From the NCBI RefSeq assembly GCF_003148475.1, contig NZ_QGGG01000001.1:372001-436000 (forward strand): a DNA stretch of 64,000 bases. The letters are read 5' to 3'. The DNA comes from Pseudaminobacter salicylatoxidans. Lineage in GTDB: Bacteria > Pseudomonadota > Alphaproteobacteria > Rhizobiales > Rhizobiaceae. A program made the translations under genes and the position numbers. Under the pieces are notes generated by a model. It was not told where the DNA came from. It was given only the letters and a program-made list of their open reading frames with translations, and made no database searches. This document shows positions 1 to 64,000 of the stretch, piece after piece; position 1 is the first letter of the stretch; each line of letters starts with the position of its first letter.

Positions 1-100
1 GCAATCCGATTGCCTTCGCGAAACCGGTCCCGATAGATCAGCGATCGATGAAGCTGATCGGCACGTTCCGTGTTTCGCGGCCGGCGTCGCGTCGCAGCAG

Positions 101-712
101 ATGCGCGTGCTGCTGCGGACAGCGGATAGCGACCTTCTGCACGCCCTGCGACACCACACGGGCCTGAACTTCTTTGACCTGCCTGCCTCGGTCATGGAAC
201 TTCTCGCCCGAAGCCCCATCGACTGGATCGTCGAAACGCCGGTTGGGCGGCTTGAGTTCAGGCAGCGCTTAACGAGCCATTCCCTGAATATGCCATGCCC
301 TGTATTTATCGACCGCGACCTGCTGGCGAGCGGACTTACCTATGCGCGCGGCATAGCCATTCCGCCCGGATGGATGCCTTGCGGCTATATTTTTCCACCG
401 CACCCTGCGCGCGCCGCGCCGGGGATGCCCAAGCACTTCGATGAACGGGAGCATCTGCGCTTCCAGCAGATACTCGACCGTTTTGGCATTGCTGAACTGG
501 TGAGCCTGAAGCGACAGACGGAGGCCGACATTGCCGCCGGCACGACAGTGATGCAGCCGCTCAAGACCCGCCACGAGACCGATATCGTTCGTGTCGTACT
601 CAGGCAGCGGCTGACGATGGGACATGGCGCAGGCCTGGAGCCCTGGATGGAGGTCTTCGACAGACCGCTTCTGGAGGCGGTGCGAAAGCGGCCCGACGCC
701 AGCAATCGATAA
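101..712 (+). CDS. Unrecognised protein, possibly 5'-truncated by the window edge
   Basis: I do not recognise this 203-residue protein. The first ATG in the window is at 101, but the same frame is open without a stop back to base 2, so the real start may lie outside the window. It ends with TAA 35 bases before the agmatinase start, on the same strand, so the two may be co-transcribed. There is no signal peptide or membrane segment. The C-terminal half looks helical and charged. A regulator or enzyme partner of the ureohydrolase is possible but not shown. Confidence 0.4.
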   Translation: MRVLLRTADSDLLHALRHHTGLNFFDLPASVMELLARSPIDWIVETPVGRLEFRQRLTSHSLNMPCPVFIDRDLLASGLTYARGIAIPPGWMPCGYIFPPHPARAAPGMPKHFDEREHLRFQQILDRFGIAELVSLKRQTEADIAAGTTVMQPLKTRHETDIVRVVLRQRLTMGHGAGLEPWMEVFDRPLLEAVRKRPDASNR

Positions 713-747
713 CCGGATTTGCCAATGTGATTCCGAGAGGAGGAACC

Positions 748-1701
748 ATGACGAGACTTACCGTTGCGCCGCGCGATGTGAACCGCACCTTCATGAACTT
801 TCCGTTCGTGGAGGACCTCGATACGCTGAAGGCGGACATCACGATCATCGGCATGCCCTATGGCAGCCCCTATTCGATCGACGAGATGACAAACGACCAG
901 ACCAATGGCCCGACCGCCATGCGTCGCGCTTCGCGCAACATCAGCGTCGATCTGGACCGCTATGATTTCGACATCGGCGGCACGCTGTTCGACGGACAGG
1001 ACATCAAGGTGGTGGATGTCGGCGACGTACCGGGCGAGGCGGCGGACATTGGCGGGCACTACCGCCGCTCCGAGGCGGCGATCCGCAAAATCCTTGCCGC
1101 CGGTGCCATGCCGATCATTCTGGGCGGTGATCACGGCATTCCCATTCCGGTCCTGCGCGCGCTGGACGGCGAAGGGCCGATCACGGTGATCCAGATCGAT
1201 GCGCATCTCGACTGGCTCGACGAAAGGAACGGCGTAAAGGACGGCTATTCGAGCAATATGCGCCGTGCCTCCGAGATGGCGCATGTCGATCGCATCTTCC
1301 AGCTTGGCATTCGCGGGCAGGGCAGCGCACGCTTCGAGGAAATCGAGGCGGCTCGTGCCTATGGCGTCGATATCGTCACCGCCGCACAATGGGAGAAAGA
1401 GGGTACGGACGCGATCCTGGCGCGCATCCCCGACGGCGGGCGCTACTATCTTACGCTCGATGCCGACGGTCTTGATCCGGCGGTGATGCCTGCTGTCGCC
1501 GCACCATCCCCCGGCGGCATCAGCTATCGCCAGACAATCGACCTCATCAAGGGCGTGATCGGCAAGGGGCGGCTCGTCGGCATGGACATGGTCGAGATTA
1601 CACCCTCGCGCGACATCAACGAGATCAGTTCGATCACGGCAGGCAATATCATCCTGAACGCAATCGGCGCTGCGGTGCGCGCTGGCTATTTCAAACGCTG
1701 A
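748..1701 (+). CDS. Agmatinase/arginase-family ureohydrolase
   Basis: A 317-residue member of the dinuclear manganese ureohydrolase family, which hydrolyses guanidino compounds such as agmatine or guanidinobutyrate to an amine plus urea. The metal-binding motifs are all visible: GGDHG, IDAHLDW and TLDADGLDP, supplying the His and Asp ligands. The start is placed at ATG 748, behind GAGAGGAGG at 735-743, rather than at the in-frame GTG 727. The C-terminal motif DMVEITPSRD is also typical of the family. The substrate cannot be read from sequence: agmatinase is the usual annotation, but guanidinobutyrase or guanidinopropionase are equally possible. It follows the unrecognised gene at 101 on the same strand and converges with the Nudix-like gene. 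Confidence 0.85.
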   Translation: MTRLTVAPRDVNRTFMNFPFVEDLDTLKADITIIGMPYGSPYSIDEMTNDQTNGPTAMRRASRNISVDLDRYDFDIGGTLFDGQDIKVVDVGDVPGEAADIGGHYRRSEAAIRKILAAGAMPIILGGDHGIPIPVLRALDGEGPITVIQIDAHLDWLDERNGVKDGYSSNMRRASEMAHVDRIFQLGIRGQGSARFEEIEAARAYGVDIVTAAQWEKEGTDAILARIPDGGRYYLTLDADGLDPAVMPAVAAPSPGGISYRQTIDLIKGVIGKGRLVGMDMVEITPSRDINEISSITAGNIILNAIGAAVRAGYFKR

Positions 1702-1714
1702 GGTGGTTCACGGC

Positions 1715-1740
1715 GAGGCGACCTGCGGTCAGGCCGCCTC
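1715..1740. terminator. Stem-loop between convergent genes
   Basis: GAGGCG-A-CCTG, loop CGGT, CAGG-C-CGCCTC gives a nested 10-bp stem with one internal mismatch. It sits between the agmatinase stop and the Nudix gene and overlaps the stop codon of the latter. There is no clear T-run, so termination is only likely, not shown. Confidence 0.4.
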
Positions 1741-2208
1741 GCGAAGAGGCTCCAGGAAGCCGGGGTTTGCATCAAGCGACGAAAACAATCGCTTCAACTC
1801 GAGATCCGTGACCGCATTGGCGGCATCGTTCAGGAAGAACCAGCGGCGCTTGCGGCGCACACGTTCCGGCCAGTGGGTCAAGGTTCCCCGCACCTTCAGG
1901 CCGTAGAGCACGACCGTGGAAGGGCGCGCCAAAACGCTGGTATAGGACCCAAGCGGGTTCGGATCGAGATGGCCGAATACACCGGCCTTCTCGAAAGCTT
2001 CGGTCATCGCCATCTGGCGCGGTGTCCTGTCGTCGCTCGTCAAAGCGCTGGGCAACTGCCAGCGCTCCTCGTCACGCGACGTGACGAGCAATATCTTGAT
2101 CTCACCCTGTTTCGTACGCCGCCATGGAAGGGCGCCGTAGCGCGTCCGCTCCATGACGGTTGGTGTCGGGCTGGATCGCAGGGTGGATGGCCGCAGAGCC
2201 GACCTCAT
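1729..2208 (-). CDS. Nudix-fold protein with degenerate Nudix box
   Basis: A 159-residue protein. The segment YGALPWRR...KILLVTSRDEERWQLPSAL is the typical N-terminal sheet of the diphosphoinositol-polyphosphate type (MutT-like) Nudix proteins. The start at 2208 is chosen because GGAGGG lies just upstream on the minus strand; a longer open frame to 2400 has no such signal. In the Nudix box (GX5EX7REUXEEXGU) the first Gly is replaced, the region reads TEAFEKAG in place of REAWEEAG, and so the Arg and the last metal-binding Glu are missing. It may be weakly active, act on a different substrate, or bind nucleotides without catalysis. It stands alone, between the agmatinase and the tetrulose operon. 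Confidence 0.7.
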   Translation of the reverse strand: MRSALRPSTLRSSPTPTVMERTRYGALPWRRTKQGEIKILLVTSRDEERWQLPSALTSDDRTPRQMAMTEAFEKAGVFGHLDPNPLGSYTSVLARPSTVVLYGLKVRGTLTHWPERVRRKRRWFFLNDAANAVTDLELKRLFSSLDANPGFLEPLREAA

Positions 2209-2670
2209 AGGCGCCCTCCGGGCCTCACCTCCATGTTGCCAAGACGCGGCTGGATGGGCGTGCGCCTGCCATCGGCACACCACACACAACGCACCGCTGC
2301 CCGCGGCAGGCTGCGGCGGCAGGACTTGCAGATCGAAAGAGGCTGTCTGTAGATCAATTGAATACTCCGGTAAAAAGCGCGCGTCGCGCAGCAAATGCAC
2401 CGCAAATCGACTTTAAGATGCGGTCCCGGAGCGGAAAGTCCTGTGCGGTGTTCAGTCGATCACAAGTCGCTCCGGGAAAAACCACTTGCTTTCCCGGCGA
2501 GCCTCGAAATCAAAATGAAAGTTTTCATGCACATGCCATCAATGTAGTGACAAGAATTTATAAAACAAGGGGTTAGCCTGTCGACCGCCGTGTTTGACGC
2601 AGTGACCGCAGATCGCGACGGACGAGCGCGTCCTCGCGGGTTCGCCTTGAAGTTTCGCGACGACAAAGCA
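2209..2670. other. Intergenic stretch without a recognisable gene
   Basis: About 460 bases with no open frame that resembles a protein. The part from 2209 should hold the promoter of the minus-strand Nudix gene. An AT-rich stretch at about 2500-2570 contains the small palindrome ATGAAA-GT-TTTCAT (2515-2528). I see no tRNA, riboswitch or mobile-element signature. Confidence 0.5.
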
Positions 2671-2706
2671 CGGACACCCGAGCCGCGTCAGCAGTTCGGG
2701 TGTCCG
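2671..2706 (-). terminator. Hairpin downstream of the tetrulose operon
   Basis: CGGACACCCGA (2671-2681) and TCGGGTGTCCG (2696-2706) form a perfect 11-bp stem with a 14-base loop, 42 bases after the stop of the DhaK-DhaL gene. The T-tail on the minus strand is poor (TGCTTTGTCG), so a Rho-independent terminator is likely but not ideal. Confidence 0.6.
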
Positions 2707-2748
2707 GGTGGGCAATGGATAGGGTCCCGGCGGACGGCCGGCGGCAGA

Positions 2749-4521
2749 TCAGCGCAGGGCGCGCTCCAGTGCCTCGGCCATGGCGCGCAGCGTCACGAAG
2801 GTCGAGGCCGCGCCCGGATCGATATGGCCGAGCGAACGCTCACCGAGCTTGCTCGAGCGGCCCTTGCGCGCCGCGATCTTCGCAGTGGCGTTCATGCCTT
2901 CTTCGGCACCTCTGGCTGCCGCCTGCAGGCAAGCCAGCGTGGATGCGCCGCCCTGCAGCGCCTGCGCAGCCTGATGGGCCGCCGGCACCCAGGCATCCAC
3001 CATCGTCTTGTCGCCGGGTTCGGCCTTGCCTCGTTCACGAATGCCGTTCGCTGCCGCATCGATGAAGGTAACCATCGCTGCCCCGTCGAGACCGGCACGG
3101 CCACGTGCGCTTGCGCCTGCGCGCTGGAAGGCGGTGGCGTAAAGCGGACCTGACGAAGCGCCCACCGCATCGAGGAATGCCTTGGCAATGCGCTTGCAGA
3201 TGGCTTCGATGTCGTCATTGTCCGAAACCTCGTCCAATGCGTGGCCTACCGCAGACCAGCCGATTCCCATCGTGACGCCGTGGTCGCCGTCGCCAATGAC
3301 GCCATCGAGTTCGGAGAGCCAATCCTTGTGGGTCTCGATCGCCGCACCGACATTGCGGATCATGGAGACAAAGATTTCCGGCGTTACTTCGCCGCCGGGG
3401 CGTTCGCCCGCTATGGTGTCGCTGCTGGCGGCGACGGCATCAGCGCGGTTGCCGACTGCTTTCGAGATGCCGTGACCCACACCGGCATGACCGTTCGCGC
3501 GCGGCGAAACAATCCCCACCTGCAAGGCGGCTGTGTGACAGGGGTGCTCGAGCAGGGCCTTCAGTTCGTCATCGAGTTTGAGAAGCGTGATCGAAGCGCC
3601 GGCCATTTCGAGCGAGGTCACATATTCGCCGACGAAGGAGCGATGGATGGACACGCCCTTTTCGTCCAGATGCTGCTTCACGCGCCGGTGCAGCAGATAA
3701 AGCTCCATCTGCGAGGTTGAGCCGAGGCCGTTGACCAGCAGGGCCACTTCCTCGCCCCTGGCAAGCGTCAGTTCGGCGAAGATGCGCTCCAGCAGGGCGT
3801 CAGTCACCTGATCGGCTGTTTCGAGCGGCCCGCGGCGGATGCCCGGCTCGCCATGTATGCCCATGCCGATTTCCATCTCGTCGTCGCCCAGCGAGAAATT
3901 CGGCTTCAGCGTCTGCGGCAGCGAGCAGGCGCCCAGCGCAACGCCCATGGTGAAGGTGGCGCGATTGGCCTTTTCGGTCACGGCAACCACGGCGTCGAGA
4001 TCGGCCATGCGGTCTGCGGCGGCGCCTGCGATCTTGAAGACGAAGAAATCACCGGCAATGCCGCGCCGTTCCTGTGCCCGGTCGGTCGGCGCGGAGGCGA
4101 CGTCGTCGGTGACGCGCACGGTGCGCACCTTGATGCCTTCGGCTGCGGCTTCCTCGGCGGCCATGTCGAAATTCATCACGTCGCCGGAATAATTGCCGTA
4201 GAGATACAGCACGCCAGCCCCGCCATCGACCGCGCGCGTGGCTTCAAGGATCGGCTCCGGCGAGGGCGAGGCAAAGACGTTGCCGATCGCGGCGGCATCC
4301 GCGAGACCGCGGCCGACATAGCCGACGAAGGCGGGCTCATGGCCGGAGCCACCGCCAACGACGATGCCGACCTTGCCCTGACGCGGCCCATCCATCGCCA
4401 CGACGGCGCGGCCGGTTTCCCCGGTGCGTCCGAGCAGGTCCGGATGGGCGCCGAGGATGCCCTCGATCATCTCGGGGATGATGTCGTCGGGGTTGTTGAT
4501 CAGCTTTTTGGTCTTGGTCAC
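2749..4521 (-). CDS. DhaK-DhaL fused ketose kinase (dihydroxyacetone/erythrulose kinase)
   Basis: A 590-residue single-chain kinase. The N-terminal DhaK domain (about 1-330) carries GGGSGHEP near residue 60, NYSGDVMNFDMA near 109 and GIHGEPG near 223, the last with the His that binds the substrate carbonyl covalently. The C-terminal DhaL domain (about 380-590) carries GDGDHGVTMGIG, the metal-ATP site. Such fused enzymes use ATP, not the PTS. Homologues phosphorylate dihydroxyacetone, glyceraldehyde, or L-/D-erythrulose (LerK and DerK of Mycolicibacterium smegmatis). Last gene of a nine-gene operon whose other enzymes resemble EryC, EryH and EryI, so a C4 ketose is the more likely substrate. 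Family assignment is firm; substrate is inference. Confidence 0.9.
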   Translation of the reverse strand: MTKTKKLINNPDDIIPEMIEGILGAHPDLLGRTGETGRAVVAMDGPRQGKVGIVVGGGSGHEPAFVGYVGRGLADAAAIGNVFASPSPEPILEATRAVDGGAGVLYLYGNYSGDVMNFDMAAEEAAAEGIKVRTVRVTDDVASAPTDRAQERRGIAGDFFVFKIAGAAADRMADLDAVVAVTEKANRATFTMGVALGACSLPQTLKPNFSLGDDEMEIGMGIHGEPGIRRGPLETADQVTDALLERIFAELTLARGEEVALLVNGLGSTSQMELYLLHRRVKQHLDEKGVSIHRSFVGEYVTSLEMAGASITLLKLDDELKALLEHPCHTAALQVGIVSPRANGHAGVGHGISKAVGNRADAVAASSDTIAGERPGGEVTPEIFVSMIRNVGAAIETHKDWLSELDGVIGDGDHGVTMGIGWSAVGHALDEVSDNDDIEAICKRIAKAFLDAVGASSGPLYATAFQRAGASARGRAGLDGAAMVTFIDAAANGIRERGKAEPGDKTMVDAWVPAAHQAAQALQGGASTLACLQAAARGAEEGMNATAKIAARKGRSSKLGERSLGHIDPGAASTFVTLRAMAEALERALR

Positions 4522-4590
4522 GACAATGCTCCTGAGAAGCCGGTCAGGCGGCCTGAAGGTCAGGCACGTTCTTTGAAAGATTTGCGGCCG

Positions 4591-5475
4591 TTATGCGGCC
4601 TGCCTGAGCAGACGCACGGCCTTCTTCATGTCTTCCAGCACGAAATCATCGGTCTCCTCGAAGGGGTAGATGATTTCGAGCAGGTATGTCTGGTCGGTCA
4701 GCTTGTGACGTTTCCAGAAATCGGCGAGGATTTCCGGCGTCACGATGCCGTCGCGGGTGAAGTTCCAGTGGCGGTCGAGCAGGCCGTCGGTCTGCTGGAT
4801 GTGGAAGGCGCCGATATAGTCGCCGCAGATACGCATCCACAGATCCATGTCCGCGTCTTCCTTGAACAGCGGCGTGAACAGGGCATGCCCCCAGTCCACC
4901 ATCAGCCGCACCGGAATGTCGGTGGCGCCGTCAAGGTCCTTCATCAGCTTGAGCGAGTCGGCGGCGGAGGAGGGGAATTCGGTCGCCAGCGGCACCGGCT
5001 CGATCATCAGGCTGGTGAGGCCGCTCTTCCTGGCATGACGCGACAGATCGACAAGCGCTTCCAGCGCCTCGCGATAGATGTCCTCGCGCCGCCGCGGGTC
5101 GAGCGCGTCATCGGCCGAATAGGGGCCGAACGGCATGCCGGCGGTCGGCACTTCCATCGCGGCCGTCATGTCGATGGCACGCTTGAAGTGTTCCTTGCCC
5201 AGCGCGCGCAGTTCCGGCGTCGGTGCGAGGAAATGATTGTAGGTGTAGGAGGCAAGACCGCCGAAATTGCTCTCGATGGTCACGCTGGCGGCCTTGAATC
5301 CGGCGGCGTAATCCCTGGCGATGCGGTCGCGCTCAGCGGATGGCCACCACGGGTCCACGAGGTCCCATGTGAACTGGGCGTGGTCGAGGCCGAGGTCTTC
5401 TTTCACCACCTTGGCCAGACGATCACCGCCGAGCCAGCGCTTGATGGCGAAGCTGAGATTTGCGCCGAGTTTCAT
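4591..5475 (-). CDS. TIM-barrel sugar-phosphate epimerase, EryC-like
   Basis: A 294-residue xylose-isomerase-like TIM-barrel protein. The N terminus MKLGANLSFAIKRW, the segment QFTWDLVDPWWP and the metal-site regions MIEPVP, MVDWGHALF and FHIQQTDG resemble Brucella EryC. EryC is now understood as D-erythrulose-1-phosphate 3-epimerase, giving L-erythrulose 1-phosphate. The start ATG 5475 has GAGAGG upstream. It lies between the ABC permease and the ketose kinase in the same operon, as expected for a step after phosphorylation. The exact tetrulose phosphate is inferred from the family and from the EryH/EryI-like enzymes in the operon. Confidence 0.8.
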   Translation of the reverse strand: MKLGANLSFAIKRWLGGDRLAKVVKEDLGLDHAQFTWDLVDPWWPSAERDRIARDYAAGFKAASVTIESNFGGLASYTYNHFLAPTPELRALGKEHFKRAIDMTAAMEVPTAGMPFGPYSADDALDPRRREDIYREALEALVDLSRHARKSGLTSLMIEPVPLATEFPSSAADSLKLMKDLDGATDIPVRLMVDWGHALFTPLFKEDADMDLWMRICGDYIGAFHIQQTDGLLDRHWNFTRDGIVTPEILADFWKRHKLTDQTYLLEIIYPFEETDDFVLEDMKKAVRLLRQAA

Positions 5476-5525
5476 GTTCTGCCTCTCCCGGTATGCTTGG
5501 TATGCTTGCTGTGAGATTGGACGGG

Positions 5526-6488
5526 TCAGCCTTCGCGGCGGATGTAGCGGCGCGAGATGGCGTCGAACGAGATGGCGAGCACCACGATTGCGCCGCTGAC
5601 CACGCCCTGCCAGTAGGGCGAGACGCCGAACAGCACGATGATGTTCTCGATGATGGCGATGATGGCCGCACCGAAGATCGCACCCAGCGGGGTGCCGACA
5701 CCGCCGGTGGTGGCCACGCCGCCGATGACCGACGCCGCGATCGGGGGCAGAACCCAGGTGTCGCCGATGGACGGCTGCGCCGTGCCGAGACGCGCCACCA
5801 TCAGAAGGCCCGCGAGCGCCGCCAGAAGACCGGCAAGCGTGAAGATCGCCACGCGCACGCGGTCAACCTTGATGCCGAGCATCTTGGCGGCCTGCGTATT
5901 GTTGCCGACGGCATACATATAGCGGCCGAAGGGCGTCTTCAGCGTGATGAACGTACCGATTGCCAGCACCACGAGCATGATGATGAACGGCACGGGGATG
6001 CCGTAAACGGTGCCACGGCCGAGGAACTGGATTTCGGCCGGAATGCCGGTGATCGCGACACCCTTGGTCAGCACCAGTGTCACGCCGCCATAGATGCCCG
6101 CGGTACCGATTGTGAGCACGAGCGAGTGAAGGCGCAGCTTCGTCACCAGAATGCCGTTGATGAAGCCGAGAGCCGCGCCCATGGCCAGCGCAAGCCCCAG
6201 GGCAACCACGGGGTTGATGCCGTAATTGACCATCAGAATGCCGGAGATGATGCCGCACAGACCGCCGATGACGCCAAGCGACAGGTCGAGTTCGCCCAGG
6301 ATCAGCAGCATGGACTGGCCGATCGTCACCAGCCCGACAAAGGCCAGCGAACGGGCGATGACCGACATGTTGTAAGAGGTCAGGAAGTAGGGCGACAGCA
6401 GCGCGGAAATGCCGAAGATGATCAGCAGCGCCACGAACACGCCCGCAAGCGGATTGGCGACGAGGCTGGCAAGAGGATTACGCTGCAT
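5526..6488 (-). CDS. Sugar ABC transporter permease (ribose/erythritol type)
   Basis: A 320-residue inner-membrane permease of the RbsC family with about eight to ten hydrophobic segments, including the conserved GELDLSLGVIGGL (similar to the GGIDLSVG motif) and YAVGNNTQAAKMLGIKVDRV, the coupling loop. The start at 6488 gives an 11-base overlap with the ATPase gene; the longer open frame upstream is a shadow of that gene. With the ATPase and binding protein it forms a CUT2-type importer comparable to EryEFG. Substrate is likely the C4 sugar or sugar alcohol handled by the operon. Confidence 0.9.
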   Translation of the reverse strand: MQRNPLASLVANPLAGVFVALLIIFGISALLSPYFLTSYNMSVIARSLAFVGLVTIGQSMLLILGELDLSLGVIGGLCGIISGILMVNYGINPVVALGLALAMGAALGFINGILVTKLRLHSLVLTIGTAGIYGGVTLVLTKGVAITGIPAEIQFLGRGTVYGIPVPFIIMLVVLAIGTFITLKTPFGRYMYAVGNNTQAAKMLGIKVDRVRVAIFTLAGLLAALAGLLMVARLGTAQPSIGDTWVLPPIAASVIGGVATTGGVGTPLGAIFGAAIIAIIENIIVLFGVSPYWQGVVSGAIVVLAISFDAISRRYIRREG

Positions 6489-7983
6489 TCTTGGTCTCCG
6501 TGCCGAAGATCGCTCCCACGAGCGTCTCATTGGCTGTGGTTTCGGCGTCGAAGTCGCCGGTAATTTTTCCCGTGTGCATGGTGATGATGCGGCTCGAGCA
6601 TTTGCGCAGTTCGTCCATTTCGGACGAGACCAGGATGATGCCGACACCTTCCTCGGCCAGCGTCTTCATGATCTTGTAGATTTCGGCCTTGGTGCGCACG
6701 TCGATGCCCTTGGTGGGTTCGTCGAAAATGAGCACCTTGGGACGAGTCGCCATGGCGCGACCGATAATCGCCTTCTGCTGGTTGCCACCCGACAGAAACA
6801 TGATCTTCTTTTCCATGTCGGGTGTCTTGATGTCGTAGGCCTTGATGATCTCAAGCACCTTCGAGCGCTCCCTTGCGGCAGAGATGCCGAATTTGGAAAG
6901 CGTCTCGTCAAGGATGGAGATGCCGATATTCTCGCGCACGCTGAGCATCGGCAGGATGCCGTGATGCTTGCGCTCCTCGGAGAGATACAGCATGCCGTTC
7001 CTGACCGAATGGCTGGTGTCGCCGAGCTTCCAGGGCGCGCCCTTCACGGTGACACTGCCGGCCTTGGGCTTGAGGAAGCCGAACATCGTCTGCATGACTT
7101 CGGAACGGCCCGCACCGACGAGGCCGGCAAAGCCCAGAATCTCGCCGCGCTTGAGCGTGAAGGACACGTCCTCGAACCGCTCGCCGCTGAGGCCCTTCAC
7201 GTCGAGGATGGTTTCTTCTGGCAACTCCGGCTGCTTTACCGGCCGGAAATTCTGTTCGAGCTCAAGTTCGGCACCCGACATGGCACGGATCAGACCCGCT
7301 TCGGACGTCTCGGCCATGCGACCGGCCTCGACCTTGCGGCCGTTGCGCAGCACCGTGTAGTCGTCGCCGATCTCGAAGACCTCGTCCATCTTGTGCGAGA
7401 TGAAGACGATAGCGTGTTCGCGGTCGCGGAATCCGGAAATCACCTTGAACACGCGGTCGACCTCGGTACGGGTCAGCGAGGAGGTCGGCTCGTCGAGGAT
7501 CAGCACCTTCATGTGCTTGTTGGTGGAGGCGCGGGCGATCTGCAGAAGCTGCTGGTCGGAAACGGAGATATTGCGCACCAGATCGGTCGGACGCGCGCTG
7601 ATGGCGAAACGGTCGAGATAGTCCTGCGCGGCCTTGCGGATTGCGCCGTGGTCTATCGTCAGACCGCCGAAATCCGAGCGATCATAGGGAATGAACAGGT
7701 TCTCTGCGACGCTCAGATGCGGAAACAGGTTCAGTTCCTGCGGCACATAGGCGACGAGATTGAAGACGTCAGGATGCTGTGCGGTATCGCGGCCGTCGAT
7801 CGTGATCGTGCCGCGGCTGGGGTGGTCGGCACCGGTGAGCAGCTTGACCAGCGTGGACTTTCCCGCCCCGTTCTCGCCGGCGAGAATGTGGACGCGCCCA
7901 AGCTCGAGGGAAAGATCGACGTCATCGAGCGCGGTCACGCCGGGGAAATCGCGCCCCACCTTGTGAACTTCGAGAAATGCCAT
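6478..7983 (-). CDS. Sugar ABC transporter ATP-binding protein, two ATPase domains
   Basis: A 501-residue RbsA-type ATPase with two nucleotide-binding domains. The first has GENGAGKSTLVK (Walker A), ISVSDQQLLQIARA (signature) and VLILDEPTSSL. The second has GLVGAGRSEVMQ (a degenerate P-loop, as in RbsA), LSGGNQQKAIIGRA and VLIFDEPTKGID. It energises uptake with the permease that overlaps its 3' end. The binding-protein gene lies upstream, separated by a stable hairpin (8043-8074). Confidence 0.92.
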   Translation of the reverse strand: MAFLEVHKVGRDFPGVTALDDVDLSLELGRVHILAGENGAGKSTLVKLLTGADHPSRGTITIDGRDTAQHPDVFNLVAYVPQELNLFPHLSVAENLFIPYDRSDFGGLTIDHGAIRKAAQDYLDRFAISARPTDLVRNISVSDQQLLQIARASTNKHMKVLILDEPTSSLTRTEVDRVFKVISGFRDREHAIVFISHKMDEVFEIGDDYTVLRNGRKVEAGRMAETSEAGLIRAMSGAELELEQNFRPVKQPELPEETILDVKGLSGERFEDVSFTLKRGEILGFAGLVGAGRSEVMQTMFGFLKPKAGSVTVKGAPWKLGDTSHSVRNGMLYLSEERKHHGILPMLSVRENIGISILDETLSKFGISAARERSKVLEIIKAYDIKTPDMEKKIMFLSGGNQQKAIIGRAMATRPKVLIFDEPTKGIDVRTKAEIYKIMKTLAEEGVGIILVSSEMDELRKCSSRIITMHTGKITGDFDAETTANETLVGAIFGTETKNAA

Positions 7984-8042
7984 CGCAACATCATCCTTGA
8001 GGATGAAAGGCCGCTCTGTCGGGTCGGCCGATCCTGAGTTTT

Positions 8043-8074
8043 ACGCGTGGCGCCGAAAATCCGGCGCCACGCGT
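8043..8074 (-). other. Strong stem-loop between binding-protein and ATPase genes
   Basis: ACGCGTGGCGCCG (8043-8055) and CGGCGCCACGCGT (8062-8074) form a perfect 13-bp stem with a 6-base loop. There is no T-run on the minus strand, so it is more likely an mRNA 3'-end stabiliser or attenuator that raises binding-protein expression over the membrane components than a full terminator. Confidence 0.6.
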
Positions 8075-8125
8075 GCGTGCCCTTGGGAGGAGCAGCCGCA
8101 CGCGCCAGCATGCGGCTGGACGGGC

Positions 8126-9070
8126 TTATTCGCCGACATTGTCCTTGTTGAGGATGGCAATGCCGGTGTCGATGTATTTCGGCGTCTCGATGCCGAGGGC
8201 TTTCTGCCACATGGTCATGACAGCCCAGTAACCCTGCATCTCCGGCTTGGTGGAGGAGCTGGAGTCGGCAACGCCGTCGCGGATGAGCTGCAGCATTTCG
8301 GGCAGGTTGTCGAGACCGACGAGGATGACCTCGCCCTTCTTGCCGGCTTCCTGGATAGCCTGGCCGATACCGATCGGACCGGCAGCGTCGGAAGCGACCC
8401 AGCCCTTGAGGTTCGGGTTGGCCTGCATGATCGCGGCAGCCTGCTTCTGGGCCGTCTCGATGTCGTCATTGTCGATGCCGGTGGCCACGACCTTGATGTT
8501 CGGATACTCGTCGAACACCTTCTGGTGGCACTCGGCGCGGATCGCGTGGTTCGGCGCGCTCGGCACGCCCATCATGATGGCGACTTCGCCCTCTTCCTTC
8601 AGCAGTTCGACAAGACGGCGCGAGGCGATCTGTGCCTGCTCGCAAAAGTCGTTGCCGATGCTGGTCAGTTCCATGCCTTCGGGCGGAACCGAGTCGAAGA
8701 TGGTGACGGGGATTTCCTGGCCGACAGCTTCTTCCAGCGAGGCGCGGTTGCCCTTCTCGTCCAGAAGGTCGATGGCAATGCCATCCGGACGCGTGGCGAT
8801 CGAGCTTTCCAGAATCTGGTTCTGCTGCACCACATCCGCCTGCTGAGGGGCGCTGTAGTCGATCTGAACATCCGCGCCCGTCTGCGCCTTGATCACCGCG
8901 GCCGCCTGCTTGGCGCCGTCATTGACCTTGTCGAACCAGGGATGGACGACCTTCGGGATGATGACGAAGCGATAGCTATCCTTCTTTTCAAGGCCGGCCT
9001 GATCCTGGGCCAGCGCAACGCCGGGGGCGATGAACGCAGCCGCCAGCAACGACAACAGAAGTTTCTTCAT
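8126..9070 (-). CDS. Periplasmic sugar-binding protein (ribose-type, CUT2)
   Basis: A 314-residue substrate-binding protein of the RbsB/LacI-like fold. It has a Sec signal peptide (MKKLLLSLLAAAF..ALA, cleavage near residue 22). Typical elements are FVIIPKVVHPWFDKVNDGAKQAA at the start of the mature domain and GWVASDAAGPIGIGQAI and VGLDNLPEMLQLI later on. RBS GGAGGAAATT precedes ATG 9070. It is the first gene of the transport half of the operon and has its own upstream region with a palindromic operator candidate (9202-9219). It should deliver the C4 sugar or polyol to the permease. Confidence 0.92.
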   Translation of the reverse strand: MKKLLLSLLAAAFIAPGVALAQDQAGLEKKDSYRFVIIPKVVHPWFDKVNDGAKQAAAVIKAQTGADVQIDYSAPQQADVVQQNQILESSIATRPDGIAIDLLDEKGNRASLEEAVGQEIPVTIFDSVPPEGMELTSIGNDFCEQAQIASRRLVELLKEEGEVAIMMGVPSAPNHAIRAECHQKVFDEYPNIKVVATGIDNDDIETAQKQAAAIMQANPNLKGWVASDAAGPIGIGQAIQEAGKKGEVILVGLDNLPEMLQLIRDGVADSSSSTKPEMQGYWAVMTMWQKALGIETPKYIDTGIAILNKDNVGE

Positions 9071-9201
9071 AATTTCCTCCAGACTGTGGGGTCGCCGCGC
9101 GGCCCGCCTCTCGATCGCAGACGTTGGAATTGCATGGGGAAATCAGGACCGGCTTCCGCCGCGGCTCCCGGAACCGACGTCAACGAAGGCACCATAACAG
9201 A

Positions 9202-9219
9202 TGTAAATTGAGAATTACA
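9202..9219. promoter_or_regulatory. Palindromic operator candidate upstream of the transporter genes
   Basis: TGTAAATTGAGAATTACA, an 18-bp imperfect palindrome with TGTAA/TTACA ends, 132 bases upstream of the binding-protein start. A close relative lies at 12294-12311 in front of the first gene of the same operon. It is a candidate site for the SorC-family regulator encoded at 9359-10309. Confidence 0.5.
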
Positions 9220-9358
9220 AGATCATCATTGGTGCGGAATCACGGTTTTGTGCAGCTTTCGATCACGCTTTGGACAACAGAACGGGTGTGGCCGCACCCG
9301 CTTGTGAAGACGGGTGCGGCCACAGGTCGAAAGATGTGCAGCTTGAAACCTGACCTGG

Positions 9359-10309
9359 TCAGCCGGCAACGAGTTCGCGCGCGACCGCTTCGTCGGTCAC
9401 GAGGCGGTTCACATAGCGGCCACGCAATATGGCGCGCAGGATCGGCAGCTTGTTCATACCGCCGGAGGCAAGGATCGACACCGGTTTGTCGCGCAGCTTG
9501 TCCGGCGGCAAGGCCATGATGCAATAGTTCAGCGGATGGGGAATGATCTCGCCATTCTCGTCCATGAAGCAGCCAAGGACTTCGCCGATCGCACCCAGCG
9601 CCTTCAGCTCGTCCAGGCTTTCACCAACGGCCTTGATCGGCACGACGGGCGAGCGCTCCGAGAGATCGCCGCAGGAGATCAGCCCGATCTCGGCTTCCTC
9701 GGCCCGGCGCACCACGGCGGCGAGCTCATCATGCATCAGCAAGGTTTCCCGGCTTTCCGGGCTGGGGCAATAGATCGGCGCGGTCAGATAGTGGCACTCG
9801 GCCGCCAGCGCCTGCGCCAGGGCGGTGGAAACCTCGAATGTGTTGGTGCCCGAACCGCGCGTCACGCCGCCCATCAGCCCGACCACCCAAGGCTCCTTCG
9901 GGCGGCGCGCGCCCAGCCTGCGCACGCTGAAGCTGAGGGTGCGCCCCCAGCCGACACCGACGCCGGTGCGCTCGGGCAACAGCGCATCCAGCATGGCGCC
10001 CGCGGCCTCGCCGATGGTCTGCTGCTGTTGCACATAGTCTGGAATGGAAGGCACGACGGTCGCGTCCTGCAGCCCGTATCGTTCCTTCAGCTTTTCCTCG
10101 AGTTCGATGCAGTCGATGAGCGGCAGGCGGATGTCGATCATGACCGCACCTTCGGCGCGTGCCTGACCTATCATCCTGTTGACCCGCAGACGCGTAATAT
10201 CGAGCTGGTTGGCGATCTCCTGCTGGGTCATGCCGCCAACGAAATAGAGCCACGCCACGCGTGCGCGCAAATGCTCGGCCTCGATATCTCCCAAGAATTC
10301 GTCCGACAC
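9359..10309 (-). CDS. SorC/DeoR-family transcriptional regulator, EryD-like
   Basis: A 316-residue regulator with an N-terminal sigma70-r4-like helix-turn-helix (GGMTQQEIANQLDITRLRVNRMI, about residues 27-49). A C-terminal SorC sugar-phosphate-binding domain follows from about residue 70 (GVGWGRTLSFSVRRL, VGLMGGVTRGSGTN). Translation starts at GTG 10309, with GGGGGAAA upstream. It is the same family as EryD, the repressor of the Brucella erythritol operon. It lies inside the tetrulose operon, between the SIS gene and the binding-protein gene, so autoregulation and response to a tetrulose phosphate are likely. The two 18-bp palindromes at 9202 and 12294 are candidate operators. Confidence 0.88.
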   Translation of the reverse strand: MSDEFLGDIEAEHLRARVAWLYFVGGMTQQEIANQLDITRLRVNRMIGQARAEGAVMIDIRLPLIDCIELEEKLKERYGLQDATVVPSIPDYVQQQQTIGEAAGAMLDALLPERTGVGVGWGRTLSFSVRRLGARRPKEPWVVGLMGGVTRGSGTNTFEVSTALAQALAAECHYLTAPIYCPSPESRETLLMHDELAAVVRRAEEAEIGLISCGDLSERSPVVPIKAVGESLDELKALGAIGEVLGCFMDENGEIIPHPLNYCIMALPPDKLRDKPVSILASGGMNKLPILRAILRGRYVNRLVTDEAVARELVAG

Positions 10310-10391
10310 GTTTCCCCCAGATTCGCTCTTGTTGAGGCGAACTTAATGCGGAGGCATGTCCTCCACAATCGGGGGACCCGTGTCCTGCCTC

Positions 10392-10943
10392 CTATTCGAG
10401 ATTGGTATGGTTGGCGCGCATCGCCTCGGAAGAAACACCCAGCCGCTCGCGCAGCTTCAGGATCATCACCTCGAACAGCACATATTGCGCGCCCTCGTAG
10501 AGCGAGCCCATCGGCAGCACCGAAGTTGCGGGACCCTGATCGTCGGCCATCGTCTGTGCGGGGATGGTCAACACATGGTCGGCCGCGCGCGGGCATTCGC
10601 CATCCGGCTGCGCGGTCACGCACAGCGTCGTGGCGCCCGATCCGCGCGCCACATCCATCAGGGCCGCAACTGTGGAAAACTGTCCGGGACCGGCCGAAAC
10701 GACCAGCAGATCGCCTTTACCGAGCGGCGGGGTGGACATGTCGCCCACCACCGATGCATTCAGGCCGAGATGGTAGAGCCGCATGGCCAGCCCCTTGATC
10801 TGCAGCCCCTCGCGCCCCACGCCGTAGAGTGCGATGCGTCCGGCCCGGGCGATCACCTCGACGGCACTGTCGACCCGGGCTTCATCCAGGCGGCTGAACA
10901 CGGCGCGCAAATCATCGAGTGCGCGTTCATAGAGCGTGGTCAT
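10392..10943 (-). CDS. SIS-domain sugar-phosphate-binding protein
   Basis: A 183-residue single SIS-domain protein similar in size and pattern to 6-phospho-3-hexuloisomerase: RIALYGVGREGLQIKGLAMRLYHLG, DLLVVSAGPGQFSTV and GSLYEGAQYVLFEVMILKLRE. The start ATG 10943 follows AGGAGG. It lies between the RpiB-like and SorC genes with short gaps, so it is part of the operon. The known erythritol and threitol pathways have no SIS-domain step. It could isomerise a phosphorylated keto sugar, or be a spare aldose/ketose isomerase. Its real reaction is unknown. Confidence 0.8.
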   Translation of the reverse strand: MTTLYERALDDLRAVFSRLDEARVDSAVEVIARAGRIALYGVGREGLQIKGLAMRLYHLGLNASVVGDMSTPPLGKGDLLVVSAGPGQFSTVAALMDVARGSGATTLCVTAQPDGECPRAADHVLTIPAQTMADDQGPATSVLPMGSLYEGAQYVLFEVMILKLRERLGVSSEAMRANHTNLE

Positions 10944-10976
10944 GGCGACGATCCTCCTCGGCCGGTTTGCAGGAAT

Positions 10977-11444
10977 TCAGGCGGACTGCTTGCTGTATTT
11001 GCGATCCAGCTCATCGATGGCCGCGACATTGGAAGCCGAACGGCCGTTGACGTCGAACTGCGAATGCAGCCATGCATCGACGATGGACTTGGCAAGCTCG
11101 GGTCCAACCACGCGCGCGCCCATGGTGATGATCTGGGCATTGTTGCTGAGCTGGGCGCGCTCGGCCGAGTAGGTATCGTGGGTCAGCGCGGCGCGGATGC
11201 CGGGCACCTTGTTGGCCGAAATGCACACGCCGATGCCGGTGCCGCAGATCAGGATGCCACGGTCGAAACGCCCTTCAAGAATGGCAAGCGAGGCGCGCTC
11301 GGCAATGCCGGCATAATATTCGGCCGCGCCATCCTCGGGCTTGCTGAGGTCGCTGGTTTCAATTCCTTCCACCTTGGCGAGATGATCGAGGATGACCCTG
11401 ACCAGCGGCTCGCCGGCGCTGTCGCCGGCAACGACTATCTTCAT
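10977..11444 (-). CDS. RpiB/LacAB-family isomerase, EryI-like (D-erythrulose-4-phosphate isomerase candidate)
   Basis: A 155-residue RpiB-family protein. The phosphate- and catalysis-related motif [24 protein letters not shown] contains the conserved Cys and Asn, and GDSAGEPL near the N terminus matches the family. Start ATG 11444 overlaps the stop of the upstream TIM-fold gene by four bases (ATGA), indicating translational coupling. In Brucella the RpiB paralogue EryI converts D-erythrulose 4-phosphate to D-erythrose 4-phosphate. The operon context (EryC-, EryH- and kinase-like genes) suggests the same role here rather than ribose 5-phosphate isomerisation. Confidence 0.87.
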
Positions 11445-12241
11445 GCTTTGTCTCCTTTGGGGGAATGGGCTGCAACGATGCGGACGATTTCGGCGAAGCC
11501 TTCGCCGGTCCATGCCTGACGGCCGACGAACAGGCCGTCGACCTCGGGGAGCGCGGCCAGCACCATGGCGTTGTCCCGGTTGACCGACCCGCCATAGATG
11601 ATGCGCACGGTCTCGGCGGCGTCGCGACCGAACCTTTCGGCAAGCACGGCGCGCAGGTGGCGATGGCGCGCGGCGACATAGGAAGGGGAGGCGGCCTCGG
11701 TCACGCCTATCGCCCAGCGTGGCTCATAGGCCAGCACGATGTGCTGGAGGTGCGTCGGCGCAAGCCCGGAAAGCACCGTGACGAGTTGCAGGCTGAGTGC
11801 CTCGTCGGCACGGTCGAGGTCCTTGTCCTCGCTGCTTTCACCCAGGCAGATGATCGGGGAAAGGCCGGCCCTGAGGGCGGCCATGACTTTCAGCCGCACG
11901 CATTCGTAAGTCTCGCCGAAATGCTTCAGCCGCTCTGCGTGAGCGAGTTCGACATAGGTACAGCCGGCATCCTTGAGCATGGCTGCCGAGATCTCGCCGG
12001 TCCACGCTCCGCTTTCGGCCCAATGCATATTCTGCCCGCCGATCGCGACCGGCATGTCGCCAAAGGCTGCGGCCGCGGCTGGTAGCGCGGTGAAAGGCGG
12101 CAATACGAAAATGTCGAGGACCGACAGGTCCACATCTGAAAGCGCGGCCTGCATCGCGCTCGCATAGCGCGCGGCGTCGGCAGCCAGATTGTTCATCTTC
12201 CATCCGGTTCCGACGATGGGTCTGCGGTTTGCTGCGGGCAT
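11441..12241 (-). CDS. Triosephosphate-isomerase-family protein, EryH-like (L-erythrulose-1-phosphate isomerase candidate)
   Basis: A 266-residue TPI-fold protein. Visible elements are the N-terminal Lys (GTGWKMNN), the catalytic His region ([14 protein letters not shown], where housekeeping TPI has GHSERR), the catalytic Glu ([10 protein letters not shown]) and the phosphate loop YGGSV. The altered SER motif and the operon context argue for the TpiA2/EryH/LerI branch, which interconverts L-erythrulose 1-phosphate and D-erythrulose 4-phosphate, rather than glycolytic TPI. It is the first gene of the operon and its promoter region (12242-12497) carries a palindromic operator candidate. Confidence 0.87.
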
Positions 12242-12293
12242 GCGGGTTCAGAAATTCACGGTTGCTCGGGAGGGCGCCTCCTTAAAATACACA

Positions 12294-12311
12294 TGGAAAT
12301 TAGAATTTACA
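12294..12311. promoter_or_regulatory. Palindromic operator candidate upstream of the tetrulose operon
   Basis: TGGAAATTAGAATTTACA, 53 bases upstream of the first gene of the operon, in an AT-rich stretch. It shares length, ends and AATT half-sites with 9202-9219. Candidate SorC-family binding site. Confidence 0.5.
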
Positions 12312-12497
12312 GATATAATTTTCGGTTTTGGACAGGCAAGCGTGAGCCCGGTTGCGAGGCGATGCATTTGCAAGGGCGCAATCGAAGGTGACATCCTCGA
12401 TTGCGTCGTCGCATGGCTACAACAGAATGAATGTTTTTCGACAGCCAGGCAGCGCTGAGAAGCGCAGGGCCATTGCCGCGTTTGGCGTCAGGGCGCT

Positions 12498-13256
12498 TCA
12501 GAAATAATAGATGCCGATCCGGCGACCGCCGACTTCTTCCACGGCGATGTCGAGATCGTAGATGTCCTTCAGCACGTCGGGGCGAACGAGCACGTCCGGT
12601 GCGCCCTGATGCACGACCTTGCCGTCCTTCATGGCCACGATGTGGTCGGAGTAACAGGACGCGAAGTTGATGTCGTGCAGCACCAGCACCACGGTCTTGC
12701 CGAGTTCGTCCACCGCGCGGCGCAACAGCTTCATCATGGTGACGGCGTGCTTCATGTCGAGATTGTTGAGCGGCTCGTCCAGCAGCACATAGTCGGTGTC
12801 CTGGCACAGCACCATGGCCACGAAGGCGCGCTGGCGCTGGCCGCCCGACAATTCGTCGAGGAAGCGGTCGGCGAGTTTTTCAAGGCCGAGATAGGCAATC
12901 GCCTGCTCGACATGGCCCCGGTCTTCCACCGTGGGCCGCCCCTTCGAATAGGGATAACGCCCGAAGGTGACGAGGTCGCGCACGGTCAGGCGCGAGGAGA
13001 CCGAATTGTCCTGCCGCAGAATGGAGAGCCGGCGCGCCAGAACGTCGCCCGGCGTGGTGGCGACGTCGAGCCCGTCGACCATCACGCGACCGCGGTCCAT
13101 GGGCATCAACCGGCTGACCATGGACAGCAGCGTGGACTTGCCCGCGCCGTTCGGCCCGATGATCGACGTGATGCCGCGGGCCGGCAGGCTGAGCGACACG
13201 TCGTTCACCACCACCGCCTCGCCATAGGCTTTCGTCACCTTGCTTATCTCGATCAA
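12498..13256 (-). CDS. Siderophore ABC transporter ATP-binding protein
   Basis: A 252-residue FecE/FepC-family ATPase: GPNGAGKSTLLSM (Walker A), LSGGQRQRAFVAM (signature), VLLDEPLNNLDM (Walker B) and an H-loop (LVLHDINFAS). It is most like the ATPases of the FatBCDE/YclNOPQ (catecholate, petrobactin-type) importers. Its start overlaps the upstream permease gene by four bases. It is the last gene of the iron-uptake operon; the following promoter for the tetrulose operon lies directly downstream. Confidence 0.9.
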   Translation of the reverse strand: MIEISKVTKAYGEAVVVNDVSLSLPARGITSIIGPNGAGKSTLLSMVSRLMPMDRGRVMVDGLDVATTPGDVLARRLSILRQDNSVSSRLTVRDLVTFGRYPYSKGRPTVEDRGHVEQAIAYLGLEKLADRFLDELSGGQRQRAFVAMVLCQDTDYVLLDEPLNNLDMKHAVTMMKLLRRAVDELGKTVVLVLHDINFASCYSDHIVAMKDGKVVHQGAPDVLVRPDVLKDIYDLDIAVEEVGGRRIGIYYF

Positions 13257-14209
13257 CGCACGGACCTCCGCAACAGCAGGACGATGAAAGTGATGCCGCC
13301 CAGGAATTCGATGATGACGCTGAGCGCGGTATTGAAGGCGAAGATGCGTTCCAGCACCATCTGGCCGGCAACGAGGCAGATGACGGCAAGCAGGATTGCA
13401 GCGGGCAGGACGACCGTGTGTTTCGACGTGCCCGTGACCTGATAGGCGAGGTTTGCCACCAGCAGGCCGAAGAAAGTCACCGGTCCGACCAGTGCGGTGG
13501 AAACCGACACCAGTATCGTGACCAGCACGAGGATGATCGTTATCGCGCGCTTGTGCGCCACGCCAAGATTGATGGCATTCTCGCGTCCCAGTGCAAGCAC
13601 GTCGAACGTGTGCAGCAGCCGCCAGCCGACAGCCGTTACCGCAAGCACGGCGGCAAATGCCAGAAGCAGCAACTCGGTGTGGATGGTGTTGAAGCTCGCG
13701 AAGAAGCGGTCCTGCAGCGTAACGAATTCGTTCGGATCGATCATGCGCTGCATGAGGCCCGACAGGCTGCGGAAGAACACGCCGAAGACAATGCCCACCA
13801 GCATAAGGAGGTGAAGGCTGCGCATCTCGCCTGATAGCAGCCAGCGGTAGAGAAGGCCGGAAAACGTCACCATAACAACTACTTCGGCCAGAAACATGAT
13901 GTTAGGGCCGGCGATTGCGAACTGCGCCGCTCCGAAGAAGAACACCACGACCGTCTGGATGAGCATGTAGAGCGCATCGAAGCCCATGATCGACGGAGTC
14001 AGGATGCGGTTGTTGGTGATGGTCTGGAACAGGACGGTCGATACCGCGATCGAGTAGGCGACCAGCAGCATGGCGGCGAGTTTCGCGCCGCGAAACGGCA
14101 GGATGAAGTCCCAACGCCCCCTGGCGCCCACCGTCATGAAGGCAACCATCGACGCGACCGCCAGCAGGCCGAGCAGGACAAGAACCGGAATTGCACGCGA
14201 TCTAGCCAA
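13253..14209 (-). CDS. Siderophore ABC transporter permease (second FecCD-type subunit)
   Basis: A 318-residue FecCD-family permease with eight to ten hydrophobic segments. The motif NLGVAHKRAI is the ATPase-coupling loop and GPVTFFGLLVANLAYQ is a conserved late segment. There is no ATG near the expected start. TTG 14209, with CGGAGG five bases upstream and an 8-base overlap with the first permease gene, is the best start. The two permeases probably form a heterodimer, as in FatCD. Confidence 0.88.
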   Translation of the reverse strand: MARSRAIPVLVLLGLLAVASMVAFMTVGARGRWDFILPFRGAKLAAMLLVAYSIAVSTVLFQTITNNRILTPSIMGFDALYMLIQTVVVFFFGAAQFAIAGPNIMFLAEVVVMVTFSGLLYRWLLSGEMRSLHLLMLVGIVFGVFFRSLSGLMQRMIDPNEFVTLQDRFFASFNTIHTELLLLAFAAVLAVTAVGWRLLHTFDVLALGRENAINLGVAHKRAITIILVLVTILVSVSTALVGPVTFFGLLVANLAYQVTGTSKHTVVLPAAILLAVICLVAGQMVLERIFAFNTALSVIIEFLGGITFIVLLLRRSVR

Positions 14210-15164
14210 GCTGCCTCCGTTTGCGCAGCAGCAGGTAAAGGAACAGCGCGCTGCCCACCACGCCCATGGTGGTGCCGATAGGGATTTCATACGGGTAGCG
14301 TATCAGCCGCCCGGCGATGTCGCAGGCCAGCACCAGCGCCGCGCCCAGAAGTGCCACCCATGGCAGTGAACGGCGCATATTGTCGCCCATTACCATGCTC
14401 ACGACGTTGGGCACGATCAGGCCCAGAAAGGGGATCATGCCGACGGTGACGACGACGGCGGCGGTGACCAGCGACACGATGACCAGCCCGAGCCGAAGCA
14501 CGGCCTTGTAGTTGAGGCCGAGATTTGTGGTGAAGTCCTCGCCCATGCCCGCAACAGTGAAACGGTGCGCTGCCGTGTAGGCGACGACCGTCAACGCAAA
14601 AGAAAGCCACAGCAGTTCGTAGCGACCACGCAACACGCCGGAGAAGTCTCCCGTCATCCAGGCGTTGAGCGATTGCAGGAGGTCGAAACGATAGGCGATG
14701 AAGGTCGTGATTGCGCTGATCACGCCGCCAAGCATGATGCCGATGAGCGGCACGATCAGGATCGAGCGCAATGGCACGGCGCGCAATATGCGCAGGAACA
14801 ATGCGGTGCCGGCAAGCGCGAAGACGGAAGCGACGAGCATCTTGACGAAGACCGGCAATTCCGGAGCCAGCAGCGTGACGGCGAGAATTCCAAGACTGGC
14901 CGACTCGGCTGTTCCGGCGGTGGATGGTTCCACGAAACGATTGCGCGTCAGCATCTGCATGATCATGCCCGCGACCGCCATGGACATTCCGGCCAGCACA
15001 ATCGCCAGCGTGCGCGGTATGCGGCTCACCAGCAGGAGTTGCTGCGCCTGTCCGCTGGCTTCCTGTCCGAAGAGCGTGCCGAACGAAACGTCGCCCACGC
15101 CCACGAAGACGCTGGTAAGCGCCAGGACGGCAAGCAGCAATGCGGCGGCGACGAGACCTTTCAA
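14202..15164 (-). CDS. Siderophore ABC transporter permease (first FecCD-type subunit)
   Basis: A 320-residue FecCD-family inner-membrane permease. Typical elements are SRIPRTLAIVLAGMSMAVAGMIMQ near residues 47-70, the loop NLGLNYKAVLRLG and VPNVVSMVMGDNMRRSLPWVALLGA. It follows the binding-protein gene after 93 bases that contain a GC-rich hairpin. It acts with the second permease, the ATPase and the periplasmic binding protein to import a ferric siderophore. Confidence 0.9.
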   Translation of the reverse strand: MKGLVAAALLLAVLALTSVFVGVGDVSFGTLFGQEASGQAQQLLLVSRIPRTLAIVLAGMSMAVAGMIMQMLTRNRFVEPSTAGTAESASLGILAVTLLAPELPVFVKMLVASVFALAGTALFLRILRAVPLRSILIVPLIGIMLGGVISAITTFIAYRFDLLQSLNAWMTGDFSGVLRGRYELLWLSFALTVVAYTAAHRFTVAGMGEDFTTNLGLNYKAVLRLGLVIVSLVTAAVVVTVGMIPFLGLIVPNVVSMVMGDNMRRSLPWVALLGAALVLACDIAGRLIRYPYEIPIGTTMGVVGSALFLYLLLRKRRQLG

Positions 15165-15190
15165 GGAAACAACCTGCTTTTTGGCATGAG

Positions 15191-15219
15191 GCGGCCGCCC
15201 TGTGGGGCAGGGCGGCCGC
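15191..15219 (-). other. GC-rich stem-loop after the siderophore-binding-protein gene
   Basis: GCGGCCGCCCTG (15191-15202) and CAGGGCGGCCGC (15208-15219) form a perfect 12-bp stem with a 5-base loop between the binding-protein and permease genes. There is no T-run. Like the hairpin at 8043, it probably protects the upstream mRNA or attenuates read-through. Confidence 0.6.
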
Positions 15220-15257
15220 GGTTCTGGCTGATGGGACCGGCAGTGCCGGCCACGCCG

Positions 15258-16178
15258 TTACTTTGCCTTGTCGAGAGCCTGCGAAATCTGGTCCACGGTC
15301 TGGTGGAGAGCGGTGAGGCCACCATTGGCGAGGTACCAGTTGGCGCCGTCGAGATAGACCACCTGCTCGTTCTTCCAGGCATTGGTCTGGCGTACCAGAT
15401 CATTGTCCAGAACCTGCTTGGCGGAAGCCCCTTCGCGGCCGATGGCTGCGTCGCGGTCGATCACGAACAGCCAGTCCGGATTGGTCTGCAGGATGAACTC
15501 GTGAGAGATCGGCTGGCCGTGGTTGCCGATGCTGAGGTCTGGAGCCGCCGGCTCGATGCCGAACACGTCGTGAAGGATGCCGAAGCGAGAGCCGGGTCCG
15601 TAGGCGCTGACCTTGCCTCCGGTGGTGAGGATGAGGAGGCCCTTGCCCTTGCCGGCCGCCTTTTCCTTCAGCGCGGCGATGTCGGCATCGAGCTTTTCGA
15701 TCTCGGCCTTGGCATCCGCCTGCCTGTCGAAGATCGTGCCGATGATCTGCGCATTCTTCTCCACCGATCCCAGAATGTCCTTGGAATCGACCGTCAGATC
15801 GACGGTCGGTGCGATCTTGGCGAGTTCGGGATACTTTGCCGCCGAGCGGCCGCCGACGATGATCAGGTCGGGCTCGGCTGCGTTGACCGTCTCGTAGTCC
15901 GGCTCGAACAGCGTGCCGACCTTGGCGATGTCGTCGGCCGTATATTTCGACAGATGCGAAGGCTTGGGACCTGCCGGAACGCCCGCAGCCGCAATGCCCA
16001 GCCGGTCGAGCATGTCGAGTGCGGCGAGATCGAAAACGATCACTTTCTCCGGCTTGGCGGGAACGGCCGTTTCGCCTTGTGCATGCTTGATCGTCATGTC
16101 TTCGGCATGCGCCGGAATGGCGGCAAATCCGGCCAGGGCAACAAGTGCCGCCGAGAAAGATCTCGCTACGAGGTTCAT
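15258..16178 (-). CDS. Periplasmic ferric-siderophore-binding protein
   Basis: A 306-residue class III substrate-binding protein with a cleavable signal peptide ending in AIPAHA near residue 24. Visible family features are KPEKVIVFDLAALDMLDRLG, the second-lobe entry EPDLIIVGGRSAAKYPEL, the long backbone helix (about 145-165) and the end region DQISQALDKAK. It resembles FatB/CeuE/YclQ-type catecholate-binding proteins. It lies between the esterase gene and the permeases on the same strand. The siderophore itself cannot be named. Confidence 0.9.
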   Translation of the reverse strand: MNLVARSFSAALVALAGFAAIPAHAEDMTIKHAQGETAVPAKPEKVIVFDLAALDMLDRLGIAAAGVPAGPKPSHLSKYTADDIAKVGTLFEPDYETVNAAEPDLIIVGGRSAAKYPELAKIAPTVDLTVDSKDILGSVEKNAQIIGTIFDRQADAKAEIEKLDADIAALKEKAAGKGKGLLILTTGGKVSAYGPGSRFGILHDVFGIEPAAPDLSIGNHGQPISHEFILQTNPDWLFVIDRDAAIGREGASAKQVLDNDLVRQTNAWKNEQVVYLDGANWYLANGGLTALHQTVDQISQALDKAK

Positions 16179-16232
16179 GGTCGCCTACTCCTGTTTTATA
16201 TCCGGACTTTTCTGGTCATGTTTATCGTGCTT

Positions 16233-17177
16233 TTACGGATTTGGGGTCCCGCTTGTCTGCGACCGAACGTCCTGATCGGCGGGCTTTTCCCCAAATAATG
16301 AGAAGCGCAATGCATCCGTCACCGTCAGGGGCACCATGCTGCCATGGCTCTCGTCGGGGAAACTCCGGAACGCGGTTGTCAGGCCGGGAATAGATTGCAA
16401 CACTTCATAAACGTCACGTCCGTTGGGACCCGAACGCAGCTTTTTCAGCTTTTGGGCATTGGCGGCATCGGTTCCGGGACGCAGCGGCTTCCTGCCTGAC
16501 GTCTCGATCAACAGGCGCTTGTCCGAAATGCCATCGGCGCGGTCGCGCAGGAACAGGTTCTGTTCTTCCAGTATCGCGCGGCCGTTCCACCAGATCGACG
16601 GATCGGCGGCGATATAGGTCTGGAAGGCATCGGGCCGGTTGTAGAGAACGTGAAGGGTGAAGAGACCGCCGAGCGAATGGCCGAACAATGTCTGCCGGGC
16701 CGGATTTACGGAGAAGCGGCGCTCGATTTCCGGCTTCAGTTCATCCTCGATGAAGGCGAGGAAGGCATCACGCCCGCCCGTCCTGGGCGGGCTCGCACCT
16801 TCCGCAAGCGGAATGAGTTCGGCGGGCGTGTCCGGCGTCAGGTCGAAATAGCGCAGGCTGACGATCTGTTCGCGCTCTTCGACAGGATAGCCGATGCCGA
16901 CCAGCACGGCGCGCATTCCGGCGCTTTCCGACATGGTCTTTTCGGCCATGGGAAAGACCATGTTTCCGTCGATCAGATAGACGACCGGAAATCCGTCCTC
17001 GGGGGCCTCGCCTTCCGGCACGGCCGTGAAGATGCGGTAGGAAACGCCGCCGGGGGCCTCAACGTCAAAGAAAGACACGATCGATGCTCCCGGCTGTTCC
17101 GCCATGGCGCTGGTCGGCGCGGCAAATGCCACTGCGACCAGAACCAGCAAATGGCAGAAGACCCTCAACGCGCTCAT
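16233..17177 (-). CDS. Periplasmic alpha/beta-hydrolase, siderophore esterase (IroE/BesA type)
   Basis: A 314-residue hydrolase of the esterase D family with a signal peptide (cleavage near SAMA, residue 26). The nucleophile elbow is GHSLGG and the catalytic His is in DESHGSM. YLIDGNMVF and IAADPSIWWNG are typical of IroE- and BesA-like siderophore esterases. It lies between the TonB-dependent receptor and the binding-protein gene, so it probably cleaves the ester scaffold of an imported tri-catecholate siderophore in the periplasm to release iron or trim the ligand. Confidence 0.85.
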   Translation of the reverse strand: MSALRVFCHLLVLVAVAFAAPTSAMAEQPGASIVSFFDVEAPGGVSYRIFTAVPEGEAPEDGFPVVYLIDGNMVFPMAEKTMSESAGMRAVLVGIGYPVEEREQIVSLRYFDLTPDTPAELIPLAEGASPPRTGGRDAFLAFIEDELKPEIERRFSVNPARQTLFGHSLGGLFTLHVLYNRPDAFQTYIAADPSIWWNGRAILEEQNLFLRDRADGISDKRLLIETSGRKPLRPGTDAANAQKLKKLRSGPNGRDVYEVLQSIPGLTTAFRSFPDESHGSMVPLTVTDALRFSLFGEKPADQDVRSQTSGTPNP

Positions 17178-17194
17178 GAAACCGCGTTCCCGCC

Positions 17195-19405
17195 TCAGAA
17201 CCTGGAGGTCAGGCTGACCCAGAAGCGGCGGCCTTCCACGACGGCATTGAGTTCATCGACTTCGGCACGCTTGTCGAACATATTGTAGACGGCAGCGTTC
17301 AGCGTGACATTCTCGTTGAAATCGTAGGACGCGCCGATGTCGAACGTTGTGTAGGCGTCATATTTGCGCGCCAGCACGGTCTTGCCATCGGGCGAATAGG
17401 CGATAGGCCTGCCTGCCGTTCCAAGGCGCTGTCCGGCATTGATCTCCGAGCCATGATAGTTGGCTGCCGCCCAGGCGGTCAGCCCGTCATAGGGCGTGCG
17501 CCAGTCGGCGCGCAGATTGGCCATGTGCTCGGGCGTGCGGGCAAGCGGGAAGCCGATAAAGTCGCCGGTCTTCTGGCGCGAATGCGTATAGGTGTAGTTG
17601 CCGCGCAAGGTGATGTCGTCGGTGACTTCCCAGTCGGCGGTAAGTTCCACGCCCTGCATCACGGCGTTGTCGATATTGTAGCTGTGCCAGAGCTGATAGT
17701 AGGGGTCTTCGCTCCAGCGGGCGACGGTGCCGTCGTCATTATAGACGCGCTCGTTGGCGATCTTGTCCTTGAAATCGGTGTAGAAATAGGTGGCGCCGGC
17801 ACGGAAGCCCGCGAGGCTGTCCCACAGCACGCTTGCTTCGTAGCTCGTGCTGGTCTCCGGGCGCAGATTCGGGTCGCCGATGATGACGCCGCAGGTGCCC
17901 TGCGAGGCGCAGTTACCGCCGCCGGTGGTGTAGGCGTAACCGGGCGCGATGGTGCGGATTTCCGGCGCGCGGAAGCCGGTGGAGACACCGCCCTTCAGCG
18001 TGATCTGATCGGTCGCGTGCCAGACGGCATAGCCGCGCGGGCTGAAATGCGAGCCATAGATTTCGTGGTCGTCCATGCGGATGCCGCCGGTGAGGGCGAA
18101 ATCCGGGGTGATCCACCATTCGTCCTCGGCAAACAGCGCCCACTGCTTGATGTTGAACTGCTCGTCCAGGCCGGTGCGGCGTCCGGGGTTCTGGTCAGTG
18201 AGGTTTCCTTCGGAGAACTGGCCACCGGTCACCAGCGTGTGCCGGCCGAGCAGTTCGAAGGGAGTGGTGAACTTGCCGTCGATGATGGTGTTGCGGATTT
18301 CCGGCGACCGCAGGTTCTCCACGAAGCGGGATTCGTTATCGTCCCAGTTGAAATTGGTGCGCTTGGCCCATTCCTGCAGGATCGAGAATTCCGAAGTCGT
18401 CCAGCCCCAGCGGCCGGTGTGGCTCAGCGACCAGTGATCGCGGTCGTTATAATTATAGCGATCGACCGGCTTGCTGCTCTGAGTCGGCACGGGGTCGATC
18501 GTATTGCCGACGGTGGTGTTGCGACGCAGCCGTGTATGGCCGGCTTCCAATGTGATGTCATGGTCTTCGTTCGGCGTCAGCGTCAGCCGGGCGGTGATGT
18601 CGGTATCTCGCCATTCGGGCGTGCCCGCGATGAAGGAATCTTCCCCGCGCTTCAGCCCGCGGCCCCACACCTGCAGGCCAAGCAGTTCGGGAATGAAGGG
18701 GCCGCTTGCGTAAAATGCCGCCTGTCCCGAATTTCCGTAGTCGGAATGCTGCTGCAGCGTACCGTCGAGAGTGACGGAGCCGGTCCAGCGATCGGCCACC
18801 TTGCGGGTGATGATGTTGATGACGCCGCCCATTGCGTCCGAGCCATAGAGCGACGACATCGGGCCACGCACCACCTCGATGCGGTCGATGGCCGAAAGCG
18901 GCGGCAGGAAGCTCTGCTCGAACCCGGCGTTGCCGTTGGTGCGCGCGTCGCGGGTGTTCTGCCGCTTACCATCGACCAGCAGCAGGGTATAGGAGCCGGG
19001 CAGGCCGCGGATGAAGATATCCTGCTCGCCGGCGATACCCGTCACCGCGACACCCTGAATGTCGCGCAGGGCGTCGGTCAGGTCGCGATAAGAACCTTTT
19101 TCCAGTTGTTCGCGCGGCACGACGGTGATGCTCGCCGGCGCATCGGTCACGTTCTGCTCGAAGCCGGTCGCCGTGACGACGATGGTGCCGAGCGTCATGG
19201 TGCCGCTTTCGGCGGCATCGCCATCCCGCTTCTGCTGCCCGGCCGATTCTTCCGCCGACTGCGCGAAGGCCCTGGAGGGGATCGCAACAAGCGTCGAGAC
19301 AAGCGCGGTGCCGACCAGGCCGGCTGACAAGAGGCGTTTCAGGCCCGTTTGAGTGCCGTGCAAACCCGTCAGCCCACCTGGCAGCAAACCAGAAATCCCG
19401 TTCAT
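17195..19405 (-). CDS. TonB-dependent outer-membrane siderophore receptor
   Basis: A 736-residue receptor with an extended signal sequence (cleaved near residue 49, SRAFA-Q), a TonB box (GTIVVTA, residues 73-79), a plug domain (about 85-195: ASITVVPREQLE, IRGLPGSYTLLLVDG, IEVVRGPMSSLYGSDAMGGVINIIT) and a beta-barrel ending in Phe (WVSLTSRF). It resembles catecholate receptors such as FepA/ViuA/BfnH. It is the first gene of the iron-uptake operon, divergent from the LysR-HTH/TrpD2 fusion. An iron-box candidate lies upstream (19463-19477). Confidence 0.93.
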   Translation of the reverse strand: MNGISGLLPGGLTGLHGTQTGLKRLLSAGLVGTALVSTLVAIPSRAFAQSAEESAGQQKRDGDAAESGTMTLGTIVVTATGFEQNVTDAPASITVVPREQLEKGSYRDLTDALRDIQGVAVTGIAGEQDIFIRGLPGSYTLLLVDGKRQNTRDARTNGNAGFEQSFLPPLSAIDRIEVVRGPMSSLYGSDAMGGVINIITRKVADRWTGSVTLDGTLQQHSDYGNSGQAAFYASGPFIPELLGLQVWGRGLKRGEDSFIAGTPEWRDTDITARLTLTPNEDHDITLEAGHTRLRRNTTVGNTIDPVPTQSSKPVDRYNYNDRDHWSLSHTGRWGWTTSEFSILQEWAKRTNFNWDDNESRFVENLRSPEIRNTIIDGKFTTPFELLGRHTLVTGGQFSEGNLTDQNPGRRTGLDEQFNIKQWALFAEDEWWITPDFALTGGIRMDDHEIYGSHFSPRGYAVWHATDQITLKGGVSTGFRAPEIRTIAPGYAYTTGGGNCASQGTCGVIIGDPNLRPETSTSYEASVLWDSLAGFRAGATYFYTDFKDKIANERVYNDDGTVARWSEDPYYQLWHSYNIDNAVMQGVELTADWEVTDDITLRGNYTYTHSRQKTGDFIGFPLARTPEHMANLRADWRTPYDGLTAWAAANYHGSEINAGQRLGTAGRPIAYSPDGKTVLARKYDAYTTFDIGASYDFNENVTLNAAVYNMFDKRAEVDELNAVVEGRRFWVSLTSRF

Positions 19406-19462
19406 GTCAGCGTCCCGCCTTTAAACTTGAGTAACGAGGTCCTCTTATTTATGACGATAATA

Positions 19463-19477
19463 TGAGGTCAACGGTCA
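19463..19477. promoter_or_regulatory. Iron-responsive IRO-box candidate (TGA-N9-TCA)
   Basis: TGAGGTCAACGGTCA matches the TGA-N9-TCA consensus described for RirA-regulated promoters of rhizobia. It lies 58 bases upstream of the TonB-dependent receptor start, within the divergent promoter. The match is short, so chance cannot be excluded. Confidence 0.45.
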
Positions 19478-19546
19478 TGTTTCAGAATCTTTCCAAATTC
19501 AGGAAAGCGCAATCTGGAACCGTTCTAAGAAACTGGTGTTCTGCTG

Positions 19547-21019
19547 ATGGATTCGCGTTCTGACATGACGGCATCCCGCAAGGGCGAGGGTGGGGCGGAA
19601 ACGGCGCCTTCGTCGCGGCTCGGCCGAATGCGGCTGTTGGTCGCGCTGGATTGCCTGCTGGTTGAAGGAAGCGTGGGCAAGGCAGCCGCCCGGCTGGGCC
19701 TGAGCGATGCCGCCATGAGTCGTCTGCTGAGCCAGGCACGGGCGCTTTATGCCGACCAGCTTTTCATCCGCTCGGGCCGCCGCCTGGTGCCGACGCCCAG
19801 GGCGGAAGCCCTGCGCAAGCGTTTGCGCGCGCTCGCGGCGGAAGCCGATGCCCTTGTGGAAGGCACCGAAACGCCGGTTGCGCAGGATCACGCCGCCGCA
19901 GAGAGCTGGCGCCGCGCGCCGATCATCGAGGCCCCGCCATTGGCCATGCGACCGGCATTCGCACTCGACGACCAGCCTTCGCCCGAGGCGCTCGCGCAGC
20001 AGATCGCCAGGATCCATGAGGAAAACGATCCTCGCCGGCGCGTGGCTAAATACATCGCCACCATCGGGCGCAAGCTGGGCAATTCGCGCCCGCTGACCAT
20101 AGTGGAGGCCGAGGACGCATTCGCGGCCGTTCTGCATGGTGGGGCAGACCCCGCCCAGATAGGCGCGCTGCTGCGGCTGATTAGCTACCGTGGCGAAACC
20201 GCGCCGGAGATAGCGGGCCTGACGCTGGCGGCACGCGGCCGCGCGCTCACGTCTTTCGGGTCCACTGCGCGGGTGGCCGACCTCGATTGGCCGGCCTATC
20301 TGTCGCCGCGTTCCCTGCGCACGCCGTGGTTTCTTCAGGCTGCCTGTCTGGTCGCCAGGGCGGGCTATCGCGTGGTGCTGCACGGAAGTTATGCAAGCGG
20401 GGCGAGCGGCAAGCTCGAATATGCCGCCGATGCGCTGGGCATTCCGATCTGCCTTTCGGTCGCCGAGGCGCATGTGGCGCTGGACAGGGCGAGCATCGCC
20501 TATCTTCCGCTCGCTGCGATCTCACCGCAGATGCAGGGGCTGCTTTCCCTTTATCCGTTATTCGAATCGCGCTCGCCCGCCAACAGCGCCGTGCATCTGC
20601 TCAACCCGCTGGCGGCACGCGCCTCGTTTCTGGGTGTGACCCAGCCTGCCTATCGCGAACTGCATCGCGATGCCGCCGCGCTGCTTGGCTGGAAAGATCT
20701 CACCGTCATCGGCAGCAGCCGGGACGTGGCCGAATGGATTCCGTATCGCTCCATCAGCATCCACCGCCTTGTTGGAGGCGAGGCGAGGGACCAGCGCCTT
20801 CAGGCACTGGAAGAGCCGCGCGCGGAACAGCGGATCGGCTTGACCTCGTTCGAATACTGGCACGCGGTCTGGCAGGGAACGGCGCATGACGAGCGTGCCA
20901 CGCGCATCGTGCTGGCAACGGCCGCGCTCGCGCTGATGACCATTGAAAGGACGGGAGAAGACGGGTTTTCCTCAACTTATCGCAAGGCGGAGATGCTGTG
21001 GAACGCGCGCATGAAGTGA
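19547..21019 (+). CDS. LysR-type HTH fused to a TrpD2/YbiB-like glycosyltransferase-3-fold domain
   Basis: A 490-residue two-domain protein. Residues 25-90 are a LysR-type winged helix (SVGKAAARLGLSDAAMSRLLSQ, then LFIRSGRRLVPTPRAEAL). From about 148 to the end it follows the YbiB/TrpD2 family: a helical N-lobe, LRTPWFLQAACLVARAGYRVVLHG, SGKLEYAADALGIPI, YLPLAAISPQMQGLLSLYPLFESRSPANSAVHLLNPLAA and FLGVTQPAY. The PRPP-binding GTGGD loop of true anthranilate phosphoribosyltransferase is absent. Escherichia coli YbiB binds nucleic acid and has no known enzyme activity. Its position, divergent from the siderophore operon and upstream of exbBD-tonB, suggests a regulator of iron uptake; this is inference. 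No clear RBS precedes ATG 19547. Confidence 0.8.
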   Translation: MDSRSDMTASRKGEGGAETAPSSRLGRMRLLVALDCLLVEGSVGKAAARLGLSDAAMSRLLSQARALYADQLFIRSGRRLVPTPRAEALRKRLRALAAEADALVEGTETPVAQDHAAAESWRRAPIIEAPPLAMRPAFALDDQPSPEALAQQIARIHEENDPRRRVAKYIATIGRKLGNSRPLTIVEAEDAFAAVLHGGADPAQIGALLRLISYRGETAPEIAGLTLAARGRALTSFGSTARVADLDWPAYLSPRSLRTPWFLQAACLVARAGYRVVLHGSYASGASGKLEYAADALGIPICLSVAEAHVALDRASIAYLPLAAISPQMQGLLSLYPLFESRSPANSAVHLLNPLAARASFLGVTQPAYRELHRDAAALLGWKDLTVIGSSRDVAEWIPYRSISIHRLVGGEARDQRLQALEEPRAEQRIGLTSFEYWHAVWQGTAHDERATRIVLATAALALMTIERTGEDGFSSTYRKAEMLWNARMK

Positions 21020-21081
21020 CGCGAGGGTTGGAGCCACAGCAGGGGAGCGTATCAGAAGGAATAGATAAGGTATTGTTTCGT

Positions 21082-21101
21082 AACAATTATTAATAGTTGT
21101 T
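21082..21101. promoter_or_regulatory. AT-rich 20-bp inverted repeat upstream of exbB
   Basis: AACAATTATTAATAGTTGTT is symmetrical except for one mismatched base pair. It lies about 100 bases upstream of exbB. It could be an iron-responsive operator (Irr/Fur/RirA class) or a weak hairpin after the upstream gene. Its function is not shown. Confidence 0.35.
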
Positions 21102-21205
21102 CAGAAAATATTTCAAAACGGTTGTGCGGAGTCCGCTTGCCATGGCACCATAATATGACTATTACGCTCCACAAATAATCGACCGTGCACGGCAAAGGAC
21201 GGACC

Positions 21206-22162
21206 ATGCTGAAGAAACGGATTGCGGCCATGATGCTGATGGCGGGCTCGGTGTTGGCTGCCCCCGGCATTGGTCATGCTCAGGAGCAGACGGCCCCGCA
21301 GGCGCCTGCTGCCCAAGCACCGGCCATGCCGCAGGAGCTTTCCGCCCCTGCCGGGCAACAGCCCATGACTGCGACGCCGACCGACATCATGCCCCCCGAC
21401 GCGCCGTCCACGCCGAATGACAACCGGCCGGTGGCACAGCAAGCCCCATCGGCGCTCGAACTGCCGCACAATCTTTCGCCATGGGGCATGTTCATGGGCG
21501 CTGACATCGTGGTGAAGGCCGTGATGATCGGCCTGGCCTTCGCTTCACTCGTCACCTGGACGGTGTGGCTTGCCAAGTCGCTGGAACTGGCGGCAGCGCG
21601 CCATAGGGCGCGACGCGCGCTTCACGTCATCAGCAAGGCGCGCACCCTTGCCGACGCCGGTCGCGCATTGGAGGCCAGGCACGATACCGGCGCAGCCCTC
21701 GTCCATGCCGCCCGGCAGGAGGTCGAACTCACCCAGGCCGCGCTCGACCATGCCGGCGGCGACGGCCTGAAGGAACGTGTCGGCTCGCGCCTGTCGCGCA
21801 TCGAGGCCATGGCGGGGCGGCGCATGTCGCGCGGCACCGGTGTGCTCGCCACCATCGGTTCCACCGCGCCCTTCGTCGGTCTGTTCGGCACGGTCTGGGG
21901 CATCATGAATTCCTTCATCGGAATCTCCGAGGCGCAGACCACCAACCTTGCGGTCGTCGCGCCCGGCATCGCCGAGGCGTTGCTGGCGACCGCCCTCGGC
22001 CTGGTCGCGGCCATTCCGGCAGTCGTCATCTACAACGTCTTCGCCCGTGCGATCACCGGCTATCGCCAGCTTCTCGCCGACGCCTCGGCAGGCGTGGAGC
22101 GTCTCGTCAGCCGCGACCTCGACTTTCGCTCGGTGCGCCCCAGAGCCGTAGCCGCCGAATAG
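21206..22162 (+). CDS. exbB: TonB-system energiser ExbB
   Basis: A 318-residue ExbB/MotA-family proton-channel protein. It has a signal-like N terminus and an Ala/Pro/Gln-rich stretch up to about residue 90, as in alphaproteobacterial ExbB, then three membrane spans: about 95-120, 205-230 (GSTAPFVGLFGTVWGIMNSF) and 248-272 (EALLATALGLVAAIPAVVIYN). The start is ATG 21206, preceded by AAAGGACGG. With ExbD it uses the proton gradient to drive TonB. It is followed after 11 bases by exbD and then tonB, in one operon. Confidence 0.95.
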   Translation: MLKKRIAAMMLMAGSVLAAPGIGHAQEQTAPQAPAAQAPAMPQELSAPAGQQPMTATPTDIMPPDAPSTPNDNRPVAQQAPSALELPHNLSPWGMFMGADIVVKAVMIGLAFASLVTWTVWLAKSLELAAARHRARRALHVISKARTLADAGRALEARHDTGAALVHAARQEVELTQAALDHAGGDGLKERVGSRLSRIEAMAGRRMSRGTGVLATIGSTAPFVGLFGTVWGIMNSFIGISEAQTTNLAVVAPGIAEALLATALGLVAAIPAVVIYNVFARAITGYRQLLADASAGVERLVSRDLDFRSVRPRAVAAE

Positions 22163-22173
22163 GGAGCAGGATC

Positions 22174-22620
22174 ATGGCCGCCCGAATCCGCGACAGCGCC
22201 GGCGACGAGCTGGAAGAAAGCCACGAGATCAATGTGACGCCGTTCATCGACGTCATGCTCGTCCTGCTCATCATCTTCATGGTGGCGGCGCCGCTGGCCA
22301 CCGTGGACATCAATGTCGACCTGCCGGCTTCGACCGCTGCCGCGGCACCCCGCCCGGACAAGCCGGTCTATCTTACGCTGAAGGAAGACCTGTCGCTGGC
22401 GCTGGGCAATGAGGCAGTGCCGCGTCAGACCTTTGGCGCCGTACTGGACCAGCAGACGGGCGGCGACAAGGAAACGCGCATCTTCCTGCGCGCCGACAAG
22501 GTGGTCGGCTATGGCGAACTGATGGAAGTGATGAACCTGCTGCGCGCGTCCGGCTATCTCAAGATCGCACTGGTCGGAATTGAAACCGTGCCTGCCGGGG
22601 AGGCACCACAACCGCAATGA
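22174..22620 (+). CDS. exbD: TonB-system energiser ExbD
   Basis: A 148-residue ExbD/TolR-family protein with a single N-terminal membrane span (INVTPFIDVMLVLLIIFMVAAPL, about residues 16-38) containing the essential Asp of the proton pathway, and a periplasmic domain ending in VVGYGELMEVMNLLRASGYLKIALVG. Its stop overlaps the tonB start (ATGA), so the two are translationally coupled. Confidence 0.95.
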   Translation: MAARIRDSAGDELEESHEINVTPFIDVMLVLLIIFMVAAPLATVDINVDLPASTAAAAPRPDKPVYLTLKEDLSLALGNEAVPRQTFGAVLDQQTGGDKETRIFLRADKVVGYGELMEVMNLLRASGYLKIALVGIETVPAGEAPQPQ

Positions 22621-23543
22621 GCGTGGCCGCCGAGCATCCTGGCTTCGACGCTCACAGCGCACTTCCCTCGAAGCGGGAAGTGGCAGGCTGGGCGACGGCG
22701 GCGCTGGTCGTGCTGACACTCCATGCAGTGGTCGCGGCCGCTTTCCAATACATGCAGAATGACGCGCCGACCGGCCCGCAGGAGGCGGCGATGGTGGTCG
22801 AGCTTGCGCCATTGCCTTTCGTCGCGCCGAGCGAAGTGGAAAGCGACGTCATACCGGAAGAGGTTTCGCCCGAGATTTCGGACGCCGTCGATGGCATCGA
22901 AACCATCAGCGAGGAAACCGAGACCGCCACGATTGAACAAGACACGGTCGACCCGATCGAGGAAACGCCGGCAGAGCAGGCGGAGCCCGTCGTCGACGAG
23001 GTCAGCGAGGCCGAGCCTGAAGTCGCCGAGCCCGCGATCACAGAGCCGGAAGTGGCGGAAGCCGTCACGCCGGAGGTGGCCGTGCCGCTGCCTACGCCGC
23101 GTCCGAGGGAAAATCCCAAGCCGGCAGAGCCCAGGACGGCTGAGAAGCCGCAACCGGTCAGGAAGGTGGCAAAGGCAAAGCCGGCCGAAAAGATCGCCGA
23201 CAAGCAGGTGGAGCGCCAGGCGAAAGCGGCTACCGCGCCGGCGCCTTCCACGGCTGCCGCCCCATCCGTCAGCCCGGCGCGCTGGCAGGCGAAGGTTCTG
23301 GCCTGGATCAACAGGCACAAGCCGCGTTCCGCACGTGGTCGCGGCACCGTTCAGGTCAGTTTCTCGATCGGTCCGTCCGGGGATGTCCTGTCTGCAAAGG
23401 TGCAGCGTTCATCCGGTGATTCCGATTTGGATCGGGCCGCGATCGACATGGTGATGCGCTCTTCACCCGTTCCGGCACCCCCGCCGGAAATCGCCAGGGC
23501 GCGCATGAACCTGTCTCTGCCCGTGCAGTTCAGCATACGCTGA
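22617..23543 (+). CDS. tonB: Energy transducer TonB
   Basis: A 308-residue TonB. One N-terminal membrane span (about residues 23-44) is followed by a long acidic and proline-rich periplasmic linker (about 55-200, rich in Glu, Val and Pro) that becomes Lys/Pro-rich. The C-terminal domain spans about 220-308 (WQAKVLAWINRHKP, GTVQVSFSIGPSGDVLSAKVQRSSGDSDLDRAAIDMV). It couples ExbBD energy to the outer-membrane receptors, including the siderophore receptor at 17195-19405. The cobalamin riboswitch begins about 110 bases downstream but belongs to the next transcript. Confidence 0.93.
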   Translation: MSVAAEHPGFDAHSALPSKREVAGWATAALVVLTLHAVVAAAFQYMQNDAPTGPQEAAMVVELAPLPFVAPSEVESDVIPEEVSPEISDAVDGIETISEETETATIEQDTVDPIEETPAEQAEPVVDEVSEAEPEVAEPAITEPEVAEAVTPEVAVPLPTPRPRENPKPAEPRTAEKPQPVRKVAKAKPAEKIADKQVERQAKAATAPAPSTAAAPSVSPARWQAKVLAWINRHKPRSARGRGTVQVSFSIGPSGDVLSAKVQRSSGDSDLDRAAIDMVMRSSPVPAPPPEIARARMNLSLPVQFSIR

Positions 23544-23651
23544 CGTAAAATCGACCTTACATCCGCAATCCGTGGCCTGTCGTCTTTGCGCTTCGGCGAT
23601 GTCGCATTCATGCGGGCGCAGCACCGCATTCGATGATTAGATCGGGACACT

Positions 23652-23827
23652 TCAGGTGCCGGTGTCGTGAAGGCGACACTGGAGAATTGGGAAGCCGGTG
23701 AAAGTCCGGCGCTGCCCCCGCAACGGTGGTGGAGTGTGTCATGGTGGGAGACCACTGGGCGAAAGCCCGGGAAGGTATCCGTGACGGTTCTGCAGAACCA
23801 GCTCCTTAGCCCGGAAACCAGCCTGAA
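23652..23827 (+). ncRNA. Cobalamin (B12) riboswitch
   Basis: The conserved blocks of the adenosylcobalamin riboswitch appear in order. CAGGTGC is at about 23654. GCCGGTGAAAGTCCGGC (23694-23710) is followed by GCTGCCCCCGCAACGG. Then come CCACTGGGC, GCCCGGGAAGGT, and the B12 box AGCCCGGAAACCAGCCTG (23808-23825). It lies on the plus strand 138 bases before the Rieske oxygenase gene and after tonB, so it should control the GbcAB-like operon. I see no strong intrinsic terminator after it, so control of translation or Rho access is possible. Confidence 0.95.
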
Positions 23828-23965
23828 GTCGTTTTAACCCCGACTGATCGCGGTGGGCGGTCAAGTGGCGGATTCTTGCGCGGAAAGCCCCTGCGGGCCG
23901 ATTGCGCAACCATCCACCTCTGAAATCACCACCAGTTCAGTCCTTGTGCGATGCGAGGACAGGAC

Positions 23966-25213
23966 ATGGATGCACGCGCCGACATGCTGAGGCGGATCAG
24001 AAGCCGCCGTGAGGGCTTCAGCCTCGAACAGCCCTTCTATATCGACCCCGACTATTTCAAGCTGGATCTGGAACTGATCTGGTATCGTGACTGGCTCTTC
24101 ATCGGCCACGATTGCGAACTGCCCAGGATCGGCAGCTACATGACCGTGCAGATCGGGGATTACCCGGTGGTCATCGTGCGCGACCAGAAGGGCGATATAC
24201 GCGCCTTCCACAATTCCTGCCGCCATCGCGGCAGCCGCGTCTGCACCGCTCACAAGGGCACGGCTGCCAAGCTGGTGTGCCCCTATCACCAGTGGACCTA
24301 TGAACTCGACGGCCGCCTCCTGTTCGCACGTCAGGTGTGCGACGATTTCGACGCCAGCCAGTTCGGGCTGAAGCCCGTGGCTTGCGAGAGCGTAGGCGGC
24401 TACATCTTCATCTGCCTGGCCGACCAGCCGGCCGACTTCACGCCGATGCGGGCAATGATCGAACCTTACCTTGCGCCACACCGGCTGACGGAGGCCAAGG
24501 TCGCCTTCGAAAGCACCATCATTGAAAAGGGCAACTGGAAGCTGGTGTGGGAAAACAACCGCGAGTGCTACCACTGCGCGGGCAACCATCCCGAACTCTG
24601 CAAGACTTTCCCCGAGGCACCGACCATCACCGGCGTCAATGGCGCGGAGAGCGACCCGGAAATGGTGGCGCATTGGGAAAAGTGCGAGGCTTCCGGCCTG
24701 CCGAGCAAGTTCCGCATCGACCCCGCCGGCCAGTACCGGGCCACGCGCGCGCCGCTGTTGCGCGATGCCGTCAGCTACACCATGACGGGCAGGCAGGCGG
24801 TGAAGCGCAACCTTTCCGACAGCGTGTCCACTGAGCGCATCGGCTCGCTGCTGCTCTATCATTATCCGACGACGTGGAACCACGTTCTGGGCGACCATGC
24901 GGTAACGTTCCGCGTGCTGCCCATCAGCGCCACCGAAACGGCCGTCACCACCAAATGGCTGGTCCACAAGGATGCGGTGGAAGGGGTCGACTACGATCTC
25001 GCCGAACTTACCCATGTGTGGACCGAGACCAACGATCAGGACCGCCGCATCGTCGAGGAGAATGCCTTCGGCATCAAGTCGCCGGCCTATGAACCCGGTC
25101 CTTATTCCGAGGTGCATGAGGGCGGCGTGATCCAGTTCGTCGAATGGTATTGCAACTTCATCGAGCCGCGTCTTGCCACCGGTGATCAGCCGGCGCTGCG
25201 CAGCGTCGCCTGA
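23966..25213 (+). CDS. gbcA: Rieske-type aromatic-ring-dioxygenase-family demethylase, GbcA-like
   Basis: A 415-residue oxygenase alpha subunit. The Rieske [2Fe-2S] site is CRHRGSRVC...CPYHQW (about residues 88-115). The mononuclear iron site is around NNRECYHCAGNHPEL (about 199-213), with the remaining acidic ligand expected near the C terminus. It resembles GbcA, which demethylates glycine betaine oxidatively to dimethylglycine and formaldehyde; stachydrine (proline betaine) demethylase is the main alternative. Start ATG 23966 has GAGGAC upstream; ATG 23951 is less likely. The operon continues with its reductase. It is unusual in lying directly behind a cobalamin riboswitch. Confidence 0.88.
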   Translation: MDARADMLRRIRSRREGFSLEQPFYIDPDYFKLDLELIWYRDWLFIGHDCELPRIGSYMTVQIGDYPVVIVRDQKGDIRAFHNSCRHRGSRVCTAHKGTAAKLVCPYHQWTYELDGRLLFARQVCDDFDASQFGLKPVACESVGGYIFICLADQPADFTPMRAMIEPYLAPHRLTEAKVAFESTIIEKGNWKLVWENNRECYHCAGNHPELCKTFPEAPTITGVNGAESDPEMVAHWEKCEASGLPSKFRIDPAGQYRATRAPLLRDAVSYTMTGRQAVKRNLSDSVSTERIGSLLLYHYPTTWNHVLGDHAVTFRVLPISATETAVTTKWLVHKDAVEGVDYDLAELTHVWTETNDQDRRIVEENAFGIKSPAYEPGPYSEVHEGGVIQFVEWYCNFIEPRLATGDQPALRSVA

Positions 25214-25227
25214 GGCGGGAGAAGACC

Positions 25228-26334
25228 ATGAACGCCATGACTTCAATCGGTCTCTACCGGCATCTCGATGAGATGGCGCCCTGGAACGACAGGCTGCAGG
25301 TGCTGGAATGCATCGGCGTAACGGACGAGGCGCCTCAGGTGAAGACCTTCACCTTCCGCTCTGACAACCAGACCTGGTTCCGCTACCAGCCGGGTCAGTT
25401 CGTCACGCTGGAATTGCCGGCAGGCACAGAGCCGGTACTGCGCACCTATACGCTCTCGTCCAGCCCCTCACGGCCATTTTCCATTGCGGTGACGGTCAAG
25501 GCGCAGGCCGACAGCATCGGGACGCGCTGGATGTTCGATCACCTGCGGCCGGGCATGCATGTCAAAGCCTATGGTCCGGCCGGCGATTTTTCGCTGCACA
25601 ACCACCCTGCGGCGAAATATCTGTTCATCTCGGCGGGGTCGGGCATCACGCCGATGATGTCGATGACCCGCTGGCTGAACGATTTTGCGCCGCAGACCGA
25701 CATTGCCTTCGTCAACTGCGCGCGGCGGCCGGAGGAGATCATCTTCCGCAAGGAACTGGAACTGCTCGGCAACCAGATGCCGGGCCTCTCGCTCGGCTTC
25801 CTGGTCGAGGAACGGTCGAGCCGCGAAAGCTGGTTCGGCCATATGGGGCGCATCGACGCCGTGCGCCTGCCACTGCTTTCGCCCGATTTCCGCGAGCGCG
25901 AGATATTCTGTTGCGGGCCGGAGCCCTTCATGTGCGCCGTACGCCAGTTGCTGGAAACGGCCGGCTTCGACATGGCGCACTATCATCAGGAAAGCTTTGG
26001 TGCGCCACCGGTGGAGCCGGTGTCCTTCGCCGACAACTTGCCGGGCGAGGCGGGAGTGGATGGACCCGTCGAAGCAACGCCTATCCGCTTCTCGCTTTCC
26101 GAAGTCGATGCCGAATGCGTTGCAGGCCAGACTGTCCTGCAGACCGCGCGCGCGGCCGGCGTGCGCATTCCGGCTGCCTGCGAATTCGGCCTGTGCGGCA
26201 CCTGCAAGGTGAAAAAAATCTTCGGTGAGGTTGAGATGAACCACAATGGAGGCATTCTCGATCATGAGATCGCCGACGGTTTTGTGCTGGCCTGCTGCTC
26301 ACGTCCGCTTTCGGCTCTCGAGATAGAGGCCTGA
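25228..26334 (+). CDS. gbcB: Ferredoxin-NAD(P)H reductase component, GbcB-like
   Basis: A 368-residue reductase with three modules: an FAD-binding domain (about 25-125, RTYTLSSSPS), an NAD(P)-binding domain (about 130-250, LFISAGSGITPMMSM, CCGPEPFMCAV) and a C-terminal plant-type [2Fe-2S] ferredoxin domain (CEFGLCGTCKV...CC, about 312-355). This FAD-NAD-Fd order is that of GbcB. It supplies electrons to the Rieske oxygenase encoded 14 bases upstream. Confidence 0.9.
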   Translation: MNAMTSIGLYRHLDEMAPWNDRLQVLECIGVTDEAPQVKTFTFRSDNQTWFRYQPGQFVTLELPAGTEPVLRTYTLSSSPSRPFSIAVTVKAQADSIGTRWMFDHLRPGMHVKAYGPAGDFSLHNHPAAKYLFISAGSGITPMMSMTRWLNDFAPQTDIAFVNCARRPEEIIFRKELELLGNQMPGLSLGFLVEERSSRESWFGHMGRIDAVRLPLLSPDFREREIFCCGPEPFMCAVRQLLETAGFDMAHYHQESFGAPPVEPVSFADNLPGEAGVDGPVEATPIRFSLSEVDAECVAGQTVLQTARAAGVRIPAACEFGLCGTCKVKKIFGEVEMNHNGGILDHEIADGFVLACCSRPLSALEIEA

Positions 26335-26337
26335 CGC

Positions 26338-26601
26338 ATGGGATCGCAAAGATTGCCCGGCGTCGCGCTGCGCGGGAACATGCATTGGGGGCCGGCCGAG
26401 GCAGGCGGAGAACCACAGCCGGAGGACATACTCATGGCATGGCTGCTGTGGCTGCCGCACGATGCCGATGTCGCAAAGGCGGCCGCGGATGAGGTCGCCC
26501 GCATAGACCTTCGGCATCCTATTCCGGAAGGCGCGGCGCGCCTGCGCGAACTGCTGCTTCAGCTTGTCGAAAGGCCGCTTTCGAACTTCGGAAGGGCATG
26601 A
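26338..26601 (+). CDS. Small hypothetical protein in the gbcAB operon
   Basis: An 87-residue protein starting 3 bases after the gbcB stop, behind GAGG. I do not recognise a domain. It has a Trp-rich central segment (MAWLLWLPHDADVAKAA) and a helical, Leu-rich C terminus (RLRELLLQLVERPLSNFGRA), with no signal peptide. The tight spacing argues that it is translated with the oxygenase and reductase, perhaps as an accessory or assembly factor. Confidence 0.6.
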   Translation: MGSQRLPGVALRGNMHWGPAEAGGEPQPEDILMAWLLWLPHDADVAKAAADEVARIDLRHPIPEGAARLRELLLQLVERPLSNFGRA

Positions 26602-26660
26602 AACCAGAGTCCGATGGCGCTTACGCGTATCGCCCTCAGACTCTGTCTTCATTGGTGATC

Positions 26661-26691
26661 TTTCCGAAAAGCGGTCCTCGCTTTTCGGAAA
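26661..26691. terminator. Bidirectional terminator
   Basis: TTTCCGAAAAGCG (26661-26673) and CGCTTTTCGGAAA (26679-26691) form a perfect 13-bp stem with a 5-base loop between the convergent gbcAB operon and the FAH-family gene. A second, weaker stem, CAGAGTC/GACTCTG, lies just before it at about 26604-26645. Confidence 0.75.
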
Positions 26692-26697
26692 CGTACC

Positions 26698-27543
26698 CTA
26701 TGCATCGTGCCTGACGCTCTGGCGCTGGATGCCGAGACCTTCGATGCCGAGTTCGACGACGTCGCCGGCCTTCAGATAGCGCGGCGGCTTCATGCCCATG
26801 CCGACGCCCGGAGGCGTGCCGGTGGAGATGATGTCGCCCGGATGCAGGCTCATGAATCGGCTGAGGTAGGACACCAGATATCTGACGCCATAGACCATGG
26901 TCCTGGTCGAGCCGTCCTGCACCCTCTGGCCGTTCACCGTCAGCCACATGGAAAGGTTCTGCGGGTCGGCGACCTCGTCCTTGGTCACCAGCCACGGGCC
27001 GATGGGGCCGAAGCTGTCGCAGCTCTTGCCCTTGGTCCACTGGCCCGAGTGCTCGGTCTGGAAAGCGCGCTCGGAAACATCGTTGATAGTGCAGTAGCCG
27101 GCGACATAGTCCAGCGCCTCGTCTTCCGGGACATATTTGGCGTGGCGCCCAATAACGACGCCGAGTTCGACCTCCCAGTCGGTCTTCCCGGAGCCGCGCG
27201 GAATCAGCAGGTCGTCGTCCGGGCCGACAATGGCCGAGGTCGCCTTCATGAAAATGATCGGCTCGGGCGGCACGGTGGCGCCGGTTTCGGCGGCGTGGTC
27301 GGAATAATTGAGGCCGATGCAGATGAATTTTCCCGTACCGGCGATGCAGGGGCCGAGGCGCTGCTTGCCATGGACCTGCGGCAGCGTGGAGGGATCGACA
27401 TGCGACAACCGTTCAAGTGCGGCAGGGTCCAGCGTGTCGCCCGACAGGTCCGCAATGTTCTGCGAGAGGTCGCGGATATTCCCCTCCGCGTCGATCAGGC
27501 CCGGCCGTTCGCGACCGGCTTCGCCATAGCGCAACAGTTTCAC
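26698..27543 (-). CDS. Fumarylacetoacetate-hydrolase-family protein
   Basis: A 281-residue FAH-family protein. The catalytic domain (about 70-281) contains CIGLNYSDHAAETG, the metal-ligand region DWEVELGVVIG, and STGTPPGVGMG followed by LKAGDVVELGIEGLG. It is often annotated as ureidoglycolate lyase, but close relatives hydrolyse 2,4-diketo-3-deoxy-L-fuconate or -rhamnonate to pyruvate plus an acid. A C-terminal remnant of an SDR dehydrogenase gene lies just upstream on the same strand. This fits the dehydrogenase/hydrolase pair of the non-phosphorylative L-fucose/L-rhamnose pathway, now broken here. Confidence 0.8.
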   Translation of the reverse strand: MKLLRYGEAGRERPGLIDAEGNIRDLSQNIADLSGDTLDPAALERLSHVDPSTLPQVHGKQRLGPCIAGTGKFICIGLNYSDHAAETGATVPPEPIIFMKATSAIVGPDDDLLIPRGSGKTDWEVELGVVIGRHAKYVPEDEALDYVAGYCTINDVSERAFQTEHSGQWTKGKSCDSFGPIGPWLVTKDEVADPQNLSMWLTVNGQRVQDGSTRTMVYGVRYLVSYLSRFMSLHPGDIISTGTPPGVGMGMKPPRYLKAGDVVELGIEGLGIQRQSVRHDA

Positions 27544-27886
27544 AGCAAATCTCCTTCACACGATGCCATGCGAGTATAGCCGTCCGTGCGGGCGTTATAT
27601 CGTCCAGCCGCCGTCGATCGCATGAGCCTGCGCAGCCTTTCCCATCGGTCAGCCTCCACACTTCTTTTGCAGCAGGGTTTTACGAATGGATGAAACACGC
27701 AGGCCGAAACGATACCGCGCGGCGCAGGCAAAGGGAATGAATGGCACGCCCACCGAGTTGGAAAGGATGATTTTTCGTCGCAGCTGCCCAAATATGCAAA
27801 ACGAGGGCGTGATAAGGCCTTCGGTGCCGATGCCGATTGCGCTATCATCTGTGCCTGATTTTCAATGACCAACAGGGAGTAATGCA
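27544..27886. other. Intergenic region with an SDR remnant and the peroxiredoxin promoter
   Basis: 343 bases. The left part holds the SDR remnant at 27595-27630. The rest has no convincing gene: a 60-codon frame at 27686 has no RBS or recognisable sequence. An AT-richer stretch from about 27770 probably holds the promoter of the peroxiredoxin gene. Confidence 0.5.
27595..27630 (-). pseudogene. Remnant of a short-chain dehydrogenase/reductase C terminus
   Basis: Read on the minus strand, this piece encodes QAHAIDGGWTI followed by TAA, the standard C-terminal end of SDR enzymes. The frame stays open only a few codons further upstream, to a stop at 27649-27651, and no Rossmann-fold sequence precedes it. 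The rest of the gene has apparently been deleted. It ends 51 bases before the FAH-family gene, as expected for a former operon partner. Confidence 0.6.
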
Positions 27887-28546
27887 ATGGGCCTTCGTAT
27901 CAACGATATTGCACCGGATTTCACCGCCGAAACCACCCAGGGCACGATCCATTTTCATGACTGGATCGGCGATGGTTATGCGGTCCTTTTCTCGCATCCG
28001 AAGAATTTCACGCCGGTCTGCACCACCGAACTCGGCGCCATGGCCGGCCTCGCGGATGAATTTGCCAGGCGCAATGCCAAGATCATCGGCATTTCCGTCG
28101 ATCCGGTCGAAAGCCATGTCAAATGGAAGGAAGATATCCGCGCCGCGACCGGCCATGCGGTTGACTATCCGCTGATCGGCGACAAGGACCTGAAGGTCGC
28201 CAAGCTCTACGACATGCTGCCGGCGGAAGCGGGCGACAGTTCCGAAGGCCGTACGCCGGCCGACAACGCCACCGTGCGCTCGGTCTTCATCATCGGGCCC
28301 GACAAGCGGGTGAAGCTGACGCTGACCTATCCGATGACAACAGGACGCAACTTCGACGAAATCCTGCGCGCGCTCGATTCCATCCAGCTCACCGCCAAGC
28401 ATCAGGTGGCGACGCCAGCCGACTGGAAGCAGGGCGAGGATGTCATCATCACCGGCGCGGTTTCCGACGAGGACGCCATCAAGCGCTTCGGCGCGTTCGA
28501 CCGTATCCTGCCCTATCTGCGCAAGACCAGGCAGCCGCACGCCTGA
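27887..28546 (+). CDS. 1-Cys peroxiredoxin (Prx6 subfamily)
   Basis: A 219-residue peroxidase that reduces hydrogen peroxide and organic hydroperoxides. The peroxidatic Cys is in FTPVCTTE (Cys45), with HPKNFTP before it. The length, the segment VRSVFIIGPDKRVKLTLTYPMTTGRNFDEILRALDSIQLT, and the lack of a resolving Cys place it in the Prx6 group. Start ATG 27887 follows AGGGAG. Monocistronic, ended by a clear hairpin. Confidence 0.93.
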   Translation: MGLRINDIAPDFTAETTQGTIHFHDWIGDGYAVLFSHPKNFTPVCTTELGAMAGLADEFARRNAKIIGISVDPVESHVKWKEDIRAATGHAVDYPLIGDKDLKVAKLYDMLPAEAGDSSEGRTPADNATVRSVFIIGPDKRVKLTLTYPMTTGRNFDEILRALDSIQLTAKHQVATPADWKQGEDVIITGAVSDEDAIKRFGAFDRILPYLRKTRQPHA

Positions 28547-28562
28547 GCACAACGGAGTTGAT

Positions 28563-28584
28563 GGGGCTCCGAAGGCGGAGCCCC
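28563..28584 (+). terminator. Terminator after the peroxiredoxin gene
   Basis: GGGGCTCCG (28563-28571), loop AAGG, CGGAGCCCC (28576-28584), followed by TT. It lies between convergent genes and may serve both. Confidence 0.75.
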
Positions 28585-28597
28585 TTATCGACCGGGA

Positions 28598-28972
28598 TTA
28601 TTGCGGAAACGTCCGCTCGGCCCTGGCCGTGGCTAGAACCTGGTTCTTCGCGTCCACCGCCTTGACGGTGAATACATAGGTGTGCGTGCCATAAGGTGGG
28701 CACGGCCCCTTGTAACGGAAGGCGCCGTAGGGCAGTTCGTCCTGCCCCTCATAGGTTACGTCACCGCCGCCATGGTTGAATTTCGGGGCATCGTTGTCGC
28801 GCATGCGGAACTCCAGATGCTTCGTTCCCTCGGGAACGCCTGAAATCTGGAACGGTGGCGAATTGGCGTCGAAGCATTTCCGCGTCGGGCCCCACTCGAA
28901 GCTGACGCGCATTTCGGCGTGGGCAATACCGGTAAGACCGACGATAATCGGGACTGCCAACAAAAATCGCAT
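28598..28972 (-). CDS. Periplasmic PEBP-like protein
   Basis: A 124-residue protein with a signal peptide (MRFLLAVPIIVGLTGIAHA) and the phosphatidylethanolamine-binding-protein pattern: MRDNDAPKFNHGGG in place of the DPDAP motif, and YKGPCPPYGTHTYVFTVKAVD, the anion-binding GP-PP-G-H-Y block. It is shorter than cytosolic PEBPs (about 160-180). The start at 28972 is the Met that begins the signal peptide; the longer upstream frame is not supported. Its function is unknown; bacterial members are little studied. Confidence 0.75.
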   Translation of the reverse strand: MRFLLAVPIIVGLTGIAHAEMRVSFEWGPTRKCFDANSPPFQISGVPEGTKHLEFRMRDNDAPKFNHGGGDVTYEGQDELPYGAFRYKGPCPPYGTHTYVFTVKAVDAKNQVLATARAERTFPQ

Positions 28973-29110
28973 GGTCGTGCCCTTCGTCTCGCTGTCGCTC
29001 GTGGCACCGCAACAGGTAATATGAGGAGGGGCAGCGCGCAGGCAACCGTGGCGGTATATTTCAACGCCTGAATTGAACAGGCCGGGCAGCAACCGCTGCC
29101 CGGCACGATG

Positions 29111-30158
<1,048 letters not shown>

Positions 30159-30166
<8 letters not shown>

Positions 30167-31046
30167 GGATGACCTCCAGATGCCTTTGCAGTCGCTTGCC
30201 ATAAGCCTGGCTGACGCGGTCGAAGATGATGGCGATGCCGACGATGGCCAGGCCGTTGAACATGCCGAGCGTGAAATACTGATTGGCGATAGCCTTCAGC
30301 ACAGGCTGCCCGAGACCCTGCACGCCGATCATGGAGGCGATCACCACCATGGCCAGCGCCATCATGATGGTCTGGTTGATGCCGGCCATGATGGTGGGCA
30401 GCGCCAGCGGCATCTGCACGTTCTTCAACTTCTGCCAGCTCGACGAGCCGAAGGCGTCGGCGGCCTCAAGCACGTCCCGATCCACCTGGCGGATGCCGAG
30501 ATTGGTAAGGCGGATCATCGGCGGAATGGCATAGATGACCACCGCGATCAGCCCCGGCACCTTGCCGATGCCCAGCAGCATGACCACCGGAATAAGATAG
30601 ACGAAGCTCGGCATCGTCTGCATCACGTCGAGGATCGGGTTGATGAGGCTTTGCAGACGGTTGGAACGCGACATGGCAATGCCGATGGGGATGCCGATGA
30701 CGATCGACAGAACGGTGCAGACGAAGATCATCGAAATCGTCTTCATCGTGTCGTCCCACATGTCGAAGAAGCCGATGAGGAGCAACGTGACGACGGAACT
30801 GAGAACGATCTTCCAGTTGCGGCTGGCGATCCAGGCGATCGCCGCGATCAACACAAGGATGATCGGCCAGGGCGTATTGGTCATGAACCGTTCGGACTGG
30901 ATGAGAAAATACTGCAACGGCTGGAAGAAAGCCTCGATGCTGTCGCCATAGGCGCGGGTGAAGGTGCGGAATCCTTCATCGATGCTTTTCTTGAGCACGC
31001 GCAGCGTGTCGTCGTTCATATGCGGAAATCTTGTCAGCCAATCCAT
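30159..31046 (-). CDS. Glycine betaine/proline-type ABC transporter permease
   Basis: A 295-residue ProW/OpuAB-family permease. About six to seven membrane spans follow a hydrophilic N-terminal stretch. The coupling motif is around VLEAADAFGSSSWQKLKNVQMPLALPTIMAGINQTIMMAL. The start ATG 31046 is chosen because GGGAAAGGGG precedes it. It probably homodimerises. Given the adjacent demethylases, the likely substrates are glycine betaine, proline betaine or related methylamines. Confidence 0.92.
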
Positions 31047-31154
31047 CGATTCCCCTTTCCCATGAGGCGGATCGTGTGTGTTTTTGTTGGGCGTAAGCGA
31101 AACGCATCGGCGGCGCACCTCAACGGCACGCCGCCGACCTTTCGCACAGCCTGA

Positions 31155-32156
31155 TTACTGGATCGAAGCCTTCACCTTCTCGGCGACCTCGGGTGAAACC
31201 CACTTGGTCCAGATGTCCTCGTTGTTCTTGAGGAAATACTTCGCGCCTTCCTCGCCGGTCGCCTGGTTGTCGGTCATCCAGGCCAGCAGCTTGTTGACCG
31301 TGTCGTTCGACCAGCTGCGCGCCTTGAGGTAATCCATGGCCGGGCCGGCGCGCTCGGCAAAGCCGGTTGTCACCAGCGTCTGGACGCTGTCCTTGGGCCA
31401 TTCGTTGCGCTTGGGGTCGGGGCAATCTGCAACGGTGTTGCAGCGCTTCCACTCTTCGGCGTCATAGGGCACGCCGTATTCGAGCTTGACCATGTCGTAC
31501 TTGCCGAGCAGCGCGGTGGGCGCCCAGTAGTAGCCCATCCAGCCTTCCTTGCGTTCATAGGCCTTTGCAATCGAGCCGTCGAGGCCGGCGGCCGAGCCGG
31601 TATCGACCAGCACGAAGCCGGCTTTCTCGGCCTCGTAGGCCTTGAATAGCTGGGTGGTGACGAGCGTGCCGCCCCAGCCCTGCGGGCCATTGAAGATCGC
31701 GCCCTTCGACGAATCTTCCGGTGCGGGGAAGAGGTCGGGATGCTTCAGCGCGTCATCGATCGTCTTGATGTCAGGATGTGCGTCGGCGAGGTATTTCGGA
31801 ATCCACCAGCCCTGCACGGCGCCATCCGAAAGCGCCTCGACCGTGGAAACCAGCTTCTTGTCGGCAATGCCGCGCTGCACGACATCGGGCAACAGGTCCA
31901 CCCAGCCCTCCGGCGCAATGTCAGGTTGGCCCTTTTCGGTCATGGAGGTCAACGTCGGCACGGTGTCGCCCACGACCAGCTCGGCTTCGCAGCCATAACC
32001 GGCATTGAGAATGAGCCTGTCGAGATTGGCCAGAACTTCAGCCGACTGCCAGTTCATATTGGAAATGGTCACGGTGCCGCACTCGGCTGCATTCGCCGTG
32101 CCTCCCAGCGCCATCAGCCCCAGAGCAATGGCGGTAGATGCAAACAGTCTTTTCAT
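31155..32156 (-). CDS. Glycine betaine/proline-type ABC transporter substrate-binding protein
   Basis: A 333-residue OpuAC/ProX-family periplasmic protein with a signal peptide (MKRLFASTAIALGLMALGGTANA). Trp-rich stretches (NMNWQSAEVLANLD, EGWVDLLPD, QGWWIPKYLADAHP, GWMGYYWAPTALLGKYD) are typical of the aromatic cage that binds quaternary amines. The start at 32156 is the Met of the signal peptide. First gene of the transporter operon, 161 bases downstream of the ProC-like gene on the same strand. Confidence 0.92.
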   Translation of the reverse strand: MKRLFASTAIALGLMALGGTANAAECGTVTISNMNWQSAEVLANLDRLILNAGYGCEAELVVGDTVPTLTSMTEKGQPDIAPEGWVDLLPDVVQRGIADKKLVSTVEALSDGAVQGWWIPKYLADAHPDIKTIDDALKHPDLFPAPEDSSKGAIFNGPQGWGGTLVTTQLFKAYEAEKAGFVLVDTGSAAGLDGSIAKAYERKEGWMGYYWAPTALLGKYDMVKLEYGVPYDAEEWKRCNTVADCPDPKRNEWPKDSVQTLVTTGFAERAGPAMDYLKARSWSNDTVNKLLAWMTDNQATGEEGAKYFLKNNEDIWTKWVSPEVAEKVKASIQ

Positions 32157-32317
32157 ACTCTCTCCCCTTGGTGCGGCGTCAGGAATACGGACATGGCAGA
32201 CGACACCGCATCGATCTCCCACTCGTTCAGAAGCCGGGCGCGCTGCCGCTCTCCGGCCTTGTGAGGCCCAGGCCGCGCATCTCCGAAGAAGCTCCCCCCG
32301 AACATGCGCGCCGTTTC

Positions 32318-33115
32318 TCACCGTGGCCGCGACATGGCCAGCGCGGCAGCCTCCGCCGCATCCAGCCCCGCCTCGACCGCATCCATGAAACCTCCGTCGA
32401 TCATCGCCTGCAGTCCCGCAGCCGTGGTGCCACGATAATCCAGAAATGTGCGGACCGTCTCCTCCATTGAAGCATTTTCCGCAGCCAGGAGCGCACTTGC
32501 TTCCGTGATGACGGCTTTCACCGCCCTCTTTGCGACGCTCTCAGGCAAACTTCTTGTCCGCGCATGGCCCAGCATCGCCATTGCGAGCAGGGCAGGGAAG
32601 GCGGGGCCAGGACCTGTGAGCGCCGTCAGATAGTCGATATCGGTCTCATGAAGCACTTCGTCGGCGGTGCCGCAGGTCTCGAAAAGCTGCCGCACCAGCA
32701 CCTTGTCCGCATGGCCCACGGCGGCGCTGGCGAACCACGGCGTATAGGATTTGTCGATTTCGGCCGCCGCATTGGGCATGGCACGCACGATGCGCACGGC
32801 ATTCGTGCTTGCGGCGAGCGCCGCGGCCGGAACACCCGCCATGACCGAAATCAGCAGCTTGCCGGAGGCATCGACTTCCACCGCCGGAAATTGTTCCGGG
32901 CGAACGGACAGGATTATGACATCCGAACGCGCGGCAAGGTCCCGATTGTCGGCGACACAGGCGACATCCGGCCAACCGGGGAGGGCGGCGGCGGGCGAGC
33001 GGCTGGATACGACAAGCCGGTCAGGTGTGACAAAACCCTTTGCCAGCACGGCGCTGGCGATTGCCCGTCCCAGCCATCCCGTGCCGCCAACGATCCCGAT
33101 AACCGGCCCGGTCAT
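32318..33115 (-). CDS. proC: Pyrroline-5-carboxylate-reductase-like NAD(P)-dependent enzyme
   Basis: A 265-residue ProC-family protein. It has an N-terminal Rossmann motif (VIGIVGGTGWLGRAI), SVRPEQF in place of the usual VKP, RAMPNAAAEI, TALTGPGPAFPALL, and YRGTTAAGLQAM near the C terminus. Start overlaps the TetR gene stop by four bases. A biosynthetic ProC is usually elsewhere in such genomes. Its coupling to a TetR gene and a betaine importer suggests a role with proline-betaine-derived or other cyclic imines, which is inference. Confidence 0.75.
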   Translation of the reverse strand: MTGPVIGIVGGTGWLGRAIASAVLAKGFVTPDRLVVSSRSPAAALPGWPDVACVADNRDLAARSDVIILSVRPEQFPAVEVDASGKLLISVMAGVPAAALAASTNAVRIVRAMPNAAAEIDKSYTPWFASAAVGHADKVLVRQLFETCGTADEVLHETDIDYLTALTGPGPAFPALLAMAMLGHARTRSLPESVAKRAVKAVITEASALLAAENASMEETVRTFLDYRGTTAAGLQAMIDGGFMDAVEAGLDAAEAAALAMSRPR

Positions 33116-33768
33116 CGGCCAATCCTTCCGGCTTCCGCGGCGGCGACAAAACCATGACGCGCACTGAAGCGCTCCATTTCGCTTCGCGACGGTCCGTGCC
33201 CGGTGAATATCTCCACATATCCGGGGATACGTGCCATGCGGGTAGCCAATGTCTCCTCGGTCTTCATCGATATATAGCCGATCTGGGTCAGGTAGATGGT
33301 ACGGGCGCGGACATCGGCGACGACGGGCTCAAAACCGAAGCGGACGAACATCGCCTGCAGCGCTTCGAGTCGCATCGTGTCGGCGGCGTCGATTTCCATG
33401 GCCACCTGAGGCGACTGCTGCGCCCAGCTTCGCACCGCGAACTCGAAGCGCGAATCGAAGAGCTTTTCGTCCAGCCAGCAGTCGAACACGTTCAGCACCG
33501 CCTCGGTGACGGTTTCGGCATAGCTTTGCGCCTGCATGACCAGATTGCCGGTATTCCTGGAGCGCCAAAGCTCGATCAGAGCCGTCAGCAATGCCTCGCG
33601 GTCAGCGAAGAACCAGTAGAAGCTGGTGCGCGACAGCTTCAGCCGCTTCGAGAGCGGCAGCACGCGGACTGCGTCCACGCCGCCTTCGATCAGGCTTTCA
33701 TAGGCAGCGTCCAGCCATCCCTCGCGCGATCCGCGCCAACCCGTTTCGGCGAGTTTTACCTGCTCCAT
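33112..33768 (-). CDS. TetR-family transcriptional regulator
   Basis: A 218-residue TetR repressor with an N-terminal HTH (about residues 25-60: GGVDAVRVLPLSKRLKLSRTSFYWFFADREALL) and a ligand-binding helical domain. The start at ATG 33768 (MEQVKLAETG) is preferred; the longer frame to 33855 runs through the operator. It is divergent from the N-demethylase flavoprotein and co-transcribed with the ProC-like gene. A 43-bp dyad in the intergenic region is its obvious operator. Confidence 0.88.
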   Translation of the reverse strand: MEQVKLAETGWRGSREGWLDAAYESLIEGGVDAVRVLPLSKRLKLSRTSFYWFFADREALLTALIELWRSRNTGNLVMQAQSYAETVTEAVLNVFDCWLDEKLFDSRFEFAVRSWAQQSPQVAMEIDAADTMRLEALQAMFVRFGFEPVVADVRARTIYLTQIGYISMKTEETLATRMARIPGYVEIFTGHGPSRSEMERFSARHGFVAAAEAGRIGR

Positions 33769-33808
33769 GTCCGCGAGCTTGGCACGGCAAAAAGAGCCAC
33801 GCAACCCA

Positions 33809-33851
33809 AAATGTACGATGCTGTCGATCGAATTGACAGTGATGTACATTT
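33809..33851. promoter_or_regulatory. 43-bp perfect double dyad, TetR operator candidate
   Basis: Two nested inverted repeats, AAATGTAC-GATG-CTGTC on the left and GACAG-TGAT-GTACATTT on the right, are separated by nine bases (GATCGAATT). The arms are perfectly complementary except in the 4-base spacers. It is centred between the TetR gene and the divergent flavoprotein gene and is long enough for two repressor dimers. Confidence 0.7.
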
Positions 33852-33896
33852 CCACTTACGATCCCATACAGACGCCTTGTCCTGGAGCATCCATCG

Positions 33897-35930
33897 ATGT
33901 CGAACGACCCGCTTCTCCAACCTTACAAGCTCAAACATCTCACGCTCAGAAACCGGATCATGACGACCTCGCATGAGCCGGCCTATCCGGAAGATGGCAT
34001 GCCCAAGGCGCGCTACCGCGCCTATCACGCCGAACGCGCCAGAGCCGGCATTGCACTGACCATGACCGCCGGCTCCGCCTCGGTCGCGCGCGACAGCCCG
34101 CCTGTGTTCAACAACGTGCTCGCTTACAAGGACGAGGTGGTGCCGTGGATGAAGGATGTCGTTGACGCCTGCCACGAACATGGCGCTGCGGTGATGATCC
34201 AGCTTACGCATCTTGGGCGTCGCACAAGATGGGACAAGGCCGACTGGCTGCCGGTGGTTTCGCCGTCGCACAATCGCGAAGCCGCGCACCGGGCGTTTCC
34301 CAAGAAGCTCGAAGATTGGGACATCGAGCGCATCATCAGGGACTATGCCGACGCAGCCGAGCGCATGAAGGCAGCAGGGCTCGACGGCATCGAATTGCAG
34401 GCCTACGGCCACCTGATGGATCAGTTCTGGTCGCCGCTCACCAACGAGCTTGACGGCCCCTACGGCGGCTCGCTCGACAACCGCCTGCGCTTCACCTTCG
34501 ACGTGCTTTCCGCCGTGCGCGAGCGCGTCGGGCCGGACTTTATCGTCGGCGTCCGCTACACCGCGGACGAGGCGATGGCCGGCGGCCTGTCGCGCGAAGA
34601 CGGGCTCGAGATTTCCCGCCGGTTCAAGGCCTCGGGCATGGTCGATTTCCTCAACGTCATCCGCGGCCATATCGATACCGACGCCGGCCTGACCGACGTG
34701 ATCCCGATCCAGGGTATGCCGAGTGCGCCGCATCTGGATTTTGCCGGTGACGTGCGCGCGGAAACAGGAATGCCGACCTTCCATGCCGCGCGCATTCCCG
34801 ACGTGGCAACCGCCCGTCACGCCATCGCCTCGGGCAAGCTCGACATGGTCGGGATGACGCGCGCGCACATGACCGATCCGCATATCGTGCGCAAGATCAT
34901 GGAAGGCCGCGAAGACGACATCCGCCCCTGCGTCGGCGCGAACTATTGCCTCGACCGCATCTATCAGGGCGGTTCAGCCTATTGCATCCACAACCCTGCC
35001 ACCGGCCGCGAACTGACCATGCCGCACGACATTCCGCCGGCGAGCGTCAGGCGCAAAGTGGTGATCGTCGGCGCCGGCCCGGCCGGGCTTGAGGCGGCGC
35101 GCGTTTCGGCCGAGCGCGGCCATGAGGTCGTGGTGCTCGAAGCTTCCGCCCACCATGGCGGCCAGGTGCGGCTCACCGCCCGCAGCCAGCGCCGGCAGGA
35201 AATGATCGGCATCGTGGACTGGCGCATGGCGCAGTGCACGGCCAGAGGCGTCACCTTCCGCTTCAACAGCTGGGCGGAGGAAGCCGATGTGCTGGCCGAG
35301 AACCCCGATGTGGTGATCATCGCTACCGGCGGCTATCCGCACACCGAAGTGCTGTCGGAAGGCAACGAGTTTGTCGTTTCCTCCTGGGACATCCTGTCCG
35401 GCGACGTCAAGCCGGGGGCAAACGTGCTGCTGTTCGATGACGCGGGCGACAATCCGGCATTGCAGGCGGCCGAGGTGATCGCCAAAGCCGGTGCGAAGCT
35501 GGAGATCATGACGCCTGACCGCTCCTTCGCGCCGGAGGTCATGGCGATGAACCTGGTGCCTTATATGCGCAGCCTGCAGAAACTCGACGTGACCTTCACC
35601 GTCACCTTCCGGCTCGACAAAGTTACGAAGGACGGCAACGAACTGATCGCCCACATCGGCAGCGACTATGGCGGCGTGGACAAGGTGCGGCGGGTCGACC
35701 AGGTGGTGATCAACCACGGCACCATTCCCATGGACGATCTCTATTTCGCGCTGAAGCCGAAATCGATCAATCGCGGCGCCGTGGACTACAGGCGCCTCAT
35801 TGCCGGCGAACCGCAGGAAGCGGGGAGTGGGCAGGGTGCATTCCAGCTTTTCCGCATCGGCGATGCGGTTTCGGCGCGAAACACCCATGCGGCGATCTAC
35901 GACGCGCTACGGCTCGCCAAGGATCTGTAG
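33897..35930 (+). CDS. FMN/FAD-dependent N-demethylase-type oxidoreductase (DgcA/StcD-like)
   Basis: A 677-residue protein of the 2,4-dienoyl-CoA-reductase/trimethylamine-dehydrogenase type. An N-terminal FMN TIM barrel (about 1-375: NRIMTTSHEPAY, MIQLTHLGRRT, ELQAYGHLMDQFWSP) is followed by a Cys-rich 4Fe-4S region (CVGANYCLDRIYQGGSAYCIHNP, about 342-364) and an FAD/NAD(P) domain (VVIVGAGPAGLEAARVSAERGHEVVVLE). Close relatives are DgcA (dimethylglycine demethylation) and rhizobial StcD/HpbA (N-methylproline demethylation). It fits the downstream step of a GbcA-type betaine demethylase encoded 9 kb away. It is divergent from TetR-ProC. Confidence 0.85.
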   Translation: MSNDPLLQPYKLKHLTLRNRIMTTSHEPAYPEDGMPKARYRAYHAERARAGIALTMTAGSASVARDSPPVFNNVLAYKDEVVPWMKDVVDACHEHGAAVMIQLTHLGRRTRWDKADWLPVVSPSHNREAAHRAFPKKLEDWDIERIIRDYADAAERMKAAGLDGIELQAYGHLMDQFWSPLTNELDGPYGGSLDNRLRFTFDVLSAVRERVGPDFIVGVRYTADEAMAGGLSREDGLEISRRFKASGMVDFLNVIRGHIDTDAGLTDVIPIQGMPSAPHLDFAGDVRAETGMPTFHAARIPDVATARHAIASGKLDMVGMTRAHMTDPHIVRKIMEGREDDIRPCVGANYCLDRIYQGGSAYCIHNPATGRELTMPHDIPPASVRRKVVIVGAGPAGLEAARVSAERGHEVVVLEASAHHGGQVRLTARSQRRQEMIGIVDWRMAQCTARGVTFRFNSWAEEADVLAENPDVVIIATGGYPHTEVLSEGNEFVVSSWDILSGDVKPGANVLLFDDAGDNPALQAAEVIAKAGAKLEIMTPDRSFAPEVMAMNLVPYMRSLQKLDVTFTVTFRLDKVTKDGNELIAHIGSDYGGVDKVRRVDQVVINHGTIPMDDLYFALKPKSINRGAVDYRRLIAGEPQEAGSGQGAFQLFRIGDAVSARNTHAAIYDALRLAKDL

Positions 35931-35942
35931 CGCGGGAAGACA

Positions 35943-35969
35943 GCGGCTGCGCGGAGCGCCCGCAGCCGC
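35943..35969. terminator. Terminator-like stem between convergent genes
   Basis: GCGGCTGCG (35943-35951) and CGCAGCCGC (35961-35969), with a 9-base loop, lie between the oxidoreductase and ctaD stops. There is no T-run. Confidence 0.5.
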
Positions 35970-35982
35970 GCCCGGCCACCCC

Positions 35983-37590
35983 TCAGCGGATGACCGGCAA
36001 TGTGGTGAACTGGTGGAATGGGGGCGGTGACGGCAGTGTCCATTCCAGCGTGATCGCACCCGGTCCCCACGGATTGGCGGCCGCCGCCCGCTTCTTGCTG
36101 AACGCCTCGGCAACGAGCACCAGGAACACGATCAGTCCGACAGCGGAGATATAGGCCCCGATCGAGGAGAGCAGGTTCCATCCCGCGAACGCATCGGGAT
36201 AATCCGCATAGCGACGCGGCATGCCGGCGAGCCCGAGGAAATGCTGCGGGAAGAACACCAGGTTGACGCCGACGAAGGTCAGCCAGAAATGTACCCGGCC
36301 AAGCGTTTCGTTGTACATGTAGCCGGTCATCTTCGGGAACCAGTAGTAAAAGCCGGCGAATATGCCGAAGGCCGCTCCCAGCGAAAGCACATAGTGGAAA
36401 TGCGCCACGACATAATAGGTGTCGTGCAGCATGCGATCGAGACCGGGATTGGCGAGCACCACGCCGGTGACGCCGCCGATGGTGAACAACAGCACGAAGC
36501 CCATGGCCCAAAGCATCGGCACCTTGAACTCGATGGACCCGCCCCACATGGTGGCCAGCCAGGAGAACACCTTCACCCCTGTCGGCACCGCGATCACCAT
36601 CGAGGCGAAGGCGAAGTAGCGTTGCGTCTCGGCCGAGATGCCGACGATGAACATATGGTGCGCCCACACCACGAAGCCGACCACGCCGATAGCGACCATG
36701 GCATAGGCCATCCCCAGATAGCCGAAGATCGGCTTTTTGGAGAAGGTGGAGATGACATGGCTGACGATGCCGAAGGCCGGCAGGATCATGATGTAGACTT
36801 CCGGATGGCCGAAGAACCAGAACAGATGCTGGAAGAGGATCGGGTCGCCGCCACCGGCGGGATCGAAGAAGGTGGTTCCGAAGTTACGGTCGGTCAGCAG
36901 CATGGTGATGGCGCCAGCCAGGACCGGCAGCGCCAGCAGCAGCAGAAACGCGGTGACCAGCATTCCCCAGGCAAACAGCGGCATCTTGTGCATGGTCATG
37001 CCCGGCGCGCGCATATTGAGGATGGTGGTGATGAAGTTGATCGCGCCCAGGATCGAGGAAGCGCCGGCCAGATGCAGCGAAAGGATCAGCAGATCGACCG
37101 CCGGTCCCGGCTGCCCCACCAGGGAGGAATAGGGCGGATAGAGCGTCCAGCCACCCCCATGACCATCCACGCCGGGCGGCCCCGGCAGGAAAAATGTCAC
37201 GATGAACAACAGGAACGACGTCGCGAGCAGCCAGAACGACAGGTTGTTCATCCGTGGAAACGCCATATCGGGCGCGCCTATCATCAACGGCAGCATCCAG
37301 TTGCCGAATCCGCCGATGAGCGCCGGCATGATGACGAAGAAGATCATCACCAGCCCATGCGCGCTGACAACCACGTTATAATAGGTGGGATCGGAAAATA
37401 TCTGCAGCCCTGGCTCCTGCAGTTCCATGCGGATGGCAACCGACAGGGCAGTGCCGAAAATCCCCGTGATAACCGCAAAGACCAGGTAAAGTGAGCCGAT
37501 GTCCTTGTGGTTTGTCGAGAACAGCCACCGGATGACGGGAGGCGGCCTGTGATCCTCAGAAGCCGCTGAATGCACTGCCGCTTTTGCCAT
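35983..37590 (-). CDS. ctaD: Cytochrome c oxidase subunit I (aa3 type)
   Basis: A 535-residue heme-copper oxidase catalytic subunit with about 12 membrane spans. Visible residues are the heme a His in [11 protein letters not shown]; CuB His, Tyr and the D-channel Glu in [13 protein letters not shown]; two CuB His in WAHHMF; the K-channel Lys in PTGVKVFSW; and the heme a3 and a His pair in [10 protein letters not shown]. The start at 37590 has GGGAGG upstream. It stands alone: no subunit II, subunit III, heme O synthase or Cox11 gene is adjacent. It is probably an additional copy to a main operon elsewhere. Confidence 0.95.
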
Positions 37591-37794
37591 TGCCGGGTCC
37601 CTCCCGTTGTCCACGGGCAGGCACAACCAATCGGCGGACCGCCGTCCTGTCAGGCTGCCGTCATGGGGAGGCTATGTCTTGCCCTTTGATCATCCGTGCT
37701 CGAAATTTCACCCTGCCTGAAGTGCCCTGGGCAAAGGTCACTTAGCCAATTAGAGCCCGGTTGCAGCGAGTAAAGGAATATACGAAATATATTT

Positions 37795-38133
37795 TTAGGC
37801 TCGTGGCGAGCCGTAGTGCAGCACCTGCACCTTTTCCAGCGTCACCAGCCCGCTTGTCATGACCGTTTCGAGATATGGCAGGAAGGCGTTTATCTTTTCC
37901 TCGCTATCGACGATCTCCACCACCAGCGGCAAATCTTCCGACAGGCGCAGAATCTTTGTCGTGTGCAGCCGGCTCGACTGACCGTAGCCTAACCCGCCGC
38001 GCAGGACGGTCGCGCCGGCAAGATGCATCTCCCGCGCCTTCAGCACGATCGCCTCATAGAGCGGGCGGCCGTCGTCGCGATCTTCCTCGCCGACGAATAT
38101 GCGCAGCAGTACGGACTGTTTCGGAATCTGCAT
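37795..38133 (-). CDS. DUF190 protein linked to CrcB
   Basis: A 112-residue DUF190 protein, a PII-like small fold: LLRIFVGEEDRDDGRPLYEAIVLKAREMHLAGATVLRGGLGYGQ, then SEDLPLVVEIVDSEEKINAFLP. It is commonly encoded beside crcB and starts one base after the crcB1 stop here. A regulatory or ligand-sensing role in fluoride export is suggested by linkage only. Confidence 0.85.
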   Translation of the reverse strand: MQIPKQSVLLRIFVGEEDRDDGRPLYEAIVLKAREMHLAGATVLRGGLGYGQSSRLHTTKILRLSEDLPLVVEIVDSEEKINAFLPYLETVMTSGLVTLEKVQVLHYGSPRA

Positions 38134-38134
38134 G

Positions 38135-38623
38135 TCAAACTCCTCTCAGACGGTTGAGACGGGATGCAAGCGCATGACCGACCCATGCCGCGACAAGCCA
38201 GGTTGCGATCGAGAGCGCCACGTTCAAAGCAGCCAGAACCTGATGGCCTGTCAGCGCCAGACGCAGTGTCTCCAGGCTGAAGGTCGAGAATGTGGTGAAG
38301 CCGCCGCAAAAGCCGGTCATCACGAACTGCCGCTGCCACGTGCCGGCAAAGAGGCGCCCATCCGGCCCCGACAATGTGGCATAGAAGCAGATCACGAAGG
38401 AACCCGCCACGTTGACCAGCAACGTGCCCCAGGGAAACCCCGGTCCTGTCAGCGCCAGCGATCCCATCGAGGCAAGCGCGCGCAGCACGCTGCCGATCAC
38501 CGCGCCGAGCGATACGGCGAGATACAGCGAGGCCGCATCGCGAAAACCGCGCCTGCGGACACGGGCCCTCGTCTGCGTCCGGCTCTTGTCTGTTTTCGAG
38601 ACACTTCCGTCAGCGGGCGGCAT
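38135..38623 (-). CDS. crcB: Fluoride channel CrcB/Fluc (first copy)
   Basis: A 162-residue small membrane protein with four hydrophobic segments. Motifs are GSVLRAL, FPWGTLLVNVAGSFVICF and GFCGGFTTFSTFSLETLRL, the last carrying the TTFST segment of the fluoride and sodium sites. The N-terminal 30 residues are a charged extension. The start overlaps the stop of the second crcB gene by one base (TGATG). Together the two probably form a hetero- or homodimeric dual-topology fluoride exporter. Confidence 0.9.
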   Translation of the reverse strand: MPPADGSVSKTDKSRTQTRARVRRRGFRDAASLYLAVSLGAVIGSVLRALASMGSLALTGPGFPWGTLLVNVAGSFVICFYATLSGPDGRLFAGTWQRQFVMTGFCGGFTTFSTFSLETLRLALTGHQVLAALNVALSIATWLVAAWVGHALASRLNRLRGV

Positions 38624-39027
38624 CAGATGGGGACCCCGGCAGCGGCCGTTCCCGCCATATAACCGAGCGTCACAAAGCCCAGCCCGAGCACCAGGGAAAG
38701 CGCGATATTGCCACCGGCGAGCAGGATCTCGCCATCGCGGACAAGCATCAGCGTTTGCAGGCTGAAGGAGGAAACCGTCGTATACGCGCCGAGGAAGCCA
38801 GTCACCGCCAGTTGCCATGTCTCGGGCGTGGCAAACAGGCCGCCACCGGTGGCCAGGGCGCCGATGAGACCGATCACGAAAGCGCCGGTTACATTCACCG
38901 TCATGGTGCCCCACGGAAACGTCTCGCCGATGCGGCGCCCGACCACCCCGGATATGAAGAAGCGCGCCGGGCCGCCCAATGCGCTGCCCAGCGCGACCCA
39001 GAGCAAGCTTTCCACAAGCTGTTCCAT
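38623..39027 (-). CDS. crcB: Fluoride channel CrcB/Fluc (second copy)
   Basis: A 134-residue CrcB protein with FPWGTMTVNVTGAFVIGL and GFLGAYTTVSSFSLQTLML. The TTFST motif reads TTVSS here. It has four membrane spans and is the first gene of crcB-crcB-DUF190. Paired crcB genes with inverse topology are known to form heterodimers in some bacteria. Confidence 0.9.
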   Translation of the reverse strand: MEQLVESLLWVALGSALGGPARFFISGVVGRRIGETFPWGTMTVNVTGAFVIGLIGALATGGGLFATPETWQLAVTGFLGAYTTVSSFSLQTLMLVRDGEILLAGGNIALSLVLGLGFVTLGYMAGTAAAGVPI

Positions 39028-39127
39028 GCGTCCGAAACCTTCGGATTCATCACCGTCGAGCCGCCAGTGGTCGGGGATGCCCCGCCGGCTGTCAAGCCAC
39101 GAATTGCTGATTACGAAGGCGGCAGAT

Positions 39128-40045
39128 TCAGCCGTGATGCGCCGCCGCCTCGCGTATGGTCTTCAAAAGAATGGAGAAAGCTGGCGAGGTTGCCATGTCG
39201 GTGCGCATGGTGAGTCCCACGGGTCCGCGCGTCTCGCCGGTGTCGACCGGCAGCGTCGCCAGCGTGCCGGCCTTCAGGTCGTCCATCACCACACCGGCGG
39301 AAATGATCCACACGGCATCGCTCTGGCGCAGAAAGGCGCGGCCGAAAGAGTCCGACACCGTTTCGATTTCGGTCGGGATGGCAGCCACCCCGTTGGCGAT
39401 GAAGAAGCGCTCGACAAACGGGCGGATGATGGAGCCGCGCGTCGGCATCAGCACGGGGTAGTCGCTCAGCTTTTCGAACACATCCTGGCCGCCCTTGAGC
39501 AGTGGATGGCCGGCGCGCACCACGAACACGACCTGTTCGGAATAAAGATGCTCGAAAAAGAAACCGGTCATCTTCTCGGGCGCGGCAAGTCGCCCGACCA
39601 CGAGATCGAGTTCACCCAGCCGCAATTGTTCGAGCAGCACCGCATTCTCGCCCGTCACGATCTTTATGGTGACGCCGGTGTCCTCGTTGAGAAAAAGCTG
39701 CATGGCGCGCGGCATGATATGGGCCGAGACGGTCGGCAGCGTGCCGATGCGGATCGGCGGGCCTGCCTCGGCGCCTGGATTGGCGACCGAGTCGATGCCC
39801 TGCCGCAGCGCCGTGATCGCCATGCCCGCATGCTGCATGAATATCTCGCCCGAACGGGTGATGCGGATGCCGCGGCCGTCGCGCTCCAGCACCGCGACGC
39901 CCAGTGCCTCTTCGAGTTCGCGGATGGTCTTGGTCACTGCCGGCTGGCTGACATTGAGGATGCTGGCTGCCTTGACCACGCTCTTCTGTCGCGCGACTTC
40001 AAGGAATGTGTGGAGGTGGCGGAACCGGACGCGGCTTTCGATCAT
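39128..40045 (-). CDS. pcaQ: LysR-type activator PcaQ
   Basis: A 305-residue LysR regulator with an N-terminal HTH (RHLHTFLEVARQKSVVKAASILNVSQPAVTKTIRELEEALG) and a substrate-binding domain (about 95-300). Its size and its position divergent from pcaDCHGB match PcaQ, which activates that operon in response to beta-carboxymuconate and gamma-carboxymuconolactone. Start ATG 40045 is preferred to 40063, because the latter overlaps the binding site. Confidence 0.93.
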   Translation of the reverse strand: MIESRVRFRHLHTFLEVARQKSVVKAASILNVSQPAVTKTIRELEEALGVAVLERDGRGIRITRSGEIFMQHAGMAITALRQGIDSVANPGAEAGPPIRIGTLPTVSAHIMPRAMQLFLNEDTGVTIKIVTGENAVLLEQLRLGELDLVVGRLAAPEKMTGFFFEHLYSEQVVFVVRAGHPLLKGGQDVFEKLSDYPVLMPTRGSIIRPFVERFFIANGVAAIPTEIETVSDSFGRAFLRQSDAVWIISAGVVMDDLKAGTLATLPVDTGETRGPVGLTMRTDMATSPAFSILLKTIREAAAHHG

Positions 40046-40054
40046 GGGCAATGC

Positions 40055-40070
40055 ATAACCCATCAGTTAA
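40055..40070. promoter_or_regulatory. PcaQ-binding-site candidate
   Basis: ATAACC-CATC-AGTTAA matches the ATAACC-N4-GGTTAA site described for PcaQ in Sinorhizobium meliloti, with one changed base in the right half. It lies 10 bases upstream of the pcaQ start and 70 bases before pcaD, in the divergent promoter. Confidence 0.65.
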
Positions 40071-40139
40071 GAGAATGCCACAAAATATCATTTTACCAAA
40101 CCAAACATCTAATCCACTGTTGTCGTGAGGAGAAACGCA

Positions 40140-40949
40140 GTGCAATTCATCGATATTGGTGGCGTCACGCTGCATTTTGCGCACAAGCCGTCCGTGGGCG
40201 GCCGCCACATTGTTTTCATCAATTCGCTGGGCACGGATTTCCGTATCTGGAACGGTGTGGTCGATGCCTTCACCGGCAGCATTTCCACGCTGCTTTACGA
40301 CAAGCGCGGTCACGGACTTTCCGATGACGGCGCCACGCCCTATTCGATCGAGGATCATGTCGATGATCTCGTCGGACTTGTCGATCGCCTCGGTATCCGG
40401 GAAGTCGTATTGTGCGGGCTTTCGGTCGGCGGCCTCGTTGCGCTGGGCTTCCAGGCGCGCCGTCCCGACATGGTCAAAGGCATTATCCTTTGTGACACCG
40501 CGCATAAGATCGGCACGGCGGACGGCTGGAACGCACGCATTGCCACCGTCGAGAAGAACGGCATCGCCTCCATCGCAGACGGCATCCTGAAGCTCTGGTT
40601 TACCCCGGCATTCCATGACGGGCGCGAGGCCGATCTTGCCGGTTGCCGCAACATGCTCGTGCGCCAGTCGGTCGCCGGCTATGCTGGCACCTGCGCGGCA
40701 CTGCGCGACGCCGACTACACCGAAGTCGCCAAGGGCATTTCGGTGCCCACTCTTTGCGTCGTCGGCGATCAGGATGGCTCGACGCCGCCGGATCTCGTGC
40801 GCACCACGGCCGACCTCATTCCCGACGCCCGTTTCGAGATCATCGAAAATGCCGGGCACATCCCTTGCATCGAACAGCCCGCCGCGCTGATCGAGCTCAT
40901 TCGCGATTTCCTCGCAGAACTGCCTTCCGGAGAAAGACATCATGGGTGA
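40140..40949 (+). CDS. pcaD: 3-oxoadipate enol-lactonase
   Basis: A 269-residue alpha/beta hydrolase that opens beta-ketoadipate enol-lactone to beta-ketoadipate. It has the nucleophile elbow CGLSVGG, an acid near GDQDGSTPP, and the catalytic His in NAGHIPC. Translation begins at GTG 40140 with GAGGAG upstream; the in-frame GTG 40125 overlaps that RBS. First gene of pcaDCHGB; its end overlaps pcaC by eight bases. Confidence 0.95.
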   Translation: MQFIDIGGVTLHFAHKPSVGGRHIVFINSLGTDFRIWNGVVDAFTGSISTLLYDKRGHGLSDDGATPYSIEDHVDDLVGLVDRLGIREVVLCGLSVGGLVALGFQARRPDMVKGIILCDTAHKIGTADGWNARIATVEKNGIASIADGILKLWFTPAFHDGREADLAGCRNMLVRQSVAGYAGTCAALRDADYTEVAKGISVPTLCVVGDQDGSTPPDLVRTTADLIPDARFEIIENAGHIPCIEQPAALIELIRDFLAELPSGERHHG

Positions 40950-41352
40950 ACTGCCTCAGCCCTCGAGCAGGTATCGAGTGGGGCTTGCCGTCAGGCGCTC
41001 CGTGCTTGGCGACGCCCATGTCGACCGCGCCGAGAAAGCCTCTACCGATTTCGATCGCCCCTTCCAGGAGTTGATCACCGAGACCGCCTGGGGCAACGTC
41101 TGGGCACGTCCGGGCTGGAGCAAGCGCGAGCGTTCGATGGTGACGCTGGCCTTGCTCGCCGCGCTTGGACATGACGACGAAGTTGCCATGCATGTGCGCG
41201 CCACCGCCAACACCGGCGCAACGCGCGAGGATATTTGCGAGGCTTTTCTGCATGTGGCGGTCTACGCGGGGGTGCCCGCCGCCAATCAGGCGATCAAGAT
41301 CGCCAAGCAGGTCTTTGCCGAAATGGATGCAGAAAGCGGGGGAAACAAATGA
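40942..41352 (+). CDS. pcaC: 4-carboxymuconolactone decarboxylase
   Basis: A 136-residue AhpD-like-fold decarboxylase that turns gamma-carboxymuconolactone into the enol-lactone. Typical block: [22 protein letters not shown] near the C terminus, plus [28 protein letters not shown]. It overlaps pcaD upstream and pcaH downstream (ATGA), so the three are translationally coupled. Confidence 0.95.
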
Positions 41353-42104
41353 GCGCCGATCCGTTCTCGAATCGAAAGCCCGAGACGGGCGCCTTTTTCC
41401 AGCGGGATCGCTCCTGGCATCCGCCGGCATTCACGCCCAGCTACAAGACTTCCGTTTTGCGCTCGCCACAAAAGGCGTTGCTGTCACTCGACAACACGCT
41501 GTCGGAGATCACCGGCCCGGTGTTCGACCACAATATTCTGGGCGAACTCGACAACGACCTGATCCACAATTTCGCCAGGCCCGGCGAAAGCGCCATCGGC
41601 CCGCGCATCATCGTCTATGGCCGTGTGCTCGACGAGCGCGGCAAGGGCGTGCCCGGCGCGCTGCTTGAGTTCTGGCAGGCCAATGCCGGTGGTCGCTATC
41701 GCCACAAGAAGGAAGGCTATCTCGCCGCCCTCGATCCGAATTTCGGCGGCTGCGGCCGCACCATCACCGACGAGGAGGGCAATTACGCCTTCCGCACCAT
41801 CCAGCCGGGACCCTATCCCTGGCCGAATGGCGTCAACGACTGGCGCCCGGCCCACATTCACTTCTCGATCTTCGGCCATGGCTTCGCGCAGCGGCTGATC
41901 ACCCAGATGTATTTCGAGGGCGACCCGATGATCTGGCAGTGTCCGATCGTCAAGACGATCAACGATCCGGCCGCCATCGACGGACTTACGGCCGCCCTGG
42001 ACCGGGAGGCGACCATCCCGATGGATGCACGCGCCTACAAGTTCGATATCGTTTTGCGCGGACGTCGTTCGTCGCTGTTTGAAAACAGGCTGGAGGGCAA
42101 CTGA
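41349..42104 (+). CDS. pcaH: Protocatechuate 3,4-dioxygenase beta subunit
   Basis: A 251-residue intradiol dioxygenase subunit. It binds the non-heme Fe(III): Tyr in [20 protein letters not shown] and in the preceding YRHKKEG region, with two His in HIHFS and nearby. Start ATG 41349 overlaps the pcaC stop by four bases. With PcaG it cleaves protocatechuate to beta-carboxy-cis,cis-muconate. Confidence 0.96.
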
Positions 42105-42721
42105 TGGCGCAGTCACTCGACCGTCTCAAGGAAAGCGCATCGCAGACCGCGGGACCTTACGTCCATATCGGCATGACGCCGAATTTTTGCGGCATCACCG
42201 GGGTCTATCAGGAAGACCTCGGCGTCACCATGGTCAACGACAAGACCAGGGGTGAGCGCATCACCGTGCGCGCCCGCGTGTTCGACGGCACTGGCACGGC
42301 GCTCAAGGACGCACTGATCGAGATCTGGCAGGCCGACAGCGACGGCCTTTACAATTCACCGTCCGAAATGCGCGGCGCGGCCGATCCGAACTTCACCGGC
42401 TGGGGCCGCAAGGCCACCGACATGGACACCGGAGAATGCGTGTTCGAGACCGTCAAGCCGGGCCGCGTGCCGTTCAAGGACGGCCGCAAAATGGCTCCCC
42501 ACATCTCCTTCTGGATCGTGGCGCGCGGGATCAATATCGGCCTGCAGACGCGCATGTACTTCCCCGAGGAAGAGAATGCGAATGCCGAGGACCCGGTGCT
42601 GGCCCGCATCGAACACAGGCTGCGCGTGCCCACGCTGATCGCCAGGCGTGCCGACGATGGCGCCTATGTGTTCGACATCCATCTCCAGGGCGAGAACGAA
42701 ACGGTCTTCTTCGACATCTGA
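42104..42721 (+). CDS. pcaG: Protocatechuate 3,4-dioxygenase alpha subunit
   Basis: A 205-residue intradiol dioxygenase subunit without the iron ligands of PcaH; the corresponding region reads KMAPHISFWIVARGINIGLQTRMYF. Its start shares one base with the pcaH stop (TGATG). It forms the (alpha-beta)n holoenzyme with PcaH. Confidence 0.95.
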   Translation: MAQSLDRLKESASQTAGPYVHIGMTPNFCGITGVYQEDLGVTMVNDKTRGERITVRARVFDGTGTALKDALIEIWQADSDGLYNSPSEMRGAADPNFTGWGRKATDMDTGECVFETVKPGRVPFKDGRKMAPHISFWIVARGINIGLQTRMYFPEEENANAEDPVLARIEHRLRVPTLIARRADDGAYVFDIHLQGENETVFFDI

Positions 42722-42729
42722 GCGCTTCC

Positions 42730-45059
<2,330 letters not shown>

Positions 45060-45210
45060 GGGCAGGTCGGTCGCTACAAGCATAACCCTTTGCTCATGTA
45101 TTGATCGTTTCTTTTCATTTTACATTACCGTTTTGAGCATGACACTTGCAGCAGGTTGAATGGGTAGCTCTGGCTTAAGGTTCGAGCCGGCAACTAGGTA
45201 TGGAGGAAGC

Positions 45211-46383
45211 ATGAAAAAGATTCTTTTGGGAGCGGTCGCTGCTATTGCGCTTTGTGGCTCGGCCTATGCGGATACGATCAAGGTCGGCGTCATCGGGCCG
45301 TTCTCCGGTCCGTTCGCTATTCAGGGCAAGAATTTCAAGGCGGGCATCGACGCCTATATGGCGTTGAACGGCAGCAAGGTCGGTGACGACGATATCCAGA
45401 TCGTCTATCGCGATGTGCCGCAGGCCGATCCGGCCCAGTCCAAGGCGCTCGCGCAGGAATTGGTGGTCAAGGAAGGCGTTCAGTATCTCGCCGGCTTCTA
45501 TTTCACACCGGATGCCATGGCCGTCACGCCGCTGCTCAAGCAGGGCAATGTGCCGATGGTGGTCATGAACGCCGCGACCTCGGCGATCATCACCAAGAGC
45601 CCGCTGATCGTGCGCACCTCCTTCACCACCTGGCAGACCTCCGCGCCGATGGCCAAGGTCGCCAAGGAGCGCGGCGTGAAGAAAGTCATCACCGTGGTCA
45701 GCGACTACGGCCCGGGTGTCGATTCCGAAAACGCGTTCAAGGCCACCTTCACCGCCGAAGGCGGCGAGGTCGTGGATTCGATCCGCATGCCGCTTTCGAC
45801 CAACGACTTCAGCCCGATCATGCAGCGCGTGAAGGATTCCGGCGCGGATGCCGTCTTCGCCTTCCTGCCGTCGGGCCCGACCACGCTCGGCTTCGTGAAG
45901 GCCTATAACGATAACGGCCTCAAGAAGGCCGGCGTCCAGTTGCTGGCGCCGGGCGACCTGACGCAGGAGTCGGACCTGCCCGCGCTCGGCGAGGCCGCAG
46001 AAGGCATGTTGACCACGTTCCACTATGCGATCTCGCATGACTCGGCCGAGAACAAGAAGTTCGTGGAAGCCGCGCATAAGGCCATTGGCAACCCGGCCGA
46101 ACTGTCCTTCCCTTCGGTCGGCGCTTATGACGGCATGCACGTCATCTACAAGATGATCGAGGCGACCGGCGGCGAGCAGGACGCGCAAAAGGCCGTGGAC
46201 GCGGTGAAGGGGCTCTCCTGGGAAAGCCCGCGCGGCCCCGTGTCGATCGACCCGGAAACCCGCCACATGACGCAGAACATCTATCTGCGCGAAGTGGCCA
46301 AGGCCGACGATGGCACCTATTACAACAAGGAAATCGCGACCTTCGAGAACCAGGGCGACCCCGGCCTGGCCGAAGTGAAGTAA
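45211..46383 (+). CDS. Branched-chain-amino-acid-type ABC substrate-binding protein (aromatic acid candidate)
   Basis: A 390-residue LivK-like periplasmic protein with a signal peptide (MKKILLGAVAAIALCGSAYA). Its first strand reads IKVGVIGPFSGPFA, with later blocks VPMVVMNAATSAII and VVSDYGPGVDSENAFKATF. First gene of a five-gene importer immediately after pobA and before pcaR-pcaIJF, so uptake of 4-hydroxybenzoate, protocatechuate or a related aromatic acid is likely. The family also includes binding proteins for aromatic acids in Rhodopseudomonas. Confidence 0.88.
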   Translation: MKKILLGAVAAIALCGSAYADTIKVGVIGPFSGPFAIQGKNFKAGIDAYMALNGSKVGDDDIQIVYRDVPQADPAQSKALAQELVVKEGVQYLAGFYFTPDAMAVTPLLKQGNVPMVVMNAATSAIITKSPLIVRTSFTTWQTSAPMAKVAKERGVKKVITVVSDYGPGVDSENAFKATFTAEGGEVVDSIRMPLSTNDFSPIMQRVKDSGADAVFAFLPSGPTTLGFVKAYNDNGLKKAGVQLLAPGDLTQESDLPALGEAAEGMLTTFHYAISHDSAENKKFVEAAHKAIGNPAELSFPSVGAYDGMHVIYKMIEATGGEQDAQKAVDAVKGLSWESPRGPVSIDPETRHMTQNIYLREVAKADDGTYYNKEIATFENQGDPGLAEVK

Positions 46384-46449
46384 GCGAAGCTTCCAGAACC
46401 GACGCCCGGCGGCCCTGCGAGGCTTCCGGGCGCTTTGCCGGATAAAACG

Positions 46450-47313
46450 ATGCAAACCGTTTTCAGTGTTGGGACCGATGCACTTGCCTATGGCATGGTG
46501 CTTTTCGTCATCTCGATCGGATTGTCGGTGACCATGGGCCTGATGCGCGTGGTCAACCTTGCACATGGCGCCTTTGCCATGATCGGCGGCTATATCGCCT
46601 CCTATGCGGCGCAGACGCTTGGCCTCGGTTATGCCGTGGCGATCCTGATCGCAGTCGTCGGCACGATCCTCATCGCCATTCCCGTTGAGCGTTTCCTCTA
46701 TCGCCGCATCTATGGCGCGCCGGAACTGACGCAGGTGCTGATGACCATCGGCATCACCTTCTGCGTCATCGGCCTCGCCAACTATGTGTTCGGCCCGACG
46801 CTGAAGACGATCCCGCTTCCTGAGTTGCTGCGCGGCCCGGTCGATCTCGGCTTCCGCTCCATTGCCGCGCACAAGCTGTTCGCCATCGCCTGCGGCGTGG
46901 TGGTTGCGGCCGCTCTGTGGTTCCTCATCGAGAAGACCGCCTTCGGCGTGAAGCTGCGCGCCTCCGTCGACAACGCCGCCATGGCCGCCTCGCTGGGCGT
47001 GCGCACCAAGATCGTCTATGCGGTCAGCTTCGCCGTCGCGGTCGGACTTGCAGCCTTTGGCGGCATTGTCGGCGCGGAACTGCTGCCGATAGAACCCTAT
47101 TATGCGCTGCGTTACATGGTGACGTTCCTCGTCGTCGTCTCGGTCGGCGGCGCGGGCTCCATCCCCGGTGCGCTGCTGGCCTGTCTCGTGCTTGGCGGCA
47201 TCGATACGACCGGCCGCTATCTGTTGCCGGAATATGGCGAATTCTTCTTCTATCTCGCGGTGATTGCTATCGTCTGCATCTTCCCGCGCGGACTTCTGGG
47301 CAGGAAGAAATAA
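46450..47313 (+). CDS. LivH-type ABC permease
   Basis: A 287-residue branched-chain-type permease with about eight membrane spans. Typical segments are GLSVTMGLMRVVNLAHGAFAMIGGY, the coupling loop SVDNAAMAASLGVRTKIVY, and FLVVVSVGGAGSIPGALLACLVLGG. ATG 46450 is preferred to TTG 46435. Its stop shares a base with the livM-type start. Confidence 0.92.
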   Translation: MQTVFSVGTDALAYGMVLFVISIGLSVTMGLMRVVNLAHGAFAMIGGYIASYAAQTLGLGYAVAILIAVVGTILIAIPVERFLYRRIYGAPELTQVLMTIGITFCVIGLANYVFGPTLKTIPLPELLRGPVDLGFRSIAAHKLFAIACGVVVAAALWFLIEKTAFGVKLRASVDNAAMAASLGVRTKIVYAVSFAVAVGLAAFGGIVGAELLPIEPYYALRYMVTFLVVVSVGGAGSIPGALLACLVLGGIDTTGRYLLPEYGEFFFYLAVIAIVCIFPRGLLGRKK

Positions 47314-48314
47314 TGGCCTCGGTTGAAACCACCACCCCGGCGACCAAAACCGCGACCGGCCCCAACTGGCTGCTGCGCGACCTTGCCGGTATCGCTGTAA
47401 TTCTAATCGTTGCGGCGATCGGCTTTCTGCTGTTTCCCAACAATCTGGCGCTTCTGACGCGCATCATCGCCATCGCACTTCTGGTGCTGTCGCTCGATCT
47501 CGTCACCGGCTATTGCGGCATTGCCACGCTCGGTCACGCAGCATTGTTCGGGGCAGGGGCCTACGCATCGGGCATTGCCGCCGCACATTACGGCATCACC
47601 GACCCGATAGCCATGGTTGGCGTCGGCGCGGTCGGCGGCGCCGTTGCGGGGCTGCTGTCGGGCGCGGTGATCCTGCGCGGCCACGGGCTGGCGCAACTGG
47701 TGCTTTCCATTGCCGTCGTGCATCTGTTCCACGAGATCGCCAACAAGGCATCCTACTGGACCGGCGGCAGCGACGGGCTGGCCGGCATTTCGCCCGATCC
47801 GGTGTTCGGCGTTTTCGAGTTCGACCTGTGGGGCCACACCGCCTATGGCTTCGGCATGGCGCTTCTGGTCATCGTCTTCGTCCTGCTGCGCCTCCTGGTG
47901 CGCTCGCCCTTCGGCATGCTGTGCCGGGGCATCAAGGAAGATCCGATCCGCGTCAGCGCCATGGGTGCCTCCGTGCAGGGCACGCTTCTGAAGATGTATG
48001 TCATCTCGGGCGCCGTGGCCGGCATCGGCGGGGCTCTTAACGCCATCTCCACGCAGGTCGTCGGTCTCGACAGCCTGAGCTTCACCACCTCGGCGGAATC
48101 GCTGGTCATGCTGGTGCTCGGCGGCACGGGCTCGCTCTTTGGCGCTCTGATCGGCACCGTCACCTTCATGTGGTTCGAGGATTTCGTTTCGGCGGCCAAC
48201 CCGTTCCACTGGCTCACCATCGTCGGCGCGCTGCTGATCGCCGTGGTGCTGTTTGCGCCGAAGGGGCTCTACGGCACCGCCGTACAGCTTCTCGATCGTT
48301 TCCGGAGGCAGTGA
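47313..48314 (+). CDS. LivM-type ABC permease
   Basis: A 333-residue second permease of the branched-chain type. Recognised by LDLVTGYCGIATLGHAALFGAGAY, the loop KEDPIRVSAMGASVQG and LVMLVLGGTGSLFGALIGT. TAATG and TGATG junctions to the genes on both sides indicate tight translational coupling. Confidence 0.92.
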   Translation: MASVETTTPATKTATGPNWLLRDLAGIAVILIVAAIGFLLFPNNLALLTRIIAIALLVLSLDLVTGYCGIATLGHAALFGAGAYASGIAAAHYGITDPIAMVGVGAVGGAVAGLLSGAVILRGHGLAQLVLSIAVVHLFHEIANKASYWTGGSDGLAGISPDPVFGVFEFDLWGHTAYGFGMALLVIVFVLLRLLVRSPFGMLCRGIKEDPIRVSAMGASVQGTLLKMYVISGAVAGIGGALNAISTQVVGLDSLSFTTSAESLVMLVLGGTGSLFGALIGTVTFMWFEDFVSAANPFHWLTIVGALLIAVVLFAPKGLYGTAVQLLDRFRRQ

Positions 48315-49078
48315 TGAGCACGGTCTTCCAGGTCCAGAACCTGAAGAAATCCTTCGGCGGCCTTGCCGTCACGCAGGACGTTTCGATCTCCATGGCACCG
48401 GGCGACCGGGTGGCGCTGATCGGCCCCAATGGAGCCGGCAAGACGACCTTCGTCAATCTGGTGACGGGACATCTGCAACCCGATTCCGGCAAGGTGACGC
48501 TCGGCGGCGAGGATGTCACCGCGCTCGGTCCCACCAGGCGTGTGCGACGGGGCCTTGTGCGCTCCTTCCAGGTCACGCGGCTGTTTTCAGACATGACGCC
48601 GCAGGAGCATATCGCACTGGCGGTGCTTCAGCGCACCGGCCGCTCGGGGCGCCTGCTGGGCAATTTCCACGCCATGCCCGACGTGATGACCGAGACCAAT
48701 GAGTTGCTGCATACGCTCGGCATCGACCACATCGCCACCCGCAAGGTGAGCGAGATCGCCTACGGCCAGCAGCGCCTCCTCGAAATCGCGCTGGCGCTTG
48801 CGTTGGAGCCCAAGGTGCTGCTGCTCGATGAACCTGCCGCCGGCGTGCCGCAAAGCGACACACCGCGTATCGAGGCCGCCCTTGCCGGGTTGCCCGCCGA
48901 CCTCGCCGTGCTGATGATCGAGCACGACATGGACCTCGTCTTCCGCTTCGCCAAGCGCGTCGTCGTGCTTGCCGCCGGCGCCATCATCTTCGACGGCTCG
49001 CCCGAGGATGTGACCAAGGATGCCCGCGTGCGCGAAGCCTATCTCGGGAACTATGCCAATGCCAGCAGCGCCGCTTGA
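48314..49078 (+). CDS. LivG-type ABC ATP-binding protein
   Basis: A 254-residue ATPase: GPNGAGKTTFVNLVTG (Walker A), a degenerate signature region VSEIAYGQQRLLEIALALA (the usual LSYGQQR), LLLDEPAAGVPQS (Walker B) and IEHDMDLVF (H-loop). It starts on the base shared with the LivM-type stop and overlaps the LivF-type gene by 26 bases. Confidence 0.93.
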   Translation: MSTVFQVQNLKKSFGGLAVTQDVSISMAPGDRVALIGPNGAGKTTFVNLVTGHLQPDSGKVTLGGEDVTALGPTRRVRRGLVRSFQVTRLFSDMTPQEHIALAVLQRTGRSGRLLGNFHAMPDVMTETNELLHTLGIDHIATRKVSEIAYGQQRLLEIALALALEPKVLLLDEPAAGVPQSDTPRIEAALAGLPADLAVLMIEHDMDLVFRFAKRVVVLAAGAIIFDGSPEDVTKDARVREAYLGNYANASSAA

Positions 49079-49775
49079 AGTCACCGATCTCAGCGCCGGC
49101 TACGGCCCGACGCGCGTTCTGGAGGGTGTAAGCTTTTCCGTGGCCGCCGGCTCGCGCCTTGCGGTGCTTGGCCGCAACGGCATGGGCAAGACCACGCTGT
49201 TCGCCACAATCGCCGGGCAAACCAGGCGTTATGGCGGCACGATCCGTCTGGGCGATACGGATCTCGGTAGCCTCGAAAGCTCCGCCCGCGCGCGCTCCGG
49301 CCTCGGCTATGTGCCGCAGGCGCGCTGCATCTTCCCCTCGCTGACGGTCGAGGAAAATCTCTTCGTCGGGCTGAAGGATCGCGAACGCCCGGCAATCGAG
49401 GAAGCCTATGATATGTTCCCGCGCCTGAAAGAGCGCCGGAAAAACCTTGGCTCGCAGCTTTCCGGCGGCGAGCAGCAGATGCTGTCCACGGCGCGCACCA
49501 TTCTGGGCAAGCCTACCGTGCTGCTGCTCGACGAGCCGCTGGAAGGCCTGGCGCCAGTCATCTGCGAGGAGCTGATGGCGGCCTTCTCGAAGCTCGCCGC
49601 TTCCGGTGACATGACCATCCTGCTGGTAGAGCAGCGCATCCAGAGCGCACTCGACTTTGCCGACCACGTGATCGTCCTAGAACGCGGCCGCATTGCCTGG
49701 TCCGGCACGCCGGCCGCGCTATCCGCCGATCCCGAGACGATCGAAAAACTGCTGGGCGTCGGCGGACTGCACTGA
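49053..49775 (+). CDS. LivF-type ABC ATP-binding protein
   Basis: A 240-residue ATPase: GRNGMGKTTLFATIAG (Walker A), LSGGEQQMLSTARTI (signature), LLLDEPLEGLAP (Walker B), LVEQRIQSALDFAD (the H-loop His replaced by Gln, as is usual in LivF). Start ATG 49053 gives a 26-base overlap with the LivG-type gene. Last gene of the importer; pcaR follows on the opposite strand. Confidence 0.93.
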   Translation: MPMPAAPLEVTDLSAGYGPTRVLEGVSFSVAAGSRLAVLGRNGMGKTTLFATIAGQTRRYGGTIRLGDTDLGSLESSARARSGLGYVPQARCIFPSLTVEENLFVGLKDRERPAIEEAYDMFPRLKERRKNLGSQLSGGEQQMLSTARTILGKPTVLLLDEPLEGLAPVICEELMAAFSKLAASGDMTILLVEQRIQSALDFADHVIVLERGRIAWSGTPAALSADPETIEKLLGVGGLH

Positions 49776-49822
49776 AACCACTCTCTTCATCTCTCCATGG
49801 CGGCGAGGTGAAGAGTTGGTGC

Positions 49823-50593
49823 CTACTGCACGAAAAAGTCCTCGATCCGCGCCGCCGTCTGTGTCAGCAGGGGCAGGAAATCGCGCTCCATCTCAGCAAC
49901 GGAATGGCGCGCAGACTGGGTCGAGACATTGATGGCCGCGACGATCGCACCGGAACGGTCGCGCAGCGGCACCGCAATCGAGCGCAGTCCGATTTCCAGT
50001 TCCTCATCAACCAGCGCGTAGCCGTCCCGTTGCACAGTTGCAACGGCTTCGGCAATGCGTTTCGGATCCGTGAGGGTCTTGTCAGTCTTTGGCAGAAGGG
50101 CATTGCGGGCAAGGAAAGCATCCACCTCCCCGGGTTCCAGGCCCGAGAGCAGAACACGGCCCATGGCCGTGCAATAGGCCGGCAGATGCGAACCGACATG
50201 CAGTTCCAGGTTGACGATGCGCGGACCCGCGACGCGGGCCACATAGACGACATCGTCACCCGACAGGATGGTGGCGGAACAGGACTCCTGCAGTGCGGCT
50301 GCCGTGTGGCGCATGAAGGGTTCCGCAAAACCCCAGAGCGAGGTGCCTTGCAACCAGGTGCGCGCCACCGACAGCAGCCGTGGCGAGAGCGCGAACAGCC
50401 GGCCGGTCTGCGTAGCATAGCCGGTCGCCACCAGCGTCAGCAGGAAGCGCCGCGCGCCGGCACGCGTCAGCCCGGCTTTTTCGGCGGTTTCGGTGAGCGT
50501 AAGCCCGCCTGGATGGGCGGCGAGGATCTCCATCACACCGAGCCCGCGCTCCAGCGAGTTTACATGGTCTCGCGACGCTGCTTCATCGGACAT
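49823..50593 (-). CDS. pcaR: IclR-family regulator PcaR
   Basis: A 256-residue IclR regulator with an N-terminal winged helix (LTLTETAEKAGLTRAGARRFLLTLVATGYA, about 32-62) and an IclR effector domain (about 80-250; LPAYCTAMGRVLLSGL). Its position divergent from pcaIJF matches PcaR, which activates pcaIJF with beta-ketoadipate as inducer. Start ATG 50593 has GGAGG upstream. A perfect 27-bp operator candidate lies in the shared promoter. Confidence 0.9.
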   Translation of the reverse strand: MSDEAASRDHVNSLERGLGVMEILAAHPGGLTLTETAEKAGLTRAGARRFLLTLVATGYATQTGRLFALSPRLLSVARTWLQGTSLWGFAEPFMRHTAAALQESCSATILSGDDVVYVARVAGPRIVNLELHVGSHLPAYCTAMGRVLLSGLEPGEVDAFLARNALLPKTDKTLTDPKRIAEAVATVQRDGYALVDEELEIGLRSIAVPLRDRSGAIVAAINVSTQSARHSVAEMERDFLPLLTQTAARIEDFFVQ

Positions 50594-50677
50594 GGGTAAT
50601 GCCTCCACAGGCGCGGCCGCAGGCCGCAACGCAGGTTGACTCTTCGGAAGTGATCATGGCAAAGTATCGCATATAAA

Positions 50678-50704
50678 ACAAATGTTCGCAATACGAACAT
50701 TTGT
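50678..50704. promoter_or_regulatory. IclR/PcaR operator candidate, perfect inverted repeat
   Basis: ACAAATGTTCG (50678-50688), spacer CAATA, CGAACATTTGT (50694-50704). Both arms are identical on opposite strands. It lies between pcaR and pcaI, 85 bases upstream of the pcaR start and 88 bases before pcaI. The TTCG/CGAA core is like other PcaR/PcaU/PobR sites. Confidence 0.8.
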
Positions 50705-50791
50705 GAAAGCATCGACCCACACAGGGAGACGATGCCTGGGGTTTCTCTCTGCGGCCATCACGGTCGCCAGTTACGATAGGTGAGAGTAACG

Positions 50792-51508
50792 ATGAACAAG
50801 ATCAGTCCGAGCGTGGAGGATGCGGTCGCCGACATCCAGGACGGCATGGTGGTGATGATTGGCGGTTTCGGCGGAGCCGGCGCGCCGATCGAACTCATTC
50901 ATGCGCTGGTCGAGCGATATAAGAAGACCGGATCGCCCGGTCGGCTTACCGTCGTGAACAACAATGCCGGCAACGGTGATGTCGGCATCGCGGCCATGAT
51001 CTATGCGGGCATGGTTGCCAGGATGGTCTGCTCGTTCCCGCGTTCGTCCGATCCCAGGGCATTCACGGAAAAATATCTCGCGGGCGAAATCGAACTCGAA
51101 CTGGTGCCGCAGGGCACGCTGGCCGAGCGCATCCGCGCTGGCGGCGCGGGCATTCCTGCCTTTTACACGCCGACTAGCTACGGCACTCTGGTTGCGGACG
51201 GCAAGCCCGTCGCCGAATTCGAAGGCCGCAAATACGTTCAGGAGCGCTGGCTGAAGGCGGACGTGGCGCTGCTCAAGGCCGAACTGGCCGACCGCAAGGG
51301 CAATCTCACCTACCACATGGCGGCGCGCAATTTCTCGCCGCTGATGGCGACGGCGGCGGCGACCACCATCGTGCAGGCAAGCCGCGTCGTGGAGCCCGGC
51401 GGTATCGATCCCGAGCATATCGTGACGCCGGGCATTTTCGTGAACCGGATCGTGGAAGTTGCAAGCCCGAAGCAGGAAGAAGCTCTGTTGCGCGAGGTGA
51501 CCAAGTGA
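50792..51508 (+). CDS. pcaI: 3-oxoadipate CoA-transferase subunit A
   Basis: A 238-residue alpha subunit of the family I CoA-transferase that converts beta-ketoadipate plus succinyl-CoA to beta-ketoadipyl-CoA. Recognised by MVVMIGGFGGAGAPIELIHAL (the CoA-transferase signature 1 region) and IPAFYTPTSYGT. Start ATG 50792 follows GGTGAGAG. Its stop shares a base with the pcaJ start (TGATG). Confidence 0.94.
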   Translation: MNKISPSVEDAVADIQDGMVVMIGGFGGAGAPIELIHALVERYKKTGSPGRLTVVNNNAGNGDVGIAAMIYAGMVARMVCSFPRSSDPRAFTEKYLAGEIELELVPQGTLAERIRAGGAGIPAFYTPTSYGTLVADGKPVAEFEGRKYVQERWLKADVALLKAELADRKGNLTYHMAARNFSPLMATAAATTIVQASRVVEPGGIDPEHIVTPGIFVNRIVEVASPKQEEALLREVTK

Positions 51509-52179
51509 TGACGGCCAAACTGACGAACGCGCAGATTGCATGGCGTGCTGCGCAGGACATTCCCGACGGCGCCTATGTCAACCTCGGCATCGGCTTTCCC
51601 GAGATGGTCGCCAAGTTCAAGCCCGATGGCCGCGAGGTGATCTATCACACCGAAAACGGCATCCTCGATTTCGGCGAGGCACCGCCTGCCGGCCAGGAGG
51701 ACTGGGACCTGATCAACGCCGGCAAGAAGGCCGTCACGCTCAATCCGGGAGCTTCCTTCTTCCACCATGCCGACAGCTTTGCCATGGTGCGCGGCGGGCA
51801 TCTGGATGTCGCCATCCTGGGCGCCTACGAGGTTGCCGAGAACGGCGATCTGGCGAACTGGAGCACGGGGCCGGGCTCGGTGCCGGCCGTGGGCGGCGCG
51901 ATGGACCTCGTGCATGGCGCCAAGCGGGTTTGCGTCATCACCGACCACGTCACCAAGCATGGGAAGCCGAAGCTTCTGAAACAGTGTCGTCTGCCGCTGA
52001 CCGGCGTCGGCTGCGTGACGACGGTTTATACAAGCCTCGCCGTGCTCGACATCGTCGACGCGCGCTTCGTTCTTCGCGAAAAGCTGCCGAGCATCAGTCT
52101 CGATGAACTCCAGGCCTTGACCGAAGCCACGCTTGTGGTCGAAGGCAGCGTCAAAGATCTCGTCGTTCCGGAGGTATAA
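51508..52179 (+). CDS. pcaJ: 3-oxoadipate CoA-transferase subunit B
   Basis: A 223-residue beta subunit. The catalytic Glu is in TENGILDFG (signature 2), followed by GASFFHHADSFAMVRGGHLDVAILGAYEV. Translationally coupled to pcaI and followed after three bases by pcaF. Confidence 0.94.
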   Translation: MTAKLTNAQIAWRAAQDIPDGAYVNLGIGFPEMVAKFKPDGREVIYHTENGILDFGEAPPAGQEDWDLINAGKKAVTLNPGASFFHHADSFAMVRGGHLDVAILGAYEVAENGDLANWSTGPGSVPAVGGAMDLVHGAKRVCVITDHVTKHGKPKLLKQCRLPLTGVGCVTTVYTSLAVLDIVDARFVLREKLPSISLDELQALTEATLVVEGSVKDLVVPEV

Positions 52180-52182
52180 AAT

Positions 52183-53391
52183 ATGGCCGACGCCTATATC
52201 TGTGACTACATCCGCACGCCCATCGGCCGTTTCGGCGGCTCGCTGTCTTCGGTACGCGCCGACGATCTTGGCGCGATCCCGCTGAAGGCGCTGGTCGAGC
52301 GCAATGCCTCCGTCGATTGGGCCGCTGTGGACGACGTTATCTATGGCTGCGCCAACCAGGCGGGTGAGGACAACCGCAACGTCGCGCGCATGGCATCGCT
52401 GCTGGCCGGCCTGCCCATCGAAGTGCCGGGCACGACGATGAACCGCCTGTGCGGCTCGGGCATGGATGCCGTCATCACCGCCGCGCGCGCCATCAAGGCC
52501 GGCGAGGCCGAGCTGATGATCGCCGGCGGCGTGGAATCGATGAGCCGCGCGCCCTTCGTCATGCCCAAGGCCGATACCGCGTTTTCGCGCAACGCGGAAA
52601 TCTACGACACCACCATCGGCTGGCGTTTCATCAACCCGCTGATGAAGAAACAGTATGGCGTCGATTCCATGCCGGAAACCGGCGAGAACGTCGCCGCGGA
52701 CTTTTCCGTCAGCCGTGCCGACCAGGACGCCTTCGCCGTGCGCAGCCAGGCCAAGGCCGTGGCCGCGCAGGAAAACGGACGACTGGCGAAGGAAATTACG
52801 CCTGTGACGATCCCGCAGCGCAAGGGTGATCCGGTGGTTGTCGCCAAAGACGAGCATCCGCGTGCTGGCACCACCCTCGAAGCACTGGCCAGGCTGGGAA
52901 CGCCTTTCAAGAAGGAAGGCGGCACGGTGACGGCCGGCAACGCCTCGGGTGTCAATGACGGCGCGGCCGCCCTCATCGTGGCCTCGGAGGCCGCGATCAG
53001 GAAATATGGCCTGACGCCGATTGCCCGCATCATTGGCGGCGCAACCGCCGGCGTTGCCCCGCGCATCATGGGCATGGGCCCGGCACCGGCAACGAAGAAG
53101 CTGTGCGCCCGGCTCGGCATCAAACCGTCCGACTTCGATGTCATCGAACTCAATGAAGCATTCGCCTCCCAGGGCATCGCCGTGCTGCGCGACCTCGGCA
53201 TTTCCGAGGACGCGGAACATGTGAACCCGAATGGCGGTGCGATCGCTCTGGGCCATCCGCTCGGCATGTCGGGCGCGCGCATTTCAGGCACGGCCGCACT
53301 TGAGCTGAAGGAGCGCGGCGGCAAGCTGGCGCTGGCCACCATGTGCATCGGCGTCGGACAGGGCATCGCGATCGCGCTCGAGCGCGTCTGA
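52183..53391 (+). CDS. pcaF: Beta-ketoadipyl-CoA thiolase
   Basis: A 402-residue thiolase that cleaves beta-ketoadipyl-CoA to succinyl-CoA and acetyl-CoA. The nucleophilic Cys is in NRLCGSGMDAV (about residue 90), the active His in GGAIALGHPLGMSGAR, and the second Cys in CIGVGQG. It completes the protocatechuate pathway. A strong hairpin with a T-run follows. Confidence 0.95.
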   Translation: MADAYICDYIRTPIGRFGGSLSSVRADDLGAIPLKALVERNASVDWAAVDDVIYGCANQAGEDNRNVARMASLLAGLPIEVPGTTMNRLCGSGMDAVITAARAIKAGEAELMIAGGVESMSRAPFVMPKADTAFSRNAEIYDTTIGWRFINPLMKKQYGVDSMPETGENVAADFSVSRADQDAFAVRSQAKAVAAQENGRLAKEITPVTIPQRKGDPVVVAKDEHPRAGTTLEALARLGTPFKKEGGTVTAGNASGVNDGAAALIVASEAAIRKYGLTPIARIIGGATAGVAPRIMGMGPAPATKKLCARLGIKPSDFDVIELNEAFASQGIAVLRDLGISEDAEHVNPNGGAIALGHPLGMSGARISGTAALELKERGGKLALATMCIGVGQGIAIALERV

Positions 53392-53420
53392 GCCCGAATC
53401 GAACTATCCGCTTTCAGGGA

Positions 53421-53448
53421 GCCCGGCGTCATCGACGCCGGGCTTTTT
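53421..53448 (+). terminator. Rho-independent terminator of pcaIJF
   Basis: GCCCGGCGT (53421-53429), loop CATCG, ACGCCGGGC (53435-53443), followed by TTTTT. It starts 29 bases after the pcaF stop. Confidence 0.9.
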
Positions 53449-53575
53449 CATTGCGCCGGATGCCTTGTGCGCCTTTGCGTCCCGCTCGGAATTAGGCGGC
53501 TTGTTTCCGTTTCAATGGAAATCGAAGTCGGCTAGAAATGTTCATCCTATCATTTTCACGTTTTTGAGGTGAACC

Positions 53576-54043
53576 ATGCAAGTTGACGACTTCGATAAAA
53601 AGATTCTTTGCGAAATCCAGAAGGATGCTAGTCTATCCGTATCAGCCATCGCCGAGCGCGTCAGTCTTTCGCCGACGCCATGCTGGCGGCGGCTGCAGCG
53701 GCTGGAGCGCGAAGGGTTCATCGACGGGCGGGTGACGCTTTTGAACCAGGAGCGCGTCGGGCTCGAACTGACGGTCTTCGTGATGATCCGAACCAACCAG
53801 CACAACAGGGCATGGCTGGAACGTTTCAATGCGGCTGTCGGCAAGTTCCCGGAGATTGTCGAGGTGAACCGGCTGGCGGGCGAATACGACTATCTGCTCA
53901 AGGTCATCACCAGGAACAACGCCGCTTACGACACCTTCTACAAGAACTTCATCGATGAGATCGAACTGAGTGATGTCACGTCCTGCTTCTCCATGGAACA
54001 GATCAAATACTCGACCGAACTGCCCCTCGGCGTCATCGCCTGA
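53576..54043 (+). CDS. Lrp/AsnC-family transcriptional regulator
   Basis: A 155-residue regulator with an N-terminal HTH (DFDKKILCEIQKDASLSVSAIAERVSLSPTPCWRRLQRLEREGFI) and a C-terminal RAM domain (about 65-150; FPEIVEVNRLAGEYDYLLKV). Local regulators of this family usually control a neighbouring amino-acid-related gene. The class V PLP enzyme starts about 7 bases after its stop on the same strand. Confidence 0.93.
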   Translation: MQVDDFDKKILCEIQKDASLSVSAIAERVSLSPTPCWRRLQRLEREGFIDGRVTLLNQERVGLELTVFVMIRTNQHNRAWLERFNAAVGKFPEIVEVNRLAGEYDYLLKVITRNNAAYDTFYKNFIDEIELSDVTSCFSMEQIKYSTELPLGVIA

Positions 54044-54050
54044 CGGGTTG

Positions 54051-55700
54051 GTGGAGAAGATCAGGCAAGGTGTTGTTGGCGAAGGGATGCGCATCGACGG
54101 GCCGTTCGGCCCGCGTCCGCTGGTCTATGCCGACTACGTCGCCTCGGGCCGGGCGCTGACTTTCGTGGAAGATGCGGTGCGCGACCTCGTGCTGCCCTTT
54201 TATGGCAACACCCACACCGAAACATCCTTCACCGGGCGCGAGACAACGCGACTGCGCGAAATGGCGCGTGCGGCGGTCAGGCGTGCGGTGGGCGCGGGAC
54301 CGCGGCATGCCGTGATTTTCTCCGGATCGGGCGCGACCGGCGCGATCGACAAGCTGATCCGCGCGATGGGGCTTTATGCTCCGGCGACGCTGCGCGCAAA
54401 GACGCGAGGGCAGGGCGAGGCCTCCCGGCCCGTAGTCTTCGTCGGGCCTTATGAGCATCACTCCAACGACCTGCAATGGCGCGAGGCGCTGGTGGACGTC
54501 GAGCGCGTTCCCCTCGACGCGGAAGGCCAGATCTGCCTCGATACGCTGGAACGGCTGCTGGTGAAGCACGAAGGCCGCGAAAGGAAGATCGGCGCGTTTT
54601 CGGCCGCCTCCAACGTCACGGGCATCAAGACCGACATGCGCAGGCTGGCAGCACTTCTGCATCGACATGGCGCGCTGTTTTTCTGCGACTATGCCGCCGG
54701 TGCGCCTTACATGGACATCGACATGGCCGAGAGCGCGCCGGGCGCGGGCGACCATATCGACGCCGCGTTCCTCTCGCCGCACAAGTTCATCGGCGGGCCG
54801 GGCGCGTCGGGTCTGCTGATTGCCGACCGTGCGCTGCTGTGCGGCACGGTGCCATCCATCGCCGGGGGCGGCACGGTCGCTTACGTCACCGCGGACCATC
54901 ACGTCTTCGTTGCGGACGCGGAACGCCGCGAGGAAGCCGGAACGCCCAATATCGTCGGCGACATCCGCGCCGGCATCGCGCTGGAGTTGAAATCGAGCGT
55001 CGGCGCACAGGAGATCGAACGGCGCGAAGGCGTCATCGTCGACAAGGTCATGCAGGCGTTTCTGGCCGAACCGGCCATCGATGTGCTCGGTTCGCCGACG
55101 GCAAGCCGTGCCGGCATCTTCGCCTTCAATATCCGCGCCGGGGGCAAGACCTTGCATCACGGCTTCGTCACCGCACTGCTGAACGACCTGTTCGGCATCC
55201 AGGCACGCGCCGGCTGTTCCTGCGCCGGGCCCTATGCGCACGACCTGCTGGCCATTCCGGCGGGGCAGGCTGAACGACACGAGGCACTGGTGGCCGGCGG
55301 CGAAAGCCTGCTGCGCCCCGGCTGGGTACGGCTCGGCTTCAACTACTTCTTCAACGAAGAGACGGTGGCCTACATCATCTCGGCGGTGCGCTTCATCGCG
55401 CAGCGTGGTGCCGATTTCCTGCCGCTCTACGAGGTGGACGCCAAGGCCGGCCTGTGGCGCGTAGTCGATGCTCCGCTTCGCGAAGCGGCAGCTATTTCCG
55501 AACTGGGCGACATCTGGTCGGGTAAGGCCATGCCACCCTCGACTGACGATGCACCCGATTTCTCCGCCTGCCTGCGGCTTGCACAGGAACTGGCGGATAC
55601 CGCCGGTGGGAATGCGGACGCTCAAAATAGCCTGAGCAGCGAGGCCGAGGCGCTGCGCTGGTTTTGGATGCCAGGCGAGGCGGTGACAACGGCAGCGTAA
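54051..55700 (+). CDS. Class V aminotransferase-fold PLP enzyme (cysteine-desulfurase-like)
   Basis: A 549-residue PLP-dependent enzyme. The PLP Lys is in SPHKFIGGPGASG, the Asp region in FFCDYAAGAPYMDID, and a Cys-containing loop AGCSCAGPYAHDLLAI lies where cysteine desulfurases have their active Cys. The N terminus VEKIRQGVVGEGMRIDGPFGPRPLVYADYVASGRAL is typical of this branch. The start is uncertain: GTG 54051 is chosen to include it; ATG 54087 is the alternative. The protein is about 100 residues longer at the C terminus than ordinary desulfurases. The coupling to an Lrp gene suggests an amino-acid substrate, but none is known to me. Confidence 0.8.
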   Translation: MEKIRQGVVGEGMRIDGPFGPRPLVYADYVASGRALTFVEDAVRDLVLPFYGNTHTETSFTGRETTRLREMARAAVRRAVGAGPRHAVIFSGSGATGAIDKLIRAMGLYAPATLRAKTRGQGEASRPVVFVGPYEHHSNDLQWREALVDVERVPLDAEGQICLDTLERLLVKHEGRERKIGAFSAASNVTGIKTDMRRLAALLHRHGALFFCDYAAGAPYMDIDMAESAPGAGDHIDAAFLSPHKFIGGPGASGLLIADRALLCGTVPSIAGGGTVAYVTADHHVFVADAERREEAGTPNIVGDIRAGIALELKSSVGAQEIERREGVIVDKVMQAFLAEPAIDVLGSPTASRAGIFAFNIRAGGKTLHHGFVTALLNDLFGIQARAGCSCAGPYAHDLLAIPAGQAERHEALVAGGESLLRPGWVRLGFNYFFNEETVAYIISAVRFIAQRGADFLPLYEVDAKAGLWRVVDAPLREAAAISELGDIWSGKAMPPSTDDAPDFSACLRLAQELADTAGGNADAQNSLSSEAEALRWFWMPGEAVTTAA

Positions 55701-55720
55701 GCTGCAACGCCGGCAAGAAG

Positions 55721-56794
<1,074 letters not shown>

Positions 56795-56830
56795 CGGCTT
56801 TCTCCGCTGATGGTGTGCAGGGTCATGGGA

Positions 56831-57853
56831 CTACTCGACCTTGGTGATCTTGGAGGAACGCACCGGCGTTCCGACGTCGGCCACGCGATGCGAGGCGAAA
56901 GCCAGCATGAAGCGTTGCGCGGCCGGCAGCAATGCGAAGATCGCAGCGGCGCCGGATGCGGCGTCCACCTTCATGGTCTCGATGCCGGCAACCGGCGCTT
57001 CGCCCGAGGCATCGAACACGACCACGGGAGAACCGGCTTGCGCCGCCGAAACGGCCATGCGCGCGACGAGTTCAGAGGTCGTGTCGGCGGCCCGGAACAG
57101 CACCACGCCGATATCGGGTCCCAGCATCTCCATCGGCCCGTGGCGCAACTGGCCGCCTTCGAGCGAGAAGCAGGGTATGCGCGACAATTCGGTGAGGCCA
57201 AGCGCGATGGCCTCTGCGATGCCCTGCGTGCGGCGGCCGGACGTGACGATAGCCGAAACATTGGCCAGCGACGCGGCGGCTGCGTCGATGGAAGCGGCGG
57301 ATGGGTTCTTGAGAATTTGCACCGCCTGCGTAGGGTCGGCGCCAAGCTCGGCCAGCACCGCCAGATGCAGCGCGAAGCTGATGGTGAGACTGCGCGTGGC
57401 TGCGAAAGCCTGTTCGTTTCCGCCGGCGCCGACGAGGCATGGCACGGTCCTTGCGAGACTGGAATTGCCGTCGAGCGTGAGACCAAAGGTGTTTTCCGGT
57501 ACACCGGCTTCGGTGAACCAGCGCAGCACCTCGGCACTTTCGCCCGACTGCGAGGTGACGAGAATAGTTCGACCCGACAATGGCAGCGGCTGGCCGAGTT
57601 GTTCGGACAGCGGCACGGCGACGGCATCGATGCCAAGATCGCGGTAGAGCGGCTCGACCGCGCGGCCCACCGCGTGCGAGCCGCCCATGCCGAGCAGGAG
57701 CAGGCGGCCGGTGGCGCGCAACGCCTCGGCGATCTTTTCAGCGACCGGCTTTGCCGCCTCGAAGGAGGCGATGGCGTCGGCGTTCTGCCGGGCCATTTCG
57801 TATTCGATGGCGATCAGGCCCGCGGGGCGTTCGTTTCCTGCTGTCACTGTCAT
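56831..57853 (-). CDS. Double SIS-domain sugar isomerase/deglycase (GlmS/AgaS-like)
   Basis: A 340-residue protein with two SIS domains, as in the isomerase half of GlmS and in AgaS/FrlB. It has LLLLGMGGSHAVGRAVEPLYRDLG, ILVTSQSGESAEVLRWF, IVTSGRRTQGIAEAIALGLTELSRIP and the typical GGQLRHGPMEML. There is no glutaminase domain. Start ATG 57853 overlaps the permease stop by four bases (ATGA). It probably isomerises or deaminates an imported amino sugar phosphate, or splits a fructosamine phosphate. No sugar kinase is present in the operon. Confidence 0.85.
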   Translation of the reverse strand: MTVTAGNERPAGLIAIEYEMARQNADAIASFEAAKPVAEKIAEALRATGRLLLLGMGGSHAVGRAVEPLYRDLGIDAVAVPLSEQLGQPLPLSGRTILVTSQSGESAEVLRWFTEAGVPENTFGLTLDGNSSLARTVPCLVGAGGNEQAFAATRSLTISFALHLAVLAELGADPTQAVQILKNPSAASIDAAAASLANVSAIVTSGRRTQGIAEAIALGLTELSRIPCFSLEGGQLRHGPMEMLGPDIGVVLFRAADTTSELVARMAVSAAQAGSPVVVFDASGEAPVAGIETMKVDAASGAAAIFALLPAAQRFMLAFASHRVADVGTPVRSSKITKVE

Positions 57854-58695
57854 CCCTTGACGCCGCCTTGTGTCAGCCCCGAAATCAGGGCGCGCTGCAT
57901 GAACAGGCCGATCAGTACCGGCGGCAAGGCGGCAAGCACGCCGGCCGTCGCGATCAGGCCATAGTCGGACACCCGGCCGCCGGCGAGGTCGGCGATCGCC
58001 ACCGTCAGGGTCTTGGCCCTGAGGTCGGAGGTGAAGAGCAGGGCATAGAAGAACTCGTCCCACGCAAGCAGGAAGGCAAAAAGCGCGGCGGTGGCCATCA
58101 CGGGTGCCGCGAGCGGCAGCGTGATGAGCCTCAGGATCTGGTCGAGCCGCGCGCCATCTATCATCGCAGCACTTTCGATCTCGCGCGGAATAGCGTCGAA
58201 GCCGGATTTCAGGAGCCAGGTGGTGAAAGGCGCAAGGATGGTAAGATAAACCAACGCCAGCCCGTACACGGTGTTGAGCAAGCCGAGTGCCGCAAGCGCC
58301 ATATAAAGCGGCACGGCCAGCGCCACAGGCGGCAGCATATAGGTGGCGATCACCGCATAGAGAGACCAGCCGACTTTGGGCGTGCGCGACACGGCCCAGG
58401 CGGCGGGGATGGCCACAAGAAGCGCTGCAACCGTCGCCATGCCGGCAACCCGCAAACTGTTGAACAGCGCCGCCACGAAGGCTGCGCCTTCGGTATTGGT
58501 CACAGCCGTCAGCAGGCGGGTGTAGCGCGACAGATCGACCGTTTCGGGCCACCAGTTCAGCGGTTTGGAAATGAGGTCGGTGGTGGAGGAAATGCTCATG
58601 ATGAACAGCCAGGCCACCGGCGCAAGGATGACCGCTGCCAGCAGCAGCGCGCATATGTGGATCAGGATGGTGACGAAAAGACTGCGGCGTTCCAT
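57850..58695 (-). CDS. CUT1 sugar ABC transporter permease (MalG type)
   Basis: A 281-residue permease with six membrane spans and the EAA-type coupling loop IPREIESAAMIDGARLDQILRLITLPLAAPVM. The start ATG 58695 overlaps the stop of the first permease. The long open frame further upstream is a shadow of the first permease gene. Confidence 0.93.
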   Translation of the reverse strand: MERRSLFVTILIHICALLLAAVILAPVAWLFIMSISSTTDLISKPLNWWPETVDLSRYTRLLTAVTNTEGAAFVAALFNSLRVAGMATVAALLVAIPAAWAVSRTPKVGWSLYAVIATYMLPPVALAVPLYMALAALGLLNTVYGLALVYLTILAPFTTWLLKSGFDAIPREIESAAMIDGARLDQILRLITLPLAAPVMATAALFAFLLAWDEFFYALLFTSDLRAKTLTVAIADLAGGRVSDYGLIATAGVLAALPPVLIGLFMQRALISGLTQGGVKG

Positions 58696-59576
58696 CAGCG
58701 TGCCCCTGCGGTTCTGCGGATGACGGCCGCGTAGATAACGGCAAGGACAGTCACCATCAGCGTGACCATCAGCGCCAGCGATGCGCCGGACCCCGCCCGC
58801 TGGAACGAGAACGCCTCCTGGTAGACGAGGATCGACAGGGTGCGCGTCGAGTTGGCGGGGCCGCCGCGCGTCATCACCCAGATGATGTCGAACACCTTGA
58901 AGGCCTCGATGGTGCGCAGCACCAGCGCCACCATAAGTGGGCCGGCGAGATAGGGCAGGATGACGAAACGGAAGCGCGACCATGCGCCGGCCCCGTCCAC
59001 CATGGCCGCCGAGGTGATGTCGCGCGGCACGGCTTGCAATGCGGCGAGAGCGATCAGCGCGACAAGCGGAAAGTTCTTCCAGGTGTCGGCGAGGATGAGG
59101 GCGGCCAGTGCGGTTCCCGGCTCACCCAGCCAGGAGCGATAGGCGTCGAGCACACCAATCTGCGTCAGCGCGGCGTTGAGAGCGCCATATTCGGGATTGT
59201 AGATCAGCCGCCAGAGCGTGGCGTTGACCACCGTGGGCAGTGCCCAGGGCAGGATCATCAGCGCGCGCAGCACGGCGCGGCCGTGGAATTGCTGGTTGAG
59301 CAGAAGGGCGGCGGCGACGCCCACCACCATCTCGGCCGCGACCGAGATGACCGCAAACCACGTGGTGGTGACCAACGCGCGCTGGAAACCTGTATTCGAC
59401 AGCATCTTCACATAGTTGGCGATGCCGACGAAATTTCCGGACGTGCCCACCAGCTTGGCGTCGGTGAAGGAAAGCCGCACCGTGTCCACCAGCGGCCAGC
59501 CGATAACGGCCACCATGACGATCAGCAGAGGCAGCATCAGCAGCCATGCGCGCATGTTGACCCAGGCAGTGGACAT
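58695..59576 (-). CDS. CUT1 sugar ABC transporter permease (MalF type)
   Basis: A 293-residue permease with six membrane spans. The coupling loop is VPRDITSAAMVDGAGAWSRFRFVILPYLAGPLM, and FDIIWVMTRGGPANSTRTLSILVYQEAF is a typical MalF-type segment. It lies between the binding-protein gene and the MalG-type gene. Confidence 0.93.
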   Translation of the reverse strand: MSTAWVNMRAWLLMLPLLIVMVAVIGWPLVDTVRLSFTDAKLVGTSGNFVGIANYVKMLSNTGFQRALVTTTWFAVISVAAEMVVGVAAALLLNQQFHGRAVLRALMILPWALPTVVNATLWRLIYNPEYGALNAALTQIGVLDAYRSWLGEPGTALAALILADTWKNFPLVALIALAALQAVPRDITSAAMVDGAGAWSRFRFVILPYLAGPLMVALVLRTIEAFKVFDIIWVMTRGGPANSTRTLSILVYQEAFSFQRAGSGASLALMVTLMVTVLAVIYAAVIRRTAGAR

Positions 59577-59650
59577 TGAGCGGTTCCGATAATCCCTAAA
59601 TAAAAGCGGGCGACGTTCAGCAACGCCGCCCGCGAATTCAGCCTACGTCA

Positions 59651-60889
59651 TCAAAGGCCGCTGTTTTCAGCAGCGGTATTCAGCGCATCTTCCGGCGTAG
59701 CCTGCCCGAGCAGCGCTTCCTGAATGGCAAGCTGCAGCGCGGTCGACAGCTCCTGATATTTCGGCGTCGTCGGGCGCGGATACATGGCCGCCAGCGCCAC
59801 CTTGGCCGCGGCGATCATGTCTTCCTGGCCTTCGGCAACGGCCGGATCCTCATAGGACGAAGTCCAGATCGGCAGGCTGAGCTTGGCATAGGCGTTCTGC
59901 GTCGCCTGCGAAGTCATGAACTCGATATACTTCCAGGCCTCGTCGGGGTGCTTGCTGGTGGTGGTGATGCCAAGGCCCATGGAGCCGTTGACGGCCGAAA
60001 CCTCGCTCTTGCCTTCGACGCCCGGCGCCGGCACGACGCCAACCTTGCCGGCCACCTTGCTGTCCTTGGGATCGTTGGCCATGTTGTACATGTAAGTCCA
60101 GTTCAGCGCGAAGGCGGCTTCGCCGTTCTGGAACACGCGGCGTACGTCTTCCTCCAGGAATTCCTTCGAGTTTGGATTGGTAAGACCGGACTTGTAGGAA
60201 TCGACCATATAGTTGAGCGCATCCAGCCCGCCGTCGGTCTGGAAGGCCGGCTTGCCGTCCTTCAGGAATTCGCCCTTATAAGCACTGACCAGCGTGGTGT
60301 AGTCGCAGATCACGGCCTCGGCCTGCGACCAGCTCCAGGAAATCGGCGTGTCGAGGATGCCCTTTTCCTTGATCGTCTTGGCCTGTTCGGCAAGCTCGTC
60401 CCAGGTCTTCGGCGGGTTCGTGATGCCGGCTTTCTCAAGGATTTCCTTGTTATAGAAGAGATACTTCGTGTCGAGGATCCACGGCAGGCCGTAGCGCTTG
60501 CCCTCATATTCGACCGTGGTCCATGCGCCCGGCAGTACCCCGTCCTTCATGTCAGGCGTGATGCGATCGCTCACATCCACCAGCACATTGTTGGCGGCAT
60601 ATTCAGCCGGCCAGATGACGTCGAACAGCACGACGTCGTAGCCACCGCCCGAACCCTGCGCCAGCACGGTCTTGTCGTGCAGCCCTTCATAGGGGACGAA
60701 TTCGAGATTGACCGTCACATCCGGATTGGCCTTGGTGAAGGCTTCGGTCATGGCGCGGACATCGGCCTCGCTATAGGCGGCCTGCGCCATGAACAAGGCA
60801 TTGAGCTTGGTTTCGGCATGTGCCGCGCCGGCAAATGCCGCGGTGAAAAGCGTTGCGCCCAGCAGCGCAGTCTTGATCGGCTTCAGCAT
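59651..60889 (-). CDS. Sugar ABC transporter substrate-binding protein (family 1)
   Basis: A 412-residue MalE-like binding protein with a signal peptide ending near AAHA (residue 25). Typical blocks are YDVVLFDVIWPAEYAANNVLVDVSD, YGLPWILDTKYLFYNKEILEKAGI and AVNGSMGLGITTTSKHPDEAWKYIEFMTS. First gene of the operon, divergent from the ROK regulator. The ligand is unknown; with the SIS enzyme, an amino sugar or a glycosylated amino acid is possible. Confidence 0.93.
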   Translation of the reverse strand: MLKPIKTALLGATLFTAAFAGAAHAETKLNALFMAQAAYSEADVRAMTEAFTKANPDVTVNLEFVPYEGLHDKTVLAQGSGGGYDVVLFDVIWPAEYAANNVLVDVSDRITPDMKDGVLPGAWTTVEYEGKRYGLPWILDTKYLFYNKEILEKAGITNPPKTWDELAEQAKTIKEKGILDTPISWSWSQAEAVICDYTTLVSAYKGEFLKDGKPAFQTDGGLDALNYMVDSYKSGLTNPNSKEFLEEDVRRVFQNGEAAFALNWTYMYNMANDPKDSKVAGKVGVVPAPGVEGKSEVSAVNGSMGLGITTTSKHPDEAWKYIEFMTSQATQNAYAKLSLPIWTSSYEDPAVAEGQEDMIAAAKVALAAMYPRPTTPKYQELSTALQLAIQEALLGQATPEDALNTAAENSGL

Positions 60890-61025
60890 AATTACTCCTC
60901 CCGGCCGTTACTGACCTTTTCTCCCTCAGTGTTCATCAACATGGTTGGCGAGGCAACCGCATCCGGCACAATCCCAGACCATCACATGAAAACAAGTGCG
61001 CTCCCCATTAAATCAATTGTCTTGA

Positions 61026-61045
61026 AATATTCCTTGATGAATATT
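61026..61045. promoter_or_regulatory. Inverted repeat, ROK operator candidate
   Basis: AATATTC, spacer CTTGAT, GAATATT: a perfect 7-bp inverted repeat 25 bases upstream of the ROK regulator start, in the divergent region with the sugar transporter operon. Confidence 0.5.
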
Positions 61046-61069
61046 GAAAACCTGTCAAGAGGGTTGTCG

Positions 61070-62284
61070 ATGAGCGAGATGCGGCAGATCCGGGCAAAGA
61101 GCGGCACCAACCTGGGGGGTGCGAGCGCGCACAACCGCAGGGTCATCATCGACGCCTTGCGGGTGAACGGCGCCTTGTCGCGGGCCGACCTCGCACGTGC
61201 CACGCGACTGACTCCGCAGACCGTTTCGAACATCATCGAGGAACTGTCGCGCGACGGGCTGGTGACGTCGCGGGAGATCGTTCGCAGGGGCAGGGGGCAG
61301 CCCGCCACGCCCTACCAGTTGGTGGCCAAAGGCGCTTTTGCCATCGGCCTCCAGATCGATCGTCATGTGACGCGCGTGGTGGTGGTCAACCTGCTGGGCG
61401 AGGCGCTGGTGAAGATGGAGGCGAAACTGCCGAAAGATGGCCCGGCGCAAGGCGTGAAGGCAGTGCTTGGCCTCGTCGGTCAGGCGCGCGATGCGCTGCG
61501 CCGGATCGATCCGCAGGCCGACGAGCGGCTGGTCGGCCTTAGCATCGCCATGCCGGGTCCATTCGACATCGACACCGATTATGGCGATCCCTGGATGATG
61601 ACGGCCTGGCAGGCCTTTCCGCTGGTTGAGACCATCTCCGCTGAAACCGGCCTTGAAGTGGTCGTGCAGAACGACTCCGCGGCTGCTGCCGTCGCCGAGA
61701 AAATGGTTGGCGCCGCGCACGGGCTCGACCACGCCATCTGCATCTTCCTCGGCTATGGCCTTGGCGCCGGCCTGATCGTCAATGGCGAACTCTATGGCGG
61801 CGCCTATGGCAATGCCGGCGAGATCGGCATGATGCTGGCGCTCGCGCCCCGAGACGCCGGCATTGCTCCGCTGGAGCACGTGGCCTCGATCGCCTCGCTG
61901 TGCAAGGCGCTGGACATCGACCCGGCGGATCCCGACCTGTCCGAAACAGTCGTCCATGCCCTCGACCAGGCCGACCCGCGCATGCTGGACTGGCTCGCCA
62001 GGGCGGCCGAGCGACTGCGCTGGACCGTGCAGCTTCTGGAATCGACCTTCGATCCGCAAACGATCATCCTGTGCAGCAGTGCGCCACGGATGCTGGTCGA
62101 GCAACTGGTGGCGCGCATGCATCCGCTGCTGCCATCGGTCTCGGAACGGCGCGAGCGCTTTCCGCAGGCCCGCCTCCAGTCCGGCCTCGGCGACCGCTGG
62201 GCCGTGGCGCTGGGCGCTGCCGCCGAGCCAATCTCCCGCGCTTTCGATCCACGCTTCTCGGCCATCATGAAATCCCGGCTGTGA
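61070..62284 (+). CDS. ROK-family transcriptional regulator
   Basis: A 404-residue NagC/XylR-type protein. It has an N-terminal winged helix (NRRVIIDALRVNGALSRADLARATRLTPQTVSNIIEELSRDGLV, about 20-65) and a ROK domain (about 85-395). The latter contains VQNDSAAAAVAEKMVGAAHG and IFLGYGLGAGLIVNGELYGGAYGNAGEIG. The CxCGxxGCxE zinc motif usual in ROK proteins is missing; the region reads LAPRDAGIAPLEHVASIASL. Start ATG 61070 follows AGAGGG. It is expected to repress the divergent sugar importer. Confidence 0.9.
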   Translation: MSEMRQIRAKSGTNLGGASAHNRRVIIDALRVNGALSRADLARATRLTPQTVSNIIEELSRDGLVTSREIVRRGRGQPATPYQLVAKGAFAIGLQIDRHVTRVVVVNLLGEALVKMEAKLPKDGPAQGVKAVLGLVGQARDALRRIDPQADERLVGLSIAMPGPFDIDTDYGDPWMMTAWQAFPLVETISAETGLEVVVQNDSAAAAVAEKMVGAAHGLDHAICIFLGYGLGAGLIVNGELYGGAYGNAGEIGMMLALAPRDAGIAPLEHVASIASLCKALDIDPADPDLSETVVHALDQADPRMLDWLARAAERLRWTVQLLESTFDPQTIILCSSAPRMLVEQLVARMHPLLPSVSERRERFPQARLQSGLGDRWAVALGAAAEPISRAFDPRFSAIMKSRL

Positions 62285-62407
62285 TGGCTGCCGCGCAAGA
62301 TTCGGTGCTGGTGGGCAACGCAACGGTGCGCCTGAATACAATTGATGACAAACCGATGAGAAAAATGTTCCGCTGAGCCGTGCGAAGCAAAAATATCGGG
62401 AATAGGG

Positions 62408-63163
62408 ATGGCTGGCAGCGACGAAGCGAAACTGGAACCGACCCCAAAAGCATCCTCGAACATGACCGGACGCTCAGAGAGTCAGGAGGTGATCCCCCAG
62501 CCGCTGCGATTTGGGATAGGTGTTATCTTGACGGCGCTGGCGGGGTTCATCGACGCGGTCGGCTTCATCGAGCTTGGCGGTTTTTTCGCATCGTTCATGA
62601 GCGGCGCGAGCATTTCCCTTGGCGTCAATGCAAGCACGATGCACGCGGACGCTGTGTACCATGCGCTTCTTCTGGTCACTATCTTTGTCGTTGCGGCTAC
62701 GGCTTCGAGCGTGATTTCCGGTATGATCCGGCCATGGGGAATACCGGCGGCCATTGCGCTGGAAGGCACCTGCCTTTCAGGCGCGCTTCTGATGATCGAG
62801 AGCAACTGGCCCTCGTCCCTCTCCATCATGCCTGTAGTGGCTGCCATGGGCGTCCAGAACACAGCGTTGCAACCCATCCGCGGAATTCGCCTCGGCGTCA
62901 CCTTCATGACCGGCACGCTGGTCAGCCTGAGTCAGGCATTGGGAGGGTCCGTGACCGGAAACGCACGGCCGTGGAGTTGGACGCCTCACGCGCTGATCTG
63001 GTGCTTGTTTGTTGCAGGGGCCGCGGCCGGAGCCGTGTTCCATAAAGAATATGGCTTTGCCGCGATTGCCGCTCCCACGCTGGCGGTCTGGCTTCTGGGA
63101 CTCTCCGCTTTCATCGCGGTGCTTCTGGCCGTTCGAAAGGAAAAGGCCCCGGAAGGGGCTTAG
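62408..63163 (+). CDS. DUF1275 (YoaK-like) membrane protein
   Basis: A 251-residue integral membrane protein with six hydrophobic segments after a polar N terminus of about 35 residues. The DUF1275 pattern is clear: LTALAGFIDAVGFIELGGFFASFMSG near the first span, VVAAMGVQNTALQPIRGIRLGVTFMTGTLVSL and a C-terminal span before VRKEKAPEGA. Function unknown; it stands alone. Confidence 0.88.
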   Translation: MAGSDEAKLEPTPKASSNMTGRSESQEVIPQPLRFGIGVILTALAGFIDAVGFIELGGFFASFMSGASISLGVNASTMHADAVYHALLLVTIFVVAATASSVISGMIRPWGIPAAIALEGTCLSGALLMIESNWPSSLSIMPVVAAMGVQNTALQPIRGIRLGVTFMTGTLVSLSQALGGSVTGNARPWSWTPHALIWCLFVAGAAAGAVFHKEYGFAAIAAPTLAVWLLGLSAFIAVLLAVRKEKAPEGA

Positions 63164-63195
63164 ATTGCCGACGGCATTCCTCATCAGGCGGCAAT
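63164..63195 (+). terminator. Stem-loop after the DUF1275 gene
   Basis: ATTGCCG (63164-63170) and CGGCAAT (63189-63195), with an 18-base loop, directly after the stop codon. A second small stem, GCCCC-GGAA-GGGGC, overlaps the stop. The T-run is weak. Confidence 0.4.
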
Positions 63196-63359
63196 CGTTA
63201 TATTATTGCAAATATATTGTGTCTCGACTTTTCGCCAAACCTCACGCCGTAAACGATGTGATTTGAAACGGGCAGCGGGCAGAATTTGGCTTGTACGAGC
63301 ACGGATGATAGCGCCCGGCTTGCTCTTCGCCCATTTTCAGCTTGCGTTTCCGGGCTAGT

Positions 63360-63381
63360 GATATATTCACATAAATATATC
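63360..63381. promoter_or_regulatory. AT-rich palindrome, ArsR operator candidate
   Basis: GATATATT, spacer CACATA, AATATATC: a perfect 8-bp inverted repeat 39 bases upstream of the ArsR-family gene. AT-rich palindromes of this kind are used by BigR/SqrR-type ArsR repressors. Confidence 0.55.
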
Positions 63382-63419
63382 GCATACGAGATTTTGCAGA
63401 GCTATCTCCAGGGCCTGCC

Positions 63420-63830
63420 ATGCTGACGAACTTTCTTGATATGGGCGAACGTCCATTTGGCGAGCCTCGACCACGGAGGCATTCGGCGCAGGCGCCGAAT
63501 GCCGACCTGACCTCGGCGGCTGCCGGCTTCGACAGCCTGGCCGCATGGGCGGCAAAGGTCAGCGACGTCTTGAAGGCTGCCGCTCATGAAGGGCGTTTTC
63601 TTGTCCTGCGCCTTCTCGCCGACGGCGAAAAATCGGTGTCCGAACTGGAAGAAATCATGACCCTTCCCCAGTCGGTGGTTTCGCAGCACCTTGCCCGGCT
63701 TCGCCACGACGGACTGGTGAAAGCCAGACGGGAAGGGAGGATTGTCTACTACTCTCTCGCGAACGCCGAGAGCGCGGCGATGATCTCTGTGTTTTGTCGG
63801 TATGGAGGCCTTCAGGGACCAACGCCTTGA
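63420..63830 (+). CDS. ArsR-family transcriptional regulator
   Basis: A 136-residue regulator with the ArsR winged helix (KVSDVLKAAAHEGRFLVLRLLADGEKSVSELEEIMTLPQSVVSQHLARLRHDGLVKARREGRIVYYSL, about 45-113). An unusual polar N-terminal extension of about 40 residues precedes it. Overall it resembles BigR/YgaV sulfur- or redox-sensing members, but of the two Cys used by BigR only the C-terminal one (ISVFCRYGG) is visible. No ELCVCDL metal site is present. It probably autoregulates and controls the next gene. Confidence 0.85.
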   Translation: MLTNFLDMGERPFGEPRPRRHSAQAPNADLTSAAAGFDSLAAWAAKVSDVLKAAAHEGRFLVLRLLADGEKSVSELEEIMTLPQSVVSQHLARLRHDGLVKARREGRIVYYSLANAESAAMISVFCRYGGLQGPTP

Positions 63831-63945
63831 AAGCCGACCGAGGGTCAAACCCCGCCACATCCGACCAATTGACTCTTCGTCGATGCAAGTATCCGATGAC
63901 GGACGTTCTCATGCACTCGGTTCCTTCATCAGGAGACACCCGGTC

Positions 63946-64000
63946 ATGTCGAAATCCATCTTCGTCTGGGGTGGGGTCGCCCTAATCCTCCTGTCCATGG
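63946..64000 (+). CDS. Start of a membrane or exported protein, cut by the window end
   Basis: ATG 63946 follows AGGAGA and begins MSKSIFVWGGVALILLSM, which runs off the window. The hydrophobic N terminus suggests a signal peptide or membrane anchor. It lies 115 bases downstream of the ArsR-family gene on the same strand and could be its target. Too little is visible to name it. Confidence 0.5.
   Translation, partial: MSKSIFVWGGVALILLSM

Follow-up and report, generated by a model that had tools for sequence, protein, structure and literature searches.

The B12-independent isozyme rule has been stated for metE and proposed for a desaturase, and in the metE/metH pair a B12-free enzyme lies behind a cobalamin riboswitch and is tied to a B12-dependent counterpart (passages of PMC2211319). 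For betaine, MtgC and MtgD of the corrinoid-dependent methyltransferase system MtgBCDE are required for growth of Ruegeria pomeroyi on this compound, and GbcAB constitutes the other aerobic route, used by Pseudomonas and Chromohalobacter (as set out in parts of PMC12478193). The glycine betaine monooxygenase GbcAB/BmoAB combines a Rieske oxygenase with an FAD/2Fe-2S reductase. Quaternary-amine Rieske oxygenases are divided at a single position, two residues before the bridging Glu that is followed by a Cys-x-x-Cys: group Va enzymes carry Tyr/Phe, and group Vb enzymes (GbcA, BmoA and Stc2) carry Asn (passages of PMC7948474).

We analyzed a window of 64,000 nucleotides from Pseudaminobacter salicylatoxidans (contig NZ_QGGG01000001.1, positions 372,001 to 436,000 of the forward strand), in which a gbcAB-like operon is preceded by a cobalamin riboswitch. 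The arrangement resembles metE/metH, whereas the predicted function is catabolic rather than biosynthetic and would involve an oxygenase releasing formaldehyde instead of a methyl transfer. The locus shares with GbcAB/BmoAB the oxygenase–reductase composition and the group Vb Asn, but its proteins score below the NCBIfam equivalog cut-offs and a cobalamin riboswitch precedes them. It shares a predicted substrate with the R. pomeroyi MtgBCDE system, homologues of which are encoded in the genome of the window, although that corrinoid-dependent methyltransferase belongs to a protein family unrelated to the oxygenase. By analogy, we regard the operon as an extension of the known MetE/MetH-type logic to a new case. 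With a probability of roughly three in four, it is a cobalamin-repressed, B12-independent stand-in for glycine betaine demethylation by the corrinoid system MtgB–MtgC–MtgD. This reading starts from the riboswitch, the Rieske/reductase pair, the corrinoid system of the same genome and their linked presence and absence across genomes, all seen directly in the sequences, and extends to a predicted sign of regulation, translational mechanism and substrate. If it is true, the B12-isozyme rule would reach beyond methionine and deoxynucleotide synthesis to cover how an abundant environmental osmolyte is used, and would indicate when bacteria of soil and roots consume betaine with oxygen instead of via corrinoids.

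The original prediction knew of no description of this pairing, and our literature search, with most subscription papers outside its coverage, likewise found none for a cobalamin riboswitch and a betaine Rieske oxygenase. PMC12478193 discusses vitamin B12, betaine and gbcA, and in the passages covered the word riboswitch appears in a reference title only. The relevant passages of PMC2667541, a paper that joins B12 riboswitch, dioxygenase and rhizobia, concern nickel and cobalt, and a Sinorhizobium meliloti small-RNA survey reports three cobalamin riboswitches, the word betaine being absent from the parts covered (PMC2573895).

The aptamer is the sole RNA family reaching its gathering score in the entire window. 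It matches the cobalamin riboswitch family RF00174 over the complete model (positions 1–189) at 23637..23840 on the plus strand, with a cmscan score of 111.3 bits against a gathering score of 31.5, and contains the B12 box AGCCCGGAAACCAGCC (23808..23823, plus strand), which served as a marker across orthologues. The covariance-model search agrees with the original prediction of a complete B12 riboswitch on the plus strand before the oxygenase; the predicted start, 23652, falls within the aptamer, but the true start is 15 nt earlier. The riboswitch does lie shortly upstream of the oxygenase, as predicted, but its distance to the start codon is 110 nt (start at 23951) or 125 nt (start at 23966), not exactly 138. 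An exbB-exbD-tonB set lies upstream of the riboswitch and ends at 23543. A scan of 23400–24100 for sigma-70-type promoter and intrinsic-terminator consensus sequences, with other promoter types outside its scope, returned none, which argues weakly against a promoter or terminator between the riboswitch and the gene. Farther upstream, at 19547–21019 of the window, a LysR-type helix-turn-helix domain (PF00126) is fused to a TrpD-like glycosyltransferase-family domain (PRK09071 family).

ORFs and family scans confirmed the predicted gene order, in which the riboswitch is followed by a Rieske oxygenase/reductase pair and a small protein, all on the plus strand. The gbcA-like oxygenase P0001 (PF00355, PF00848) occupies 23966..25213, with a longer alternative start at 23951; the ATG at 23966, with GAGGA upstream, is more likely the start. 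The gbcB-like FAD/NAD/2Fe-2S reductase (PF00970, PF00175, PF00111) follows at 25228..26334, and a conserved ORF of 87 residues, which matched nothing in Pfam or NCBIfam, closes the set at 26338..26601. In the fetched stretches, a gbcB match is missing beside seven gbcA orthologues (L014, L019, L105, L112, L120, L131 and L140) and in 15 named Rhizobium-type loci (L206–L237); all of these loci are riboswitch-negative except L131 and L140.

The best NCBIfam match of the oxygenase is GbcA (NF058607), with 533.3 bits for a cut-off of 670, and that of the reductase is GbcB (NF058606), with 371 bits for a cut-off of 500, so that both fall short of equivalog membership. P0001 carries the group Vb Asn in the motif NRECYHC (Asn-Arg-Glu-Cys-Tyr-His-Cys) at residue 203. 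Its predicted assignment as a GbcA-type enzyme holds as far as the group Vb signature and the neighbors of some orthologues go, which fit betaine, but fails at the NCBI cut-off; since the Asn signature is present and the score is too low, GbcA-like is the right label. The closest PDB chains are Stc2-type (stachydrine-demethylase-type) sequences, at 543 bits. PDB entry 3vca is presumably Stc2, a name supported by passages of PMC10952381 and PMC7948474. The nearest orthologues in named records, among which those nearest the genome of the window were possibly left out, are from Mesorhizobium (87–88% identical).

What the oxygenase demethylates bears on an alternative that keeps the switch logic and changes the substrate: the enzyme would act on another betaine, such as proline betaine, and replace another MttB-type methyltransferase. 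The unreached GbcA cut-off, the similar score to Stc2-type PDB chains and the presence of four MttB paralogues in the genome of the window speak for it. However, Stc2, the S. meliloti stachydrine demethylase, shares group Vb membership with P0001 at only about 57% identity, and Stc2-type sequences form a separate clade next to stc3/stc4 on pSymA, with no cobalamin riboswitch near the gene in the fetched stretch; we rejected stachydrine demethylase as the identity of P0001 on the basis of this separate clade. Several orthologues also have betaine-like surroundings. Without a riboswitch, the Paracoccus versutus orthologue (L284) adjoins fdhA, a BCCT transporter, a GlxA-family regulator and folD/etf genes, and an Agrobacterium orthologue (L285) adjoins fdhA; the riboswitch-bearing loci L199, L201 and L094 have an fdhA relative nearby that matches the annotated ones at 87–91%. 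Such surroundings are not a general feature, since the FdhA query matched five of 215 loci, and the ORFs and NCBIfam scan of the window revealed neither fdhA nor a transporter beside the operon. Because of the fdhA/BCCT/GlxA neighbors of some orthologues and the separate stachydrine clade, glycine betaine is the likeliest substrate and the other-betaine alternative is unlikely.

The preferred reading, a stand-in for corrinoid-dependent betaine demethylation, predicts a B12-dependent counterpart in the same cell, and the genome of the window (4.84 Mb in 43 contigs) encodes one. Besides the four MttB proteins (PF06253), it holds MtgC-like, MtgD-like, MtgE and RamA-like proteins. On contig C17, an MttB adjoins an MtgC-like corrinoid protein, a methylene-THF-reductase-like protein, an MtgD-like methyltransferase (396 bits, cut-off 259) and a RamA/AcsV-like protein, and an MtgE/BHMT protein (561 bits, cut-off 338) is encoded some kilobases away. 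The MtgC-like protein scores 210 bits, below the NCBIfam NF047996 cut-off of 370, and owes its assignment to the surrounding gene cluster and to what is described for Ruegeria. A metH gene lies just outside the window, ending about 0.4 kb ahead of its first base.

Corrinoid riboswitches are described as repressing through a kissing loop between L5 and L13 that stabilizes P13, and a single activating corrinoid riboswitch has been described (passages of PMC10653944). Elements compatible with such a platform are found in the window. The aptamer L5 region GCUGCCCCCGCAAC (23711..23724, plus strand) is a candidate kissing-loop partner: a P13-like hairpin (23844..23865, plus strand) displays the loop L13, GCGGUGGGC (23850–23858), which is complementary to GCCCCCGC within L5. 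The exact L13 motif was detected in 82 of 85 riboswitch-bearing loci versus 86 of 8500 shuffles, and in 80 of the 82 a hairpin carries it in its loop (dG ≤ −2, a count without shuffled control). Downstream, CCACCAGUUCAGUC (23929..23942, plus strand) is a proposed anti-sequestor that would pair with P13/L13, with a duplex energy of −18.8 kcal/mol in the window. It overlaps the left arm of a proposed hairpin, AGUCCUU...AGGACA (23939..23961, plus strand), that would hide the Shine-Dalgarno sequence, and the two pairings plausibly form an off/on pair. The anti-sequestor motif was found in 30 of 82 loci, with a mean z of −0.96 across the 82 that is weak in general, and crude energies of hybrids between Shine-Dalgarno sequence and linker over 85 loci were not above chance (mean z −0.2). 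We therefore put forward B12-dependent translational repression as a proposal.

According to this proposal, plentiful cobalamin would be bound by the riboswitch, L13 would kiss L5 and a downstream hairpin would cover the ribosome-binding site and prevent synthesis of the oxygenase and reductase, while betaine methyl groups would be routed via MtgC into folate or methionine. Under cobalamin scarcity, P13 would open and expose the ribosome-binding site, and the Rieske pair would then demethylate betaine with O2 and NADH, yielding dimethylglycine and formaldehyde.

We compared the occurrence of the riboswitch and of the corrinoid system across 297 genomes of the family. P0001 found matches at E ≤ 1e-100 in 147 of them, of which 120 were kept (best match at least 63% identical, 48 genera); left out were the Stc2-type matches at 56–58%, matches below 50% and one genome (G269) in which the match spans residues 5–324 and contains two stop codons. 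MtgC was scored in the same 297 genomes, matches weaker than 1e-80 being called absent, which within the 120 concerned four genomes with matches of about 1e-30 to 1e-32 (G108, G187, G247 and G300). The riboswitch was present at 85 of the 120 loci, 20 identified by cmscan and 65 by a B12 box (at most one mismatch, 90–190 nt upstream), and each of the 35 negative loci was checked by cmscan. Both features were present in 81 genomes and both absent in 33; four had the riboswitch only and two MtgC only, which amounts to agreement in 114 of 120 and places MtgC in 81 of the 85 riboswitch-bearing genomes. The two features vary together inside each of three genera that contain both states. MttB occurs in 218 of the 297 genomes and in none of the 37 MtgC-negative genomes among the 120.

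Two further sets of genomes gave comparable results. In these replicates, weak MtgC matches (G675, G659 and the genome of L207) were called absent and a split match at 1e-45 (the genome of L177) present. The named set, which overlaps the family set in part, comprised 49 of 80 named loci; its riboswitches were scored by the B12 box, with cmscan for seven of the 49. All 27 riboswitch-positive named genomes have MtgC (one gene is split by an apparent frameshift), and 21 of the 22 negative ones lack it, the exception being Ciceribacter lividus (L233), so that 48 of 49 agree. Outside the family, among nine orthologues that are 52–73% identical, five genomes have both features, two neither and two MtgC only (seven of nine in agreement). 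Together with the corrinoid route in the genome of the window and the agreement within the family, these counts support the predicted role as a B12-independent alternative to corrinoid methyl-group use: the observation is confirmed, and whole-genome comparison backs the stand-in interpretation. The link is not obligatory, because some MtgC-positive genomes have no riboswitch (2 of 83 in the family, 1 of 28 in the named set and 2 of 7 outside the family).

Kinship among the genomes was taken into account using the oxygenase gene tree, which requires at least 11 changes of the riboswitch state and at least 10 of the MtgC state. The riboswitch differs within six supported independent pairs; MtgC differs in the same direction in about five, in the opposite direction in none and not at all in one (sign test, median p 0.0625). 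A four-state model of dependent evolution fitted better than independent evolution (LR 44.8, 4 df, p about 4e-9), and in it the riboswitch is lost about nine times faster when MtgC is absent than when it is present. Since this is a simple fit on a gene tree, the result is support for a linkage between riboswitch and MtgC, short of proof.

Synthesis of B12 itself offers a different account of the switch. The operon could belong to the biosynthesis regulon, in which case low B12 would turn on demethylation of betaine as a source of glycine (for 5-aminolevulinate) or of one-carbon units that go into the corrin ring. Betaine increases industrial B12 output (in the parts of PMC8123684 considered), and by our own sequence reading a cobF-like gene lies near the riboswitch–gbcAB unit in Inquilinus limosus (L188:6764-7525) and Labrys (L199:8167-8937). 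The genome of the window carries seven cobalamin riboswitches. Judged by position and family scans, five of them precede genes that are transport-like or serve B12 synthesis: cbtA-cobU-cobO, cobW-cobN, a BtuB-like receptor with an ABC system, bluB, and an ABC transporter of unclear substrate whose best family match, a siderophore-binding protein, is below cut-off. The other two precede Rieske oxygenases: one stands before the window operon, the other before a small ORF with a second oxygenase, P0004, behind it. However, the CobF query matched four of the 215 loci examined, and CobN, a proxy for B12 synthesis, was found in 24 of 33 genomes with neither riboswitch nor MtgC and was absent from 5 of 40 with both (present in 35), as well as being present in 4/4 riboswitch-only and 2/2 MtgC-only genomes. 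Synthesis fails to predict the riboswitch and MtgC does, so we rejected B12 synthesis as the driver of riboswitch presence and consider this account improbable. A general loss of cobalamin riboswitches from the negative genomes was rejected as well, since all 61 genomes tested, including the 39 discordant or doubly negative ones and among these the 35 with riboswitch-negative loci, carry at least one. Separately, five genomes (G036, G062, G087, G198 and G309) combine the gbcA riboswitch and MtgC with no CobN match and possibly depend on outside B12.

The four riboswitch-only genomes belong to one genus (L136, L138, L141 and L146), lack both MtgC and MttB, and have riboswitch scores of 56–61 bits. 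In the two riboswitches that were aligned (L138 and L146), the CCACUG/GGGAAGG consensus core element is missing, and two of the four have either an altered L13 or none that could be located. The pattern resembles decay that followed loss of the corrinoid system. MtgC without the riboswitch was seen in two family genomes, both from one other genus. That the riboswitch came from a neighboring B12 gene and is without function, or that it activates in response to B12, is very improbable: divergent riboswitches do lie close by in Labrys (L199) and at L275, and an activating corrinoid riboswitch is known (PMC10653944, in part), but many genera conserve both the aptamer and L13, the riboswitches aligned from the MtgC-less genus look damaged and presence tracks MtgC.

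Two S. meliloti records labeled pSymB (L282 and L283) hold an oxygenase orthologue with a 100-bit cobalamin riboswitch. The upstream neighbors in L282, encoding an FAD-binding oxidoreductase, a threonylcarbamoyl-AMP synthase and a hypothetical protein, are alike, by eye, to those of riboswitch-less Rhizobium and Agrobacterium loci; because of this match, they probably represent one ancestral locus with and without the switch. A 2006 study of S. meliloti inferred a second betaine-demethylating route, which PMC12478193 (in the passages concerned) assigns to MtgBCD, and the riboswitch-borne oxygenase of these two records would be a further, B12-free route.

The second oxygenase of the genome, P0004 (L038:4385-6348, also L243, contig C5), has its own cobalamin riboswitch (65 bits) and carries the group Va Tyr in YVECYHC at residue 206. 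A relative of the 87-residue ORF sits between this riboswitch and P0004. The small-protein family shares the motif P-x-P-E-[DE]-[IV]-F...W-L...A-A-R...I-D-R-R, and among the 120 family loci, searched over at least about 1.5 kb beyond the oxygenase gene, relatives occur at 30 of 81 loci with riboswitch and MtgC versus none of the 39 others. In two genomes (G089 and G296), gbcA is followed on the same strand, 1.4 and 2.5 kb beyond its end, by a P0004 orthologue, and the small ORF lies between the two genes; because the orthologue lies so shortly past gbcA, it may share the gbcB-like reductase there.

P0004 has 33 matches of at least 75% identity across the 297 family genomes, its own included. 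Across 30 fetched orthologue loci, again with its own, the upstream riboswitch was seen in the genus of the window only: by cmscan at its own locus (L243) and L244, and at L245 by a mismatch-free B12 box together with a genome-wide hit there. The 19 loci L246–L264 have none by cmscan, including two with two-mismatch boxes (L247 and L256), and L265–L272 were judged by the B12 box alone. An mttB gene, first picked up as a PYLIS_3 match inside it, adjoins the P0004 orthologue at 7 of the 30 loci (L246, L247, L257, L265, L266, L267 and L271) versus none of 215 other loci, and these genes are 63–83% identical to the contig-C6 MttB of the window's genome. This fits P0004 as an oxygenase paired with its own corrinoid methyltransferase.

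We tentatively extend the stand-in reading to a general hand-over that would spare B12 in many rhizobia and in several alphaproteobacteria besides, a scheme we hold somewhat short of an even chance. Cobalamin riboswitches would shift quaternary-amine demethylation from MttB/MtgC to Rieske oxygenases, leaving the remaining corrinoid for methionine synthesis. The genus of the window would then have a group Vb and a group-Va-Tyr oxygenase, each with its own MttB-type methyltransferase and both with a small protein of one family that possibly assists them. Behind the P0004 locus come a TPP riboswitch (L243:2891-2992) and genes that by eye are thiO/S/G/E-like.
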